Origin: Thalassospiraceae bacterium LMO-JJ14
GTDB lineage: Bacteria > Pseudomonadota > Alphaproteobacteria > Rhodospirillales > Casp-alpha2
Assembly: GCA_021555105.2 (NCBI GenBank)
Contig: CP134604.1
Span: 3,014,501 to 3,078,500, forward strand
DNA: 64,000 bases
Reading direction: 5' to 3'
Shown: positions 1-64,000 of the stretch, piece after piece
Numbering within the stretch: position 1 is the first letter of the stretch
How the letters are laid out: each line of letters starts with the position of its first letter
Notes under the pieces: model-generated
What the model was told of the DNA's origin: nothing
Database searches by the model: none
Seen by the model: only the letters and a program-made list of their open reading frames with translations
Position numbers and translations under genes: made by a program

Positions 1-139
1 TGACGATGGCGATAGCCATCCCAATGATACCGAACGTATTGCCGCGGCGCGCGGTCTCAGGACTGGAAAGCCCCTTCAGCGCAAGGATGAAGAGGACGGC
101 AGAGATAAGGTAAAAATATCCAACGAGTGTTCCGCTCAT
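1..139 (-). CDS. pntB: NAD(P) transhydrogenase subunit beta, N-terminal part (runs off the window)
   Basis: Reading leftward from an ATG at 139 gives a protein starting MSGTLVGYFYLISAVLFI and continuing into a second hydrophobic stretch (GIIGMAIAIV). This is typical of the membrane N-terminus of PntB. PntB carries the proton channel helices and the NADP(H)-binding domain of the proton-translocating transhydrogenase in the inner membrane. Only 46 codons are visible. It lies 12 bases after pntAB on the same strand, so the order pntAA-pntAB-pntB supports the call. Confidence 0.85.
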   Translation of the reverse strand, partial: MSGTLVGYFYLISAVLFILALKGLSSPETARRGNTFGIIGMAIAIV

Positions 140-151
140 GATCCGGCTCCC

Positions 152-574
152 TTATTTCTGCTTCTTTTTGAACATGGCGAGCATGCGTTGCGTCACGATG
201 AAACCGCCGAAGATATTGATCGACGCCAGCAGCACCGCAAAGAAACCCATGACCTTGGAAAAGTCCATCAGCGCGGGACCGACAGCCAGCAGGCCGCCGA
301 CGATAATCACCGATGAAATGGCGTTGGTTACACCCATCAGCGGCGAATGCAGCGCCGGGGTCACGTTCCAGACAACGTGATAACCGACGAAACAGGCCAT
401 GACGAAAATCGTGAACATGGACAGGAAATCGGCACCGCCGTGGGTCAACGCGACGTCACCAGTGGCAACCACGACCTGGGTCGCCGAATGCGCCAGATCG
501 CCCGCCTGCTGGGACAGTTTTTCGAGGCCGGTTGCAAGTTCGGCCGCTTTATCCGCAAGGGTCGCTTTATCCAT
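152..574 (-). CDS. pntAB: NAD(P) transhydrogenase subunit alpha, membrane part
   Basis: A 140-residue protein. It has a polar N-terminal helix of about 45 residues followed by three or four membrane segments, including [16 protein letters not shown] and [15 protein letters not shown], and a lysine-rich tail. This matches the alpha-2 subunit of split transhydrogenases found in Alphaproteobacteria, where the E. coli PntA chain is divided into a soluble and a membrane polypeptide. It starts 2 bases after the stop of pntAA and is followed closely by pntB, so the three should be co-transcribed and form one membrane complex making NADPH at the expense of proton motive force. Confidence 0.9.
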
Positions 575-576
575 GA

Positions 577-1803
577 TCAGGCCCCTTTCTCATCTTCGGT
601 TTTGGTTTCATCCTTCTTCGCCGGGGCCTTCCTGGCCGGTGGCTTTTTAGCCCCGCCCTTGGCGCTCAGCACATCGCTGACACGCTCGGAAACGATCTTG
701 CCGTCCTTGCAGACCATCGTGCCTTCGACAGTGGCATCTTCCGCGTCGAATTTAAATGCGCCCTTTTCCTTGTCGAAATGCGGCGAAACGAAGTTGAACA
801 GATTCTTGGCGAACAGCGCCGATGCCGTTTCGGCCAGGCGGCTCGGCAGGTTCAAGCGCCCATCGATGATGACGCCGTTCTTCGTCGTCGTGACCTCGCC
901 CGGCTTGGTCAATTCGCAGTTGCCGCCCGCTTCCGCCGCCATATCGACGATCACGGCGCCGGATTTCATGCTTTCGACCATGTCCTTGGTGATCAGCTTC
1001 GGCGCCGGGCGACCCGGGATCAGCGCCGTGGTCACGACGATGTCCTGTTTCGGCAGGTGTTCGCGCACCTTCTGTTTCTGCTTTTCGAAATACTCCGGCG
1101 GCATTTCCTTGGCGTACCCGCCTTCGGTTTCCGCCTCTTTTTCCATTTCCGGATCGACTTCAAGGAACTTACCGCCCAGTGAAGCAACTTGTTCCTTGGT
1201 GGCAGGACGGACGTCGGTCGCGCTGACCGCCGCGCCCAGACGTTTTGCCGTGGCAATCGCCTGCAGGCCGGCGACACCAACGCCCATGATAAAGGCACGA
1301 GCCGGCGGTACGGTACCAGCGGCCGTCATCATCATCGGCATCGCCCGGCCGTAAAGTTCGGTCGCGTTCAGGACAGCCTTGTAACCGGCAAGGTTCGCTT
1401 GCGACGATAGGATGTCCATGGATTGCGCCCGCGAGATGCGCGGCATCAGTTCCATTGCGAAACCGGTCGCGCCGGATTTTGCCAGCGTTTCGATCCCCTC
1501 TGGTTCCGTGAGCGCTGCAAGATGCGCGCACACGACCTGCCCCTTGGAAAGTTTCGAGCTCTCGGTCTTGGTCGGCGCCGAGATCTTCCAGACCATGCCC
1601 GCATCCTTGACCGTCGCGGCAAAGTCCTTGGCGATCGATGCACCGGCAGCCTTGAAAGTCTCATCCGAGATCGATGCGCCGTCACCGGCGCCCTGTTCGA
1701 CGACGACGTCGCACCCGAGACCGGTCAGTTTTCCGATGACCTCGACGGACGCAGCAACGCGGTCTTCGCCCGGCGCACGTTCCTTGGGTATCGCAATTTT
1801 CAT
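577..1803 (-). CDS. pntAA: NAD(P) transhydrogenase subunit alpha, NAD-binding part
   Basis: Soluble NAD(H)-binding subunit. The N-terminus [17 protein letters not shown] is typical of the AlaDh/PNT family. A Rossmann glycine motif ([18 protein letters not shown]) sits near the middle, followed by the ATDVRP segment. The C-terminus is a lysine- and proline-rich tail. A frame start five codons upstream (1818) exists, but the ATG at 1803 is preceded by GTGAGGA and gives the conserved N-terminus, so it was preferred. It is the first gene of the leftward pnt operon, and its promoter must lie in the gap shared with the divergent creatinase gene. Confidence 0.92.
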
Positions 1804-2123
1804 GACATCCTCACTCAAAACAATTCGTTCTTATTCATTCAACAAAAGATACCAGTGCCCATCGGCAACGGTGACTGGTTGTTATGCCGTTTGTCGGATA
1901 CATGCGCAAGTGGCACTCACCCCCCTGACTTTCAAGTCGCGCCCGTTATTATTAAGCGCTCCCAACTATTATATTCAAAAAAACGCATATGTATACCCAT
2001 CTGGTATACCAGATTAGGTATACCAGTTTTCATTTCTCCAATTCAATGACCTTCCATCGATTTCAGAAGCATTGCCAGCGCACCGTCTCGTCCATAAAAA
2101 TACAGGATCACTAGGAGACTCAC
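1804..2123. other. Divergent intergenic region between pntAA and the creatinase gene
   Basis: 320 bases with no supported gene. It is more A+T-rich than its flanks and must carry the promoters of both divergent genes. The only clear structure is the cluster of GTATACC repeats at 1991-2026, listed separately. A ribosome binding site AGGAG lies at 2113-2117 in front of the creatinase ATG at 2124. Confidence 0.7.
1991..2026. promoter_or_regulatory. Triple GTATACC operator, GntR/FadR type
   Basis: Three copies of GTATACC are centred about 13 and 14 bases apart. The middle copy is a perfect 12-base palindrome, CTGGTATACCAG (2001-2012). The third, TAGGTATACCAG (2015-2026), is near-perfect, and the first (1991-1997) keeps one arm. 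The core TGGTATACCA resembles operators of FadR-subfamily GntR regulators. It sits about 100 bases before the creatinase start, so control of that gene is the simplest inference. No GntR gene is in the window. Confidence 0.6.
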
Positions 2124-3335
2124 ATGGACGGATTAAAGAACATCATCACCATTCGTAACGGTGAACAAGCCGAACACACGTTTCCGCCCGAAGAGTTCGA
2201 GCGCAGGCTGGCCCTGCTCCGCGCCCATATGGCCGCCGAAAACATCGAGACGGCGCTGTTCACCTCCTACCAGAACATCAATTATTACGCCGATTTTCTG
2301 TTTTGTCATTTCGGCAGGTTCTACGCGTTGGTGGTCGATCACGAGAATCAGACAACCTTGAGCGCCAATATCGACGGCGGACAGCCATGGCGACGGACAC
2401 ACGGCGACAACCTGATTTATACCGACTGGGCGCGGGACAACTACTTCAGGGGATTGCAACAGCTGGTCGGTAAAAGCCGTCGCGTCGGGATCGAGTTCGA
2501 TCACATGACGCTGCAGAACATGGAAAAGTTGAAAGCCGCCTTCCCGGGTACGGAATTCGTCGATATCGCGAACGCCTGCATGTACATGCGGATGATCAAA
2601 TCGGATGTCGAGATTGCCCTGATCAAACATGGCGCAAATGTCGCAGACATCGGCGGCGCCGCCTGCGTCAGTGCCATTGCACCCGGCGTTGCCGAGCATG
2701 AGGTCGCCATTGCGTCGACCGAGGCCATGGTCCGCGAGATCGCCAGACGTTTTCCGCATTCGGAATTGCGCGACACCTGGACCTGGTTCCAGAGCGGCAT
2801 TAACACTGACGGTGCACACAATCCGGTCACCACACGCAAGATTGAACGCGGCGATATCCTGTCGCTCAACTGTTTCCCGATGATCGCCGGTTATTACACT
2901 GCGCTGGAACGCACGCTCTTCTGCGGGGACGTTGCCGACGCCCACCTGAAGTACTGGCAGATCAACGTCGATGTGCACGAACGTGGTCTGGAACTGATCA
3001 AACCCGGCGCCAGGTGCTGCGACATCGCTAACGAACTGAACGAAATTTACCGCGCGCATGGGTGCCTGGAGCGGCGCACCTTCGGCTATGGGCATTCATT
3101 CGGCGTGCTGTCGCACTATTACGGGCGCGAGGCGGGCCTGGAACTGCGCGAGGATATCGATACCGTGCTGGAGCCGAACATGGTCGTTTCCATGGAACCG
3201 ATGATCATGATCCCGGAAGGCGAACCCGGCGCTGGTGGCTACCGTGAGCACGATATCCTTGTCGTCACCGAAACGGGCGCCGAGAACATCACCGGCTTTC
3301 CGTACGGGCCGGAACACAACGTGGTGGGAGGATAG
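2124..3335 (+). CDS. Creatinase (creatine amidinohydrolase)
   Basis: A 403-residue pitta-bread-fold protein of the M24 family, the same length as Pseudomonas creatinase. It hydrolyses creatine to sarcosine and urea in the cytoplasm. The catalytic histidine is H232 in GAHNPVTTRK. The two acidic residues are E262 in ALERTLF and E358 in VSMEPM, exactly the positions known in the Pseudomonas enzyme. The diagnostic stretches NINYYADF, NIDGGQPWRR and GYGHSFG are present, and they separate it from prolidase and aminopeptidase P. It has a ribosome binding site AGGAG six bases before the ATG. It stands alone: no creatininase, sarcosine oxidase or urease gene is in the window. It converges with a RidA gene 4 bases downstream. 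Confidence 0.93.
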   Translation: MDGLKNIITIRNGEQAEHTFPPEEFERRLALLRAHMAAENIETALFTSYQNINYYADFLFCHFGRFYALVVDHENQTTLSANIDGGQPWRRTHGDNLIYTDWARDNYFRGLQQLVGKSRRVGIEFDHMTLQNMEKLKAAFPGTEFVDIANACMYMRMIKSDVEIALIKHGANVADIGGAACVSAIAPGVAEHEVAIASTEAMVREIARRFPHSELRDTWTWFQSGINTDGAHNPVTTRKIERGDILSLNCFPMIAGYYTALERTLFCGDVADAHLKYWQINVDVHERGLELIKPGARCCDIANELNEIYRAHGCLERRTFGYGHSFGVLSHYYGREAGLELREDIDTVLEPNMVVSMEPMIMIPEGEPGAGGYREHDILVVTETGAENITGFPYGPEHNVVGG

Positions 3336-3339
3336 TCGC

Positions 3340-3738
3340 TCATCCCGGCCGTTTGGCGACCATATCAATCTCGACCAACGCGCCCTTGGCCAGCCCGGTA
3401 ACACCGACACAGGTGCGCGCCGGTAGCCGATCGGGCGGGAAATAACTTTTGTAGGCATTGTTCATTTCCTCGTAATCACGCTCGAACTCGGTAATGAACA
3501 CCCGCGCCGACAAGACATGCTCAAGCCCAAGGCCGAGCCCTTCCAGAACGATGATCAGATTATCCATGACACGCCGGGTCTGCGCGGCGACGCCGTCCGC
3601 AAGCGGGGCCGTGTCGTCATCGGGGTCGGTCGGCATCTGGCCGGTAAGCTGAATCCAGCCGTCGCATTCGACGGCGTGTGAAAACGGCGCGACGTGAGTC
3701 GGCGCGGCTGAAAAGTTGTGAAAAATAGGTCCCGACAT
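3340..3738 (-). CDS. RidA family protein (YjgF/YER057c/UK114)
   Basis: A 132-residue single-domain protein with the RidA fold signature. It has a glycine-rich beta hairpin (GWIQLTGQMP), a central segment AQTRRVMDNLIIVLEGLG, and the conserved arginine R108 in LPARTCVGV that binds carboxylates in RidA proteins. The late segment VEIDMVA matches the usual EIDA motif. RidA enzymes deaminate reactive enamine/imine intermediates, but many subfamilies have unknown substrates. Its convergent position after creatinase suggests, without proving, a role in nitrogen-compound breakdown. Confidence 0.88.
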   Translation of the reverse strand: MSGPIFHNFSAAPTHVAPFSHAVECDGWIQLTGQMPTDPDDDTAPLADGVAAQTRRVMDNLIIVLEGLGLGLEHVLSARVFITEFERDYEEMNNAYKSYFPPDRLPARTCVGVTGLAKGALVEIDMVAKRPG

Positions 3739-3834
3739 GCGTTTTCCCCGGTTCTGTTCTCTGTCATGGTAACAGCGGTTCTATAAACCCATTAGACGAG
3801 GCAGGCCGCAACCTGTCCAGCCGGAGAAACATCG

Positions 3835-4719
3835 ATGAGCGACGCCGTCCGCACAATGGGTCAGCGCGAAGGTATGATGCTGGCGTTCATTGCCGCCACA
3901 TCGCTGGCTTTTGTTACGACCTGCGCACGGTTGATGTATGCCGCCGGCTCGACCCCGTTGACGCTGATAACCCTCAGAGGCGGCCTGGGCGTCCTCGTGC
4001 TTTTTGTGATCGCCTATTTGATAACCAAGCGCATCGCCCTGCCCCGCGCGGCATGGCGGGACACGGCAGTGGCCGGGATCGGCCTGACGATGATCACGTT
4101 CGGCTATATGAGCAGCGTCGCCTATATCCCGGTCGGGCTGGCGGCACTGATATTCTATACCTTCCCGCTGGTCGTGCTGGTCTATGAAGCGATCCGCGCG
4201 CGGCGCCTGCCCGGTCCGCGCAGGCTGGCCACATTCGCCGCCGCCTTCGCCGGGCTCGGTCTCGCCATCGGCCCCAGTTTCGATACCCTCAATCCCATTG
4301 GCATGGTGCTCGCGTTCATCGGCGGCCTGGGCACGGTGGTGCTGTTTCTGTCCGGTGCCAGGGCATCGCAACACACCGAACCATTGCTGGTCGCCAGCTA
4401 TGCCAATCTGTTCCTGTTTCCGGTTGCGCTTGTCTGCATGTTCGTGCTGGATGCCTACGCACCGCCTGAAACCGATATCGGCTGGCTGGCGCTGGCCGGA
4501 GCAGGCCTTGCTTATCTGATCGGCGTCACGGCGCAGATCATGGCCGTCAAGCTGGCCAATGCAGGCGATGTCTCGCTGGTTCACAATATCGAACCGGTGG
4601 TTTCGATCGCCGTTGCCTGGATCGTGCTGAACGAGACCCTGAGCGGCATTCAGTTAACGGGGGTGGCGCTGGTGATCGCCGCCATTTTCGCCGGCACCCG
4701 GCTTTCAAAAGAGATTTGA
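3835..4719 (+). CDS. EamA/DMT family transporter
   Basis: A 294-residue membrane protein with about ten hydrophobic segments in two repeated halves, as usual for drug/metabolite transporters. Typical features are the first-half TLRGGLGVLVLF, a positively charged loop YEAIRARRLPGPRR, and the second-half motif NIEPVVSIAVAWIVLNETL that is characteristic of EamA repeats. The substrate cannot be read from the sequence. It is divergent from the RidA gene with a gap of about 95 bases. It is the first of four DMT proteins in this window. Confidence 0.88.
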   Translation: MSDAVRTMGQREGMMLAFIAATSLAFVTTCARLMYAAGSTPLTLITLRGGLGVLVLFVIAYLITKRIALPRAAWRDTAVAGIGLTMITFGYMSSVAYIPVGLAALIFYTFPLVVLVYEAIRARRLPGPRRLATFAAAFAGLGLAIGPSFDTLNPIGMVLAFIGGLGTVVLFLSGARASQHTEPLLVASYANLFLFPVALVCMFVLDAYAPPETDIGWLALAGAGLAYLIGVTAQIMAVKLANAGDVSLVHNIEPVVSIAVAWIVLNETLSGIQLTGVALVIAAIFAGTRLSKEI

Positions 4720-4730
4720 AACGCTCGGTT

Positions 4731-5315
4731 CTATTTCTCGCGTACGACATCCGTGTCGCGCAGGACGTTGTTACGCTTGTCAGGATGTGATTTGAAATCT
4801 TCTCGAAGTTCCTCGATCAGTTTGTCGATCTGTTCCAGCTTGGCGAGGCCCGCCTGATTGATCTCGTTTTCATCAAGGCGCGTCAGATACAATCTGAAGC
4901 CCTGAATATGAAACTGGATCGCGTTCATGTAATCGGTCAGCGAGCGGGCACGTCGCATATAAGCCTGATGCACGCTGCGCAGACTGTTGACGAGGATTTT
5001 TATAATCGCCTTCAGGAACGGATCGGATTTTGCGATCCGGGCTTCCAGTGCGGCCGCCGGAATCTCGATGACCACTGTTTCTTCCTTGGCAACGGCGTGC
5101 GCCATGCGCTTGGAACCGTCGATAATCGCCATTTCGCCGAACAACTCACCGGGGTTCAGCGTTGCCAGTTCGACTTCCTCGCCCTCGACGAGCTTGTAGA
5201 TGCCGATCAGGCCGCTATCGACGATAAATGCGGAATCCCCAGGGTCGCCGTCACGAAAAAGCGTTTCCCCAATTTGCAGGAATTTTTTCTTGGTACCGCC
5301 ACCCTCGATGAACAT
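4731..5315 (-). CDS. Cyclic nucleotide-binding domain protein
   Basis: A 194-residue protein. Residues about 10-120 form a cNMP-binding beta roll with a phosphate-binding cassette GELFGEMAIIDGSKRMAHAV, the arrangement seen in Crp-like proteins and cyclic-nucleotide-regulated enzymes. The C-terminal 70 residues are helical and charged (LDENEINQAGLAKLEQIDKL) and do not look like a winged helix-turn-helix. It is probably a stand-alone cNMP sensor rather than a transcription factor. It converges with the EamA gene. Confidence 0.82.
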   Translation of the reverse strand: MFIEGGGTKKKFLQIGETLFRDGDPGDSAFIVDSGLIGIYKLVEGEEVELATLNPGELFGEMAIIDGSKRMAHAVAKEETVVIEIPAAALEARIAKSDPFLKAIIKILVNSLRSVHQAYMRRARSLTDYMNAIQFHIQGFRLYLTRLDENEINQAGLAKLEQIDKLIEELREDFKSHPDKRNNVLRDTDVVREK

Positions 5316-5383
5316 GACCTATCCTTGTGCTCTGTAATCGGGCAAGTCTAATCACACACACAGGGGCCAACAAGCGCCCCGGA

Positions 5384-6724
5384 TCAGTTCGGATTGTCGA
5401 GGGCGACACCCTTCAGGGCCGATGCCTGTCGCTTGGCAAGCGCACCGACATCAAAGCCTTCGATCAATTCATGAAACATCCTGTGCCAGTTGATCTCGGC
5501 GCCCAGATGCGTGAACACACTGCCAAGACCGATGGCGGCACGGTCCATCAGAACGAACTCGCGCGGCGGCGTGACACCGCCTACTTCCTTTAGCTGCGCA
5601 TGAACCTTGGCGGCTACACCCGCCCCGTACTGCACGCCGCTTTTTTCCTGGATCGTCTGCACCTTGTCTTCAAGCAGCGGCGCATACAGGAAGTGCGCCC
5701 ACTGGTTCAGGATGGCGATGACCTTCTTGTCGAGATTTTTAAAACCCCATGTTTCATAGGCTTTAACAGCCAAATCCTCATCGTGGTGCAGCAGCGCGAA
5801 ATAGAGATCGATCACCGCACCGACAAAGCTTGCCGGGAAAATCCGGATGCACCCGTAATCGAGCAGGTTGATCGCACCATCGGCGCACGTGCTGTAATTG
5901 CCGAGATGCGGGTCGCCATGGATGACACCGTACTTGTAAAACGGCACGTACCATGCCCGGAACATGCTGAGCGCCAGTTTGTTGCGCATTTCGATGGGGG
6001 CGTCACGGCTATCCAGAAGCGGCTTGCCGTCCAGCCAGGTCATCGACAGTAAGCGTTTCGTCGATACGTCGCTGAGCGGTTCGGGCACATGCACGCAGTC
6101 CTCACCCGACAGCATGTGCCTATACAGCAGCATGTTCTGCGCTTCACGTTCGTAATCCAGTTCTTCACGGAGCCGTTCCGAAAGTTCCAGATGAATTTCA
6201 CTGGGATCGATGGAATTGTCATAGCGGCGGTAAATGGAAAAAACGAACTTGAGCTGCTTCAAGTCCGCTTCAACCGCCGAGGCCATATCCGGATACTGGA
6301 TCTTGCAGGCAAGTTCGCGGCCGTCGAGCGACCTGGCCCTGTGCACCTGTCCCAGCGACGCCGCCTTGCAGGCTTCATGCTCGAACGTCTCGAAACGTTT
6401 TTGCCAGCCTGCGCCCAACTCCGCCGTCATGCGCCGCTTGACGAACGCCCATCCCATTGGCGGTGCGTTGGTCTGCAGCTTGATCAGTTCCTTGGTGTAT
6501 TCCTCGGGCAGAACATCGGGAATGGTCGAGAGTATCTGTGCGACCTTCATCAGCGGCCCCTTGAGGCCGCCCAGCGCCAACTGGATTTCCCGCGCATGTT
6601 CGGCCTTGTCGAGCTTGATACCGAATACCCGACCGCCGACCGCCTTGACGGCAACACCGCTGACGGCGCCACCAACCTTGGCATAGCGCCGCACCCGGCC
6701 GCCGAAACTGTTATTCTCGCTCAT
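5384..6724 (-). CDS. ABC1/UbiB-like atypical kinase family protein
   Basis: A 446-residue member of the AarF/UbiB/ADCK family. Visible motifs are the N-terminal KxGQ-like motif (here MKVAQILS), the alanine-rich loop ASLGQVHRA, the lysine of CKIQYP, the ELDYEREAQN motif, the catalytic GVIHGDPHLGNY, and the metal-binding LLDYGCI. Members act in ubiquinone or lipid metabolism, often as ATPases. The KxGQ glycine is replaced by alanine. No predicted C-terminal membrane helices are obvious, unlike E. coli UbiB, so an accessory ABC1 protein is more likely than UbiB itself. It follows a short gap from the hydrolase gene. Confidence 0.85.
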   Translation of the reverse strand: MSENNSFGGRVRRYAKVGGAVSGVAVKAVGGRVFGIKLDKAEHAREIQLALGGLKGPLMKVAQILSTIPDVLPEEYTKELIKLQTNAPPMGWAFVKRRMTAELGAGWQKRFETFEHEACKAASLGQVHRARSLDGRELACKIQYPDMASAVEADLKQLKFVFSIYRRYDNSIDPSEIHLELSERLREELDYEREAQNMLLYRHMLSGEDCVHVPEPLSDVSTKRLLSMTWLDGKPLLDSRDAPIEMRNKLALSMFRAWYVPFYKYGVIHGDPHLGNYSTCADGAINLLDYGCIRIFPASFVGAVIDLYFALLHHDEDLAVKAYETWGFKNLDKKVIAILNQWAHFLYAPLLEDKVQTIQEKSGVQYGAGVAAKVHAQLKEVGGVTPPREFVLMDRAAIGLGSVFTHLGAEINWHRMFHELIEGFDVGALAKRQASALKGVALDNPN

Positions 6725-6771
6725 TGGCTGTCGTGCACTCCATCAACAGAAGGTCTGCAAGGTACGCCGGA

Positions 6772-7575
6772 TTAGCCAAAGCCCTGATCGGACAACCACT
6801 TGGCGATGTCTTCCGCGACACGCCGCCAGCCGGTTTCCAGCATCATGCCATGTCCCATGCCCTGATAGATATGGGCACTGCGGCCGCAAATGGAACCCGT
6901 CCAATGCACGTGCGCCGGCGGTATCAATGGATCGCTGCCCGCACCCAGAACCATGATCGGCGTTCCCAATACGGCCATGACGTTCGGCATTTGCGGCGTG
7001 TAAAGACCGCTGACGGCCAACCTGCTCTCGCTCTGAAATCGGTTGATATAGCGTTCCGCAATTTCGACCGGCACGGCGTCGGAAAACAACGTCGCATGCA
7101 ATGTGTCGATACTGGCCATTTCCCCGGCATGGACCGCCGCCACATCCATGGCCAGCGACGGGTTCGACATCAGAAGCTGCATCGCTGGTGCGCCAAGTCC
7201 AGTCGGCGGCACCGGTGCCATCATCACCAGCGCGGAAATATTTTTCGCCTCGGCCGCCCGCCATGCCAGATATCCGCCCATGGAATGTCCGACAAGGACC
7301 GGCGGTGTATCGAAGGCATCGACCGTCGCAAATACCGCATCTTCGTAATCACTGAGCGTGAATTCCTGCAGTTGCGCATAGTCCGGCCGCCCGCGCCGAC
7401 CTGGCAGATCGATAGCCGATACGTCATATCCGGCATCGCAGAACCAGGGCATGAAGAATTCGTCCCAACACCACGCACCGGCGAACGCACCGTGAATGAA
7501 CAGAATTGGCGGAGCGCCGTTTGGATTACTCGGTTTTCTCGAGACGATGTGAACGTCCATTTCGCGGCCGCTCAC
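6772..7575 (-). CDS. Alpha/beta hydrolase
   Basis: A 267-residue alpha/beta-hydrolase fold protein. It has an oxyanion-hole stretch PILFIHGAFAGAWCWDE, the nucleophile elbow LVGHSMGGYLAW, and a late GMGHGMML segment carrying the catalytic histidine. The substrate is unknown; esterase or lipase activity is typical of the fold. The GTG start at 7575 overlaps the TGA of pepF (GTGA), so translation is probably coupled. An ATG at about 7560 is an alternative start. Confidence 0.82.
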   Translation of the reverse strand: MSGREMDVHIVSRKPSNPNGAPPILFIHGAFAGAWCWDEFFMPWFCDAGYDVSAIDLPGRRGRPDYAQLQEFTLSDYEDAVFATVDAFDTPPVLVGHSMGGYLAWRAAEAKNISALVMMAPVPPTGLGAPAMQLLMSNPSLAMDVAAVHAGEMASIDTLHATLFSDAVPVEIAERYINRFQSESRLAVSGLYTPQMPNVMAVLGTPIMVLGAGSDPLIPPAHVHWTGSICGRSAHIYQGMGHGMMLETGWRRVAEDIAKWLSDQGFG

Positions 7576-9377
7576 GCGGGCAGGTCCTGTTCGAGCTCGT
7601 CGATAAACCCGGAGATCACATTCAAGCCCAGATTCCAGAACGCCGGGTCGGACGCATCCAGACCGAACGGCGCCAGCAGTTCCCTGTGCCTGAGCGTGCC
7701 GCCTGCCTGCAGCATCTCGAAATATTTTTCCTGAAAGCGCGGATGACCGTCCTGATAGAGACCGTACAGCGCATTCACCAAGCTATCGCCGAAGGCGTAG
7801 GCATAGACATAAAACGGCGTGTGCACGAAATGCGGTATATAGGCCCACAGGGTGCGGTAATCATCGTCCAGCCGAATGGCCTTGCCGAGGCTTTCCGCCT
7901 GCGTTTCCATCCATATCTCGCCGAGCCGTGCCGCCGTCAGCTCGCCGGAGCGGCGTTCGTCGTGAACCCGCGTTTCGAAACAGTGGAAAGCAATCTGGCG
8001 CACGACCGTATTCAACATATCCTCGACCTTGCCGGCCAGCAGCACGCGGCGCTTTGCGGCATCTTTCTCGGCATCGAGGATAGCGCGGAACGTCAGCATC
8101 TCGCCGAACACGGAAGCCGTCTCGGCAAGCGTTAATGGTGTGTTCGACAGCAGCATGCCCTGTGGCGCGGCCAGCACCTGATGCACACCATGGCCCAACT
8201 CGTGTGCCAGCGTCATGACATCGCGCGGCTTGCCGTAAAAATTCATTAGAACATACGGATGTGCGGACGGCACCACCGGGTGCGCGAATGCGCCCGAGTT
8301 CTTACCTGCCCGCGGCTCGGCATCGATCCAGCCCTTGTTGAAGAACATCGATGCCGTTTCCGCCATTTCCGGGGCGAACCCCGCATAGGCACCAAGCACG
8401 GTATCCTTTGCCTGATCCCAGCTGAAAGACCGCTCCTCGGTTTTTGGAAACGGCGCATTGCGGTCCCACCAGTTCAATTGTTCGACACCGAACCAACGTG
8501 CCTTGAGGGCATAATAGCGATGGCTCAGGCGGTCGTAATTCGACGTCACGGCCCCGTCCAGTGCGTCTACCACCTCGTCCTCAACCTGGTTGGCGAGATT
8601 GCGGCTGCTCATGGGTTTCGGGAAATCGCGCTTGGTATCCTCGATTTCCTTGTCCTTGGCGATGGTATTGGTGACCAGTGAAAACAAACGGATTCGCGAG
8701 GCAAGTCCCGCCGACAGGCTGTGAGCTGCACTTTTACGGATCGCCGGGTCGCTATCTGTGAGGCGGTTAAGGACTTCCCCGAGGGTCAGTTGTTCAGCAT
8801 CGAAATCGAAGCGTAGTTCGGCCATGGTTTCGTCAAAAAGACGGGCCCAGGCCGAGCGCCCGGTGACGGATTTGTCGTGCAGAAGCTGTTCGAGATCGTC
8901 CGCCAGCTGATAGGGCCGCATCAGGCGTTCCGCCTCGGCCCAAGGGCGAAAGCGCCCCAGCACGGGATCCTTGAAGCGATCTTCCATATCCGCATCGTCG
9001 ATGCGGTTCAGTTCCAGCGTGAAAAACAGCATCGCGCCGGTGATGTTGTTAACCCGCTCCTGACAGGATTGATAAAATCGCGCAATATCCTGGTCCGCCG
9101 TATCGGCGGCATGCAGTAGCTGCGCATAACTGATGACCTTGAAAGCGCGCTCAAGAATAGCCTCGTATTGCTCAACCGCAGCGCCGAGTTTTGCGCCGTC
9201 GAGCGACGACAACTTTCCCGCGAAGGTGTTCTGGAATGCATGCGCTTCGGCCTCGGAAGCTGCCAGATCAGCCTCAATATTCGGGTCATCGGGGCCTTGA
9301 AACAGGTCATCCAGGCGCCATGTCGGGGTTTGGGCCGAGGATTTAGAGGGTGTTCCGGCAGCGGTCGCTTGTGTCAT
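7572..9377 (-). CDS. pepF: Oligoendopeptidase F, M3 family
   Basis: A 601-residue zinc metallopeptidase of the M3B/PepF family, close to the usual length of about 600. The zinc motif HELGHGVHQ places H392, E393 and H396 at the catalytic site. The downstream LAETASVFGEML helix supplies the third ligand. The N-terminal half is the helical PepF domain (LDDLFQGPDDPNIEADL). The enzyme degrades oligopeptides of roughly 7-17 residues in the cytoplasm. It is the first gene of a two-gene unit with the overlapping hydrolase. Confidence 0.9.
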   Translation of the reverse strand: MTQATAAGTPSKSSAQTPTWRLDDLFQGPDDPNIEADLAASEAEAHAFQNTFAGKLSSLDGAKLGAAVEQYEAILERAFKVISYAQLLHAADTADQDIARFYQSCQERVNNITGAMLFFTLELNRIDDADMEDRFKDPVLGRFRPWAEAERLMRPYQLADDLEQLLHDKSVTGRSAWARLFDETMAELRFDFDAEQLTLGEVLNRLTDSDPAIRKSAAHSLSAGLASRIRLFSLVTNTIAKDKEIEDTKRDFPKPMSSRNLANQVEDEVVDALDGAVTSNYDRLSHRYYALKARWFGVEQLNWWDRNAPFPKTEERSFSWDQAKDTVLGAYAGFAPEMAETASMFFNKGWIDAEPRAGKNSGAFAHPVVPSAHPYVLMNFYGKPRDVMTLAHELGHGVHQVLAAPQGMLLSNTPLTLAETASVFGEMLTFRAILDAEKDAAKRRVLLAGKVEDMLNTVVRQIAFHCFETRVHDERRSGELTAARLGEIWMETQAESLGKAIRLDDDYRTLWAYIPHFVHTPFYVYAYAFGDSLVNALYGLYQDGHPRFQEKYFEMLQAGGTLRHRELLAPFGLDASDPAFWNLGLNVISGFIDELEQDLPA

Positions 9378-9484
9378 CGTGTTTGGATACCTGTCTCAAA
9401 GAATTTATAAAGTCTTGCGGGTACGTTCCGTCAACGTCACGAAACACGTAAGTCGGCTCGACCGCAAGGGAGGACAAGTAAAAA

Positions 9485-11266
9485 ATGAATATCGACCAGT
9501 GGCCGAATCTGGCAACCATGTTTTTCGAACAGGTCGCAACGTATCGCGAACAGCCTTTCCTTTGGAAAAAGCGTGATGGCATCTACGAAAGCCTGACATG
9601 GTCGGATGCCAACGCCCGCGTCATTGCCCTGGCACGAGGACTTGTTTCGCTTGGCGTCGAAGCCGGCGACAGGATCGTTCTGGTTTCGGAAAATCGGCCG
9701 GCGTGGCCGATTGCGGATATCGCCATCATGGCGACCGGGGCGATCACGACACCCGCTTATACGACCAACACGGCCAACGATCACCGGCATATCCTGAGCG
9801 ACAGCGAGGCCAAGGGGGCTATCGTCTCAACCGCGAAACTGGCCGAAAAGGTTCTGGCCGGCGCCAGAGGCCTTGAGCATGTCGAGTTCGTCATCGTTAT
9901 GGAAGACATGGCATCCCCTGCCGGCGGCCCTCAGGTCCTGCAAATGTCCGACGTGCTGGAAACCGGACAGGCACGCAACGAAAACATCACCAAAATGGCG
10001 GAGAAGCTCGGCCGTGAGGATACCGCCTGCATCATCTACACATCCGGCACCGGCGGCACGCCGAAAGGCGTGATGCTGCATCACGGTGCGATCCTACATA
10101 ACTGCATGGGTGCGTATGATGCCCTGCTGGACATGGGACTGGAGCGTGAGGTTTTCCTGTCCTTCCTGCCGCTCAGCCATTCCTATGAACATACCGCAGG
10201 GCAATTCTTCCCGATCGCCATCGGCGCCGAGATCTATTATGCGGAAGGCGTCGAAAGCCTTTCCGCCAACATGGCCGAAGTGCATCCGACGATCATGACA
10301 GCCGTGCCCAGACTTTATGAAGTCCTGCACCAGAAGATAACGACCGGCGTTACCAAGGCGGGCGGGCTGAAACAGGCGATGTTTGAAAATACACTGGCGC
10401 TTGGCCGCAAGCGCTACGAACAAGGCCGCCTCGGTCCGATAGACTGTCTGCTCGACCGTATCCTCGACAAACTTGTCCGCAACAAGGTCCGCGAGCGGTT
10501 CGGCGGCCGCCTGAAAGCGCTGGTTTCGGGCGGTGCACCGCTTAACCCTGAAATCGGCATCTTCTTCACAGCGCTTGGACTGCGCATCCTGCAAGGTTAC
10601 GGCCAGACCGAATCCGCACCGGTAATTTCCGTCAACCGTGCGCCCGATACCCGGCTGCATACCGTCGGCCGCCCGGTTTTTGAGACCGAGGTAAAGATCG
10701 CCGATGACGGTGAAATTCTGGTGCGCGGCGAACTCGTCATGCAGGGCTACTGGAAAAACGAGGAAGCCACGCGCGATACAATCCGCGATGGCTGGTTGCA
10801 TACCGGCGATATCGGCATGTTCGATGAAAACGGCCACCTGATGATTACCGACCGCAAGAAAGACATCATCGTCAATTCCGGTGGCGACAACATTGCGCCG
10901 CAGCGGGTCGAAGGCATCCTGATCGCCGAACCGGAATTTACGCAAGTCATGGTATTCGGCGACAAGCGGCCGCACCTTGTCGCCGTCGTCGTTCCCGATG
11001 CCGACTGGCTGACGGAATGGAAACGCGCCAACAATAAACACGGCGAACTTGCCCAACTCGCCGACGACAAGGACCTGCATACGGCGTTGGCGCCAGCTTT
11101 TGGACGCGTCAACAAAACGCTCAGCAATATTGAAAAAGTACGGCGCTTCATCATTGCCACGGAACCCTTCACCGTCGACAACGAACAAATGACACCGACC
11201 ATGAAGGTGCGGCGCCACATCGTCCGCGACGTTTATGGCAAACAACTGGAAGCACTCTACGTGTGA
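9485..11266 (+). CDS. Long-chain acyl-CoA synthetase (AMP-forming)
   Basis: A 593-residue adenylate-forming enzyme. The P-loop is YTSGTGGTPKGVML, the A5 motif is GYGQTESAPV, and the A7-A8 region reads GWLHTGDIGMFDENGHLMI followed by TDRKKDII. A C-terminal lid domain follows. The length and the N-terminal LFLWKKRD-like segment resemble bacterial FAA1-type long-chain fatty acid-CoA ligases rather than short acetyl-CoA synthetases. It activates fatty acids with ATP and CoA, and the chain-length preference is inferred. A GGGAGG sequence precedes the ATG. It is divergent from pepF across about 107 bases, and the ZIP gene follows 24 bases later. Confidence 0.88.
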   Translation: MNIDQWPNLATMFFEQVATYREQPFLWKKRDGIYESLTWSDANARVIALARGLVSLGVEAGDRIVLVSENRPAWPIADIAIMATGAITTPAYTTNTANDHRHILSDSEAKGAIVSTAKLAEKVLAGARGLEHVEFVIVMEDMASPAGGPQVLQMSDVLETGQARNENITKMAEKLGREDTACIIYTSGTGGTPKGVMLHHGAILHNCMGAYDALLDMGLEREVFLSFLPLSHSYEHTAGQFFPIAIGAEIYYAEGVESLSANMAEVHPTIMTAVPRLYEVLHQKITTGVTKAGGLKQAMFENTLALGRKRYEQGRLGPIDCLLDRILDKLVRNKVRERFGGRLKALVSGGAPLNPEIGIFFTALGLRILQGYGQTESAPVISVNRAPDTRLHTVGRPVFETEVKIADDGEILVRGELVMQGYWKNEEATRDTIRDGWLHTGDIGMFDENGHLMITDRKKDIIVNSGGDNIAPQRVEGILIAEPEFTQVMVFGDKRPHLVAVVVPDADWLTEWKRANNKHGELAQLADDKDLHTALAPAFGRVNKTLSNIEKVRRFIIATEPFTVDNEQMTPTMKVRRHIVRDVYGKQLEALYV

Positions 11267-11290
11267 TGATCATTTCCGGGGAAACGCCGC

Positions 11291-12076
11291 ATGGATGATA
11301 TGCCGTCCATTCTGCTGATGGGGCTGGTCGGCAGCTTCCTGGCAGGCCTCTGCACGTCGATCGGGGCAATTCCTGCTTTGGTGTACGGACGCCCGGGCGA
11401 GCGCACCGAAACCCTGATGCTGGGTTTCGCCGCAGGCGTGATGCTGGCGGCGAGTGTATTTTCGCTGATTTTGCCAGGCCTCGACGCCGCAACCGCCGTG
11501 TTTGAGACCGAAAACGCCAGGGCGCTTCTGGCCGTCTGCGGCATTCTGATGGGCGGCGGCGCACTATGGATGATACACCGCTTTTCCCCGCACGAACATT
11601 TCATCAGCGGCCCGGAAGGCGCTGATCCAAAAGACCTCGCCCGGATATGGCTGTTTGTCATCGCTATCACGCTGCACAACTTTCCCGAAGGCATGGCCGT
11701 CGGTGTCGGCTTCGGCGGCGGCGACATGGACAACGGCCGGGCGCTCGCCATCGGCATCGGTATTCAGAACATACCAGAAGGTCTCGCCGTGGCCGCCGCG
11801 CTGCTGACACAGGGATATAGCCGTGTTCGGGCGTTCATGGTTGCATCCCTGACCGGTCTGGTCGAGCCAATCGGCGGTGTTATCGGTGCCGGTGTCGTCA
11901 GTTTCTCGGAATATCTGCTGCCATGGGGACTGACATTCGCCGCCGGTGCCATGATCTGGGTGATATCGGATGAAATCATTCCGGAAACCCACCGCCGCGG
12001 CGTCGCCACCTATGGAACGGTCGGTATCATGATCGGCTTCGTGGCCATGATGTTTCTCGACATCACCCTCGGCTGA
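11291..12076 (+). CDS. ZIP family divalent metal transporter
   Basis: A 261-residue protein with about eight membrane segments. The family signature is clear: helix IV carries HNFPEGMAVGVGF, and helix V carries GIGIQNIPEGLAVAAAL, the two metal-binding HNxPEG/xNxPEG motifs of the binuclear site. A shorter histidine-containing loop (HRFSPHEHF) lies before helix IV. ZIP proteins import zinc and sometimes iron or manganese. The length and motifs resemble the ZupT/GufA-type bacterial members. It ends 3 bases before the convergent EamA gene. Confidence 0.9.
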   Translation: MDDMPSILLMGLVGSFLAGLCTSIGAIPALVYGRPGERTETLMLGFAAGVMLAASVFSLILPGLDAATAVFETENARALLAVCGILMGGGALWMIHRFSPHEHFISGPEGADPKDLARIWLFVIAITLHNFPEGMAVGVGFGGGDMDNGRALAIGIGIQNIPEGLAVAAALLTQGYSRVRAFMVASLTGLVEPIGGVIGAGVVSFSEYLLPWGLTFAAGAMIWVISDEIIPETHRRGVATYGTVGIMIGFVAMMFLDITLG

Positions 12077-12079
12077 CGG

Positions 12080-12982
12080 TTATGGCGCAGCGGCGGCACG
12101 AAGCGCCTGCTTGCGTTTGCGTTCTCGAACCGAGATGTAGACCCCCATCAGGATGATCACGGCAATCCCGGCCCATGTCAGCGTGTCCGGCAAGTCGCCG
12201 AACCACAGATATCCAAGTGTCACAGTTGCAATCATTTCAAAATATCCGAACGGCGCCAGAAGCGATGCCGGCGCACGTTCATATGCCTTGACCAGAAGCC
12301 AGTGGCCGACAATCGCGGCAAAGATCATGATCCCCATCAGTTTCATCGCCGCCACATCGGGTGTCTGCCAATGCGTGATCATGAACGGGGTCAGGACGAC
12401 CGCGCCGACGATGGACTGATAGAAGACCGTCAGCCAGGGATCAACTTGGCCCGTCAGCCGCCGTGTCAGAAGATTGAACAGGGCAAAACACACGCTCGCG
12501 CCGAGGACGTAATAAACACCGACCGGGACTTCCTGAAACCCCGGGCGGACGATCAGCAACGAGCCTGAAAAACCGATCAGCACGGCAAACAGGCGCCGCA
12601 GCCCGACGGTTTCGCCCAGCACGAACGGCGCCAGCAACGTGATCAGAAACGGATAAACGAAATACACCGCCAGCGCATCGGCCATCGGCATGGTGACGAG
12701 CGCCGAGAAAAACAGCACCGTCGCCATGGCCAGCATGACGGCACGAATAACCTGCATACCCGCACCGGGGCCAGCCATCTGCTTCAACCTGCCCCGCTTC
12801 AGCAGCACCGGCGCCAGCACAACCGCCGACAGGGTGAACCGTCCCCAGGCGGTAAAGACCGGTGCATATCCCTGCCCGCCCAGATCCTTCGCCACGGCAT
12901 CCATCAACGGAATGATCATAAATCCCGCGATCAGAAATGCCGCGCCACGCAGCAGATCGGAATCCGTTTCCTGCGAAGACAC
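12080..12982 (-). CDS. EamA/DMT family transporter
   Basis: A 300-residue protein with ten hydrophobic segments in two EamA repeats. The first repeat ends in AVYFVYPFLITLLAPFVLGE, and the second contains LLAPFGYFEMIATVTLGYLW followed by FGDLPD. It ends with a basic tail (SVRERKRKQAL). The substrate is not predictable. Its stop is immediately followed by an end-to-start junction with the hydrolase gene (12982/12983 on the same strand, hydrolase upstream), so the two are likely co-transcribed. Confidence 0.87.
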   Translation of the reverse strand: MSSQETDSDLLRGAAFLIAGFMIIPLMDAVAKDLGGQGYAPVFTAWGRFTLSAVVLAPVLLKRGRLKQMAGPGAGMQVIRAVMLAMATVLFFSALVTMPMADALAVYFVYPFLITLLAPFVLGETVGLRRLFAVLIGFSGSLLIVRPGFQEVPVGVYYVLGASVCFALFNLLTRRLTGQVDPWLTVFYQSIVGAVVLTPFMITHWQTPDVAAMKLMGIMIFAAIVGHWLLVKAYERAPASLLAPFGYFEMIATVTLGYLWFGDLPDTLTWAGIAVIILMGVYISVRERKRKQALRAAAAP

Positions 12983-13879
12983 CTAGCCGTTTCCGTTCAG
13001 AAATTTATTGGCCCAGCGGATGACATCTTGCGGTGCCTCCTCGGGAATGAAATGACCGCTGTCGGCAAGCCCCTCGCCACTGACATCGCCAATGCCCCAT
13101 TTGCGCCAGATATCCAACGGACTTTTTGACTTCGGCCCGCCCTTGGCCCGCGCTTCTCCCCACAGGCAAACAATCGGACATTGCAGCTTGCGCCCGGCAT
13201 TGAAGTCCAGAGCATCGTCTTCATCGTCGCATGTCGCCCCGGCGCGATAATCCTCGCAGGTACCGCGAATGACATCCGGATTGCGATAGGCGCGCTTGTA
13301 TTCGGCCATGGCATCTGCATCGAAGACAAAACCGGGCGCCGCCCATGACACACACAGCCACTCAAGCCAAGCATCCGGGTCATGCGCGATCATCGCCTCG
13401 GGCCTGGGCGCAGGCTGCGCCAGAAACTGCCAGTGAAAGCCGCCCAGAGCGCTGTCCTTGTTGATCGCCATCCACATCTCGTGGGTCGGCACCACATCCA
13501 GCGACATGTAATGGGTTACCCGGTCCGGATGATCGAGCGCCAGCCGTGATCCGACCCGCGCGCCCCGGTCGTGGCTGATAACGGCAAACTGATCGTGGCC
13601 CAGGGCATGCATCAGTGCGACCACATCGTTTGCCATCGTCCGTTTCGCATAGTTCCGGTGTTCCGGGTCTGATGGCGGACAATCGCTGTCGCCATAGCCG
13701 CGCATATCCGGCACTACGACAGTCCGGTATTCGGCAAGTGCGGGCGCAATGTCTCGCCAGATGATATGCGTTTGCGGATAGCCGTGCAGCAGCACCACGG
13801 CCGGGCCTGAACCGCCATACCGTAAATTCAGGCCAACACCGTCGACACTGATGCGGCTTTGTGTAAATCCTTCGAACAT
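12983..13879 (-). CDS. Alpha/beta hydrolase, haloacetate (fluoroacetate) dehalogenase-like
   Basis: About 298 residues. The nucleophile elbow is VISHDRGARVGSRLALDHP, with aspartate instead of serine, which is the signature of the fluoroacetate dehalogenase / epoxide hydrolase branch. The oxyanion segment is LLHGYPQTHIIWRDIAP, and the distal histidine is in DSGHFIPEE. Such enzymes hydrolyse haloacetates or epoxides, but real substrates vary. A frame start lies 15 codons upstream, at 13924. The internal ATG is preceded by GGGAGGGCAAG and begins the conserved region, so it was chosen. The gene is upstream of and adjoins an EamA exporter. Confidence 0.8.
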   Translation of the reverse strand: MFEGFTQSRISVDGVGLNLRYGGSGPAVVLLHGYPQTHIIWRDIAPALAEYRTVVVPDMRGYGDSDCPPSDPEHRNYAKRTMANDVVALMHALGHDQFAVISHDRGARVGSRLALDHPDRVTHYMSLDVVPTHEMWMAINKDSALGGFHWQFLAQPAPRPEAMIAHDPDAWLEWLCVSWAAPGFVFDADAMAEYKRAYRNPDVIRGTCEDYRAGATCDDEDDALDFNAGRKLQCPIVCLWGEARAKGGPKSKSPLDIWRKWGIGDVSGEGLADSGHFIPEEAPQDVIRWANKFLNGNG

Positions 13880-13971
13880 CTTGCCCTCCCCCTTCGACGC
13901 CAGCCCAGACCGGGAAGCATTCATAACCGAGATTCCCCCCTGATGTCAGGGCAATTTCAGGAAATCCTGGC

Positions 13972-14880
13972 TTATCCGCGCTGACGGCGATTGGCGATAA
14001 AAATGCCCAGCAAGATCAATCCAAGCGCCATGATGGCCTGCAGACTGACTTCCTCGCCCAGCAAAAGCGCACCCCAGAAAACACCGAACACCGGCACCAG
14101 ATAATTCTGAAAGGCCACGAATGAGGCTTCCCTTTCGCTCAGCAGCTTGAACAGGATCAGCGTCGCCAATGCGGTTGAAAACAGACCCAGATAGAGCGGC
14201 GGCCAAAGACTGTTAAACGTAAGGGCGGGCATTTGCCAACCGGAGAGCCAGAACGCCACTGGCGCGGTTTGCAGCGCGGCAAAGACAAGCGTTAGTGCGG
14301 CACGCCCCATCATCGGCGCCGGTGGCATACGCTGCACGATGATAACCGAAATCGCATAACAGATCGCCCCCGAAGCCGTCGCCAACTGGTGCAGAATACT
14401 TCCGCCCAACCCCATGACGGCCGCCGGGCCGACGAGAACGACAATCCCGGCAAAACCGAGCGTGACACCGAAGAGCTTATGACTGCGCAGTCTGTCGCCT
14501 TCTGAAAAGAAATGCGCCAGCACCATCGTCGCCAGCGGCATCACCGCCATCAGGATCGCGGCTCGTCCGCTGGCAATGCCGCCGACACCCCAACTGATCA
14601 GAAAGAACGGCAGACTGTTGCCGAAGAATGCCAATGTGAAGCAGAAGGCCCATGCCAGCCATCCTCGCGGATAGCGTTTGTGCAGGAACATGGCCGCCAT
14701 CACCATGACGATCGCCGCCACAATCAGGCGAACCGCGGTCAGCGGCAAGGCAGGCATATGCTGCACGCCGATTTTCATGACCAAAAACGATGTGCCCCAG
14801 ATCATCGCCAGCGAAATCAGAAGGAATATATGGCGTGGCAGAACAGGGCCAAATGGAACTCTTGTGGTTTTGCTGTCCAC
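13972..14880 (-). CDS. EamA/DMT family transporter
   Basis: About 302 residues if started at the GTG at 14880, four bases after the stop of the upstream epimerase gene. The frame remains open further upstream, but that part lies inside the epimerase gene and is not membrane-like. Ten hydrophobic segments include IFLLISLAMIWGTSFLVMK and the second-repeat FQNYLVPVFGVFWGALLLGE, a typical EamA motif. The substrate is unknown. Its position after UDP-glucuronate epimerase on the same strand suggests a shared transcript, not necessarily a shared pathway. Confidence 0.82.
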   Translation of the reverse strand: MDSKTTRVPFGPVLPRHIFLLISLAMIWGTSFLVMKIGVQHMPALPLTAVRLIVAAIVMVMAAMFLHKRYPRGWLAWAFCFTLAFFGNSLPFFLISWGVGGIASGRAAILMAVMPLATMVLAHFFSEGDRLRSHKLFGVTLGFAGIVVLVGPAAVMGLGGSILHQLATASGAICYAISVIIVQRMPPAPMMGRAALTLVFAALQTAPVAFWLSGWQMPALTFNSLWPPLYLGLFSTALATLILFKLLSEREASFVAFQNYLVPVFGVFWGALLLGEEVSLQAIMALGLILLGIFIANRRQRG

Positions 14881-14884
14881 AGAA

Positions 14885-15865
14885 TTAGCCGCTGCGGTTT
14901 CCGTGATATTGGCGGTACCAGTCCACGAAACTGGGAATTCCTTCACTGATCGCCGTCTTCGGTTCAAACCCGAGATCGCGCCGGCTGGCTTCGATATCGG
15001 CGAAGGTCTCCTTGACGTCGCCAAGTTGCATCGGCTTCAGAATGACCTCGGCCTTCTTGCCGAGTGCATCTTCCAGTAAGGAAATGAAATCGGTCAGTTT
15101 CTCCGAGCGATGGTTGCCGAGGTTATAGACCCGCTCAGGCACGTCGGCATCGGGGATATGATCGAGCACCGCCATCACCCCCTGAATAATGTCGTCGATA
15201 TAGGTAAAATCACGGCGCATATCACCATGGTTGAATACCTCAATCGGTTCACCGGCAAGAATCTTGCTGGCGAAAATCCACGCCGCCATATCCGGTCGGC
15301 CCCAGGGGCCATAGACGGTGAAAAACCGAAGCCCTGTGGCCGGTATGCCGTACAGTCTGGCATAGCAGTGCGACATCAGCTCACCCGCGCGTTTGGTCGC
15401 GGCATAAAGCGATACAGGCTGATCGACTCGTTCTTCGACTGAAAACGGCAGTTCCTTGTTGGCGCCATAAACCGATGACGAAGACGCATAGACGAAATGC
15501 CGGAAATTCTTGAGGTTTCGCGCCATTTCCAGCATCACCAGATGCCCTTCGACATTGGAACGGGTATAGGCGAACGGGTTAATCAGCGAATAGCGCACCC
15601 CTGCCTGCGCAGCGAGATTGATGATATGCGAGATGTCTGGGTGTGCGGCAGCAACGGCCTGCATCGCTTCCAGATCCGCAATGTCCGCTTCGACAAAGGT
15701 AATGCCGTCTAGTTTCTGCAACTCGGACAGACGCGCCCGTTTCAAAAGCGGATCGTAATAATCGTTGAGATTGTCAACGGCGATGATCCGTTTGCCGCGA
15801 GACGCCAGGGCCCTGCAGGTGTGAAAACCGATAAATCCGGCGGCACCGGTAACAAGCACTGTCAT
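14885..15865 (-). CDS. UDP-glucuronate 4-epimerase-like NAD-dependent epimerase
   Basis: A 326-residue extended short-chain dehydrogenase. The NAD-binding motif is TGAAGFIGFHTC. The catalytic pair is Y-x3-K in SLYAATKRAGE, with serines in YASSSSVYG. The stretches RFFTVYGPWGRPDMA and GDMRRDFTYIDDI are typical of UDP-glucuronate 4-epimerases (CapI/LpsL type), which make UDP-galacturonate for polysaccharide. No glycosyltransferase gene is next to it. It is divergent from the large oxidoreductase gene across about 210 bases. Confidence 0.88.
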   Translation of the reverse strand: MTVLVTGAAGFIGFHTCRALASRGKRIIAVDNLNDYYDPLLKRARLSELQKLDGITFVEADIADLEAMQAVAAAHPDISHIINLAAQAGVRYSLINPFAYTRSNVEGHLVMLEMARNLKNFRHFVYASSSSVYGANKELPFSVEERVDQPVSLYAATKRAGELMSHCYARLYGIPATGLRFFTVYGPWGRPDMAAWIFASKILAGEPIEVFNHGDMRRDFTYIDDIIQGVMAVLDHIPDADVPERVYNLGNHRSEKLTDFISLLEDALGKKAEVILKPMQLGDVKETFADIEASRRDLGFEPKTAISEGIPSFVDWYRQYHGNRSG

Positions 15866-16012
15866 GAATCGTAATCTCTTATTCCGTCAGGTTGGCACCG
15901 GTATAGCCTTTGGCGGCCATGAAATCACCCGGAATTATGTTCCGTAAACAATTCCTTCGCGTGAAAGTTTTGCGGCAATTCCCTGTGGACGGCAGCACGA
16001 ATATTTCTTTTT

Positions 16013-16033
16013 TAGGTCAGCAACAATGACCTA
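16013..16033. promoter_or_regulatory. Inverted repeat, candidate operator
   Basis: TAGGTCA (16013-16019) and TGACCTA (16027-16033) form perfect 7-base arms around a 7-base spacer, within the divergent region between the epimerase and the indolepyruvate oxidoreductase genes, about 60 bases before the latter. The arrangement fits a dimeric regulator site. Which regulator cannot be said. Confidence 0.4.
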
Positions 16034-16089
16034 TTGTCCCGGACGCGCAGGCGCACTACCTTCAGAACATCGGGAGGATGGGTAAAGAC

Positions 16090-19000
16090 ATGTCACTGAT
16101 ACGTGCGACCCTGGACGACAAATACACACTGGAAACCGGGCGCGTCTATTTGACCGGCACGCAGGCACTGGTCCGCCTGACGCTCATGCAGAAGGCACTC
16201 GACAGGGCACATGGCCGCAACACGGCCGGTTATGTGACCGGGTATCGCGGATCGCCATTGGGTGCGCTCGATCAGGAATTCGGCCAGGCCCGTCATCTGC
16301 TCGAAGCCGGTGACATCAAGTTCCAGCCCGCCGTGAACGAAGACCTTGCTGCGACCGCGCTTTGGGGAACGCAACAGGTCAATATGTTCGAAGGCGCCAA
16401 ATTCGACGGTGTGTTCGGCATCTGGTACGGCAAGGGGCCCGGCGTCGATCGCACGGGGGATGTCTTCCGCCACGCCAACATGGCCGGCACGGCGCCCCTG
16501 GGGGGCGTTCTGGCTCTCGCCGGTGACGATCCTGCCTGCAAATCCTCAACCGTTCCCAGTCAGAGCGAGTACGCCTTCACGGATGTGATGATCCCGTTCC
16601 TGCATCCCGCAAATGTCGAGGAAATCCTGCAACTCGGTCTGATCGGCATTCAGATGTCGCGCTATTCAGGCCTTTGGGTCGGCCTCAAGTGTATCACCGA
16701 TAATATTGATACCTCCGCATCCGTGGACATTGGGCCGCATCTGTACGATTTCGCCATGCCGGAAGATTTCCAGATGCCCGAGGACGGTTTGCATATCCGC
16801 TGGCCGGATCAGCCATTGGATCAGGAAAAACGCCTGCACCGCCACAAGATATACGCCGCCCTCGCCTTCGCCCGCGCCAACAAACTGAACCGTATCACCA
16901 TCGACAACCCGAAGGCGCGGCTCGGCATCTGCGCCACGGGCAAGTCCTATATGGACGTGTTGCAGGCACTCGACGATCTCGGCATAGACGAAGAACACGC
17001 CGCCGAGATCGGCATCCGGCTTTTCAAGATCACCATGCCGTGGCCGCTGGAACGGGAATCGGCCCGCCATTTCGCCGAGGGCCTGGATGAGATCCTCGTT
17101 GTCGAAGAAAAGCGCGCCGTCATCGAAAACCAACTCAAGGAACAGCTCTATAACTGGCGCGAGGATGTTCGTCCCCGCGTCGTCGGCAAGTTCGATGAAA
17201 ACGGAGAATGGATTCTGCCATCCGCCGGCGAACTGACCCCGGCGATGATCGCGCGGGCCATTGCCAAGCGTATCGAGCAATTCCATACCTCGGACCGAAT
17301 CAAGGACCGGCTCGCGTTCCTGACGAAAAAAGAACAATCGCTCGCCACCGGTCAGCCGAACATGAAGCGCATCCCGTATTTCTGCGCCGGATGTCCGCAC
17401 AACACGTCGACGAAAGTCCCCGAAGGATCGCGTGCCGCCGCCGGTATCGGCTGCCATTACATGGCGATCTGGATGGACCGCGAGACCGAGACCTTCACGC
17501 ACATGGGCGGCGAAGGCGTCAACTGGGTCGGCCAGGCACCATTCACCGAAACCCGGCACATCTTCGCCAATATCGGCGACGGCACATATTTCCATTCCGG
17601 TTTGCTGGCGATCCGCGCCGCAGTTTCTTCCGGCGTCACCATGACCTACAAGATTCTCTATAACGACGCCGTCGCCATGACCGGCGGGCAAACCCATGAC
17701 GGCACGCTCAATCCTGCCATCATTGCCCAGCAGATCCGCGCCGAAGGTGTCGAGCGGATCGTCGTTGTCTCTGATGAGCCCGACAAGTATCCGATCAATT
17801 ACGGCTTCCCTGCAGGTGTCGATATCTATCACCGTGAGGAACTGGACCAGGTCCAACGCGACCTGCGCACTGTCTCCGGCGTTTCGGCGCTGATCTATGA
17901 TCAGACCTGCGCCGCCGAGAAACGCCGTCGCCGCAAGCGCGGCCTGTTCCCCGACCCGGCCCGGCGTGTCTTCATCAACGAAGCCGTCTGCGAAGGCTGC
18001 GGCGATTGCGGTGTGGCATCGAACTGCGTCGCCATCACACCGAAAGATACCGAGCTTGGCCGCAAGCGGGCCATCGATCAATCCGCGTGCAACAAGGATT
18101 ATTCCTGCCTCAACGGCTTCTGTCCGAGCTTTGTCACCGTCGAGGATACACAGGTCAAAAAACCGAAAGCCGTCGGCGATGCACCTTTTCCGGCGTTGCC
18201 CGAGCCCGCAACGGTCGACCTCAGCGATCCCTACAACGTTGTCGTTACAGGCATCGGCGGCACCGGCGTCGTCACCATCGGCGCCATTCTCGGCATGGCA
18301 GCGCATCTGGAAAGCCTGGGGGTTTCCGTTCTCGACGTTGCCGGCCTGGCACAGAAAAACGGCATGGTGTATTCGCATCTTCGCTTTGCCGCCGCGCCAC
18401 ACGACATTCACGCTGTCCGCATCTCGGCGGGCGGCGCCGATCTGCTGCTGGGCTGCGACATGGTCTCGAGCGGCGATCCGGAAACCCTGGCCAAGCTCCG
18501 CGCCGGCAACAGCAAGGCCGTGATCAACGAACACCAGACAATGACCGCCGACTTTACCCGCTATCCGGACATGATGTTCCCGGACGAAGGCTTCAAGCGG
18601 ACCATTCGTGAAGAAACAGGTCCCGAAGCCGTCGATTTCATCGAAGCCACCGCGCTTGCCCGCAAACTGCTGGGCGACACCATTGCCGCCAACATGATGG
18701 TTGTGGGTTATGCCTATCAGAAGGGGTTGCTGCCGGTTTCCGCGGAAGCCATTGAGCGCGCCATCGAACTCAACGGCGTTGCTGTCGATTTCAACAAACA
18801 GGCTTTCCTGTGGGGCCGCCGCGCGGCGCACGATCTCGCAGCCGTCGAAGCTATTGTCGGGCGCTTTGACGACAAGCCGCAGCCGTTCGAACTGGAAGGC
18901 TTTGTCGACCGGCGCGTAAGCGATCTGATCGCTTTCCAGAACAAGGCCTATGCAGACAGGTATGCGGACCTGGTCAAAAAGATCCGTGCCGCCGAGGCAT

Positions 19001-19548
19001 CGGCCTTGCCGGGCTCAACGGCGCTTAGCGAAGCCGTCGCGCGCGCGCTGTTTAAGCTGATGGCCTACAAGGATGAGTATGAAGTCGCACGGCTATATAC
19101 CGATGGCCGCTTTGAGCAGGCGATCGCCGAAACGTTTGCCGCGGGCGGTCGGGTAAAGTTCCATCTGGCGCCACCGTTGTTTGCCGAGCGCGACCCCGCC
19201 AGCGGCCATCTCAAGAAAAAGGAATACGGCCCCTGGATCATGCCGGTTTTCCGTATGCTGGCAGGACTGAAGGGACTGCGTGGCACCATATTTGATCCGT
19301 TCGGTTATAGTGCCGAACGCAAAACGGAACGCCGTCTGATCAGCGAATACGAAACACAGCTTGAGGAAATCGCCACAGGCCTGAACGCAACTAATCATGG
19401 CGCGGCGGTGCAATTGGCAAGCTTGCCGATGCGGATGCGCGGCTTCGGTCACGTCAAGGAAGCGAACGTCCGTGCCGCCAAGGCCTGCGAAGGCGATCTG
19501 ATCGCCACTTTCCGCGATCCGTCCCGCGCACCGCAAGCGGCGGAATAA
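16090..19548 (+). CDS. Indolepyruvate ferredoxin oxidoreductase, fused alpha-gamma form
   Basis: About 1152 residues. The N-terminal third is a pyruvate:ferredoxin-oxidoreductase-like pyrimidine domain (GYRGSPLGALDQEF). The centre carries a cysteine motif CAGCPHNTS and thiamine diphosphate-binding stretches GIGCHYMAIW, GGEGVNWVGQ and IGDGTYFHSG. Next come ferredoxin-like cysteines VCEGCGDCGVASNC and CNKDYSCLNGFCPSF. The gamma-type domain begins at VVTGIGGTGVVTIG. The enzyme decarboxylates aryl 2-oxo acids to acyl-CoA while reducing ferredoxin. An ATG at 16078 overlaps the ribosome binding site GGGAGG (16072-16077), so the ATG at 16090 is more likely. The long single-chain form is common in aerobic Proteobacteria. 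The gene stands alone. Confidence 0.88.
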   Translation: MSLIRATLDDKYTLETGRVYLTGTQALVRLTLMQKALDRAHGRNTAGYVTGYRGSPLGALDQEFGQARHLLEAGDIKFQPAVNEDLAATALWGTQQVNMFEGAKFDGVFGIWYGKGPGVDRTGDVFRHANMAGTAPLGGVLALAGDDPACKSSTVPSQSEYAFTDVMIPFLHPANVEEILQLGLIGIQMSRYSGLWVGLKCITDNIDTSASVDIGPHLYDFAMPEDFQMPEDGLHIRWPDQPLDQEKRLHRHKIYAALAFARANKLNRITIDNPKARLGICATGKSYMDVLQALDDLGIDEEHAAEIGIRLFKITMPWPLERESARHFAEGLDEILVVEEKRAVIENQLKEQLYNWREDVRPRVVGKFDENGEWILPSAGELTPAMIARAIAKRIEQFHTSDRIKDRLAFLTKKEQSLATGQPNMKRIPYFCAGCPHNTSTKVPEGSRAAAGIGCHYMAIWMDRETETFTHMGGEGVNWVGQAPFTETRHIFANIGDGTYFHSGLLAIRAAVSSGVTMTYKILYNDAVAMTGGQTHDGTLNPAIIAQQIRAEGVERIVVVSDEPDKYPINYGFPAGVDIYHREELDQVQRDLRTVSGVSALIYDQTCAAEKRRRRKRGLFPDPARRVFINEAVCEGCGDCGVASNCVAITPKDTELGRKRAIDQSACNKDYSCLNGFCPSFVTVEDTQVKKPKAVGDAPFPALPEPATVDLSDPYNVVVTGIGGTGVVTIGAILGMAAHLESLGVSVLDVAGLAQKNGMVYSHLRFAAAPHDIHAVRISAGGADLLLGCDMVSSGDPETLAKLRAGNSKAVINEHQTMTADFTRYPDMMFPDEGFKRTIREETGPEAVDFIEATALARKLLGDTIAANMMVVGYAYQKGLLPVSAEAIERAIELNGVAVDFNKQAFLWGRRAAHDLAAVEAIVGRFDDKPQPFELEGFVDRRVSDLIAFQNKAYADRYADLVKKIRAAEASALPGSTALSEAVARALFKLMAYKDEYEVARLYTDGRFEQAIAETFAAGGRVKFHLAPPLFAERDPASGHLKKKEYGPWIMPVFRMLAGLKGLRGTIFDPFGYSAERKTERRLISEYETQLEEIATGLNATNHGAAVQLASLPMRMRGFGHVKEANVRAAKACEGDLIATFRDPSRAPQAAE

Positions 19549-19554
19549 ATCGGC

Positions 19555-20448
19555 CTAGCCGTTCATAAGCACCCACAGCAGGGCCGGCATGGTCGCGAAG
19601 GATGCCAGTGTCGATATGATCACCGCACCGGCAACGGCGCGGCCATCTGCGCCGTAATTTTCCGCCAGCAAAAATGTAATGACGGCAACCGGCATCGAAC
19701 ACATCAGCACCAACGTGCCATGGGCAGCGCCGGTGAACCCGAACAACGCTGCCGAGGCGAAACCGACGGGGATGCCGACCCCGAGCCGGCAAAACGAAAT
19801 AAACACGGCGCGCTTGATGTTGACGATCTGCAGTGTGGCCAGCGAAAAGCCCAGTGTGATCAGCATCAGCGGGATCGAAAAATTCCCAAGCAACTTGGTC
19901 GTCGACAGGATCGCATTCGGCACTTCGGCATCCGAAACCATAAAGTACGCCGCACCGGCGACGGCATACAGAAACGGCCGTTTCAACACATCCTTCAACC
20001 GGTATTCATTCGATGCCACGGCGATCCCGACGGTCAGCAACAGGACCACATTGACGACAAAATAAGCGATGCCCAGCGCGAGACCTTGCTCGCCAAAGGC
20101 CAGCAGACACAGCGGCAGTCCCATATTGCCCGTATTCGCGAAGGCGATCGGATTCAGATATGTCCGGATCGGCAGCCCGGTCATTTTCAGGATGACGTAA
20201 CCGATGGCGAAAAAGAGCACACTGGTCAACAATGCCGCCGCCGCCATATCCATGAAAATACCGCTGTCGATCTCAACGGTGACCAGTGTCGCGAAGACCA
20301 GCGAGGGGACGCCGACGTTCGAGACCAGCCGCGTTACCATCTGGCTGTCGAACGGTTGCTTCATGCGTGCCCATCCAAAACCGATGGCGGCGCAGACCGC
20401 TACCGGTGTCACGACATCAAGCAGAATACGGGCGAGATCGGCAATCAT
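19555..20448 (-). CDS. AEC family transporter (auxin efflux carrier-like permease)
   Basis: A 297-residue membrane protein with about ten hydrophobic segments in two five-helix halves. Characteristic stretches are FANTGNMGLPLCLLAFGEQG, the AEC motif around the broken helix, and VLMCSMPVAVITFLLAENYG near the end. Family members export or import malate, malonate or auxin-like anions; the substrate here is unknown. Its start overlaps the stop of the upstream rarD gene by four bases, so they are probably translated together. It converges with the large oxidoreductase gene. Confidence 0.87.
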   Translation of the reverse strand: MIADLARILLDVVTPVAVCAAIGFGWARMKQPFDSQMVTRLVSNVGVPSLVFATLVTVEIDSGIFMDMAAAALLTSVLFFAIGYVILKMTGLPIRTYLNPIAFANTGNMGLPLCLLAFGEQGLALGIAYFVVNVVLLLTVGIAVASNEYRLKDVLKRPFLYAVAGAAYFMVSDAEVPNAILSTTKLLGNFSIPLMLITLGFSLATLQIVNIKRAVFISFCRLGVGIPVGFASAALFGFTGAAHGTLVLMCSMPVAVITFLLAENYGADGRAVAGAVIISTLASFATMPALLWVLMNG

Positions 20449-21377
20449 GCCTGCTTCCTGTTCCGCCTGCGGAAGGTGTCGAAAGAATATATGGCAAGCG
20501 CTGTCCAGATCAGGGCGAAGGTCATCTTGTGAATATCGGTGAAAGCCTCTTCATACACCAGCACCGCGAGCAGAAACTGCAATGTCGGCGCGATGTACTG
20601 AAAAAAGCCGACGGTTGCGTAACGTAGCCGGCGGGCGGCAGCGGCGAACATGATCAGCGGCGCTGCCGTGACGAGCCCGGCAAAGAACAACAGGAAATCA
20701 TAACCAACCGACACCGTACCGAACGCGCCCTCGTCATTCCATCCGAGATAAAGCAAATAGATTACAGCCGGGATCAGGACAACCAGCGTTTCCACGAAAA
20801 GTCCCGGCGCTGCACCGACCGGCAAGGTCTTTCGTACATAACCGTAAAACCCGAACAACAACGCCAGCGTGACGGCAATCCACGGGAAAGCACCCAGACC
20901 GACGGCCATCACGATCACACCGCAGAGCGAAAGCGCAACGGCGATCCACTGTGCCCGGCTCAAACGCTCGCCCAGCAACAGCACGCCCAGCACCACATTA
21001 ACCAATGGGTTGATGTAATAACCAAGGCTTCCTTGCAGGATGAAGCCGTTTGTCACTGCCCAGATGTACAAGGTCCAGTTGCACGACAGCAGAAGCGACG
21101 AAACGCAAAGCCACAACATCAGCCGCTTGTTTTCGAGGATTGTCAGGACTTCACCCCAACGGCCGAGTATGCGCAACATGACGCCAACCAGCAGCACCGA
21201 CCAAACGATACGGTGCGCCAGTATTTCGACTGCCGGCACGTCCTGCATGTATTTGAAGTAGACCGGCAGAAATCCCCATGTGCCGAAAGCCCCAAGGGCA
21301 CACAGACCACCGATAAGACCCGCGCGATCCGGTGGCGGCGCCTTGGCAGCACCGCTATCGTCGCTCGGCTCGCCCAC
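20445..21377 (-). CDS. rarD: RarD-type EamA transporter
   Basis: A 310-residue protein with ten membrane segments. The N-terminal GLCALGAFGTWGFLPVYFKY, the HRIVWSVLLVG motif and the GSLGYYINPLVNVVLGVLLL motif are typical of RarD (chloramphenicol-sensitivity protein family). The actual substrate of RarD is not established. It lies nine bases after pyk on the same strand and overlaps the AEC permease gene by four bases, so pyk-rarD-AEC looks like one leftward unit. Confidence 0.88.
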   Translation of the reverse strand: MGEPSDDSGAAKAPPPDRAGLIGGLCALGAFGTWGFLPVYFKYMQDVPAVEILAHRIVWSVLLVGVMLRILGRWGEVLTILENKRLMLWLCVSSLLLSCNWTLYIWAVTNGFILQGSLGYYINPLVNVVLGVLLLGERLSRAQWIAVALSLCGVIVMAVGLGAFPWIAVTLALLFGFYGYVRKTLPVGAAPGLFVETLVVLIPAVIYLLYLGWNDEGAFGTVSVGYDFLLFFAGLVTAAPLIMFAAAARRLRYATVGFFQYIAPTLQFLLAVLVYEEAFTDIHKMTFALIWTALAIYSFDTFRRRNRKQA

Positions 21378-21386
21378 GATCAGGAC

Positions 21387-22802
21387 CTATTCAACCCAGG
21401 CAATACGCAGGATGTTGGTCGCCCCCGGCGTACCGAATGGCACACCTGCAGTGATCACGATCGGATCGCCTGGCTCGGCAAAGCCTTCGGTCTTGACCGC
21501 ATGAATGGCTTTGGTCACCATTTCCCGGAACGTATGGCAGTCCTGCATCTGTACGGAATGCACACCCCAGATCAGTGCACTTCGCCGGGCGGTATCGAGC
21601 CTCGGTGTCATACCCAGGATCGGCACCACAGGACGTTCGCGTGCGGCACGGATGGTTGTCGAGCCGGTCGTACTGAAAGTCACGATGGCGGCTGCTGAAA
21701 TCGTATCGGCGACCTGACGCGCGGCGGCGGTAATGGCATCCGCGGCCGTTGCTTCCGGTGCGCGGCGTTCGGCTTCGCGCATTTCGCGGTAAAGCGGGTC
21801 ATTTTCAACGCGGATGATGATCCGTTCCATCATCGCTACGCTTTCGCGGCTGTACTCCCCAACCGCCGTTTCCGCGGACAGCATCACCGCATCGGCCCCG
21901 TCATAGATCGCGGTCGCAACGTCGGATGCTTCAGCGCGGGTCGGGGTCGGCGCATGGATCATGCTGTCCAGCATCTGTGTCGCCACGATCACAGGTTTGC
22001 CTTCACGGCGGCAGGCCCGAAGGATGCGTTTCTGCAAGAGAGGCACGTCTTCGGGCGGCACTTCGACCCCAAGGTCGCCCCGGGCCACCATGATCGCGTC
22101 CGAAAGCTCAACGATCTCTTCGAGGCGATTCAAAGCCTGCGGCTTTTCCAGTTTCGAAATGATATGCGCCCGGCCGGCAATCAACTTCTTGGCTTCGGCG
22201 ATGTCTTCCGGGCGCTGCACAAAACTCAGGCCGATGAAATCAACGCCGAGATCCAGTCCGAAGCGCATGTCTTCCATGTCTTTCGGCGTCAGCGGACTGA
22301 CATCAAGGATCACACTCGGGACATTCAGGCCCTTATGGTTCGACAACTCGCCACCGATGACGACCTCGGTTTCCGCCCAGTCATGTCCGTGATCGACCAC
22401 CTTGAGACGTAAACGCCCGTCATCCAGCAAAAGATCTGTCCCCGGCTCCAATGCATCGAAGACTTCCGGATGCGGCAGGCAGGCCCGCTCGGCATTACCG
22501 ACGAACTCCGCCGCTTCGAGGCGGAATTTCTGGCCATTCTTAAGCTCGACACTGCCGCCTTCGAAATCGCCGACACGGAGTTTAGGCCCCTGCAAATCAA
22601 GCAGGATACCGACGGCACGGCCGTATTTCTGTTCCAAACTGCGGACGATATTGTAGCGTTCGCGGTGTCCTTCGTGCGCACCGTGCGAGAAATTCATACG
22701 GAACACATCGACACCCGCTTCGAATAAAGCGGAAATTTCTTGTTCGCTGCTGCTGGCGGGGCCTAGCGTCGCGACAATCTTTGCATCTCTATTTCTTCTC
22801 AT
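21387..22802 (-). CDS. pyk: Pyruvate kinase
   Basis: A 471-residue enzyme converting phosphoenolpyruvate and ADP to pyruvate and ATP, the last step of glycolysis. Conserved segments are ATLGPASSS at the N-terminus, FRMNFSHGAHEGH, the catalytic lysine motif IISKLEKPQAL, the metal-binding AIMVARGDLGVEVP, and AETAVGEY. The B domain is present (LDLQGPKLRVGDF). The C-terminal effector domain is of normal size. Its start faces a divergent hypothetical gene across about 150 bases. Confidence 0.95.
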   Translation of the reverse strand: MRRNRDAKIVATLGPASSSEQEISALFEAGVDVFRMNFSHGAHEGHRERYNIVRSLEQKYGRAVGILLDLQGPKLRVGDFEGGSVELKNGQKFRLEAAEFVGNAERACLPHPEVFDALEPGTDLLLDDGRLRLKVVDHGHDWAETEVVIGGELSNHKGLNVPSVILDVSPLTPKDMEDMRFGLDLGVDFIGLSFVQRPEDIAEAKKLIAGRAHIISKLEKPQALNRLEEIVELSDAIMVARGDLGVEVPPEDVPLLQKRILRACRREGKPVIVATQMLDSMIHAPTPTRAEASDVATAIYDGADAVMLSAETAVGEYSRESVAMMERIIIRVENDPLYREMREAERRAPEATAADAITAAARQVADTISAAAIVTFSTTGSTTIRAARERPVVPILGMTPRLDTARRSALIWGVHSVQMQDCHTFREMVTKAIHAVKTEGFAEPGDPIVITAGVPFGTPGATNILRIAWVE

Positions 22803-22950
22803 AGTTCACACTTTAAGTTCCGGCACCCGGTCTTGGCCAGCGGAGATCAGCGTTTACAAGGAAAATTCACAGTCTTACCGTTACGGAAATGATTCGCGGA
22901 CGCAAGCGCGTTCTTGGTCAGCGATCCCACGGTATCGAGGCACGGACAAC

Positions 22951-23370
22951 ATGGCCGGCAAATTCCTGAAGCGTGCATTGTTATCCATTTTCATCGACAA
23001 GAACGCGCGCGACAAACTGGATGCCATCGAAGCCGTCAAGCGCGGGGAGCCGGCACCGGCACCTAAACCCGCCAAAAAGGCCGTCGATGACGTCGACGAT
23101 GACGATATCCTGCCGGAAACCCTTGTCCGCCAGGCTATTGAAAGCGCGTCCGCCGAGCTTGAGCGCAAAAAGAACCTGCCGCCGGGCCGCCAGGCGTTGA
23201 TCGAACAGGCACTTTCCATCCACGACCAGCAATCGAAGATGCTCGACGACCTCCCCGACGAGCAGCGTGAGAAAATGATCGTTATGGCCATGCACGCTTT
23301 CGGCTCGTCATTTGATGAAAAGAATGCGGCCGAAACCAAACAGACCAAGAAAAAACGGAAGAAAACGTGA
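22951..23370 (+). CDS. Hypothetical protein upstream of meaB
   Basis: A 139-residue protein with a basic N-terminus (MAGKFLKRALLSIF), an acidic stretch VDDVDDDDILPETL, a helical charged middle, and a very basic C-terminal tail (KQTKKKRKKT). No catalytic motif or membrane segment is convincing, and I do not recognise a named family. Its TGA overlaps the GTG start of meaB (GTGA), so it is translationally coupled to that gene. Base use matches its neighbours, so it is likely a native gene. Confidence 0.7.
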   Translation: MAGKFLKRALLSIFIDKNARDKLDAIEAVKRGEPAPAPKPAKKAVDDVDDDDILPETLVRQAIESASAELERKKNLPPGRQALIEQALSIHDQQSKMLDDLPDEQREKMIVMAMHAFGSSFDEKNAAETKQTKKKRKKT

Positions 23371-24341
23371 GCGATACGGATCAACTTGTCAGCGGCGTGC
23401 TTGAAGGCAACCGCCGCGCCCTCGCCCGCCTGATCACCCGGATCGAATCTACGCGCAAGGATCATCGCGCCGAAGCATCGGATGCCATCGCAACGCTGCT
23501 GCCGGAAAGCGGGAAGTCGATCCGCATCGGTATTTCCGGCGTTCCCGGGGTCGGCAAATCATCGTTTATCGAAACCTTTGGCCTGCATGTCGTCGAACAG
23601 GGCCACAAAGTCGCCGTACTTGCGGTCGATCCCTCAAGCCCCAAACATGGGGGTTCGATCCTCGGCGACAAGACGCGGATGGAGAAACTGGCGCGTCATC
23701 CCGCTGCCTACGTGCGCCCGTCCCCCTCCAGCGGATCGCTGGGCGGCGTTGCACGACGGACCCGCGAAACCATTCTCGCCGTCGAGGCGGCGGGGTTCGA
23801 TGTGGTCCTGGTCGAAACAGTTGGTGTCGGGCAATCGGAATACGCCGTTGCCGATCTTGTCGACATGTTCGTTTTGCTGGTCGCACCCGGTGGCGGCGAC
23901 GATCTGCAGGGCATCAAGAAAGGGATCGTCGAGATGGCAGATCTGCTCGTCGTCACAAAAAACGACGGCGATCTGCAAAAAGCCGCGAGCCGCGCCTTTC
24001 AGGATTATTCATCGGCGCTGCGGATGCTCAGGGGCGGGAACGACGTCTGGCAACCCGAAGTGCTGCGTTGTTCGGCGCATACCGGCGAAGGCATTCCCGA
24101 GGTATGGGCACGTATGGAGGCCTACAGGGATGCTGTGCGCTCGGCAGGCCTTGTCGATGAAAGACGCGCCGAGCAGGCGGCGAGTTGGATGTGGGACGAG
24201 GTGACCTCGACCCTTCTGTCAGAGGTTCGCAAGAAAGGCGGGCTTGGCGAAAAGCTGGAGGCCGATGTCCGTTCAGGCAAGCGCACCCCGGCGGACGCCG
24301 CCGGGGAAATCCTCAAACAGTTTGATCTGGGGGATTTTTAA
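23367..24341 (+). CDS. meaB: Methylmalonyl-CoA mutase-associated GTPase MeaB
   Basis: A 324-residue G3E-type P-loop GTPase. Walker A is GISGVPGVGKSSFIE. The switch and Walker B stretches are DKTRM, RPSPSSGSLGGVARRT and LVETVGVGQSE, and the base-specificity motif is VVTKNDGD. MeaB gates cofactor loading and protects B12-dependent methylmalonyl-CoA mutase. The mutase genes are not in the window, so the partner is inferred from the family; the related ArgK name is historical. The GTG start lies inside the stop of the preceding gene. Confidence 0.9.
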   Translation: MSDTDQLVSGVLEGNRRALARLITRIESTRKDHRAEASDAIATLLPESGKSIRIGISGVPGVGKSSFIETFGLHVVEQGHKVAVLAVDPSSPKHGGSILGDKTRMEKLARHPAAYVRPSPSSGSLGGVARRTRETILAVEAAGFDVVLVETVGVGQSEYAVADLVDMFVLLVAPGGGDDLQGIKKGIVEMADLLVVTKNDGDLQKAASRAFQDYSSALRMLRGGNDVWQPEVLRCSAHTGEGIPEVWARMEAYRDAVRSAGLVDERRAEQAASWMWDEVTSTLLSEVRKKGGLGEKLEADVRSGKRTPADAAGEILKQFDLGDF

Positions 24342-24459
24342 TTTGTCCATTCTTGGACCGTATCCTTTCCGGCCCTTGACGGCATCGGTCCTGTCGGGCA
24401 GAAAACGAGCAACGGATTACGCCGCATTCAGAGCTTGTACAGGAATTTAGGAGATTGAA

Positions 24460-25011
24460 ATGCGCCGCTTTGTTGGCATTGCCGCACTCGCGCTCTTCAC
24501 CATTTTTGCCATGACAGACATTACCAAAGCCGCCGACCCGGAAAACACCCTGTATCTTGAGCTCAAGACCGGTCGCGTGGTGATCGAGATGCGCCCTGAC
24601 GTCGCGCCCAAGCACGTCAAGCGGATCAAGGAACTGGTGCGCGAGAAATTCTACGACGGATTGACCTTTCATCGCGTCATCGACGGTTTCATGGCCCAGA
24701 CCGGCGATCCGAAAGGGAACGGCACCGGCGGATCGGGTCAGAACATTCCGGCCGAGTTTTCGGATCTTGAGCGTTTCTATCGCGGCACCGTCGGCATGGC
24801 CCGCTCGCAGAATCCGAACAGCGGCGACAGCCAGTTCTTCATCATGTTCGATAAAGCCCCGTTCCTCGATGGTCAGTATACCATCTGGGGCGAAGTGATC
24901 GACGGCATGGAATATGTCGACGCCATCAAAAAGGGTGATGACGCCCGCAACGGCACAGTCGAAGATCCCGACAAGATCATCTCCATGCGGGTCGCCGCCG
25001 ACGTAAAGTAA
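24460..25011 (+). CDS. Cyclophilin-type peptidyl-prolyl cis-trans isomerase, exported
   Basis: A 183-residue protein. Residues 1 to about 25 are a signal peptide (MRRFVGIAALALFTIFAM, cut near TKAAD). The mature cyclophilin domain has the active-site stretch FYDGLTFHRVIDGFMAQTGD, then GTGGSGQNIPAEF, GMARSQNPNSGDSQFFI and GEVIDGMEYV. It catalyses proline isomerisation, probably in the periplasm. A TAGGAGA site precedes the ATG. It converges with the vWA gene. Confidence 0.93.
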   Translation: MRRFVGIAALALFTIFAMTDITKAADPENTLYLELKTGRVVIEMRPDVAPKHVKRIKELVREKFYDGLTFHRVIDGFMAQTGDPKGNGTGGSGQNIPAEFSDLERFYRGTVGMARSQNPNSGDSQFFIMFDKAPFLDGQYTIWGEVIDGMEYVDAIKKGDDARNGTVEDPDKIISMRVAADVK

Positions 25012-25032
25012 GCTCGGAATTACGTCTGCCGC

Positions 25033-26214
25033 TTAGCGCGACAACTCCCGCATCGCCCCTTCGAGGCCATCCAACGACAGCGGGAACATGCGCTCTTCCA
25101 ACAACTGACGCACCATGCCGACCGACTGTGTGTGTTCCCACCAGTCTCGCTTGATCGGGTTGAGCCACACCGTCTTCGGATACACCTGCAGCAGGCGCTG
25201 CAACCAAACCGCCCCAGCCTCTTCGTTCCAATGCTCGACGCTGCCGCCCGGCACGGCGATTTCGTAAGGGCTCATCGACGCATCGCCGACGATGATCACC
25301 TTGTAGTCGTGCGGATAGGTCCTGAGCACATCCCAGGTCGGAATGGTGTTTGAATGGCGGCGGCGGTTATCCCGCCAGACCCGTTCATACAGGAAGTTAT
25401 GGAAGTAGAAATACTCCATGTGCTTGAACTCACCGCGCGCCGCCGAGAATAGCTCCTCCATCACTTTCACATGCGGATTCATCGATCCGCCGACATCGAA
25501 GAACAGCAGGACCTTCACCGCATTGTGACGTTCAGGGCGCATCTGCAAATCGAGATATCCCTTGCGCGCCGTACCGGCGATCGTCCCGTCGAGATCAAGC
25601 TCGCTCGGAGCGCCCTCGCGGGCAAAACGACGCAGGCGGCGTAGCGCCACCTTGATGTTACGGGTGCCGAGCGCCAGCGTATCGTCGAGGTTCTTGAATT
25701 CCCGCTTGTCCCAAACCTTGACGGCTGAAAAATTGCGGTTGCCGTCTTGGCCGATCCGCACACCTTCGGGGTTATAGCCGTAAGCACCGAACGGCGACGT
25801 GCCGGCAGTACCGATCCATTTCGAGCCGCCCTGATGGCGTTTCTTCTGTTCCTCAAGGCGTTTCTTCAATGTTTCCATGAGCTTGTCCCAGCCGCCCATG
25901 GCTTCGATCTGCTTCTTTTCCTCATCGGTAAGGATTTTTTCGGCCAGCTTACGCAGCCATTCCTCGGGGATGTCATGACCTGCCCCGGTCCCGTCCGCGG
26001 GCGCCTCAAGCCCCTTGAAGACCTCGGCGAAGACACGGTCGAACTTGTCCAGATGGCGCTCGTCCTTGACCATCGCCGAACGGCTTAAATAGTAAAATCC
26101 GTCGATATCGAACTCGGCATATCCGCCATCCACGGCTTCGATCAGGGTCAGGTATTCCCTGAGCGAGCACGGCACGCCAATATCGCGAAGCTTGAGAAAG
26201 AAATCGATGAACAT
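25033..26214 (-). CDS. vWA domain protein, CoxE-like
   Basis: A 393-residue protein of the CoxE/DUF58-neighbour vWA group. The N-terminal 120 residues match the start of CoxE proteins (MFIDFFLKLRDIGVPCSLRE). A basic mid-region follows, and then a vWA domain whose MIDAS-like motif is FFDVGGSMNPHV, with glycine instead of the first serine of DxSxS. These proteins work with MoxR AAA+ ATPases in assembling or activating metalloenzymes. A MoxR gene lies 2.1 kb upstream on the same strand. It overlaps the mscS-type gene by one base. Confidence 0.87.
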   Translation of the reverse strand: MFIDFFLKLRDIGVPCSLREYLTLIEAVDGGYAEFDIDGFYYLSRSAMVKDERHLDKFDRVFAEVFKGLEAPADGTGAGHDIPEEWLRKLAEKILTDEEKKQIEAMGGWDKLMETLKKRLEEQKKRHQGGSKWIGTAGTSPFGAYGYNPEGVRIGQDGNRNFSAVKVWDKREFKNLDDTLALGTRNIKVALRRLRRFAREGAPSELDLDGTIAGTARKGYLDLQMRPERHNAVKVLLFFDVGGSMNPHVKVMEELFSAARGEFKHMEYFYFHNFLYERVWRDNRRRHSNTIPTWDVLRTYPHDYKVIIVGDASMSPYEIAVPGGSVEHWNEEAGAVWLQRLLQVYPKTVWLNPIKRDWWEHTQSVGMVRQLLEERMFPLSLDGLEGAMRELSR

Positions 26215-27548
26215 CAGGCCTCCGGATCGGCTTTCTTACCGTCCGCAAGACGGACATCCAGCGGCACGGAGGACTTGATGTGCAGATCGCGCTGCGCGAA
26301 CGGAAATTCAACACCATGCTCGTGATACAATTTCCAGACGGTAAGCAGGATGTCCGACTGCACATTGGCGACGCCCTTTTTCGGGTCGGCAATCCATACG
26401 CGCAATTCCAGCTCGACGGAATCGCTGCCGAAGTTCATCAACCGGCAGACCGGAGCCGGGTTTTTCAGCGCACGTTCAACGTCCTTCGTTGCTTCGACGG
26501 CCAGTTCCATCGCCAGTTCGACATCGGAATCGTAGGAAACGCCAATCGGTAGTTTGAGTCGTATCAGGCTGTCTGAATACGACCAGTTTTCAACGCGCTG
26601 GCTGATCAGATCCTCGTTCGGGATCAGGTGTTCAGTACCATCACGGGTGATGACCGAGACGTATCGCGCGCTGAGCCTGTTGATCCAGCCGAAGGTGCCT
26701 TCGATGGCGATCACGTCACCGGGTTTCACCGATTTGTCCATCAGCAAGATCACGCCGCTGATCAGATTGGAGATGACTTTCTGCAGGCCAAAACCGATAC
26801 CAAGGCCGATGGCCCCGCCGAAGACCGCGAGCGCCGTCAGGTCGATACCGATACTTTCAAGCGCCGCAAGGATGGCGATTGTGATCAGTAAAATCTTGAT
26901 GAATTTGCCCAGCAGCACGCGCGCCGAAGGAGACAGCGCACTGGAATTCTCCAGACGGTGCTCGATCAAGCGGGAAACAGCACCGGCCAGCCACAACAGG
27001 ACGGCCAGAACCAGTCCCGCTTTGATGATCCCCAGCATGGAAAGCCGGATATCGCCCAGTGACATGCCCATGTTGTCGAGCGTTCGGATCGTGGGGTCGA
27101 GCAAACCGACCAGGTTCAGCGCCGCCACCGACCATGCAACGATGGCCAGCGAACGGGACCAGCCGGGATCGCGGATGAAACTCGATGCGAAACGGATCAC
27201 CACCCACGCAGTCAGCAGCGAAACGACGCTTTCCATCAACCGATGCGGCCATTCGGCCCCGATGGCGGCAAACACCGTGAACCACTGCACCACCAGCCAG
27301 ACGAAGGCAAAACTGAGCGGTGCCTGAGCACGGACCTTCGGCGCCAGCCATACCGGGCAACGCGGGTGCTGGGCTGCGCGTTCGATCAAGGACGCCAGAT
27401 GCGGCGCCAGCCCCCGGGCCAGCAGCAGCGCGGCAACGACGATGGCCGCCTGCACAGCCGTCGGCCAGATAAAGACATGCGCCGAAAGCCACTCCCACAC
27501 GGACTGTGCGAAGCGCTCTATCTCAGCGGAATTGAGGTATTTTTCCAT
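26214..27548 (-). CDS. MscS family mechanosensitive ion channel
   Basis: A 444-residue inner-membrane protein with about six membrane segments. The MscS core follows. Its pore helix region is AVFGGAIGLGIGFGLQKVI, and the beta domain reads KPGDVIAIEGTFGWI, then ITRDGTEHLIPNEDL. The C-terminal domain ends at FAQRDLHIKSSVPLDV. Extra N-terminal helices make it longer than E. coli MscS (286 residues). It sits between moxR and the vWA gene, and overlaps the latter by one base. Confidence 0.9.
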   Translation of the reverse strand: MEKYLNSAEIERFAQSVWEWLSAHVFIWPTAVQAAIVVAALLLARGLAPHLASLIERAAQHPRCPVWLAPKVRAQAPLSFAFVWLVVQWFTVFAAIGAEWPHRLMESVVSLLTAWVVIRFASSFIRDPGWSRSLAIVAWSVAALNLVGLLDPTIRTLDNMGMSLGDIRLSMLGIIKAGLVLAVLLWLAGAVSRLIEHRLENSSALSPSARVLLGKFIKILLITIAILAALESIGIDLTALAVFGGAIGLGIGFGLQKVISNLISGVILLMDKSVKPGDVIAIEGTFGWINRLSARYVSVITRDGTEHLIPNEDLISQRVENWSYSDSLIRLKLPIGVSYDSDVELAMELAVEATKDVERALKNPAPVCRLMNFGSDSVELELRVWIADPKKGVANVQSDILLTVWKLYHEHGVEFPFAQRDLHIKSSVPLDVRLADGKKADPEA

Positions 27549-27675
27549 GTGGCCCTATGAAACCATGAATCGAGGCTTTCGTCACGACGGCCAACACTAC
27601 GCGTACAACTGAAGATTCTACTTCCGTGAACATCAATAATGATATCATCACAATAAACCTATGGAGGAACTTGCA

Positions 27676-28278
27676 ATGGAACATCAACTAACTTTGATTA
27701 GAATGGATATTGGTCATGTCCTAAACGAAGTGGAAAAGATCGCCACCCAACCAGAGCCGCTCGCTACTTGGTTCTCTGGTATTGTCGCGTTGGTGGCTGT
27801 CCTTGTCACTGGATACATTTCAAGACTTCAGATCAAACAAACACGGGAATTAAAACAATCCGAATTAAGGGCAAACGTAATCGCTGATGCACGAAAGACT
27901 TGGGCTAAAGATCTCAGAGATACCGTCGCAAAAATCCTTTCTTGCAACTCACTATTGCTTAATTCCTCAAAAAACGACAAACGCGACATAGTGGACCAAT
28001 GCATCTCAGAAATACATCTACAATTCGCGTACCTAAAATTGCTACTGGACCCCTCAAAAAAAAACCACGAGGACCTAAATAATTCAGCACTTCTATATTA
28101 TGGGAAGATTGTCGAAGTCATAAACAACCATCCATCACCAATTAAAATATCTATGTCAGATGAGGTTTCAAGCTTACTCGTGAACGGCGGAGATATGTAC
28201 TCAGCACGAAACGCACTTTTGGTAAAGGTTCAAGATATTCTAGAAGAAAACTGGAGAAAGATTCGGCAAAATAGCTAG
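27676..28278 (+). CDS. A+T-rich membrane-anchored protein of unknown function
   Basis: About 200 residues. One membrane segment lies near residues 32-50 (FSGIVALVAVLVTGYI), followed by a long helical, charged region (QIKQTRELKQSELRANVIAD and onward). I do not recognise the family. The start at 27676 has an ideal GGAGGA site (27663-27668); a frame start at 27661 overlaps that site. Its base composition is much more A+T-rich than all neighbours, with many AAA, AAT and TTA codons, which suggests recent transfer. It is the only plus-strand gene in a leftward block between moxR and the channel gene. Its TAG overlaps the moxR stop by two bases. Confidence 0.75.
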   Translation: MEHQLTLIRMDIGHVLNEVEKIATQPEPLATWFSGIVALVAVLVTGYISRLQIKQTRELKQSELRANVIADARKTWAKDLRDTVAKILSCNSLLLNSSKNDKRDIVDQCISEIHLQFAYLKLLLDPSKKNHEDLNNSALLYYGKIVEVINNHPSPIKISMSDEVSSLLVNGGDMYSARNALLVKVQDILEENWRKIRQNS

Positions 28279-29126
28279 CGCCCCTCGCGGCGGTTGAGGA
28301 ACGCCAGGCGCTCCAGCATATGCACATCCTGCTCGTTTTTCAGCAGCGCGCCGTGCAACGGTGGGATCAGGTCTTTCTGATCGCCCGAGCGAAGCGCTTC
28401 CGGCGGAATATCTTCGATCATCAGAAGCTTGATCCAGTCGAGTAGTTCCGATGTCGAGGGGCGTTTCTTCAGCCCCGGCACATCGCGCAGTTCGTAAAAC
28501 ACTTCCATCGCCTGTTTCACCAGCCGATTCTGCACATCCGGGAAGTGCACATCGATGATGGCACGCATCGTGTCTTCGTCGGGAAACTTGATGTAGTGGA
28601 AGAAACAGCGGCGCAGGAAGGCGTCGGGCAGGTCTTTTTCATTATTCGACGTGATGACGACGATGGGCCGGTTGGCGGCCCGGACCGTCTGCTTGGTCTC
28701 GTAGACATGAAACTCCATGCGATCGAGTTCGAGCAACAGATCGTTGGGAAATTCGATATCCGCCTTGTCGATCTCGTCGATCAGCAGAACCGGGCGTTCG
28801 GGACTCTCGAAAGCCTCCCACAGCTTGCCCTGCACGATGTAGTTGGAAATATCGTGGACCCGCTCATCGCCGAGCTGGCTGTCGCGCAGTCTGGCCACCG
28901 CATCGTACTCATACAGCCCCTGCTGCGCCTTGGTCGTCGATTTGATGTGCCACGGGATCAGGGGCGCACCGAGCGCGGCGGCGATTTCCTCGGCCAGCAC
29001 GGTCTTGCCGGTCCCGGGCTCGCCCTTGACCAGCAACGGTCGTTGCAGACCAACCGCGGCGTTGACTGCTATTTTCAGATCATCTGTGGCTACGTAGGTT
29101 TTGGTGCCTTCAAATCGCTTCGTCAT
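28275..29126 (-). CDS. MoxR family AAA+ ATPase
   Basis: A 283-residue AAA+ protein. Walker A is VKGEPGTGKTVLAEEIA, Walker B is PVLLIDEIDKADIEF, sensor 1 is PIVVITSNNEKDLPDAFLRR, and a C-terminal lid region follows. MoxR ATPases act as chaperones together with vWA proteins. The matching CoxE-like vWA gene lies 2.1 kb downstream on the same strand, beyond the A+T-rich gene and the channel gene. It uses a TAG stop overlapping the stop of the opposite-strand gene. Confidence 0.92.
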   Translation of the reverse strand: MTKRFEGTKTYVATDDLKIAVNAAVGLQRPLLVKGEPGTGKTVLAEEIAAALGAPLIPWHIKSTTKAQQGLYEYDAVARLRDSQLGDERVHDISNYIVQGKLWEAFESPERPVLLIDEIDKADIEFPNDLLLELDRMEFHVYETKQTVRAANRPIVVITSNNEKDLPDAFLRRCFFHYIKFPDEDTMRAIIDVHFPDVQNRLVKQAMEVFYELRDVPGLKKRPSTSELLDWIKLLMIEDIPPEALRSGDQKDLIPPLHGALLKNEQDVHMLERLAFLNRREGR

Positions 29127-29150
29127 AAGTCTTCCATTATTGCAGTGGCG

Positions 29151-30386
29151 TCATTCCGCCGGTTGCGGTTTGGCGACAATGCGGAAGATCAGCGACTCGT
29201 TGCCCGGTTCAGGATGCCTGGGCACCATCAGGGCCAATACGAGCGAGATAACCGCCATCGCCGTTCCCGCTAGGAAAACATACGTGGGCGAGGTAAGCCA
29301 GAGTATCCCGAAACCCGCCGGAATAACGATGGCGACGATATGCGAGATGGTGAAGGAAACGCCGGTCGATGCCGCGATATCGGCAGGATCGGCGATCTTC
29401 TGGAAATAGGTCTTGATGGCGATCGCCATGGCAAAAAACACATGGTCGGTGATGTACAGTGCAATCCCCATCCATGCCTCTGTGGCAAAGGCGTAACCGG
29501 TAAACACAAGTACCAGCCCGGAGTATTCGACGATCAGCATGCGGCGTTCGCCGAGCCGCCCGATCAGGCGGCCGATTTTCGGCGCCAGATAAATCGTCAT
29601 CGCCATATTGGCGAGGAACATCAGACTCATCTGTCCGGCCGTGAAGCCGAACTTCTGCACCATCAGAAAACCCGCGAAGACGACGAAAATCTGCCGGCGC
29701 GCACCTGACATGAAGACCAGCGCGTACCACAACCAGTAACGTTTGCGGATCACAATCTGCTTCGATTGTTCGACCGCCGCCTTGAACTCGGGAAACCCGA
29801 GCCAGCAATACAATCCGATGGCAACCGATACACCGCCACCGATCAGATAGACCCATTTAAGGTCCATCCCGGCGGTGTCGAGCATCAGATAAATCAGCCC
29901 GAAGGACACCAGTGCCGCGATGGATCGCGCACTGACGATCTTGCCCATGACTTCCGGCGCCGTTTTCTTGTCGATCCATTGCAGCGTCAGGGACTGATGC
30001 AGACTTTCGAAATAATGAAAGCCGACCGACATGACGAAGGTCGTCATCATCAATCCCCAGAACGACGGGTAAAACCCGGTGATCATGGTGCCGATCCCAA
30101 GCAGCACGAGGGACGCCAGCGCAAACCGTTGCTCACGGAAAAACACCAACAGCATGATCACGGTGAAGCTCAGAAAGCCGGGCACCTCGCGAAACGACTG
30201 AATAAACCCGACACCATCGCCTTCAAGACCCGCCACATCATGCGCGAAGTTATTGAACAGCGCCTGCCAGGTGGAAAAAGAAATCGGCATGGCGATGGCC
30301 GTCAGCACCAGGAAAACCTCACGGCTTTTCCAGCCATCCTTGAATAAACCGCCCGGCGCCATTGGAAACTTCCTCGTCTGTGTCAT
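29151..30386 (-). CDS. MFS transporter
   Basis: A 411-residue membrane protein with about eleven or twelve hydrophobic segments and the central cytoplasmic loop expected for the major facilitator superfamily. The MFS loop motif appears as KIGRLIGRLGERRMLIVEY between helices 8 and 9. The substrate cannot be deduced. It is divergent from the AraC-type regulator gene, which may control it. The moxR gene follows 24 bases downstream. Confidence 0.82.
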   Translation of the reverse strand: MTQTRKFPMAPGGLFKDGWKSREVFLVLTAIAMPISFSTWQALFNNFAHDVAGLEGDGVGFIQSFREVPGFLSFTVIMLLVFFREQRFALASLVLLGIGTMITGFYPSFWGLMMTTFVMSVGFHYFESLHQSLTLQWIDKKTAPEVMGKIVSARSIAALVSFGLIYLMLDTAGMDLKWVYLIGGGVSVAIGLYCWLGFPEFKAAVEQSKQIVIRKRYWLWYALVFMSGARRQIFVVFAGFLMVQKFGFTAGQMSLMFLANMAMTIYLAPKIGRLIGRLGERRMLIVEYSGLVLVFTGYAFATEAWMGIALYITDHVFFAMAIAIKTYFQKIADPADIAASTGVSFTISHIVAIVIPAGFGILWLTSPTYVFLAGTAMAVISLVLALMVPRHPEPGNESLIFRIVAKPQPAE

Positions 30387-30446
30387 GTAAATGTGGCGAT
30401 AAAGGGGGACTTTACCAGCGAAGAATTACGGCTAATATGGGCTATT

Positions 30447-31277
30447 ATGACATTAAATATTGAGAAACAGACAAGTGAGCGCTCCGCACCGGCATCGGCC
30501 AGTGATCGTATCCTGCCGCACCTCAGCGGCCTCGACCAGGGTCCGGGCGCCGTCGTTGCCCGTGCCCGCGAATGCCCGGCAGATCACATTATTGACTGGC
30601 ACACGCACGAACGCGCACAACTTTTGTATGCTGTGCGGGGTGTCATGCGGGTCACCACGGATAACGGTGTCTGGGTCGTACCGCCCCAGCGCGCAGTGTG
30701 GATCCCCCCCGGCATTTCCCATCACGTACAGGCGCAAGGAACGGCCTTGTCACTGCGCTCGCTCTATATCCGCAAGGATGCGCACGAAGGGCTGCCCGAG
30801 GTCTGCTGCGTTGTGACGGTCTCGCCATTGCTCAGGGAACTGATCTTGGAAGCCATGCGCCTCAGCGATGACCCGGGGCCGGATAGCGCCGAAGCCCGGC
30901 TGATCGGTGTGCTTCTCGACCGTGTCGAAGGATTGCCGGTCGCGCCCCTGCACCTGCCCATGACCACCGACAAACGCGCGCGCAAAATAACCGATACGCT
31001 CATGGATGACCCGTCGGACATGCGCACCCTGCAGGACTGGTCGCAAGAGCTTGGCGCCAGCGAGCGGACCTTGGCGCGCATCTTCAGCCGTGAAACCGGA
31101 ATGACGTTCGGACAGTGGCGCCAGCAGGTAAAACTTCTGGCGGCGCTGGCGCGGCTGGCGCGCGGCGACAGTGTCACCGACGTTGCATTTGATCTCGGTT
31201 ACGCATCGCAAAGTGCGTTTATCGCCATGTTCCGCCGTGCGCTCGGCAAGACACCGGGACGCTATTTTACGGAATAA
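30447..31277 (+). CDS. AraC family transcriptional regulator with cupin domain
   Basis: About 276 residues. The N-terminal cupin sensor domain is visible as DWHTHERAQLLYAVRGVMRV and PPQRAVWIPPGISHHV. The C-terminal AraC domain has two helix-turn-helix units, the first at LQDWSQELGASERTLARIFS and the second at VTDVAFDLGYASQSAFIAMF. It ends with the family-typical GKTPGRYF. A GTG frame start at 30393 would add 18 residues without cupin similarity, so the ATG at 30447 is preferred. It is divergent from an MFS gene, a likely target. Confidence 0.88.
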   Translation: MTLNIEKQTSERSAPASASDRILPHLSGLDQGPGAVVARARECPADHIIDWHTHERAQLLYAVRGVMRVTTDNGVWVVPPQRAVWIPPGISHHVQAQGTALSLRSLYIRKDAHEGLPEVCCVVTVSPLLRELILEAMRLSDDPGPDSAEARLIGVLLDRVEGLPVAPLHLPMTTDKRARKITDTLMDDPSDMRTLQDWSQELGASERTLARIFSRETGMTFGQWRQQVKLLAALARLARGDSVTDVAFDLGYASQSAFIAMFRRALGKTPGRYFTE

Positions 31278-31295
31278 TCCTTGTTGGATTAAAGG

Positions 31296-33941
<2,646 letters not shown>

Positions 33942-34052
33942 CCCAGTTCCGAACGTCGAAATTGTTACCCAAGAAATGGTAATTTCCCGGGCGGACGCAA
34001 GGTTTTAGCGGCTTGACGGGGCTGTGTCGAGGGATCGTCGCATATTCAAAAA

Positions 34053-34144
34053 CCCTCACCGGGCGCTCCGCCCCACCCTCTCCCGAAGGAGAGGATGGTT
34101 TTGCGTGAGCCCCTTCTCCCCTGGGAGAAGATCAAGATGAGGGG
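34053..34144. repeat. REP-like inverted-repeat element between recA and alaS
   Basis: About 92 bases bounded by CCCTCACC and AGATGAGGG. Inside are two hairpins: CCTCTCC / GGAGAGG (34077-34083 and 34088-34094, loop CGAA) and CTTCTCC / GGAGAAG (34113-34119 and 34124-34130, loop CCTG). This resembles the widespread small CCCTCTCCC / GGGAGAGGG intergenic repeats of Proteobacteria. It lies just after the recA stop in the transcribed direction, where it could form paired RNA hairpins. There is no T tract, so it is not a standard terminator. Confidence 0.6.
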
Positions 34145-34164
34145 GAAACCGGAACGGTCCCGGT

Positions 34165-35271
34165 TTAATCGAGTGCCGCTTCCTCACCGCCTTCTTCGGC
34201 GGCCTTGGCTTCGTCGGGATTCTCCGGTCCGGTCATCATTTCTTCGGCGATCAGGCCGGCATTCTGGCGGATCATTGTTTCGATCTTCTGAGCAACTTCC
34301 GAGTTTTCGCGCAGGAACGTTTTCGAGTTTTCACGTCCCTGTCCGAGCCGCTCACTTTCGAACGAGAACCAGGCACCGGATTTTTCGACAATACCGGCAG
34401 TGACGCCGAGATCGAGCAGTTCGCCCATCTTGGAAATCCCTTCGCCGTACATGATATCGAATTCGACCTGCTTGAAGGGCGGCGCGACCTTGTTCTTGAC
34501 CACTTTGACGCGGGTCTGGTTACCGACCACTTCGTCGCGGTCCTTGATGGCGCCGATGCGGCGGATATCCAGGCGCACCGATGCGTAGAACTTGAGCGCG
34601 TTGCCGCCGGTCGTGGTTTCCGGGCTGCCGAACATGACGCCGATCTTCATGCGGATCTGGTTGATGAAGATGATCAGCGTGTTGGAACGGGCGACCGAGG
34701 CGGTCAGCTTGCGCAATGCCTGGCTCATCAGGCGCGCCTGCAAACCGACATGGGTATCGCCCATCTCGCCTTCCAGTTCGGCGCGCGGCACCAGGGCCGC
34801 GACACTGTCGACGACAAGCACGTCGATGGCACCGGAGCGCACCAGCGTGTCGGCGATTTCAAGCGCCTGCTCACCTGCATCGGGCTGCGAGATCAGCAGT
34901 TCCTCGACATTGACGCCAAGCTTCTTGGCATAGGCCGGGTCGAGGGCGTGTTCGGCGTCGATGAAGGCGCATGTGCCGCCGGTCTTCTGTGCCTCGGAGA
35001 CGATATGCAGTGCCAGCGTGGTCTTGCCCGAGCTTTCCGGGCCGTAGACTTCGATGATGCGGCCCTTCGGCACACCGCCGATGCCAAGCGCGATATCGAG
35101 GCCGATGGAGCCTGTCGAGATGCTGGCGACATTCATCACCTCGCGTTGACCGAGGCGCATGATCGAGCCCTTGCCGAAGGCCCGCTCGATCTGGCCGAGT
35201 GCGGCGTCGAGCGCTTTGTTTTTATCCACGTCGTTTTCCTTGTCGACAACTCGTAAGGCAGGGCTGCTCAT
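34165..35271 (-). CDS. recA: Recombinase RecA
   Basis: A 368-residue recombinase. The N-terminus includes [20 protein letters not shown]. Walker A is [13 protein letters not shown], and Walker B is [16 protein letters not shown] with the downstream EGEMGD. Loop L2 begins [13 protein letters not shown]. The acidic C-terminal tail ([14 protein letters not shown]) is typical. It catalyses homologous pairing and triggers LexA cleavage. It is preceded by an SOS box and an A+T-rich promoter and followed by a REP-like repeat and alaS. Confidence 0.97.
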
Positions 35272-35380
35272 GTTTCATCTCCGTTCTTTGCATACACACA
35301 GGGGCGAATCAATTGACTCATTTGTACCATTTTTGTTCTCTTTGTCCATAATATTTTTAACTAATTGATTTAATTAATTT

Positions 35381-35406
35381 ATTATAATTTTGTTCCAGAC
35401 TTGTTC
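35381..35406 (-). promoter_or_regulatory. recA promoter with LexA/SOS box
   Basis: GTTC-N7-GTTC at 35392-35406 (GTTCCAGACTTGTTC) exactly matches the alphaproteobacterial LexA box, about 120 bases before the recA ATG. In the leftward reading the box GAAC-N7-GAAC lies just upstream of a perfect TATAAT -10 element (35381-35386), so bound LexA would block polymerase. The -35 element is poor. Confidence 0.85.
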
Positions 35407-35607
35407 ACATAAAATACAGGCAATTCATAACGGATTCGCAATGTTCTTTTCCAGCGCCGCCGACCCATCCGGGCGGAGAGTCGGGCACGCCGCTCACACA
35501 CAGACGCTAGAACACATACGTGACAGAAACGGTCACATTTAAAGTGCATCATCATTTTTTCAGTAACTGTCTATGAAAGGGCCGGCGGGGGTTTTTTGTA
35601 TCATCCG

Positions 35608-35637
35608 AAAAAAAATATCCGCCCCGCTTGGCTCAGG
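35608..35637 (-). terminator. Possible weak terminator of the cckA transcript
   Basis: In the leftward direction a short G+C-rich stem (CCCTG, loop AGCCAAG, CGGGG, with one G-U pair) is followed within about six bases by a run of eight U residues. The stem is only five pairs, so terminator strength is doubtful. Confidence 0.3.
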
Positions 35638-35718
35638 GTCTGTATCTGCACAAAAACGGTCTGACGGTATTCTATGGAGCCTGAAGCAACTTCAGGAAAA
35701 CGGGGGAGCGCGCGAACC

Positions 35719-38214
35719 TTACCCCTCGAGCACGTCCTTGACCTTGGCAGCCAGACCTTTGAGCGTGAACGGCTTGCCCAGGAAAGCGATATCCGGATCC
35801 ATGTCGGGGCCGTTGCGGAACACGTCCTCGGAGTATCCCGACATCAGGATCGTCTTGACGCCATCCAGTTCCTGGCGCGCCAGATTGACAAGCGTGTGTC
35901 CGTCCATGCCCGGCATCACGACATCCGAGATAATCAGGTCGATCTTCTTGTCGGTGGTGGCAATCACGTCGAGTGCGGTTTCGCCGTCGGTCGCTTCCAG
36001 CACTTCGTAGCCCTTGTTCCTGAGGGCGCGCGCGCCGAAGAGGCGAACCGCGTCCTCATCCTCGACCAGCAGGATAACGCCTTGCCCGGTCAGATCCCCT
36101 TCCAACTCGGTTTTCGTTGTCTGCACCGGTTTGGCCTTCGCTTCCCCGGCCTTCTTGTGGACCGGCAGATAAATCGTGAAAGCGGTGCCTTTGCCGATGG
36201 CGCTGTCGACGAAGATGAACCCCTCTGCCTGGTGCACGATCCCGTAGACGGTGGAAAGACCAAGCCCGGTTCCAGCCCCCACATCCTTGGTCGAAAAGAA
36301 CGGCTCGAAGATGCGTTCCAGGTTTTCCTTGGCGATACCGGTGCCGCTGTCTGAGACGGTAATCGTCACATAATCGCCAGCGGGCAATATTTCGTGGCCC
36401 TTGGGGGTCGGCTGATCCAGGTTTTCCGCCTTGGTCGAAATCGTGATGGCGCCGCCGCCCGGCATGGCATCGCGGGCATTCACGCACAGATTGATGATCA
36501 CCTGATCGAACTGTCCCTTGTCGAACAGCACCGGGCCAAGATTGCGCCCGTGATTCATGTTGAGATCGACGCGCTCGCCGATCAGCCGTCCCAACAGGTT
36601 CGACAGATCGCCCAATTGCTCGGTCACATCCATGACTTCGGGTTCGAGTTTCTGTTTCCTCGAGAACGCCAGCAATTGCCGCACCAGATTGGTCGCGCGA
36701 TTGGCGTTCTGCTTGATTTGCATGATGTCGGCGAAGTCCGGATCGTCGGGGCCGTGCCGGGTCAGCAGCAGGTCCGAAAACCCGATCATCGCCGTCAGCA
36801 GGTTATTGAAGTCATGCGCAACGCCACCCGCAAGCTGACCCACGGCCTGCATTTTCTGCGACTGGGTAAATTGCACTTCAAGATTACGGTGTTCCGTGGT
36901 GTCGATGAAATGCAGAACAAGGCCGACGGTTTCACCTGCGGCATCGCTGACCCGGGCGACGGACAGGCTGACCGAGAGATCCTTGCCGTCGGCACGGTCC
37001 AGACGAACCTCCATATGCGCCCCCTGACCGACGCCCATGACGACCTTGGACAGGGCGCCCTGTACATCGTCGCGGTCTTCGCGGGCGATCAGATCGGCAA
37101 ACGGCCGCTCGATGCTTTCATCGCCGGCAAAACCGAGCAATCGGCGGAACGCCGCATTGCAGCCGCTCAGGGTGCCATCCATATCGACAAACGCGATCCC
37201 GACCGGTGCATCGTGATAAAGCCAGCGCAGGCGTTCGGTCAGCATCCCGGTCTCGTCGGCGGAGGTCTCGACGCTTCCTGCCTGACGGCTCTCGGACTCC
37301 ACATCATCGGTTGTGCTTTCGGCCGCCGAAAGATCAAGCGCCACGTCACGTACCAGCAACGAGCGCGTATAGAGCGGCCGGGTGCCGTCCTTGCTCAATT
37401 TCGCGGTCTGCATCAACGTTGCGATAAACGGCTCCCCCTCACCGGCGGGTTCAAGTGTGACGACTCCCATGCTGACCCCGCCAAGTTCACCGGAATCCTG
37501 CGCATCGGTAAGGAATTCGCCGAGCGAGCGGCCAATCAACGCCGCCGGGGTCTCGCCCAGCCATCCGGCCAGGGTCACGTTGCATCGATCAATCAGACCC
37601 TCACCGTCGGCCGACAGGAAACCGAGCGGCATCAGGTCGAAAATATCCTGCAACACTGTAACTTCGCGTTGCAGTTCGGCATGTCCCTTGATGATTTCCG
37701 TAACGTCATCCAATTGCCAGACACGTCCCGGCATCGGTGCGAGCTTTCGTGTCCGCCAGCGCAGGACCTTGCCTGACAGTCTGGCAAAGCCCGCATCCTG
37801 CTCAGGGTTGGCGGAAAGCCCGAGGGCATCCAAGACCCGCCCGGCGCCGAGCCCGATATTCAAATCCTTGAATACCTGGGCGGCGGAACGGTTCATGTTC
37901 GTGACCCGTCCTTCATCATCCGTCATCAGGATTGCCGCCGAGGATTGTTCGAAGCCCCAGGCGCGCGGGTCGGCACGTTCACTCAGCGCACTTCGGCGCC
38001 CGAAGCACCAAGCCGCAACCAGCGCAAACAATCCGGCAGCTGCAGCCAGCGCCGGGCTTGCCAATTCGCGGTAAGCCGGTTCCTCGAACCAGAGATAGGC
38101 CGCGCAGGCCGCCGCGGCCGCGGCAAGCACAACGAACAGCATGCCAGGCGGCGTGCCGCCGGCACCCGTCGAGCCGGTAAAATCTGTACTTGAACCGCCG
38201 TCCTTAGCCGTCAA
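35719..38214 (-). CDS. cckA: Hybrid histidine kinase CckA
   Basis: An 831-residue membrane-bound hybrid kinase. Two N-terminal membrane segments (about 25-45 and 52-70) are followed by PAS-type sensor domains. The phospho-acceptor helix has H467 in [11 protein letters not shown]. The ATPase domain has N-box [14 protein letters not shown] and [20 protein letters not shown]. The receiver domain has the phosphorylatable D764 in [11 protein letters not shown]. This order and the HDFNNLL motif are typical of CckA, which through ChpT controls CtrA and thereby motility and the cell cycle. It starts 12 bases after flhB and is the last gene of the leftward flagellar operon. Confidence 0.9.
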
Positions 38215-38226
38215 CGTTTCCCGCCA

Positions 38227-39297
38227 TTAATGTACTGTTTTCCCCTTAAGACGCATAACGTAACCGATAACTTCGGCTACGGCGACAAAGTGTTCAGGCG
38301 GAATTTCCTCGTCCAGTTCGACGCTGGCATGCAGTGCCCGCGCCAGTGGCGGGTTTTCAACGATGGGGATGTCATGCTCCTCCGCTACTTCCCGGATGCG
38401 AAGCGCCAGCGAATCCACCCCTTTGGCCACCAATCTCGGTGCTGACATCTCATCAATCTCGTATTGCAGCGCGACGGCGTAGTGAGTCGGGTTTGTGATA
38501 ACCACATCGGCGTCGGGAACATTCGCCATCATACGCTCACGTGCCCGCTGCTGGCGCAAGGCGCGTATGCGCCCCTTGACCTGCGGATCGCCTTCGGACT
38601 GTTTGTGCTCGTCCTTGATTTCCTGCTTCGACATCTTCATCGACTGTGTGAACTGGTACTTCTGATAGGCAAAATCGAGCACGGCGATTGCCGTCATCAC
38701 GGCAATCGTACCGGCGGAAATGAGGATCGCGACATTCTGGATCCGGTCCAGAATCGCGGCCATCGAAAATGCCGGGAACAGGGTCATGTCGCCGAGTAAC
38801 GGTACGGTCATACCGATCGACACGAAAGCAACGATGACCAGTTTCAAAATACCCTTGAGAAAATCGACGAGCGCACGTGACGAAAACAGCCGTTTAAATC
38901 CTTTGAGTGGCGAGATTTTCGAATAATCGGGTTTGATTTTTTCGGGCGCAAACAACAACCCGAACTGCAAGACATTGCCGGCAAAGGCAAAGATCACGAC
39001 AAGCAGGAGAAACGGCGACAACGCGAGGCCCACTTCAAGGAACGATCCGGCCAGATACGACCGCATTCCTTCAAAGTCCGCGGGGATGGCGTGGACGTTT
39101 TCCAGGTATGGCAGGCTGATCTCGCGGATTCGTCTGCTTATGAAAGGCGCCATGAAGATGATACCCGCCGTACCGGCCAGCAAAACGAGCCAGCTTTTAA
39201 CTTCCATTGAGGACGCAACCTGACCTTTTGAGCGCGCCTGCGTCAGCTTTTTGTCTGTCGGGTCTTCAGTTTTTTGTGCGTCGTCTTCTTCAGCCAT
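38227..39297 (-). CDS. flhB: Flagellar export switch protein FlhB
   Basis: A 356-residue export-gate component. The N-terminus is acidic (MAEEDDAQKTEDPTDKKL), then four membrane segments. The cytoplasmic domain has the autocleavage motif NPTH at residues 269-272 (VITNPTHYAVAL), the same numbering as in E. coli. Cleavage between N and P switches export from rod/hook to filament substrates. It is sixth in the leftward operon, after fliR and before cckA. A separate FlhB-C-like gene exists at 42.0 kb. Confidence 0.96.
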   Translation of the reverse strand: MAEEDDAQKTEDPTDKKLTQARSKGQVASSMEVKSWLVLLAGTAGIIFMAPFISRRIREISLPYLENVHAIPADFEGMRSYLAGSFLEVGLALSPFLLLVVIFAFAGNVLQFGLLFAPEKIKPDYSKISPLKGFKRLFSSRALVDFLKGILKLVIVAFVSIGMTVPLLGDMTLFPAFSMAAILDRIQNVAILISAGTIAVMTAIAVLDFAYQKYQFTQSMKMSKQEIKDEHKQSEGDPQVKGRIRALRQQRARERMMANVPDADVVITNPTHYAVALQYEIDEMSAPRLVAKGVDSLALRIREVAEEHDIPIVENPPLARALHASVELDEEIPPEHFVAVAEVIGYVMRLKGKTVH

Positions 39298-39329
39298 GTC
39301 GTTCTTTTCCTATGACGCATTCATGCCGT

Positions 39330-40091
39330 TCACGGTGCCAGAAACGGCATATAGGCCTCACTGTAGGCCCGCAGAAACACGATCATCATGCCCGAAAAAC
39401 AAACCATCAACACCCAAATCTGCAGGCTGACCTGTATCGGCAAACCGAAGAAAAATACCTGCAGTGCCGGCATCAGTCGGCCAAGGATCCCCAGCGCCAG
39501 ATAATACACCAACGCCACCAACAGCATCGGGGAAGAAAGCTTCAACCCCAGTGTAAACGCCTTGACCAGCGTCAGCGTCAGCGTTTCCGACATATCGCCG
39601 AATTCAATCGGCATACCCGGTTTGAATAATGAAAAGCTGTCAACCATTGCCCGCAGAACCACATGATGAAGGTCCGATGCAAACACCGCGACCAGTGCCG
39701 AAGTGCTGAGAAACCCGGAAATAATCGAGCTTTGCTGGTTCGAGATCGGGTCCTGGATCATCGCGTTGGCCATCGAAGCGAAATACGAGATGAAAGTCCC
39801 CGCTGCCTGCAACGCGGAAATAACGAAGAAACCGATGCTGGCCATGAACGCGCCGATGATTACCTCGCCGGTGAGGATCAAAAACAGTGCAAGAACACTC
39901 TCGGGCATAGGGGGGATATAGGCCTGAAGCGAAGGCAGCAGCAGAAATGTAATCGCCAACGCGATTCCAAGGCGGTAACGCGGCAGCACATATCCGGCGC
40001 CGAAACCCGGCACGAGTGCCAGCATTGTGCCGATCCGCGCCATCACTACGGTCAGCATCCAGATATTGACCTCAAGGAACTGTTCCAGCAT
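39330..40091 (-). CDS. fliR: Flagellar export apparatus protein FliR
   Basis: A 253-residue protein with about six hydrophobic segments. The family pattern is visible in TVVMARIGTMLALVPGFGAG, AGTFISYFASMANAMIQDP and AFTLGLKLSSPMLLVALVYY. FliR forms the export gate with FliP and FliQ in the basal body. It lies between fliQ and flhB, the standard gene order. The mostly neutral loops and the short polar tail fit the family. Confidence 0.95.
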   Translation of the reverse strand: MLEQFLEVNIWMLTVVMARIGTMLALVPGFGAGYVLPRYRLGIALAITFLLLPSLQAYIPPMPESVLALFLILTGEVIIGAFMASIGFFVISALQAAGTFISYFASMANAMIQDPISNQQSSIISGFLSTSALVAVFASDLHHVVLRAMVDSFSLFKPGMPIEFGDMSETLTLTLVKAFTLGLKLSSPMLLVALVYYLALGILGRLMPALQVFFFGLPIQVSLQIWVLMVCFSGMMIVFLRAYSEAYMPFLAP

Positions 40092-40100
40092 GGCCCGCCC

Positions 40101-40373
40101 CTAGCTAACACCCAACGAGATCATCCGGTCGAACAGCGTTCTCGCGAATTCCACGACTTCGGTCATCATGAACGGCAAAAACACCATAATCGCCAGAAAG
40201 ATCACGATGATCTTCGGCACGAACGTCAGCGTCATTTCCTGAATAGTGGTCAACGCCTGAAACAATGCGATGACAAGACCTATCAAAAGCCCCGCCATCA
40301 TAATCGGGCCGGCGGTATAGAGGACGACCATCAGCGCCTCTCGCCCGATTTCCATGACTGCGGTTTCGTTCAT
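40101..40373 (-). CDS. fliQ: Flagellar export apparatus protein FliQ
   Basis: A 90-residue protein with two hydrophobic helices, including AGLLIGLVIALFQALTTIQE, the most conserved part of FliQ, and IVIFLAIMVFLPFMMTE. Four copies surround the FliP-FliR core of the export gate. It ends 9 bases before fliR on the same strand and follows fliE. Confidence 0.95.
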   Translation of the reverse strand: MNETAVMEIGREALMVVLYTAGPIMMAGLLIGLVIALFQALTTIQEMTLTFVPKIIVIFLAIMVFLPFMMTEVVEFARTLFDRMISLGVS

Positions 40374-40449
40374 GTGTGATCCCTGCCGGCTGGCCGTGTG
40401 CGCATGCCAAGGTCCGCACGCACACCCCTGAGATCAGTTAGCGAATGCG

Positions 40450-40776
40450 TCAGATCGGCATACGCAATATTTCTTTGTATGCATCGATCACCTTGTCGCG
40501 AACCGATACCACAGTCTGCAACGTGACTTCGGCTTCCGCAACTGCAGTCACGACCTGGCTGAGGTCAGCGCGGTCATTGACACCCTGTATCGACAATTGC
40601 TCGCTTTTTTCGCCGATCTTGATGGCTTCATCGATGGCACTGCGGACCAGGGAAGCGAACTCATCCCCCCCCGAGGCCGGTGCCGCTTTCGGACCACGAC
40701 CGCCGAACGCATCACCACTGGCGACGTCGGAGTACGCCTTGATTGCATTCGCAAAACCGATAGCTGGATTAGACAT
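40450..40776 (-). CDS. fliE: Flagellar hook-basal body adaptor FliE
   Basis: A 108-residue protein. The conserved C-terminal half includes DLSQVVTAVAEAEVTLQTVV and VRDKVIDAYKEILRMPI, the FliE signature. FliE joins the MS ring to the rod and is one of the first exported subunits. A glycine-rich stretch (FGGRGPKAAPASGG) makes the N-terminal part loosely structured. Order flgB-flgC-fliE is standard. A gap of 102 bases separates it from flgC, without an evident terminator. Confidence 0.94.
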   Translation of the reverse strand: MSNPAIGFANAIKAYSDVASGDAFGGRGPKAAPASGGDEFASLVRSAIDEAIKIGEKSEQLSIQGVNDRADLSQVVTAVAEAEVTLQTVVSVRDKVIDAYKEILRMPI

Positions 40777-40878
40777 TTTTTCGTTCCCGTTCCAGGTTCA
40801 CCTGGCAGCTTCTCGGCCGGTGCCTATATTTTGAGCCGCCTTCTCGGCGCCCGGTTTTCTTGGCCTGCGCGCGTTTTC

Positions 40879-41289
40879 CTAGCGCAGGATGTCGATCGTG
40901 CTCATCAGCATCGACCGTGATGATTTGATAACGTTAAGGTTCGCCTCGTATGAACGCTGTGCTTCACGCATATCCGTCATTTCAACAAGCCGGTTAACAT
41001 TCGGTGTCAGCACATACCCGTCGGCGTCTGCCGCCGGGTGGCTCGGCTCGTACCTTCTGCCGAACTCGGACATGTCGGGGCGGACCTTGTTGGTGCGGAC
41101 CGTATCAAGTCCGATGGCCCTGTCGAGTTCGTTTCTGAAAGTCACGATCTGACGTCGGTAAGGTTTTCCGTTCGGATCCTGTGCCAGCGAATCGGCATTG
41201 GCGATGTTCTGCGAGATGACCCGCAGGCGCTCCCCCTGGACCCGCATGCCGGCGCTTGAAATCGAGAAAGTCTTGAATAGATCGTCCAT
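40879..41289 (-). CDS. flgC: Flagellar proximal rod protein FlgC
   Basis: A 136-residue rod protein. The N-terminal FSISSAGMRVQGERLRVISQ and NIANADS, and the C-terminal VNRLVEMTDMREAQRSYEAN, form the paired helices typical of flagellar axial proteins. The DPNGKPYRRQIVTF stretch is characteristic of FlgC. It follows flgB with 34 bases between them on the same strand. Confidence 0.96.
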   Translation of the reverse strand: MDDLFKTFSISSAGMRVQGERLRVISQNIANADSLAQDPNGKPYRRQIVTFRNELDRAIGLDTVRTNKVRPDMSEFGRRYEPSHPAADADGYVLTPNVNRLVEMTDMREAQRSYEANLNVIKSSRSMLMSTIDILR

Positions 41290-41323
41290 ATGTAACCCTT
41301 ATGACCGCTGAACCGGCCGTAAA

Positions 41324-41728
41324 TTATCTTGCCCTGACCGCTTGCGAGAGCATGGCCAGATGCTTTTTGTAAAGCTGCGTAACGAGACGGTGCTTGGCGT
41401 TGGTCTCGTTCATCTTTGCCATCTGCTCTTCAAGTATGACGGAGTTGCCGCTAGGTGACGTTTCAAACGGATGACGAACGGATTGCTCCGCGAAGTCGCG
41501 GATACGCTTACGCCGTCCCGGCTGGTGCGCGGCGCTGGTCACATCCATATTGAGCTGAATTTTTTCCTGACGCAGGATTTCCCGAAATTCGAAAGGTTTC
41601 AGGTCGGTCGCTCTGAAACGCGGGGTATCCGAGTTGGCGATATTCTGCGCTAGCACTTCCTGACGCTGGGTCAGCCAGTTCAACTTGCTTTTAACTGCCG
41701 CAAACAGGGAGGTTTTATCTAAATCCAT
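41324..41728 (-). CDS. flgB: Flagellar proximal rod protein FlgB
   Basis: A 134-residue rod protein. The N-terminal conserved helix includes RQEVLAQNIANSDTPRFRAT, followed by DLKPFEF. The C-terminal region contains VILEEQMAKMNETNAKHRLV, both matching FlgB. It is the first gene of the leftward operon flgB-flgC-fliE-fliQ-fliR-flhB-cckA, so its promoter should be in the 41729-42031 gap. Confidence 0.96.
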   Translation of the reverse strand: MDLDKTSLFAAVKSKLNWLTQRQEVLAQNIANSDTPRFRATDLKPFEFREILRQEKIQLNMDVTSAAHQPGRRKRIRDFAEQSVRHPFETSPSGNSVILEEQMAKMNETNAKHRLVTQLYKKHLAMLSQAVRAR

Positions 41729-42031
41729 ACCCTTGTCCCCTTACCCGCGTCACGATCCTGACCACCGGCGAACATATCCGCCGTTTTCCAGGTATTTCCC
41801 CCGGGGAATTCCCTTGGAAAATTTCCTGACGATTTCCTGATAGGCATTATCTGCCGGTCTTTATTAACAAGTGGTGAATCTTTGTTAACGATGTCTGTGA
41901 TTCTTGCCGGTCACAGGTCATCCCCAAGGTTGGGTCACCGACATGATATGATTTATGGTTTGTTAAACCGCATCGCAGAGAGTTAGCCTTCAGCATGGTT
42001 CCGGCTATAAAATATGCACGGGGAGGCACTT
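41729..42031. other. Divergent intergenic region between flgB and the FlhB-C-like gene
   Basis: About 300 bases that must contain promoters for two divergent flagellar operons. I find no good sigma-54 element. There is one TTAA-N7-TGAA (41864-41878), a 7/8 match to the CtrA consensus TTAA-N7-TTAA, and further isolated TTAAC half-sites near 41885 and 41963. Given cckA in the operon, CtrA control is possible but not shown. Confidence 0.5.
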
Positions 42032-42385
42032 TTGGGGCGCACGGAAGACCTGACGCAAACCAATATGAAACCGCCGCCACCCAAGGAACGTGCGGTATCG
42101 GTCGCCTTGAAGGAGCAGCAGGACGGCCACGCGCCTAAGGTCATCGCCGCTGGACGCGGCACGGTTGCCGAGCAGATTCTCGCCCTGGCATTCGCCCATG
42201 GCATAAAGGTTCGTGAAGATGCCGATTTGGCGGAATTGCTGTCGGCGATCGACATAGATAGCGAAATTCCGGTCGAAGCCTTCACCGCAGTCGCTGAAAT
42301 ATTAAGGTACGTGTACCTTGCTAATGCAGATGCCGACAGCAAGGATGCGCCGTCAGCCGAGGACTGGGTCCGAGGTAAGAACTGA
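42032..42385 (+). CDS. FlhB C-terminal-domain-like protein (FhlB/EscU-type)
   Basis: About 118 residues resembling only the cytoplasmic C-terminal domain of FlhB: AVSVALKEQQDGHAPKV, VAEQILALAFAHGIKVRED and IPVEAFTAVAEILRYVYL align with the part after the NPTH cleavage site. There is no NPTH and no membrane segment. Such FhlB-like proteins can replace FlhB-C functions in some bacteria. Start choice is uncertain: an ATG at 42014 has no ribosome site, a TTG at 42032 is preceded by GGGGAGG, and an ATG at 42065 begins the conserved part. It heads the rightward group with fliO and fliP. Confidence 0.75.
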   Translation: MGRTEDLTQTNMKPPPPKERAVSVALKEQQDGHAPKVIAAGRGTVAEQILALAFAHGIKVREDADLAELLSAIDIDSEIPVEAFTAVAEILRYVYLANADADSKDAPSAEDWVRGKN

Positions 42386-42405
42386 CAACGACGAGGAGCA
42401 GCAGC

Positions 42406-42672
42406 ATGAATGAAACGCCGGAAAGCAGTGACGGCCCCGATTATCTTCAGGAAATCGAGGATCTGACGACACTCGTCGAGCGCGGCCACGATCTTGTCAA
42501 AGACGGGAACCAGGTCGATTTGACCAACCTTGAAGAACCGATTGCAGATTTGTGCCGCAGGCTTTCCGAAATTCCCCCGAGTGACCCCGAAGCCGTTACC
42601 GTTGCAATACAGCATCTGGTCGGCCGGCTCGGCGCACTCAGCGATGCCCTGCAAGCACAAACAAAACTATAG
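42406..42672 (+). CDS. Small acidic protein in the fliO-fliP operon
   Basis: An 88-residue acidic, fully helical-looking protein (QEIEDLTTLVERGHDLVKDG, VAIQHLVGRLGALSDALQAQ) without cysteine, membrane segment or known motif. A GAGGAG site precedes the ATG. Its place between the FlhB-C-like gene and fliO suggests a flagellar role, for example an export chaperone of FlgN or FliT size, but no homology was recognised. Confidence 0.65.
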   Translation: MNETPESSDGPDYLQEIEDLTTLVERGHDLVKDGNQVDLTNLEEPIADLCRRLSEIPPSDPEAVTVAIQHLVGRLGALSDALQAQTKL

Positions 42673-42691
42673 GCGCGGGTTAACTTATTAA

Positions 42692-43054
42692 ATGGGAATG
42701 GACGGGTATCTCCGGTTTGCTCTGGCGCTGATCTTCGTGATCGCGCTGATCGGTGTGCTCGCCGTCCTGGTCCGGCGCCTGGGCTTCGGCTTTCCTGCCG
42801 GCACTACCAAAAATGCGGGAAACCGCCGTATCGAAGTGGTCGAAATTACGTCTCTCGATGTACGCCGGAAACTGATTCTGGTGCGGCGCGACGATGTCGA
42901 GCATCTGCTTGTCGTCAGCCCGACATCCGAACTGGTTATCGAAACCGGCATCCGCGCGGACGTTAATCAGAAGACTGGGTTCCGCGATGCTCTGGATGCC
43001 GCGACGCGTGCATCCGAGGACCGGGATACCAAACCCGGGGAAACACCGGAATGA
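42692..43054 (+). CDS. fliO: Flagellar biosynthetic protein FliO
   Basis: A 120-residue protein with one N-terminal membrane helix (FALALIFVIALIGVLAVLV), then the FliO domain with RRIEVVEITSLDVRRKLILV and VRRDDVEHLLVV. FliO assists assembly of the FliP ring. Its TGA overlaps the fliP ATG (ATGA), a usual arrangement that supports the call. Confidence 0.88.
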   Translation: MGMDGYLRFALALIFVIALIGVLAVLVRRLGFGFPAGTTKNAGNRRIEVVEITSLDVRRKLILVRRDDVEHLLVVSPTSELVIETGIRADVNQKTGFRDALDAATRASEDRDTKPGETPE

Positions 43055-43809
43055 AGCTGAAAACCTTCATTATAAGTTACGCCGCGACCGGTATCGCCCT
43101 GTCGCTGGCCTTGTTATTCGGTGCCGGTGATGCACTGGCACAGACTTTCAGCCTTGATCTTGGGCAGGGTGGCGGCGAGGCAACTGCCCGCATCGTTCAA
43201 CTGGTCGCCCTGATCACGGTTCTTTCGCTGGCGCCTTCGATCCTGATCATGGTTACGTCGTTTGTCCGCGTTGTCGTCGTGCTTTCGTTTCTCAGAACGG
43301 CGATGGGGACGCAGCAAACGCCGCCTAACCAGGTCATCGTCAGCCTCGCCATGTTCGTCACGGCATTCATCATGATGCCGACCTTCGAGCAGGCCTATGA
43401 CAACGGCATCCAGCCCCTGATTGCCGGACAAATCGATGAATTCGACGCCTTTGAGCGCTCGGTACAACCGTTTCGCGTTTTCATGTTGCGTCAGGTACGC
43501 GAACAGGACCTTGAATTGTTCGTCGATATCAGTGGCACCGAAGTCGAAGAGGCACGCGAGCAGATGCCGATGCGCGTTCTGATCCCCGCGTTCATGATTT
43601 CCGAACTGCGCAGGGCTTTTGAGATCGGCTTCCTTATTTTCGTGCCGTTCCTGATTATCGATATGGTGGTGGCCTCTGTCCTGATGGCCATGGGGATGAT
43701 GATGCTGCCGCCGGTGATCATCGCCCTGCCGTTCAAGATCATCTTTTTTGTGCTGGTCGACGGCTGGTACATCATCGTCGGCTCCCTGGTCAGGAGCTTC
43801 GGCGGTTAG
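43051..43809 (+). CDS. fliP: Flagellar export apparatus protein FliP
   Basis: A 252-residue protein with a cleavable signal peptide (ATGIALSLALLFGAGDALAQ) and four membrane segments. Family motifs are APSILIMVTSFVRVVVVLSF, RTAMGTQQTPPNQVIVSLAM, and the late GFLIFVPFLIIDMVVASVLM followed by MGMMMLPPVIIALPFKI. FliP forms the core of the export gate. It converges with the TPR gene 18 bases downstream. Confidence 0.97.
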   Translation: MKLKTFIISYAATGIALSLALLFGAGDALAQTFSLDLGQGGGEATARIVQLVALITVLSLAPSILIMVTSFVRVVVVLSFLRTAMGTQQTPPNQVIVSLAMFVTAFIMMPTFEQAYDNGIQPLIAGQIDEFDAFERSVQPFRVFMLRQVREQDLELFVDISGTEVEEAREQMPMRVLIPAFMISELRRAFEIGFLIFVPFLIIDMVVASVLMAMGMMMLPPVIIALPFKIIFFVLVDGWYIIVGSLVRSFGG

Positions 43810-43827
43810 CCGGGCAGAACTTCAAAC

Positions 43828-46800
43828 TCAGTTAAGAGATGAGAGCGGCTCACCGCTCTTGAGCTTGTCACGGTAGGCCGTCAGGAATGTCTCGACTTCC
43901 TGGACCTTCGCCGTCACACGGCCGGGGTCAAGTGTGCCAATCGTTGCCGGCGCTGTTACCAACTCGAAGGCTTCGGCAAACTTGGTCCCTGCCATCGCCG
44001 GACCGTATTCACGCTTGATCTGGCTGACGGCGCGCTCACCACCGGAATTGGTCAGGGCAATGGCATAATTTATCAATCGCGTCGCCTGTACTTCGTTGAC
44101 CGGTAAGTCCGGTTTGGCACCGGATAGCTTGACCAAGAGCCGGAGCGATTTCGCAACTTCGCGCCAGTCGGCACTTTTCCAGAAAATCTCCATACGAAGC
44201 AGTTCAGCCTCTTCACTCAGGTCCGTTTCAAGCAGCGCCAGGGCATCTCCCGACCTGCCAAGCCCCATCAGGAGTTGCGCGCGCAAATGGCGGCGGAGCG
44301 TGACCAGTTCGCCTGGCAAACTTGCCTCATTGGTACCCTGTAGCACCTCAAGACCGAGTTGGAATTCTTCGGCAAGCGAATAGATCAGCGCAAGCCTTGC
44401 GCCAACGCGGGCTTTTTGCTCGCCAACAAGGCGGAACTGCACTTGCGCCTTCAGTATGTCGGCGGCTCTGTCGAGAAGATCCACCTCGACCAGCTTATCG
44501 GCGAGATTGCGAATCATTTCATCGCCGCGTGCCCCGGCAGGCGTCAGCTCCTTGAACTCATTATAGATGGCAATCGCTTTTACAGGATCGATCGCATCAG
44601 CCTGATTTCCGAGGAACAGCGTATTGAAGGTTTCGCTCATCTGCTTCGTGATCTCGGGGGCTTCGGCGAAATCGCGGAAATTGGTCGCCGCTTCCTTCAG
44701 GGTCGACAGACCTTCACGGTAAAAACCTTCATCCAGATACAGCGAACCAAGACGCCGGAGGTTGCTGAATTCCATCCTGTCGCCGCGCCACGCAAATCGG
44801 AGCTTCTCGTATTCTTCGATCGCCTGACGGAAATCGATCCGGCGCAGCTTCAAAAGCATTTCCGTCCGTGCGACCCGGGCACGGGCGCGCGAGGGACGGT
44901 GGTCGCTTTCCAATACTTCTTCCCAAAGCGATATGGCACCGTCAAAATCGCCATCCAGTTCCTTGAGCTTACCCTCGGCATATTTCAGCATCGCCTGCTC
45001 ACTCGGAGTCGGATTCTCCAGATTAAGCGCATCCAGGAACAGCCGTGCCCCCTGTCCATCACCGGTTTCGGCAGCAACCTCGGCGATCAGAATGCCGAGC
45101 GGCATTTTCAACGCCCGCGGATAATCGCGTGCGATGGAGCCGGTGAAACGCAGATCCCTTGCCGAGCCGATACGATCACCCATCATGGCATGCGCAGCGG
45201 CAGCCCAAAGCCTGCCCTCGTCATTTTCGGCGAGGCTCTCATGGTTCAAATCCTCAAGCGCCATTTCATATCGACCGAGCAGGAAATTTGCGCCCCCTCG
45301 CAGAATGCGGACCGAAGGATCGTTCTCGAGCAGAGGGATGTCGTCAATTGCAACACGGATCACGCCCAGCGTTTCCGGCGCAAAGGCGTTGGCGAAAAAG
45401 AACTTTGCGAGTTCAAGCCTGGCGGCGGACTTGCCCCGCTTCGGCGCATCGGCAACCTCGGCCTCATAGCGGCGGCGGTAAACGCGGAGCTGCTCGGTCG
45501 TAGCAAAATATTTCTCTAGTTCCTGAAGTGCGACAACCATCGCCCGCGATGCTGCGAGTTGCGCATGCGCAGCGGCATCATCAGAAACATTGGTGATTGC
45601 AAGACGAACGCCGGAGCTGCCGATTTCCGCCCCCTGGCGCAGCGAACGCACCCTGAGATCGTCGATCACCGGATTGATCACGATGCCCTGCGCCGCCGGC
45701 TGAATACTGAACTGAGGAAAGGTGAATTTACGTCCGACAGCCTGTCCCAGTGGAATCACAGGCACGACGACAAAATTATCGCCGATATTCGGATCGGATA
45801 TCGCAATCGGACGGCCGGGTTCGGGCACTGCGACGAAAACCCGCGCACCGACAGGTGAGTCCGGCTGTGCGGTTACTTCAAGCGCCGCCTGAGGGGCCAT
45901 CGGACGGGGTGCGAAGTCGATCACCCAGGCAAGTCCATCGCGGGCCACCGCGGGATTGTAGCGTTGCGACGTGCGGATACGCAGTACCGTCGCGCTGTCA
46001 TTGGGTATCTGCAGAATTTCAAAAGCCGCTTCGCCGGCCTGGAGTTGCAGCGCCGCCGCATCCACGGTCATCGGCTTGTCGAATACGATCCAGATCGCAC
46101 CGCCCCGGCGGAACGTCGCCGCCGCTACCGGCTCGTCGAAATCAAACCGGAATGCCAGTTGGTCCTGTCCCGGAGTTGCCGTCACACGGGCAGCCGTTGC
46201 CGGTGTGCCACCAACCGGTTCCTGGGCACGGGGTGAAAGCTCTTCTGAAATCGGCTCACTGGCAGCCGTAGCCGCCGTCGTTGGTGCCGCAGGCTGCGGC
46301 GCACCGCTCGGTGTCAGTGCGCGCGGCTGGGTGCTTTCGGCGGCATCTTGCGTCCGCTCAGCCGTCAAGCTGACCGGCGCGCCTTCTCCTCCGGCAGGGG
46401 CTGGAGGAACTTCGGGGGCGGCGGGGGGCGTCTCGACGGTTTCAACCGGAGCAACGGGCTGGGCCGGCGGCGCTGCTTCGTTCGTAGCGGCAGGCGATGG
46501 GGTCGCAGGTGCTTCAGGCGCCGCCGCTGCGACCGTTTCTGCAGGCAAGGCGACAGGATCCAGACTGCCGGATGGTTCACGGACATCGACAACCACTTTC
46601 GCGCCGGACAGGAAATCACGGATATTCGATGTCGACGGCACGGCCAGGGTTACGGTCGTCGTATTCCCGTTAACCGATGTCCGGGCGCCGCCTATCAAAC
46701 GCGCGCCGCCATCGGCAAGCGCACCAAGTTCAATCCGGGCAGGACGCTGAAAACTGATCGTCACAACACCGTTATCGCTACTGGCCTGATAAGGGGTTGC

Positions 46801-47385
46801 ATCTGCAAAATCAAAAACGATTCGTGTGTAATCCGGATGCTCGCCGGTTCGGACCCTGACTTCCGGGGCATCGGCAGGTGCCGCGCCTGTATTGGTTTGT
46901 TGGGCACTGGCCAGCGCACGGCTCTCGCGGACCGGTGCCACGGCGACATCAATAGTCCCCGTTTCATTCGCTGTAACGGGTGCAGGCGGCGGCGCTTTGT
47001 CAGCGACACTCTCGTCTTCAAGCAGTTCGATCGTAACCGCCGTCCCGGTATAGAAAGCGAAAACCTTAACCGGCTTTTCCAGACGGAAACTGACGGAACG
47101 GCCGTCCGCGCCTGCCTGGGGGTCGGCGACGATGCCTTTCAGGCCGTCCGCAATGGACGCAAAGTTACCTTGAACAGGGCGCGAAAACCGGACGTTCAAC
47201 CGCCCGTTTTCAACGCTGTGCTTATAGGCAACAGGCACCTGCCAGGCAAAAGTGATCAGCGAGGATTTGCCCGATTGTTCGGTCCGCACTGGAATACGTT
47301 CAGCTTGGGCATGCGTCACGGCCATGCCGGATAACGCCAGCAGCACCGACATAAAGGCAATGGATTGGATCACCGGGCGCATCAT
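43828..47385 (-). CDS. Large exported protein with AMIN-like and TPR regions
   Basis: A 1185-residue protein with a signal peptide (about residues 1-28, ending AVTHAQA). The region about 30-130 and the YTRIVFDFADATPYQAS region near 185 look like AMIN-type beta domains, which bind peptidoglycan or periplasmic partners. A long Ala/Pro/Thr-rich linker lies near 280-400, followed by another AMIN-like stretch (LAFRFDFDEPVAAATF). The C-terminal half is helical with TPR-like repeats (LFLDALNLENPTPSEQAMLK, EGLSTLKEAATNFRDFAEAP). Its start overlaps the stop of the MotB-like gene by one base, so it is coupled to it. A periplasmic scaffold linked to the flagellar motor is inferred. No exact family name was recognised. 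Confidence 0.75.
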   Translation of the reverse strand: MMRPVIQSIAFMSVLLALSGMAVTHAQAERIPVRTEQSGKSSLITFAWQVPVAYKHSVENGRLNVRFSRPVQGNFASIADGLKGIVADPQAGADGRSVSFRLEKPVKVFAFYTGTAVTIELLEDESVADKAPPPAPVTANETGTIDVAVAPVRESRALASAQQTNTGAAPADAPEVRVRTGEHPDYTRIVFDFADATPYQASSDNGVVTISFQRPARIELGALADGGARLIGGARTSVNGNTTTVTLAVPSTSNIRDFLSGAKVVVDVREPSGSLDPVALPAETVAAAAPEAPATPSPAATNEAAPPAQPVAPVETVETPPAAPEVPPAPAGGEGAPVSLTAERTQDAAESTQPRALTPSGAPQPAAPTTAATAASEPISEELSPRAQEPVGGTPATAARVTATPGQDQLAFRFDFDEPVAAATFRRGGAIWIVFDKPMTVDAAALQLQAGEAAFEILQIPNDSATVLRIRTSQRYNPAVARDGLAWVIDFAPRPMAPQAALEVTAQPDSPVGARVFVAVPEPGRPIAISDPNIGDNFVVVPVIPLGQAVGRKFTFPQFSIQPAAQGIVINPVIDDLRVRSLRQGAEIGSSGVRLAITNVSDDAAAHAQLAASRAMVVALQELEKYFATTEQLRVYRRRYEAEVADAPKRGKSAARLELAKFFFANAFAPETLGVIRVAIDDIPLLENDPSVRILRGGANFLLGRYEMALEDLNHESLAENDEGRLWAAAAHAMMGDRIGSARDLRFTGSIARDYPRALKMPLGILIAEVAAETGDGQGARLFLDALNLENPTPSEQAMLKYAEGKLKELDGDFDGAISLWEEVLESDHRPSRARARVARTEMLLKLRRIDFRQAIEEYEKLRFAWRGDRMEFSNLRRLGSLYLDEGFYREGLSTLKEAATNFRDFAEAPEITKQMSETFNTLFLGNQADAIDPVKAIAIYNEFKELTPAGARGDEMIRNLADKLVEVDLLDRAADILKAQVQFRLVGEQKARVGARLALIYSLAEEFQLGLEVLQGTNEASLPGELVTLRRHLRAQLLMGLGRSGDALALLETDLSEEAELLRMEIFWKSADWREVAKSLRLLVKLSGAKPDLPVNEVQATRLINYAIALTNSGGERAVSQIKREYGPAMAGTKFAEAFELVTAPATIGTLDPGRVTAKVQEVETFLTAYRDKLKSGEPLSSLN

Positions 47386-48110
47386 CAGAACGTCCTCGAT
47401 GTCGGCATGATTATGATATCGACTCTGCGGGCCAGCTTGCGTTTCTCGGCATCGCTGAGCGACGGCAGACGGTTATACTGCGTCGCGGCATAACCCAGTG
47501 CGACGATCTTTTCTTCGTATCCACCTCGCCTGATGGCATTGGCGACGGCCGCCGCCCGGGCGATTGAGAGTTCCCAGTTGGAGGTATAGGCACTGCCGCC
47601 GGGCGGCGCGGGGTCGGTGTGGCCTGTGACGGCGATGCCATTGCCGACATTGTCGAACATGGCACCAAGCGTGTGCATTGCCCCCTGGGCGCGTTCCGTG
47701 ATCACGGCGGCGCCGGGCTCGAACAAAAGATCGCCCGGCAATGCGAGCATCAGCCGATCCTCGAGCCTGACGATCAGAACGTCACGTAACAACGGATCGT
47801 TCGACAGGTTTTCCTCGATCACCCCAGCCAGATAATCCAGATTGACGGCACGGCGCTGAAACAACGTACCGATGTTCAGTTGCGCCGATGGTTTGCTGAC
47901 GGTTTCTTCAATCGCCGGGTTCAAGGTCTGCGACAGTGAATCGATAATCTTGTCCCATTCGTCGATCTTGACGTTCGACATCGCGAACAACAGGACAAAA
48001 AAGGTCAAAAGCAGGGACACCAGATCGGTAAATGTGAGCATCCACATCTTAGTGTTGTGATGCTCAGGTTCTTCGACATGATCAAGGGTCAGCAGCACGT
48101 CGCGTCTCAT
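47385..48110 (-). CDS. MotB-like OmpA-domain protein, second of the pair
   Basis: A 241-residue protein. A single membrane helix contains the stator signature TFTDLVSLLLTFFVLLFAMS, with D29 at the place of the proton-binding aspartate of MotB. The periplasmic part carries an OmpA-type peptidoglycan-binding domain (GHTDPAPPGGSAYTSNWELS, ARAAAVANAI, LARRVDIIIM). No MotA is adjacent. Its ATG overlaps the stop of the upstream MotB-like gene (ATGA), and its stop overlaps the TPR start. Confidence 0.85.
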   Translation of the reverse strand: MRRDVLLTLDHVEEPEHHNTKMWMLTFTDLVSLLLTFFVLLFAMSNVKIDEWDKIIDSLSQTLNPAIEETVSKPSAQLNIGTLFQRRAVNLDYLAGVIEENLSNDPLLRDVLIVRLEDRLMLALPGDLLFEPGAAVITERAQGAMHTLGAMFDNVGNGIAVTGHTDPAPPGGSAYTSNWELSIARAAAVANAIRRGGYEEKIVALGYAATQYNRLPSLSDAEKRKLARRVDIIIMPTSRTF

Positions 48111-48892
48111 GGCTCGCCCCCAGCCTGTCCCGGTGTCTGTCCCGCTGCTTGGCCTGCAGGCTGTTCAACAGTATCTGCCGGCAACGTCCGTTTGCGCATT
48201 TCCTCAAGCGCCTCTTCGAAACGGGTTTCGGTTTCCTCTATACCACGCACCCAGAACCACATGGAGACGTTGCCCTGATCTCCACTCTTGATGCCGACGG
48301 AAACACTGTCTGGCGGTGCACCGCGGCCAACCATTGTGCGCGCCAGTTCTCCGACACGGGCCATATCAAGACCCTGTTGCAAGGGCAGATAAAAATTCCC
48401 TGTCAGCGGCGTACCGATAATGACTTCCATATCCTGGCGCAGGCCCGGTGCCCGGTTCGACAGCGAGGCCACGACACGATCCAGCAACGGCAGCATATCC
48501 TCGCGCACGGAGATCTCATCGGCCTTGAAAAGCGCACTGGTCGGCATCCTCAGTCGCATCAGCCGGCCCGGCTGCACAACTTCGATCTTTTCAATCTGCA
48601 CGGCCGTCGAAAAGGTCGACGTAATTTGTTCCTGGAATGCCTCGCCGGCAATAATGTCGCCGTCCTTGGCATTAAATTCTGTCGCGTCGGAGGTCGGCGG
48701 CAAGACCGTGGTAAAAGTGGACGATAAACTATCCATCACCGCTGTCGATTTGACCGTCTCGAAGGTCGAAATCGACACCAGCATGATAAAGAACGCCAGA
48801 ACCAGAAGGAACAGACCCAAAAAGATCGGCACGATATCCGGCATTTGTACCGGCTCATCGGCGGGAAGTTCCAATTCCAGGTCTTTCAGCAT
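48107..48892 (-). CDS. MotB-like protein, first of the pair, divergent OmpA region
   Basis: About 261 residues. The membrane helix PDIVPIFLGLFLLVLAFFIM has an aspartate (D19) at the position of the MotB proton carrier. The periplasmic part is only loosely like MotB: the usual TDxxP...NWELSxxRA signature is replaced by IGTPLTGNFYLPLQQGLDMA. A Gln/Pro/Gly-rich tail follows. A TTG frame start at 48934 would overlap the cheY-like gene; the ATG at 48892 has a GTGAGG site and follows the cheY stop by 16 bases, so it was chosen. Confidence 0.75.
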   Translation of the reverse strand: MLKDLELELPADEPVQMPDIVPIFLGLFLLVLAFFIMLVSISTFETVKSTAVMDSLSSTFTTVLPPTSDATEFNAKDGDIIAGEAFQEQITSTFSTAVQIEKIEVVQPGRLMRLRMPTSALFKADEISVREDMLPLLDRVVASLSNRAPGLRQDMEVIIGTPLTGNFYLPLQQGLDMARVGELARTMVGRGAPPDSVSVGIKSGDQGNVSMWFWVRGIEETETRFEEALEEMRKRTLPADTVEQPAGQAAGQTPGQAGGEP

Positions 48893-48908
48893 ATCCCCGG
48901 CCTCACGT

Positions 48909-49295
48909 TCAAAAGTCGCCCAAAACGCTGACAAGCTTGGTCTTCAGCGTCTCGGCCGTGAACGGTTTGATGATATAGTTCGATACACCGGCCTGCTTTG
49001 CAGCAATGACGTTCTCGGTCCGGCTTTCCGCAGTCACCAGAATGAACGGCAAATCCTTTAAAACCGCATCTGCGCGGACTTCCTTTAGCAGCTCGAAGCC
49101 ACTCATCGGCTCCATGTTCCAGTCTGAAATGACCATCCCGTAATTGCCTTCGCGCAACTTGCCGAGGGCATCGCCACCGTTCGTTGCTTCGTCGACATTG
49201 GTAAATTTCAATTGTCTGAGCAGACTCTTCAGAACCTTGAGCATGGTCTGGTAGTCGTCCACGATCAGGACTTTCATGCCCAAGTCTACGGCCAT
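48909..49295 (-). CDS. CheY-like single-domain response regulator
   Basis: About 128 residues. Receiver motifs are KVLIVDDYQTMLKVLKSLLR, the phospho-acceptor in GMVISDWNMEPMSG, the switch threonine in PFILVTAESR and the lysine in YIIKPF. The sequence is close to chemotaxis CheY. Its place behind fliM, motE and DUF6468 genes suggests it binds the FliM switch. The ATG at 49295 has a GGGAG site; a TTG four codons earlier is less likely. Confidence 0.88.
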   Translation of the reverse strand: MAVDLGMKVLIVDDYQTMLKVLKSLLRQLKFTNVDEATNGGDALGKLREGNYGMVISDWNMEPMSGFELLKEVRADAVLKDLPFILVTAESRTENVIAAKQAGVSNYIIKPFTAETLKTKLVSVLGDF

Positions 49296-49435
49296 TTCCG
49301 CTCCCAAATACCCGGCCAGTCTGCTTCAGGCTCTCCTGAAAATGCATCATCACCGGTGTCCCAATCAGATTTTCTTATGAAAATCCGATAATTTCAGGCA
49401 ACACCCCTGCTGCCTGACTTATTCTGGCCCGTACC

Positions 49436-50155
49436 CTACAGGCCACCGACGGAGCGCGGCAGTTCCCGCAGCGCCCGCAATTCAACGGTTACCTCACGTG
49501 CGCGATCCGGATTCATCTGCGCCATCACAGGCGCCAGTTTGCGTTCCTTCATCCGCTCCGCAACCTCAAGCAAGGTACCCATTTCCAGATCTTCGAAAAT
49601 GCGCGCAGCATCCTTCGGTTTCATGTTCTCGTAAATCTTGACCAGGCTGCCGAGTTTCTTTTCCTGCTGTTCATCGAACACCTTGATCCGGTCCTCGATA
49701 ACCACGCGCAGGTCTTCAAGCTCTGCAACACGGCGCTCGATCCTGATCTCGGCAGCGCGCAATAATCCTTCGCGGGCTTCAAGCTCGCGCGACTTCGCCG
49801 CCAGCTCATCCCGGCGCTCGGCCAACCGCATCAGGATTTCGATCTCCGCCGGCGTCAGCAGCGTCGGGTCATCGGTAATCAGCTTGCTTGGATCCTGCCG
49901 CACCGTCGTTGCGCCTTCAGCCGGCTCACTCGGCAATGGCTCGACGGCAGGCACTGCAGCCGCCTCCTGCGGTGCTGCGCCATCCGCCGGCTGAGCATTC
50001 GGATCGGTTTGCGCACGCGCTTCGGAAACATTGATCGTGCCGTCGAGAAGGTTGTCGATACCTTCCCAGATATCCCCGACCCTTACTGTCAGCATGAGCG
50101 TGGCAGCAAAGATCGTCAGCGGCAGGAAGCGGATCTTCGAAATGAGTTTTTTCAT
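49436..50155 (-). CDS. motE: MotE-like flagellar motor protein
   Basis: A 239-residue protein. An N-terminal membrane helix (FLPLTIFAATLMLTV) precedes a Pro/Ala-rich linker, a coiled coil (LMRLAERRDELAAKSRELEA and onward), and a C-terminal MgtE-N-like domain (KIYENMKPKDAARIFEDLE, VAERMKERKLAPVMAQMNPD). This order is that of MotE, the chaperone of the periplasmic motility protein MotC in rhizobia. No motC was recognised, so its client here may be another periplasmic protein. Confidence 0.82.
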   Translation of the reverse strand: MKKLISKIRFLPLTIFAATLMLTVRVGDIWEGIDNLLDGTINVSEARAQTDPNAQPADGAAPQEAAAVPAVEPLPSEPAEGATTVRQDPSKLITDDPTLLTPAEIEILMRLAERRDELAAKSRELEAREGLLRAAEIRIERRVAELEDLRVVIEDRIKVFDEQQEKKLGSLVKIYENMKPKDAARIFEDLEMGTLLEVAERMKERKLAPVMAQMNPDRAREVTVELRALRELPRSVGGL

Positions 50156-50176
50156 ACCTGTTCTCGGCTCCCGTGC

Positions 50177-50671
50177 TTAACCGGCATCGCGTAAGGCGCG
50201 AAGCAATTCACGCTCGGCCTCGGAGCGTGGTTCGATCCCGGTGCTGCTGCCCCGGCCGGTTTGCGGTGCCTCGGCCTCACGGGGCTCGACCTCCGGTGCT
50301 TTTCTAGGTTGCGCCCCATTTACGCTAGTCGATGGAGGCTTCGGCACGACACCAAGGCCGTCACGGGCCTCGCGCACCAGATCTTCAAGCCGGTCCGCTG
50401 TCGAACCGCCGCGATCGGCAAGAAAAGAAATATCGTCACGCAGGGTTTGCGCGCGCTGCATCTGGATATCCAGTGCCTGGGCGACGGTCCGCAACTGGTT
50501 CAGGTTTTCTTCGGCGCGCTGTGTCGATTCACCGAAAGTTCTGGCAAGGCTTTCCAGATCCTTCTTGTCTTTACGCAATCTGTTCAGTCGTTTGTTCAGA
50601 ACCATCGCATAACCGATGGTCACCACCAGAAGTACGGCGACGGCGATATCAATAATCAGGGTATAAGGCAT
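50177..50671 (-). CDS. DUF6468 flagellar-cluster membrane protein
   Basis: A 164-residue protein with an N-terminal membrane helix (IIDIAVAVLLVVTIGYAMVL), a basic juxtamembrane segment (NKRLNRLRKDKKDLE) and a coiled-coil middle. A proline- and charge-rich tail ends RELLRALRDAG. It matches the DUF6468 proteins found beside fliM and motE in Rhodospirillales. Function is unknown. It lies 32 bases after fliM and 22 before motE in the same operon. Confidence 0.78.
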   Translation of the reverse strand: MPYTLIIDIAVAVLLVVTIGYAMVLNKRLNRLRKDKKDLESLARTFGESTQRAEENLNQLRTVAQALDIQMQRAQTLRDDISFLADRGGSTADRLEDLVREARDGLGVVPKPPSTSVNGAQPRKAPEVEPREAEAPQTGRGSSTGIEPRSEAERELLRALRDAG

Positions 50672-50702
50672 CGCTCAGTATCCTTCGTCCGTTTTCCGTA
50701 TC

Positions 50703-51845
50703 TCAACCGTTGCGGGGCGCTTTGACGATCCGATCGCCGATCCGGACCGCAATCCGGCTCCCCTTGCGGCCCATGCGACCGGTGTACATCGGCACATCGC
50801 CGCACACCAGTTGCACCGGTGAATCCTGCGTCGCACTCAGCATGATCCTGGAGCCGACCTTGAGATCGAAGACATCGCGGAGCTTCATGATCTGCGTGTC
50901 GATAACCGCTTCGAGATCGACATCGGTAACCCATAACTCTTCGGCGAGGTGCGTCTCCCAGATGGTATCGCGGCCGAACTTCTCCCCCATGAACATCTGC
51001 AGAAGAAGTTCCCGCACAGGCTCGAGCGTGGCGTAAGGCAGAAGCAATTCAAGCCTGCCACCACGGTCTTCCATGTCAATCCGGAGCCGGGCCACGATCG
51101 CCGCGTTGGAAGGCCTGGAAATCGTCGCAAAGCGCGGGTTGGTTTCAAGGCGGTCAAAACGGAAAGTCACCGGGCTCAGCGGCTCGAACGCCGCGGACAG
51201 ATCGCCCAGCATGACATGAACCATCCGTTCAACCAGCGATCGTTCAATAGTCGTATAGGGCCTGCCCTCGATCCGCATTGCCGCGGTCCCCCGGCGCCCA
51301 CCCAGCAAAACGTCGACAATCGAATAAATCAGAGAACTGTCGACCGTGATCAGGCCGTAGTTGTCCCATTCTTCCGCCTTGAAAACGCTCAGCATCGCCG
51401 GCAGGGGAATGGAGTTCAGATAATCGCCGAAACGGATCGAGGCGATGTTGTCGAGCGAAACCTCGACGTTGTCGGAAGTAAAATTACGCAGCGATGTCGA
51501 CATCAACCGCACCAGACGGTCAAAGACGACTTCCAGCATCGGCAGACGTTCATAGGAAACAAGAGCCGAGGACAGAATGGCCTGGATACCGGCACGTTCA
51601 CCGGCCTCATCGCCCTCTTCGTCGAAACCCAGCAGTGAGTCGATTTCATCCTGGTTGAGGACACGGGTAGCCTCACGCGGCGGGGCGCCGGAATCATCGT
51701 CATCGCCGCCATCATCGTCGCTGGTCATCATGGCTTCCCATTCAGCGGCAAGTTCGTCTTCGCCGCCTTCTCCGCCCTCGCCTTCGCCCTCTTCGAGAGC
51801 AGCGTCCCACTCAGCCGCTAATGCGTCGTCATCACCAGGCGCCAT
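50703..51845 (-). CDS. fliM: Flagellar motor switch protein FliM with extended N-terminus
   Basis: A 380-residue C-ring protein. The middle domain begins RLPMLEVVFDRLVRLMSTSL, and the stretch EWDNYGLITVDSSLIYSIVD is typical. The C-terminal SpoA domain ends with MGRKGSRIAVRIGDRIV. The CheY-binding motif LNQDEIDSLLG, normally near residue 6, starts at residue 63. The preceding acidic extension contains LAAEWDA (9-15) and LAAEWEA (32-38). It is second in the leftward operon after fliL. No fliN or fliG is in the window. Confidence 0.95.
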   Translation of the reverse strand: MAPGDDDALAAEWDAALEEGEGEGGEGGEDELAAEWEAMMTSDDDGGDDDDSGAPPREATRVLNQDEIDSLLGFDEEGDEAGERAGIQAILSSALVSYERLPMLEVVFDRLVRLMSTSLRNFTSDNVEVSLDNIASIRFGDYLNSIPLPAMLSVFKAEEWDNYGLITVDSSLIYSIVDVLLGGRRGTAAMRIEGRPYTTIERSLVERMVHVMLGDLSAAFEPLSPVTFRFDRLETNPRFATISRPSNAAIVARLRIDMEDRGGRLELLLPYATLEPVRELLLQMFMGEKFGRDTIWETHLAEELWVTDVDLEAVIDTQIMKLRDVFDLKVGSRIMLSATQDSPVQLVCGDVPMYTGRMGRKGSRIAVRIGDRIVKAPRNG

Positions 51846-51887
51846 TCGAAGTCGCCTCCTTCCGCCAAGACCGTGTCGTTAACGGCC

Positions 51888-52424
51888 TCATTGAATCAAC
51901 ATTTCCTTGAACAGGATGTCCCTGACCTTAACCGGCGCGACGGCGGCGCGAATCCGGGTCAGAAGTTCCTCGCGAAGCCTGTACATTCCGGCGGAACCGT
52001 CCAGGTCCTCGACCCTTAATTCACGCAGATAAACGTTGAAGTTATCCATCACCCGCGCGATTACCGCTTCGACTTTCGGTTTGTCCTCTTCAAGTTCCAA
52101 CTCCAGGCTGACCTGGATTTTGATGAATCTCGCTTTTCGTCCTGCGGTATTCAGATTCACCGTCAATGACGGCAACTCGTAAAACACCGATGGACCTTTT
52201 TCGCCTTCGACGGTCTCCGACGTATGATCCGGTTCGCCGACAATCATCTTGATGACCGGGTCGAGCAATCCGGTGAAATACGCGCCGGCCAGACCACCCA
52301 GTACCAGAAGAATGACGACAATGATGATGATCAGTAGTTTCTTCTTACCGCCTGACCCTGAAGGCGCGGCTTCCTCGCCTCCGCCATCCGCAGATACTTC
52401 GTCGTCTTCGTCTTCCTCGGCCAT
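51888..52424 (-). CDS. fliL: Flagellar basal body-associated protein FliL
   Basis: About 178 residues. An acidic cytoplasmic N-terminus (MAEEDEDDEVSADGGGEEAA) and basic GGKKK precede one membrane helix (LLIIIIVVILLVLGGLAGAY). The periplasmic stomatin-like FliL domain has YELPSLTVNLNTAG and ARFIKIQVSLELE, and ends VRDILFKEMLIQ. FliL surrounds the stator units. A frame start ten codons upstream exists, but the ATG at 52424 has an AGAGG site and the usual N-terminus. It opens the leftward operon. Confidence 0.93.
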   Translation of the reverse strand: MAEEDEDDEVSADGGGEEAAPSGSGGKKKLLIIIIVVILLVLGGLAGAYFTGLLDPVIKMIVGEPDHTSETVEGEKGPSVFYELPSLTVNLNTAGRKARFIKIQVSLELELEEDKPKVEAVIARVMDNFNVYLRELRVEDLDGSAGMYRLREELLTRIRAAVAPVKVRDILFKEMLIQ

Positions 52425-52859
52425 GAGCCCTCTTCTCCGGAACAGGACCGGCAAAGCCGAACCGTCCCAATCGGTCTATGAACTATAGTCCGCGTTTGGT
52501 TAACAAGTTATTGCCAACGGCGGTTCCGGCCTCTCCGAACTTATTCCCCGCATTTTCGTCAAAGTTTTGCTGAGCAAGGCGTTGCAGCGAATCACAAGAT
52601 ACCAAATAGGGCGTTCAAGGGGCAACAACACTACGACATCTTGCCAATTTAACTCAAATCCGCTCACACGGCATTTCCTGCCCGGTAAAGGATGCACGCC
52701 GAACCTGAATTTACCATGCCTCGCCCTCCCCAAGTTAATGCTAATCCATTGATAATATTACCATTATTAATTTGGCACGGGTGATGCATATGTACCGGCA
52801 AAGGCACACCGGCTGCTTGCCGGACAGATGCCTAAGAACGGGAATAAGGATTGTGGACA
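52425..52859. other. Divergent intergenic region between fliL and flgF
   Basis: About 435 bases with no supported gene. The rightward half carries the sigma-54 element of the flgF operon (52772-52788). The leftward fliL operon promoter is not evident: a TTGGCA read on the minus strand near 52512 lacks a correctly spaced GC. The 52740-52772 part is A+T-rich (GATAATATTACCATTATTAA), a possible activator or IHF-binding area. Confidence 0.6.
52772..52788 (+). promoter_or_regulatory. Sigma-54 promoter of flgF operon
   Basis: TTGGCACGGGTGATGCA: the GG of the -24 element (52774-52775) and the GC of the -12 element (52786-52787) are separated by exactly ten bases, and TGGCACG matches the consensus. 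It lies about 72 bases before the flgF ATG. Sigma-54 control of rod and hook genes is usual in polar-flagellate Proteobacteria. Confidence 0.8.
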
Positions 52860-53600
52860 ATGGAAAATACCATGTACGTGGCGCTGTCCAGGCAGACGAC
52901 TCTCCGTCGTCAACTGGATGTAGTCGCCAACAACCTCGCGAATATGAGCACACATGGCTACAAAAGCGGCCAGATGATGTTCGTCGAGCACCTGACCAAA
53001 TCAAAGGGTGGCGACAGCCTGGTTACGCCGAACCTGGCTTATGTACGTGACATCGCGACAATGACCGACACCAAGCCCGGCGCGATAGAACACACGGGCA
53101 ACCCCCTTGATGTCGCCATTCAAGGCGAAGGCTATTTCGTCATACAGACACCCGAAGGCGAACGCTATACCCGCAACGGGCGTTTGCAACTCGATAACAC
53201 GGGCCAATTGGTCAACCAGCTTGGCCAGGCCGTGCTGGCTGATGGCGGCGCCCCGATGGTCTTTGCCCCTGAAGATACGGAAATCGTGATTTCCAAGGAC
53301 GGCACCGTTTCCACGAACAATGGTGAACTGGGCAAGCTCCGGATCGTCAACTTCGACAATGACCAGATACTCGAGCGCTCTTCGGGGGCGCAGTTCTCAA
53401 CGACGGAAGACAATCCGGCCAAGGACGTAACGGATGCGGCCGTGCTGCAAGGCGCCGTCGAAGGCTCGAACGTCGAGCCGATTTTGGAAATGGCCAACAT
53501 GATCGAAGTTCACCGCGCCTATGACTCGGTGAAATCCTTCATCGACCGGGAAGACGAACGCCAACGCGCCATGATCAGAGATCTCGGCGCCGCTGCTTAA
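52860..53600 (+). CDS. flgF: Flagellar proximal rod protein FlgF
   Basis: About 246 residues. It has the axial-protein N-terminus (YVALSRQTTLRRQLDVVANN followed by LANMSTHGYKS) and the C-terminal helix ANMIEVHRAYDSVKSFIDRE. The DVAIQGEGYFVIQTPEGERY segment is typical of FlgF and FlgG. A GTG frame start nine bases earlier exists; the ATG at 52860 follows an AAGGA site. It heads the flgF-flgG-flgA-flgH operon. Confidence 0.93.
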   Translation: MENTMYVALSRQTTLRRQLDVVANNLANMSTHGYKSGQMMFVEHLTKSKGGDSLVTPNLAYVRDIATMTDTKPGAIEHTGNPLDVAIQGEGYFVIQTPEGERYTRNGRLQLDNTGQLVNQLGQAVLADGGAPMVFAPEDTEIVISKDGTVSTNNGELGKLRIVNFDNDQILERSSGAQFSTTEDNPAKDVTDAAVLQGAVEGSNVEPILEMANMIEVHRAYDSVKSFIDREDERQRAMIRDLGAAA

Positions 53601-53664
53601 ACCAGACAATAAAACGCCCGGCTCAAAAGCCTGGGCACCAATGAATACGGGAAAGGACGAAACA

Positions 53665-54450
53665 ATGAGATCACTGGATATCGCATCGACGGGCATGCTG
53701 GCGCAACAGCGCAATGTCGAGGTCATTTCGAACAACCTGGCGAACATGAACACCACTGCGTACATGCGCCGACGGACGGAATTCCACGATCTGATCTACC
53801 AAGACCTCAGACGTGTCGGGTCGACTTCATCGGATGCCGGCAACGTTGTCCCGACGGGCGTTCAGCTCGGTCTCGGCGTCAAACTGGCCGCCGTCTACCG
53901 TATTCATGAACAAGGCAACCTGACGGCGACCGACAATACCTTCGATATCGCCGTACAGGGAAAAGGCTTTTTTCAGGTTTTGTTGCCGACCGGTGAAACC
54001 GCATATACCCGCGACGGCACTTTCCAGCTCAATCAGAACGGACAGGTCGTAACCCATGACGGCTATCAAATGCAGCCCAGCATCACGGTGCCGCAAACAG
54101 CCATCGATGTGACGATCAACGCGTCCGGCGAAGTACTTGCCAAAATCGAAGGCCAGGTCGCACTGCAATCCGTCGGGCAGATTCAGATCGCGACATTCCA
54201 GAACGAACCCGGCCTGCAGGCCATCGGTGACAACCTTCTGCTGGAAACCCCGGCATCGGGTTCCGCCGTGACAGGCAATCCGGCAGCCGTCGGTTTCGGC
54301 TCGTTGCTGCAGGGCTTCCTGGAAACCTCGAACGTCAATGCTGTCGAGGAAATCTCACACCTGATCTCTGCACAGCGCGCATATGAAATGAATTCGAAGG
54401 TCATTCAGACCTCCGATGAAATGATGGGCACATTGACGGCGCTCAGATAA
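53665..54450 (+). CDS. flgG: Flagellar distal rod protein FlgG
   Basis: 261 residues, the standard FlgG length. The N-terminus is MRSLDIASTGMLAQQRNVEV followed by ISNNLANMNTTAYMRRRTEF. The middle contains DIAVQGKGFFQVLLPTGETA, and the C-terminus NVNAVEEISHLISAQRAYEM. An upstream frame start at 53641 would add eight residues; the ATG at 53665 has an AAAGGA site at the right distance and the family N-terminus. Confidence 0.97.
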   Translation: MRSLDIASTGMLAQQRNVEVISNNLANMNTTAYMRRRTEFHDLIYQDLRRVGSTSSDAGNVVPTGVQLGLGVKLAAVYRIHEQGNLTATDNTFDIAVQGKGFFQVLLPTGETAYTRDGTFQLNQNGQVVTHDGYQMQPSITVPQTAIDVTINASGEVLAKIEGQVALQSVGQIQIATFQNEPGLQAIGDNLLLETPASGSAVTGNPAAVGFGSLLQGFLETSNVNAVEEISHLISAQRAYEMNSKVIQTSDEMMGTLTALR

Positions 54451-54477
54451 CACAGGCCAAGGATAAGGAGTGAACCC

Positions 54478-55482
54478 ATGCGTAAACTACTTGTTCCCCT
54501 GATTGCGGTGATCGCCGCCGGCGCCATGCCGGCAGCCGCCGGCAGCAATTCGGACAACCGCAACGCGCCTGAGATGGCCATGCTGAAACAAGCCGGCTCG
54601 GCCCTGGTCGATCATGTCGTCGTCGATGCCAAGGTCATCCGGCTCGGCGATCTGTTCACCAACGCCGGCAAGAATGCAGAAGTGTCCGTGGCCTATGCAC
54701 CGGATCCCGGCAAGCGCGCAGTCTTCGATGCACGCTGGCTATACCGGGTTGCACATGCCTACAAGATCAACTGGCAACCGCTCAGTGCCAGAGCCGAAGC
54801 CGTTGTCGAACGCGCCTCGATCAGCATTCCGATAGATGACATCAAATCTCAGATCCTCTACGCACTTGCCGATCAGGGCGTGACCGAGGAAATGGACATT
54901 GAGTTCGCCACCCGCTTCCAGGAATTGTTCCTGCCTGCCAGTGCCGATCCAATAGTGCGGATCGAGAACATGAACTACCAGGCCAGAACCGGCCGCTTTT
55001 CGACAATCGTAGTCGCCGGCCAGGGGGCCGCCATGGAGCGCGTGCGCATGACCGGACGGGCTTTCAGAACCGTCGAAGTCCCGGTTCTTCGCTCCCGCGT
55101 TCTGCGCGGCGATATCATCACCGAAGCAAATCTGGAATGGGTGAAGATGAAGGCTGAACGGGTGCAAAACGATGTCATCGTCGATGCATCTGACTTGATC
55201 GGGAAAACACCGAAACGCGGCATGCGCGCCGGCCAACCTCTGCGCAGCATTGATGTTACCCGCCCGGTCCTGGTCGAAAAGAACAGCCTGGTAACGATCT
55301 TTCACAAGGTCCCGAACATGATACTGACGGCGCAGGGCAAGGCACTGCAGAACGGTGCTGACGGCGATGTTGTGCAGATCAAGAACGGCCGCTCCAACCA
55401 AGTGATCGAAGCCGAGGTTGTCGGCCCGGGCAGGGTTGCCGTCCGCAGCCTGTCACAGCAAATTTCGATGAGCCTTAACTAG
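54478..55482 (+). CDS. flgA: Flagellar P-ring assembly chaperone FlgA
   Basis: A 334-residue exported protein. The signal peptide is LLVPLIAVIAAGAMPAAAG. The C-terminal SAF domain is typical: VPVLRSRVLRGDIITEANLE, then GKTPKRGMRAGQPLRSIDVT, and TAQGKALQNGADGDVVQI. FlgA helps FlgI form the P ring in the periplasm. flgI itself is not in the visible operon. Confidence 0.92.
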   Translation: MRKLLVPLIAVIAAGAMPAAAGSNSDNRNAPEMAMLKQAGSALVDHVVVDAKVIRLGDLFTNAGKNAEVSVAYAPDPGKRAVFDARWLYRVAHAYKINWQPLSARAEAVVERASISIPIDDIKSQILYALADQGVTEEMDIEFATRFQELFLPASADPIVRIENMNYQARTGRFSTIVVAGQGAAMERVRMTGRAFRTVEVPVLRSRVLRGDIITEANLEWVKMKAERVQNDVIVDASDLIGKTPKRGMRAGQPLRSIDVTRPVLVEKNSLVTIFHKVPNMILTAQGKALQNGADGDVVQIKNGRSNQVIEAEVVGPGRVAVRSLSQQISMSLN

Positions 55483-55526
55483 GTCTTCAACAGGGCCCCG
55501 GGAAAGGCCCAGCAAGGAATGAAGAG

Positions 55527-56291
55527 ATGAAAACCGTACATACACACAAACGCAGTCTTTCGATCATCGTGGCATTGGTTGCCGTGACGGGGCTGAGTGG
55601 CTGCAATCTGGCAACCCGGATCTCAGAAGTCGGCAACGGCCCGCGACTGACGAATATCGAAAACCCGACGGCGAAGCCGGATTACCGGCCGATCAGCCTG
55701 CCGATGCCGGCGCCGCAGGTTGCAGAAGACAACCCGAGCTCGCTGTGGCGGAATGGTGCACGGGCTTTTTTCAAGGATCACAGGGCCAAGGAAATCGGTG
55801 ACATCGTTACCGTCAAACTGGACCTGTCCGACAGCGCGACATTGGCCAACAAAACCGAACGGGACCGCAACGACAAGGAAGATACCAACGTCACAAGTCT
55901 ACTCGGCCTTGAAAGCGAGTTCTCAAAGGTGTTGCCGCAAGGGGTCAACCCGCTGTCGGTGATGAGCTTCGATAACATTCATTCAACCTCGGGGGACGGG
56001 GATATCGAACGCTCGGAAGACATCAATGTGACGTTCGCAGCCGTGGTAACGCAAATCCTGCCGAACGGGTCGCTGGTTGTCATGGGACGTCAGGAAATCA
56101 TGGTCAACGCCGAACTCCGCGAATTGCTGGTGACCGGCGTCGTCCGCCCCGAAGATATTGAAAGCGACAACACCATCAGCCACGAAAAAATCGCCGAAAT
56201 GCGCGTTGCCTATGGCGGCCGCGGCACACTGAGTGGATTGCAGCAGCCGCGCTGGGGTACGCAAGTCTGGGATATCATCTTCCCGTTCTAG
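55527..56291 (+). CDS. flgH: Flagellar L-ring lipoprotein FlgH
   Basis: A 254-residue outer membrane lipoprotein. The lipobox is LSGC with the acylated cysteine at C26. Family motifs are SLWRNGARAFFKDHRAKEIG, DIVTVKLDLSDSATLANKT, AAVVTQILPNGSLVVMGRQE and the end WGTQVWDIIFPF. It forms the L ring. A strong terminator follows 26 bases after the stop, closing the flgF operon. Confidence 0.97.
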   Translation: MKTVHTHKRSLSIIVALVAVTGLSGCNLATRISEVGNGPRLTNIENPTAKPDYRPISLPMPAPQVAEDNPSSLWRNGARAFFKDHRAKEIGDIVTVKLDLSDSATLANKTERDRNDKEDTNVTSLLGLESEFSKVLPQGVNPLSVMSFDNIHSTSGDGDIERSEDINVTFAAVVTQILPNGSLVVMGRQEIMVNAELRELLVTGVVRPEDIESDNTISHEKIAEMRVAYGGRGTLSGLQQPRWGTQVWDIIFPF

Positions 56292-56317
56292 GTTCATCTA
56301 GGAACCTGGTAACTTAC

Positions 56318-56346
56318 AGCCGGCGCAGAAAGCGCCGGCTTTTTTC
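56318..56346 (+). terminator. Intrinsic terminator of the flgF-flgG-flgA-flgH operon
   Basis: A perfect 9-pair stem AGCCGGCGC / GCGCCGGCT (56318-56326 and 56332-56340) with loop AGAAA, followed directly by TTTTTC. It is oriented for the rightward flgH transcript. Confidence 0.93.
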
Positions 56347-56482
56347 TGTTCATCTGGACGGTGCTGGACAAGCCCCCCAGCCAGATCCGCACGAAAGTCG
56401 GATAATCAGGAAATCAGCAGGAATTCAGGCATAAAAAAAGACGCACAAAGGCGCCGGGCGGAGAATATCGTCCGTTGGAAAT

Positions 56483-56779
56483 TCAGACAGAAACGTTCAC
56501 TTTGGAGCCAATCGTGTCGCTTTTCGAAGCCTCTGGCGCTGCCTTCGCACTGCTTTCACTATTATTGGTTTCCAAGGTCTTGTCGATGTCATGAATGTCG
56601 ACAACATCCTCGGTACGCTCGGCTTTGCGTTTCGTTTCTTTTACAGCTTCGGATTGCTTTTCGCTGACGCGCTCAAGGGTTTCCTCAAACTGCTTTTGCT
56701 GCACGACGGCAACCTGAAAAGCAGCAGTGGCCGCACTTGCGGCGACTATCGGCTGACCTTGTGTACTCTCGGTTCGCAT
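56483..56779 (-). CDS. Small coiled-coil protein of unknown function
   Basis: A 98-residue protein with an Ala-rich start (IVAASAATAAFQVAVVQQKQ), a strongly charged helical middle (EETLERVSEKQSEAVKETK) and a Ser/Ala/Glu-rich end finishing in SKVNVSV. No domain is recognised and there is no signal peptide. An AAAGGA site precedes the ATG. Its position between flgH and dksA hints at a flagellar or regulatory role. It is preceded by an A+T-rich region with a perfect palindrome. Confidence 0.55.
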   Translation of the reverse strand: MRTESTQGQPIVAASAATAAFQVAVVQQKQFEETLERVSEKQSEAVKETKRKAERTEDVVDIHDIDKTLETNNSESSAKAAPEASKSDTIGSKVNVSV

Positions 56780-57104
56780 TCTGCTAACATTCCTTTCGGA
56801 GCAATATTTGTTCTAAATTACTCCTCTACGTCATCATCATACACAGAACAACGCAAGTCACGCAACAAAAAAATCACGCAAAAATCGAAATATTTTTTAA
56901 GCCCATAAGCCACTGATAATATTCGAATATTTTTAGAATGCCGCAGGAAGAGCGCCGGCTTGGCGGAGAAATGATTTTCCCAACACCCACCCGGATTCAA
57001 AAAGTGCGATTCTATGCGTAGGTTTCGCGTCAAATGCCTGCTTCGACAGGCGCTATCCGCAAATCAGGAAAAAGGATCGGTGCTGTACCGAACTGAAAAG
57101 ACGA
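56780..57104. other. A+T-rich intergenic region between dksA and the small coiled-coil gene
   Basis: 325 bases without a supported gene, noticeably A+T-rich in its left two thirds. It contains the perfect 14-base palindrome AATATTCGAATATT (56918-56931) and a nearby similar ATCGAAATATTTT (56884-56896). It lies upstream of the leftward small gene, so these could be regulator sites for that gene. No convincing dksA terminator was found. Confidence 0.5.
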
Positions 57105-57521
57105 TCAGTCGTCGCGATGCGTCCGTTCCATCCGCTCGTGGCGCTCCTGCGCTTCGAGAGAGAGTGTGGCAATCGGCCTCGCCTCGAGACGTGCGAGAGT
57201 AATCGGTTCATCGGTTTCTTCGCAGTAACCGTAGGACCCGTCCTCAATCCGTTCCAGTGCCTGGTCGATCTTGCTGATCAGCTTGCGGGCCCTGTCACGG
57301 GTCCGAAGCTCAAGCGAACGGTCGGTTTCAATGGCCGCCCGGTCGGCAATATCAGGCTCGACGATCCCGCCTTCCTGCAGTGTCTGCAGGGTTTCATTGG
57401 ATTCCTTAACCAACTCCGCACGCCATCCCAGCAGTTTTTGCCGGAAATATTCCCGCATCCGAGGGTTCATAAACGGTTCTTTGGCGGTCGGCTTGTAATC
57501 GGGAGATAACGTAACGCTCAT
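57105..57521 (-). CDS. dksA: DksA family RNA polymerase-binding protein, degenerate zinc finger
   Basis: A 138-residue protein. The coiled-coil part is MREYFRQKLLGWRAELVKES onward, with the acidic tip ADRAAIETDRSLELRTRDRA. The C-terminal finger region reads GYCEETDEPITLARLEARP, then ATLSLEAQERHERM. Only the first of the four zinc-binding cysteines remains; the others are T, S and A. Alphaproteobacterial DksA is known to lack three of the four cysteines and still work. DksA binds the secondary channel of RNA polymerase and acts with ppGpp. It lies in the order known for Caulobacter, near fliX. Confidence 0.92.
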   Translation of the reverse strand: MSVTLSPDYKPTAKEPFMNPRMREYFRQKLLGWRAELVKESNETLQTLQEGGIVEPDIADRAAIETDRSLELRTRDRARKLISKIDQALERIEDGSYGYCEETDEPITLARLEARPIATLSLEAQERHERMERTHRDD

Positions 57522-57685
57522 TTGGCGAATAGCTCCTGGATCTGAGGTGGCTAAGCGCGCGGAATATAATTGCGTCAGGCACAGGCTGCAAGCACGTATT
57601 TTTCACACGCCTGAACGCCTAACTTCTTGATTTAAATGAGTGTTCAAATAGTGAATATAAATGGCAAACGAAGGCTCACCGCCAA

Positions 57686-58111
57686 TTAGCGTGTCAGCTT
57701 GGCAATTTCCACTTCCACCCTGAGTTCAACCTCGCCAATAAGGTCGTTCAGCCTTGGGTCATCGCTGGTCGTCTTTCTCTCGCGGAGTCGCCGCGCCAGG
57801 TCCTGCAATCGATCCTTTGAGACCGAACCCGACAGAACTGAAATACGGATCTGCTCGAGCCTGTCCAAGAGATCATTCCCGTAATTCATCATCAGACCAC
57901 GAGACTTATGATCCGTGGCATCTGCTGTCTGCTGCGCCGCAAGGATCGATGCGACAGGCCCGACCCCGCCGGTTGCCTGTGCCTGGCCACTCTCTTCCGC
58001 ACCCGAAACATCGCGCAGTGCATCGGCGAAACCACCATCATTGCCGGTGGTTTTCTTAGCCTTACGGGTCGAAGAGACCCCTTTTGCCCCGTCGGTTTTG
58101 GTGACTTTCAT
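57686..58111 (-). CDS. fliX: Flagellar assembly regulator FliX
   Basis: A 141-residue protein. The disordered, Lys- and Gly-rich N-terminus is followed by the conserved FliX core: LMMNYGNDLLDRLEQIRISV, then SKDRLQDLARRLRERK and LNDLIGEVELRVEVEIAKL. In Caulobacter, FliX links class II basal-body assembly to activity of the sigma-54 activator FlbD. The two sigma-54 promoters in this window fit that logic, though FlbD itself is not here. Confidence 0.9.
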   Translation of the reverse strand: MKVTKTDGAKGVSSTRKAKKTTGNDGGFADALRDVSGAEESGQAQATGGVGPVASILAAQQTADATDHKSRGLMMNYGNDLLDRLEQIRISVLSGSVSKDRLQDLARRLRERKTTSDDPRLNDLIGEVELRVEVEIAKLTR

Positions 58112-58250
58112 CGTCTACGGTATCCCCGCGCCAAGTCCCGGCCATGTTTTCAGGCGGTTCTTGGCCCTTCAGCGGCCAATAACGGCATCAAGCCGATTCC
58201 GCTAAATGTCTAACATATTCAAAGGGTCCTTCGCGAGGAATTTCAAGGCA

Positions 58251-58294
58251 GCAGAAAAACCCCTATAGCCATAAAATAAATATGGCTATAGGGG
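58251..58294 (-). terminator. Leftward intrinsic terminator hairpin
   Basis: CCCCTATAGCCATA (58260-58273) and TATGGCTATAGGGG (58281-58294) form a perfect 14-pair stem with loop AAATAAA. In leftward transcripts it is followed by G and five U residues (58255-58259). Rightward it lacks a U run. There is no leftward gene between it and the rightward iron operon, so what it ends is unclear. Confidence 0.7.
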
Positions 58295-58369
58295 GCGGGC
58301 CGGTATAGTCTTTTATTATGCAAATGAGAATGACTTGCATAAAGAGCTTGAAAAAGATAAAACAATGCC

Positions 58370-58388
58370 GTTAATGATAATCATTCTT
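58370..58388. promoter_or_regulatory. Fur-type iron box
   Basis: GTTAATGATAATCATTCTT matches 16 of 19 positions of the classic GATAATGATAATCATTATC, including the central 13 bases AATGATAATCATT. It lies about 120 bases before the ferric-iron binding protein gene, so iron-dependent repression of the uptake operon is expected. Confidence 0.8.
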
Positions 58389-58509
58389 AACAAGTTGCTT
58401 GGTCGAATTATCCGTTCATCTTCGACAAGCGGCATGCATTAAGAGGGACCCAATAAATCCTGCGCTCGTTCCGAGGAACCGATGCGAGGATTAAGGAGAG
58501 ATCAACAAG

Positions 58510-59577
58510 ATGACGCGTTTTTTTAAAACCATCGCCCTGAAATCCGTTGCGGCGGCAGCCATTGTGCTTTCTTCCAACGTGGCGATCCAGCCTGCATCGG
58601 CTGCAGAAGAAATCAACCTGTATTCCTATCGCCAGCCGTTTCTGATTGAACCTCTGATCAAAAGCTTCAGCGAGGAAACAGGGATTAAGGTAAACATCGT
58701 TTTCGCAAACAAGGGCATGCTTGAAAAAATCAAAGCTGCCGGCGCGAATAATCCTGCAGATGCGGTATTGACCGTCGACATCGGTCGACTTTACGCCCTC
58801 AAGCAGGCTGGTGTTCTCGATCCGGTCAAATCCGAAGAACTTAACGCCAATATACCGGCACATCTGCGTGACCCGGAAGGACTTTGGTTCGGACTGACAC
58901 AGCGAGCCCGCATTGCACTTGTATCCAAGGAACGGGTCAAGGAAGGCGAACTCAAAACTTATGAAGATCTCGCCGATCCAAAATTCCGTGGCCGTATCTG
59001 CCTGCGCTCCGGCAAACATGCCTACAATATCGCCCTGATCGCCTCGATGATCGCCCATCATGGCAATGAAAAGACCAAAGTATGGCTTGAAGGTCTCAAA
59101 GCCAACCAGGCCCGCAAACCGCAAGGCAACGACCGCGCGCAAGCCAAAGCCGTTTATGAAGGACAGTGCGATATTGCCATCTCCAACACCTATTACATAG
59201 GCAAGATGCAGACCAACGATGAAAAACCGGAACAGAAAAAATGGGCGGAAGCCGTCCGCGTAACCTTCCTCAACCAGGGAGCCAGCGACCGCGGCGCGCA
59301 CATGAACGTTTCGGGTGCCGGTGTACTCAAAGGCGCCAAGCATCGCGAGGCGGCCGTCAAATTCATTGAATGGCTGTCCAGGGAAAAAGCCCAGAAAATC
59401 TATGCCGAAGTGAACTTCGAATATCCGGCAAACCCTAAAGTCGAAGCATCGGCTCTTGTCAAATCTTGGGGTGAGTTCAAAACCGACAAGCTGAGCATGG
59501 AGGATATTGCGAAAAATCGCGAAAATGCCACCAAGCTTGTCGATGAAACAAACTTCGACGAAGGGCCGACGAGCTGA
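58510..59577 (+). CDS. Ferric iron ABC transporter, periplasmic binding protein (FbpA/FutA type)
   Basis: A 355-residue exported protein. The signal peptide ends IQPASAAEE. The mature part starts INLYSYRQPFLIEPLIKSF, with an iron-binding tyrosine in YSYRQP. The tyrosine pair that binds Fe(III) in this family is in ISNTYYIGKM. The C-terminal ribosome-like linker AVKFIEWLSREKAQ is typical. It captures ferric iron in the periplasm and delivers it to the permease. It is preceded by a Fur box and AAGGAGAG, and followed by a hairpin before the permease gene. Confidence 0.93.
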   Translation: MTRFFKTIALKSVAAAAIVLSSNVAIQPASAAEEINLYSYRQPFLIEPLIKSFSEETGIKVNIVFANKGMLEKIKAAGANNPADAVLTVDIGRLYALKQAGVLDPVKSEELNANIPAHLRDPEGLWFGLTQRARIALVSKERVKEGELKTYEDLADPKFRGRICLRSGKHAYNIALIASMIAHHGNEKTKVWLEGLKANQARKPQGNDRAQAKAVYEGQCDIAISNTYYIGKMQTNDEKPEQKKWAEAVRVTFLNQGASDRGAHMNVSGAGVLKGAKHREAAVKFIEWLSREKAQKIYAEVNFEYPANPKVEASALVKSWGEFKTDKLSMEDIAKNRENATKLVDETNFDEGPTS

Positions 59578-59609
59578 CGCTCTTCAGATCCTTTATCGAC
59601 AAAAGCAGC

Positions 59610-59634
59610 GGGCGCCTCCATAACAGAGGCGTCC
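59610..59634 (+). promoter_or_regulatory. Intercistronic hairpin between binding protein and permease genes
   Basis: GGGCGCCTC (59610-59618) and GAGGCGTCC (59626-59634) form a nine-pair stem with one G-U pair and a CATAACA loop. There is no U run, so it is not a full terminator. Such hairpins commonly protect the upstream mRNA for the abundant binding protein and lower permease output. Confidence 0.55.
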
Positions 59635-59659
59635 GTTCGTCGTTTCAAGAGCCAATTAA

Positions 59660-61354
59660 ATGATTTCCCACGCCGCACGCCCTTCCCTGCTCGGTCAGTT
59701 GCTTCCGAAAATGAGATTCAGCATCTGGACGACCGGTGCAATCATCGTCGCAGTCCTTGTCGCGGCACCGATCATTACCGTACTTGGCATTGCCCTCACG
59801 GACTCATCCGACATCTGGCATCATTTATATACCACCGTTCTCGGCCTGTATCTGGAACGCACGCTCCTTTTGATGGCCGGCGTCGGCATCGGTACACTTA
59901 TCATCGGCACGGGGACCGCCTGGCTCGTGACCATGTGCCGCTTCCGTGGATCGACTTATTTTGAATGGGCGCTGCTCTTGCCACTGGCGGTCCCCGCTTA
60001 TGTTCTTGCTTTCGTCGTGACCGATCAGTTGGAATACGCCGGGGCCGTGCAAACTCTGCTCAGGGAAACTTTCGGCTGGAGCCGCCCGCAGGATTACTGG
60101 TTCCCGGAAATACGCTCCATCGGCGGCGCGATTATTGTCATGACGCTGGTGCTCTATCCCTATGTCTACCTGCTGGCGCGTGCCGCATTTCTGGAACAGT
60201 CCGTCTGCGTGCTGGAAGTATCGCGAACCCTCGGCAAGACGGCGCTCGGCAGTTTCCTCCATGTCGCCATACCACTGGCCAGACCGTCCATTGTTGTCGG
60301 CGTCACCCTGGTCTTGATGGAAGTACTGAATGATTTCGGCACTGTCGACTATTTCGCCGTCAGGACTTTCACCGCCGGTATCTTCGATGTTTGGCTGAAC
60401 ATGAATTCCATCGGCGGCGCGGCCCAGCTTTCTTCCGTCCTGCTTATGGTCGTCCTGGTGCTGATTGTAACCGAACGGCTGGCCCGCCGTGACCGCAAAT
60501 TTCACCACACATCCAGCAAGTATTCCGAACTACCGAGTTATAAACTGGGCGGCATTCGAGCCATGCTGGCCTTTGCCGCATGCGCACTGCCGGTGCTGCT
60601 CGGGTTTGTACTGCCGGCGGCGGTTCTGGCCAGCTATGCTTTCGATTTTTATGAGGAAACCCTGTCCGCCGATTATTTAAGCTTCGTCGCCAACAGCCTT
60701 ATCTTGTCCTCATCAGCCGCTGTACTGGCACTCATCATCGGTCTTTTTCTGGCTTATGCTGTGCGCTTGTCGAACGGCCCGTGGGTCAAGCTGGCGGCGC
60801 GAACGGCCAGTGTCGGCTATGCCGTGCCCGGTGCCATCCTGGCCGTCGGCGTATTATGGCCAACGGGTGCTCTTGATCAGTCCCTGAGCTGGCTCGGCGG
60901 TCATTTGGGAATAAGCATCGGCGCAGTGCTGATCGGCACCATTGCGCCGGTTGTCTATGGTTATCTGGTCCGCTTTCTGGCGCTCTCCTACGGCACGGCG
61001 GAAGCCAGCCTCGGCAAAATTACGCCAAGCATGGACGGTGCTGCCAGGACCCTTGGCGCCAGTCCCGCCGGCGCCCTGCAACGGGTACACTTTCCGCTGA
61101 TGCGGGGCAGTCTGCTGACGGCGTCGATCCTCGTTTTCGTCGACTGCATGAAGGAATTACCGCTGACGCTTATCCTGCGTCCGTTCAATTTCGATACGCT
61201 GGCAACCTTTGTTTACCAATACGCTTCGGATGAATTGTTGGAGGAATCTGCTCTCGGTGCGTTGACCATTGTCGGCGCGGGCATTATCCCGGTGATCCTT
61301 TTAAGTGTCACGATTGCCCGTTCACGGCCTGGATCAGGAACAGGAACAAGATAA
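59660..61354 (+). CDS. Ferric iron ABC transporter, permease
   Basis: A 564-residue permease with about twelve membrane segments in two halves, each with an ABC permease EAA-type loop: EVSRTLGKTALGSFLHVAIP in the first half and ARTLGASPAGALQRVHFPLM in the second. This fused two-domain form is typical of FbpB-type ferric iron transporters. It lies between the binding protein and the ATPase gene on the same strand. Confidence 0.92.
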   Translation: MISHAARPSLLGQLLPKMRFSIWTTGAIIVAVLVAAPIITVLGIALTDSSDIWHHLYTTVLGLYLERTLLLMAGVGIGTLIIGTGTAWLVTMCRFRGSTYFEWALLLPLAVPAYVLAFVVTDQLEYAGAVQTLLRETFGWSRPQDYWFPEIRSIGGAIIVMTLVLYPYVYLLARAAFLEQSVCVLEVSRTLGKTALGSFLHVAIPLARPSIVVGVTLVLMEVLNDFGTVDYFAVRTFTAGIFDVWLNMNSIGGAAQLSSVLLMVVLVLIVTERLARRDRKFHHTSSKYSELPSYKLGGIRAMLAFAACALPVLLGFVLPAAVLASYAFDFYEETLSADYLSFVANSLILSSSAAVLALIIGLFLAYAVRLSNGPWVKLAARTASVGYAVPGAILAVGVLWPTGALDQSLSWLGGHLGISIGAVLIGTIAPVVYGYLVRFLALSYGTAEASLGKITPSMDGAARTLGASPAGALQRVHFPLMRGSLLTASILVFVDCMKELPLTLILRPFNFDTLATFVYQYASDELLEESALGALTIVGAGIIPVILLSVTIARSRPGSGTGTR

Positions 61355-61376
61355 GGTGCACCCGAACGAAGCCAAA

Positions 61377-62462
61377 ATGAGCAGCCTGCACCTCAGAGCC
61401 ATATCCCATGCCTTCGGGAACAATCAGGTGCTGTCGGGAGTCTCCGTATTCGTGGCGCCGGGTGAGCTGGTATGCCTGCTGGGTCCGAGCGGTTGCGGCA
61501 AGACCACGTTGCTTCGCCTTGCTGCCGGTCTTGAATCCTTGCAGACGGGACAGGTCGAAATCAACGACAAGATCGTCGCCGATGGTGCAGATCACCGGCA
61601 AATGCCCCCCGAACAGCGTGGCGTAGGGTTGATGTTTCAGGACTATGCCCTGTTCCCGCACCTGAATGTCCGTGAAAATATTGCCTTCGGGATCGATGCT
61701 GCGAAGGGCACGCGACGTTCAGGGTGGATCGACGAAGCGCTGGCGACGATGGGTCTTACCGACTATGCAGATGCGTATCCGCATACCCTTTCCGGCGGCC
61801 AGCAACAACGCGTTGCCCTTGTTCGCGCTCTGGCGCCGGGACCGCAAATCCTTTTGCTGGATGAACCGTTTTCCGGCCTCGATGTCACACGGCGGGCACA
61901 GATCAGGGCAGACACCCTCGAGCTAATCAAGAAATCCGGCGTCGCCACGCTGATGGTCACGCATGACCCCGAAGAAGCCATGTTCATGGCCGACCGCATT
62001 CTGGTTATGAACAATGGGCGGGTCGTGCAGGACGGATCTCCGGTCGATCTGTATTTCCAGCCCGAAGACCCTTTCGTTGCCGAATTCTTCGGCCCGGTGA
62101 ACCGCTTCCGAGGCGAGGTTAAAAACGCTGCGGCGGAAACACCTGTCGGGACTTTCGATGCCAAGACATTCGCGGACGGTACAGCCATCGACATCATGAT
62201 CCGGCCTGAAGGGTTTCGTCTTTCCGCCGAAAACGATACGCCGCAAGCCATGCCCGGCGATCCGGACGAATTGACCGTTGCGCCGGGTACGCTCGAAGTC
62301 GTGACCGCCCGGCCGCTTGGCCGTTCCTCTTTCGTCGTTCTCAGGCTCGCAGACGGCCAAACCGTCGAAACGCGGATCCCGGGCGTTTTTCTTCCCGCTG
62401 CCGGCACTCGCGTCCGGGTGGCCGTCAATGCCCGCCAAGTCCACATTTTCAAGGCACATTGA
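61377..62462 (+). CDS. Ferric iron ABC transporter, ATP-binding protein
   Basis: About 361 residues. Walker A is LLGPSGCGKTTLLRLA, the Q loop is GLMFQDYALFPHLNV, the signature is HTLSGGQQQRVALVRALAP, and Walker B is ILLLDEPFSGLD followed by the switch VTHDPEEA. A C-terminal TOBE-type regulatory domain follows (IDIMIRPEGFRLS). Frame starts at 61305 and 61356 exist, the first overlapping the permease gene; the ATG at 61377 gives the family N-terminus (MSSLHLRAISHAFG). It powers the FbpA-FbpB system. Confidence 0.92.
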   Translation: MSSLHLRAISHAFGNNQVLSGVSVFVAPGELVCLLGPSGCGKTTLLRLAAGLESLQTGQVEINDKIVADGADHRQMPPEQRGVGLMFQDYALFPHLNVRENIAFGIDAAKGTRRSGWIDEALATMGLTDYADAYPHTLSGGQQQRVALVRALAPGPQILLLDEPFSGLDVTRRAQIRADTLELIKKSGVATLMVTHDPEEAMFMADRILVMNNGRVVQDGSPVDLYFQPEDPFVAEFFGPVNRFRGEVKNAAAETPVGTFDAKTFADGTAIDIMIRPEGFRLSAENDTPQAMPGDPDELTVAPGTLEVVTARPLGRSSFVVLRLADGQTVETRIPGVFLPAAGTRVRVAVNARQVHIFKAH

Positions 62463-62581
62463 GGCGGCAAAGACCGGTAAAGATTGCCGGGCAGAGACAT
62501 AAATTCCCCGACGACGGCTCTCGCCCCCCATGCCGCCAACAAAATATCCAGCAAAATCAATATTCTACCTAGAATCGATAG

Positions 62582-62598
62582 TTGGCATCCCGCTTGCT
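62582..62598 (+). promoter_or_regulatory. Sigma-54 promoter of flgE
   Basis: TTGGCATCCCGCTTGCT: the GG (62584-62585) and GC (62596-62597) are exactly ten bases apart, and TTGGCA and TTGCT match the -24/-12 consensus. It lies about 66 bases before the flgE ATG at 62664. Confidence 0.85.
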
Positions 62599-62663
62599 TA
62601 TGATATCGCAAGGATAAGTGCGCCCGTATTGGGTGTGCCAGCAAATATAGAGAGAGCGGTTCC

Positions 62664-64000
62664 ATGAGCGGATACGGTCTATTCCAGACGGCGACCTTGG
62701 GCATGAGATCCCAGACACACCGGCTGAACACAATCGGCTATAACATCGCCAACGTTAACACCGGCGGATTCAAGCGCACCGATACCGAATTCGAGACGAT
62801 TTTAAGTGGTCCGACCTACCAACAAAGCGACCTTGGCGGTGTAAAGCCATATGCCCGGCCGACCAACGATGTTCAGGGGCTGATCACACCGACCAACCGC
62901 AATCTGGATCTTGCGATCGCCGGCGACGGATTCTATGCCGTTCAGCCGCAATTGTCGGGAACCACGGAAATCTTTTTCACACGCGACGGCTCTTTTGGCA
63001 TCAACACCGTCGAAGGCCAAACCAGTACAGTCACTGCCGACGACAATTCGACAATTACCGTGTCGAACGGTTATCTGGTCGACAAGAACGGTTATTTTGT
63101 ACTCGGCTCTCCGGCCAACGCGGACGGTACCTATTCATCTTCGGCAGCAGCGCCCATGCGCGTCGACCAATATGCATTCACCGGCCAGGGGCAGCCAACG
63201 ACACAAGCCGCGCTCGAATTCAACCTGCCGTCGACCGCCAATTTCGGCGACACGTCCGAGACGTTCTCACTGACGACCTATGATTCGAATGCAACGGCAC
63301 GAAACATATCCTTCGATTTTGTGCCGATGCTGACGGACAACCAGTGGCGTATCAATATTCGCGCCGACAATCTGACGACATCGACACTGGGGCCGGGCGC
63401 AACGGCGACGCGCTCCTCGGGGCTTGCCGCGGCGACGGGGCTGGCGTTCGATTCAGAATTCATTTTCAATGCCGCGGACAAAACGGTTCAGGTCAGCAAC
63501 ACTGGCACGGGAATTCCTGTCAGCGATGCCTTTTCGGACTACGTGGTCGGCGATCAGATCACATTTGCCGGTTCCGCTTCCAACAACTCAACATTCACGA
63601 TCTCCAATATCACCAACAACGGTTCCACGCTGGTCCTGCAGGAAGCGGTAACGGCGGAATCCACCGGCGCCACCACCGTGACCGCCACATCGGCTTCGTC
63701 CCTGACCAGCCCCATGGTCTTCAGTAGCCTGGGGCAGTTGACTTCAACAGGTGAACTGACATTTTCCGCAACATGGGATGATGCCGCAACGTCGTCATTT
63801 ACCCTAGATATCAGCTCCATGAGCCAGTTCAACGGTGATTTTACGCCTTACCGTTCATCCCAGAACGGGCTTGGCCTTGCCGATCTTACCGACCTGTCTT
63901 TCGATAACGCCGGCCATGTGGTTGGCACCTTCAGCGATGGCACGCAGCGGGCGATCTATAAAATTCCGCTGTATGATTTTGCCAACCCGAACGGGCTCGA
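62664..64000 (+). CDS. flgE: Flagellar hook protein FlgE, N-terminal part (runs off the window)
   Basis: The open frame begins at the ATG at 62664 and stays open to the window end (about 445 codons). The N-terminus MSGYGLFQTATLGMRSQTHR is followed by LNTIGYNIANVNTGGFKRTD, the axial-protein helix. The segment LDLAIAGDGFYAVQPQ and, near the visible end, YKIPLYDFANPNGL match hook proteins. The central part is Ser/Thr/Ala-rich, as usual for the exposed D2 domain. It is preceded by a sigma-54 promoter. Confidence 0.93.
   Translation, partial: MSGYGLFQTATLGMRSQTHRLNTIGYNIANVNTGGFKRTDTEFETILSGPTYQQSDLGGVKPYARPTNDVQGLITPTNRNLDLAIAGDGFYAVQPQLSGTTEIFFTRDGSFGINTVEGQTSTVTADDNSTITVSNGYLVDKNGYFVLGSPANADGTYSSSAAAPMRVDQYAFTGQGQPTTQAALEFNLPSTANFGDTSETFSLTTYDSNATARNISFDFVPMLTDNQWRINIRADNLTTSTLGPGATATRSSGLAAATGLAFDSEFIFNAADKTVQVSNTGTGIPVSDAFSDYVVGDQITFAGSASNNSTFTISNITNNGSTLVLQEAVTAESTGATTVTATSASSLTSPMVFSSLGQLTSTGELTFSATWDDAATSSFTLDISSMSQFNGDFTPYRSSQNGLGLADLTDLSFDNAGHVVGTFSDGTQRAIYKIPLYDFANPNGL

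What the first reader, a model, noticed from the sequence alone, without database searches (positions are those of the whole stretch)
43828..48892. Tandem MotB-like pair coupled to a giant AMIN/TPR periplasmic protein, without MotA
Three genes overlap by 4 and 1 bases: a divergent MotB-like protein, a more typical MotB-like protein, and a 1185-residue secreted protein with AMIN-like and TPR regions. Both MotB-like helices keep an aspartate at the proton-carrier position, yet no MotA is present. This looks like an extra stator, or a scaffold that builds an additional periplasmic disk around the motor. The first MotB-like protein has lost the usual peptidoglycan-binding signature, so the large AMIN protein may supply wall anchoring in its place. 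This is the strongest candidate for an under-described system in the window.
Basis: partly seen in the sequence, partly recalled or inferred. Interest (0 to 1): 0.6.

Follow-up and report, generated by a model that had tools for sequence, protein, structure and literature searches.

The report
Flagellar stator with two unlike MotBs
Many swimming Alphaproteobacteria carry two different MotB proteins side by side, one of which has lost the residue that carries protons, together with a wall-bound scaffold protein; they are probably parts of a lopsided flagellar motor unit whose third part, MotA, lies in another flagellar operon.

Summary
The three overlapping genes are real. They close the operon fliL-fliM-pflI-motE-cheY-motB1-motB2-motK of an alphaproteobacterial flagellum. 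(1) Only the second MotB-like protein keeps the proton-carrier Asp. In the first the position is Gly/Ser/Ala in all 71 named homologues and in 38 of 39 rows of a class-wide set. (2) MotA is not missing. One unpaired PomA-type motA lies about 79 kb away in fliF-fliG-fliH-fliN-motA-flbD-flhA-flhF, and four motA-motB pairs lie elsewhere. All 16 other MotB1-bearing alphaproteobacterial genomes checked have that same fliN-motA-flbD gene. In five of them the inventory is TolQ, one ordinary MotAB pair, this MotA, MotB1 and MotB2. The AMIN/TPR protein belongs to the known MotK/FssB group and sits near MotE (FlgY/FlbB E-ring family). The new part is the pair: an Asp-less MotB always beside an Asp-bearing MotB, two ancient single-origin clades under purifying selection, found in no paper I could search. 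Most likely MotA pairs with MotB1 and MotB2 to form an asymmetric stator held by MotE/MotK. The heterodimer itself is inference.

The parts
48107..48892 (-). MotB1: divergent MotB without the carrier Asp (G26); TM and plug region plus OmpA-like periplasmic domain that lost the peptidoglycan Asp but keeps the Arg
47385..48110 (-). MotB2: MotB with carrier Asp D29 and OmpA domain
43828..47385 (-). MotK-like periplasmic protein: N-terminal helix (signal-like), AMIN-like beta domains about 30-123, 173-270 and 400-493, further beta region about 500-590, TPR array about 602-1177
   Evidence: context as in PMC10954123
48909..49307 (-). CheY-like single-domain response regulator
   Evidence: PF00072 E 3.3e-27
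49436..50155 (-). MotE/FlgY/FlbB-family (E-ring) protein
   Evidence: PF03448 MgtE_N over its cut-off; NCBIfam collar_FlbB E 9e-7, below its cut-off
50177..50671 (-). DUF6468 protein in the position of pflI
   Evidence: gene order in PMC10954123
50703..51845 (-). fliM
   Evidence: ORF; the name rests on its sequence and on its constant place between fliL and pflI; not scanned against Pfam here
51888..52454 (-). fliL
   Evidence: PF03748 E 4e-19

Best explanation
The three genes encode periplasmic and membrane parts of a flagellar stator whose A subunit is the unpaired PomA-type MotA of the fliF-fliG-fliH-fliN-motA-flbD-flhA-flhF operon. MotB2 is the ion-conducting B subunit. MotB1 is a second, non-conducting B subunit that most likely takes one of the two B places inside the MotA pentamer, giving an asymmetric MotA5-MotB1-MotB2 unit with one carboxylate instead of two. 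MotK, a wall-binding AMIN/TPR protein, and MotE, the E-ring protein, position or activate this unit at the motor, as shown for their counterparts in Cereibacter. Shown here: gene order, conservation, loss of Asp in MotB1 and its retention in MotB2, two ancient clades, co-occurrence with that MotA, MotB fold of the MotB1 periplasmic domain. Inferred: that MotB1 and MotB2 bind this MotA (about 0.8) and that they do so as a heterodimer (about 0.5).
For: Carrier position in MotB1: G33/S28/A10 and no Asp in 71 named loci; D in all MotB2 with a readable motif (67 by script, 2 more by eye). Class-wide: S/G/A in 38 of 39 MotB1 against D in 39 of 39 MotB2, while the FF half of the helix stays conserved in both. 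MotB_plug is found in 64 of 66 MotB1. The MotB1 model's best PDB hit is the H. pylori MotB periplasmic domain. One origin each: MotB1 SH-aLRT 100, MotB2 91. dN/dS 0.05-0.09. MotB1, MotB2 and MotK adjacent in 29 of 29 class-wide loci from 19 families. The flbD-linked MotA is present in 30 of 34 MotB1-bearing relatives (p = 9e-7); the 4 without it also lack flbD, so the operon is missing from those assemblies. It is present in 16 of 16 class-wide genomes. In five genomes (G106, G146, G167, G182, G256) the only MotA without an adjacent MotB is this one and the only MotBs without an adjacent MotA are MotB1 and MotB2. C. sphaeroides MotK and MotE bind MotB2 and are needed for rotation (PMC10954123).
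Against: No interaction or complex structure was tested; complexes could not be modelled with these tools. The same genomes also hold ordinary E. coli-type MotAB, which may be the main stator. Separate MotA5-MotB2 dimers plus a free MotB1 would fit the genetics equally well. Mixed dimers with one Asp-less MotB are reported to be impaired in classical stators (from my own knowledge, not checked here). One lineage (L041) carries Asp again in MotB1.
Confidence: 0.52

Rival explanations
1. MotA5 with a MotB2 homodimer is an ordinary stator. MotB1 is a MotB-derived adaptor that sits outside the MotA ring and links stator, MotE and MotK, much as FliL does.
For: MotB1 lost not only the Asp but also the Trp at the start of the helix and the peptidoglycan Asp. 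It is encoded in the scaffold operon with motE and motK.
Against: The TM half with FF and the plug region stay conserved as in true MotB, and only small residues are allowed at the old Asp site, which fits a helix still packed in the MotA pore.
Confidence: 0.3
2. MotB1 forms Asp-less MotA5-MotB1-dimer units that occupy stator sites without conducting, acting as a brake or spacer.
For: Asp-less B subunit with an intact fold; equal gene dosage with MotB2 in one operon.
Against: Translational coupling with MotB2 in strict one-to-one pairs suggests a joint complex rather than a separately dosed brake.
Confidence: 0.1
3. One reading: a scaffold or extra periplasmic disk formed without MotA.
For: MotK resembles C. 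jejuni PflA of the proximal disk in a Foldseek search (top hit) and sits near a MotE/FlgY-family gene.
Against: A dedicated MotA co-occurs in all adequately assembled genomes; MotB2 keeps Asp, Trp and most of the peptidoglycan-binding signature.
Confidence: 0.05
4. MotB1 is a decaying duplicate without function.
For: Loss of the ion-carrying Asp and of the peptidoglycan-binding Asp.
Against: dN/dS 0.05-0.09, like its neighbours; 11 invariant positions in 66 sequences; kept across about 19 families.
Confidence: 0.02

Closest known systems
Cereibacter sphaeroides Fla2 operon fliL2-pflI-motE-motA2-motK (PMC10954123)
   Same: Same order fliL, pflI, motE ... motK; MotK is a periplasmic AMIN plus TPR protein; MotE and MotK bind MotB2 and are needed for rotation
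   Different: There a motA stands where cheY-motB1-motB2 stand here; C. sphaeroides MotK is 652 aa against 1185 aa; the paper describes no Asp-less MotB
Caulobacter crescentus CC_2058 (FssB) with CC_2059 (PMC7885107, PMC13023049)
   Same: TPR protein with a secretion signal beside a MotE homologue; deletion paralyses the flagellum
   Different: As far as the papers show, no motB pair is described there
Canonical MotA5MotB2 / PomA5PomB2 stators
   Same: MotB fold, TM helix, plug, OmpA-like domain; the MotA is PomA-like
   Different: Two non-identical B genes, one without the ion-carrying Asp; motA in another operon
Campylobacter PflA/PflB proximal disk with FlgY E-ring
   Same: TPR plus beta-sandwich spoke protein and an E-ring protein that hold stators; the Campylobacter periplasmic scaffold chain 9hmf_K is the top Foldseek hit for MotK
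   Different: Homology not proven: the VIA-align second look is filled by generic TPR proteins

Membership tests
MotB stator B subunit (MotB2) | TM helix with ion-carrying Asp | tested here: met
   D29; 67 of 67 by script plus 2 by eye in named loci, 39 of 39 class-wide
MotB stator B subunit (MotB2) | Plug segment and OmpA-like wall-binding domain | tested here: met
   PF13677 58.3 bits and PF00691 36.6 bits, both over cut-off
MotB stator B subunit (MotB1) | TM helix with ion-carrying Asp | tested here: not met
   G26; G/S/A in 71 of 71 named loci
MotB stator B subunit (MotB1) | MotB_plug homology and OmpA-like fold | tested here: met
   64 of 66 members match MotB_plug at E <= 0.01, the window's own below the curated cut-off; Foldseek top hit MotB 3s06 E 1.5e-7
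MotB stator B subunit (MotB1) | Asp/Arg peptidoglycan-binding pair | tested here: not met
   Asp mostly lost (4 D among 39), Arg kept in 38 of 39
MotB stator B subunit (MotB1, MotB2) | Works with a MotA | tested here: inconclusive
   Genomic co-occurrence with the fliN-flbD-linked MotA; binding not testable here
MotK / FssB | Secreted, AMIN-like N terminus and TPR array, in the motE operon | tested here: met
   AMIN-like matches in 21 of 33 members; the window's own copy scores below cut-off
MotK / FssB | Sequence homology to C. sphaeroides MotK | not tested
   MotK sequence not at hand; the paper itself calls members outside its near relatives distant homologues
MotK / FssB | Required for rotation; binds MotE and MotB | not testable with these tools
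   needs experiment
MotE / FlgY / FlbB E-ring protein | MgtE_N-type C-terminal domain | tested here: met
   PF03448 27.2 bits over cut-off 25.9; collar_FlbB E 9e-7 but below that model's cut-off
PflA | Beta-sandwich plus TPR spoke structure | tested here: inconclusive
   Foldseek rank 1 (9hmf_K, E 2.3e-10); not among the rows shown in the second look

The most novel reading that the evidence does not exclude
A class-wide alphaproteobacterial stator, MotA5-MotB1-MotB2, with an obligate heterodimer of B subunits of which only one can carry ions, so that each turn of the MotA ring would use about half the ions of a classical stator and only one B subunit anchors in the usual way.
Probability: 0.45. 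Interest if true: 0.82.

Novelty: new variant of a known kind. Interest (0 to 1): 0.62.

Why it matters
Models of stator rotation rest on two equivalent MotB carboxylates used in turn inside a MotA pentamer. A natural stator with one carboxylate missing, conserved over a whole class and co-inherited with a known MotE/MotK scaffold, would let that model be tested by nature's own mutant, and would explain why these bacteria keep a second MotA inside the fliF operon. It also completes the parts list of a motor type that has been studied so far only in Cereibacter and Caulobacter.

Tried and rejected
MotA-less scaffold: rejected after the fliN-flbD-linked motA was found. The four relatives with MotB1 but without that MotA also lack flbD, so I read them as assembly gaps rather than true absence. 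Asp-bearing MotB1 of L041 as an ancestral intermediate: rejected, it nests within the Asp-less clade. Recent gene conversion from its MotB2: not supported, DNA identity over the helix is only 0.57-0.70. A literature search for an Asp-less or tandem MotB found none, but only open-licence papers are searchable. PflA homology of MotK is not established, as the second-look alignment is dominated by generic TPR proteins. A complex of MotA, MotB1 and MotB2 could not be predicted with single-chain jobs.

Full report
What is there. The three minus-strand ORFs are as described: a 261-aa MotB-like protein (48107-48892), a 241-aa MotB-like protein (47385-48110) and an 1185-aa protein (43828-47385), overlapping by 4 and 1 bases. 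Upstream on the same strand are a CheY-like protein, a protein of the MotE/FlgY/FlbB family, a DUF6468 protein in the place of pflI, fliM and fliL.

The first claim that fails: Asp in both. Aligning 30 orthologues from relatives puts the carrier Asp of MotB2 (D29, FTDLVSLLLTFF) opposite G26 of MotB1 (LFLGLFLLVLAFF); the only Asp of MotB1 near the helix is D19, found only in the closest relatives. In 71 named loci the MotB1 position is G (33), S (28) or A (10), while MotB2 has D in 67 of 67 by script and in 2 more by eye. In a class-wide set of 39 pairs it is S/G/A in 38 and D in one (L041), against D in all 39 MotB2. Profile alignment with solved MotB structures gives the same register. MotB1 has also lost the Trp at the start of the helix and mostly the peptidoglycan-binding Asp, but keeps the matching Arg.

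The second claim that fails: no MotA. The genome holds six MotA/ExbB-type genes. One is followed by a gene whose sequence reads as TolA and looks like tolQ. Four are next to a MotB gene. One stands without a MotB, at C1:3142066-3142869, in fliF-fliG-fliH-fliN-motA-flbD-flhA-flhF, about 79 kb from motB1. Its orthologues (54% identity or more over long matches, against 43% or less for paralogues) are in 37 of 61 relatives, and every sampled copy with flanking sequence lies beside fliN and/or flbD. Of 34 relatives with MotB1, 30 have it; the four without also give no flbD match, so I take the operon to be absent from those assemblies. Counts of genomes were read from the tables by hand; Fisher p = 9e-7. 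In 16 of 16 other alphaproteobacterial genomes with MotB1 the same gene is present between fliN and flbD. In G106, G146, G167, G182 and G256 the stator inventory is TolQ, one ordinary MotA-MotB pair, this MotA, MotB2 and MotB1 (in G167 MotB1 was found by its own profile only).

How wide and how old. In 71 named loci, nearly all Rhodospirillales, including Magnetovibrio blakemorei MV-1 and Terasakiella brassicae, the order fliL-fliM-pflI-motE-cheY-motB1-motB2-motK recurs in most loci whose contig is long enough; in some no cheY was recognised. In 386 genomes of the class 72 have a MotB1 match of at least 50 bits, 69 of them among the 225 with FlhA (p = 4e-15). The 29 best class-wide loci, from 19 families, all have MotB1, MotB2 and MotK side by side. 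On a tree MotB1 and MotB2 are each one clade (SH-aLRT 100 and 91; short search, no bootstrap), so the duplication predates these lineages. dN/dS is 0.05-0.09 for MotB1 and 0.03-0.09 for MotB2 between close relatives, although dS is near or beyond saturation.

Structure. The MotB1 model (mean pLDDT 80.6) has one long helix and an OmpA-like domain whose best PDB matches are H. pylori MotB periplasmic domains. The AMIN/TPR protein model (mean pLDDT 81.8) has an N-terminal helix, three AMIN-like beta domains, a further beta region and a long TPR array. AMIN-like matches are found in 21 of 33 family members. Its top Foldseek hit is chain K of 9hmf, the periplasmic scaffold of the Campylobacter motor, which by its length and TPR content I take to be PflA, but a second aligner is filled by generic TPR proteins, so this stays a lead.

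What is known. C. sphaeroides has fliL-pflI-motE-motA2-motK; MotK and MotE bind each other and MotB2, and both are needed for rotation (PMC10954123). The Caulobacter counterpart CC_2058 (FssB) gives a paralysed flagellum when deleted (PMC7885107). MotE is now placed in the E-ring family with FlgY and FlbB (PMC13023049). So the third gene and its scaffold role are a new member of a known kind. I found no description of the MotB1-MotB2 pair or of an Asp-less flagellar MotB, within the open-licence library searched.

Mechanism. By elimination, MotB1 and MotB2 are the unlinked B subunits for the unlinked MotA. Strict pairing, translational overlap in the window, conserved outer half of the helix and plug, and the limit to small residues at the old Asp site favour MotB1 as a second B subunit in the same MotA pentamer: an asymmetric stator with one carboxylate. 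MotK and MotE would recruit or open it, as in C. sphaeroides. The alternative, a MotB2 homodimer stator with MotB1 as an outside adaptor, cannot be excluded. The same genomes also have an ordinary E. coli-type MotAB, so this may be a second stator.

Noticed in passing
L056:8217-8938 (between cheY and motB1): In 42 of 52 named loci with both genes there is a gap of over 400 bases between cheY and motB1. In the four read it holds a CheZ-like ORF, and the one scanned (L056) matches CheZ (PF04344, 64 bits). It is absent in the window and in its closest relatives L042-L045.
   Followed up: partly
window 42014-42385 +: Small FlhB C-terminal-domain protein (FlhX type, TIGR00789-like) near fliO and fliP, next to an 88-aa ORF without any Pfam or NCBIfam match that is conserved at this place in relatives.
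   Followed up: no
L041:1510-2313 -: One MotB1 has Trp and Asp back in its helix although it nests in the Asp-less clade; DNA identity to its own MotB2 gives no sign of recent conversion.
   Followed up: partly
G000:C1 617k, 1743k, 2360k and 2718k (L145, L147, L144, L146): The genome has four further adjacent motA-motB pairs, including an E. coli-type pair at 2360k; which of them serve the flagellum is unknown.
   Followed up: partly
window 57686-58111 -: FliX, class II flagellar assembly regulator (PF10768), followed downstream on the same strand by a DksA-family gene at 57105-57521.
   Followed up: no
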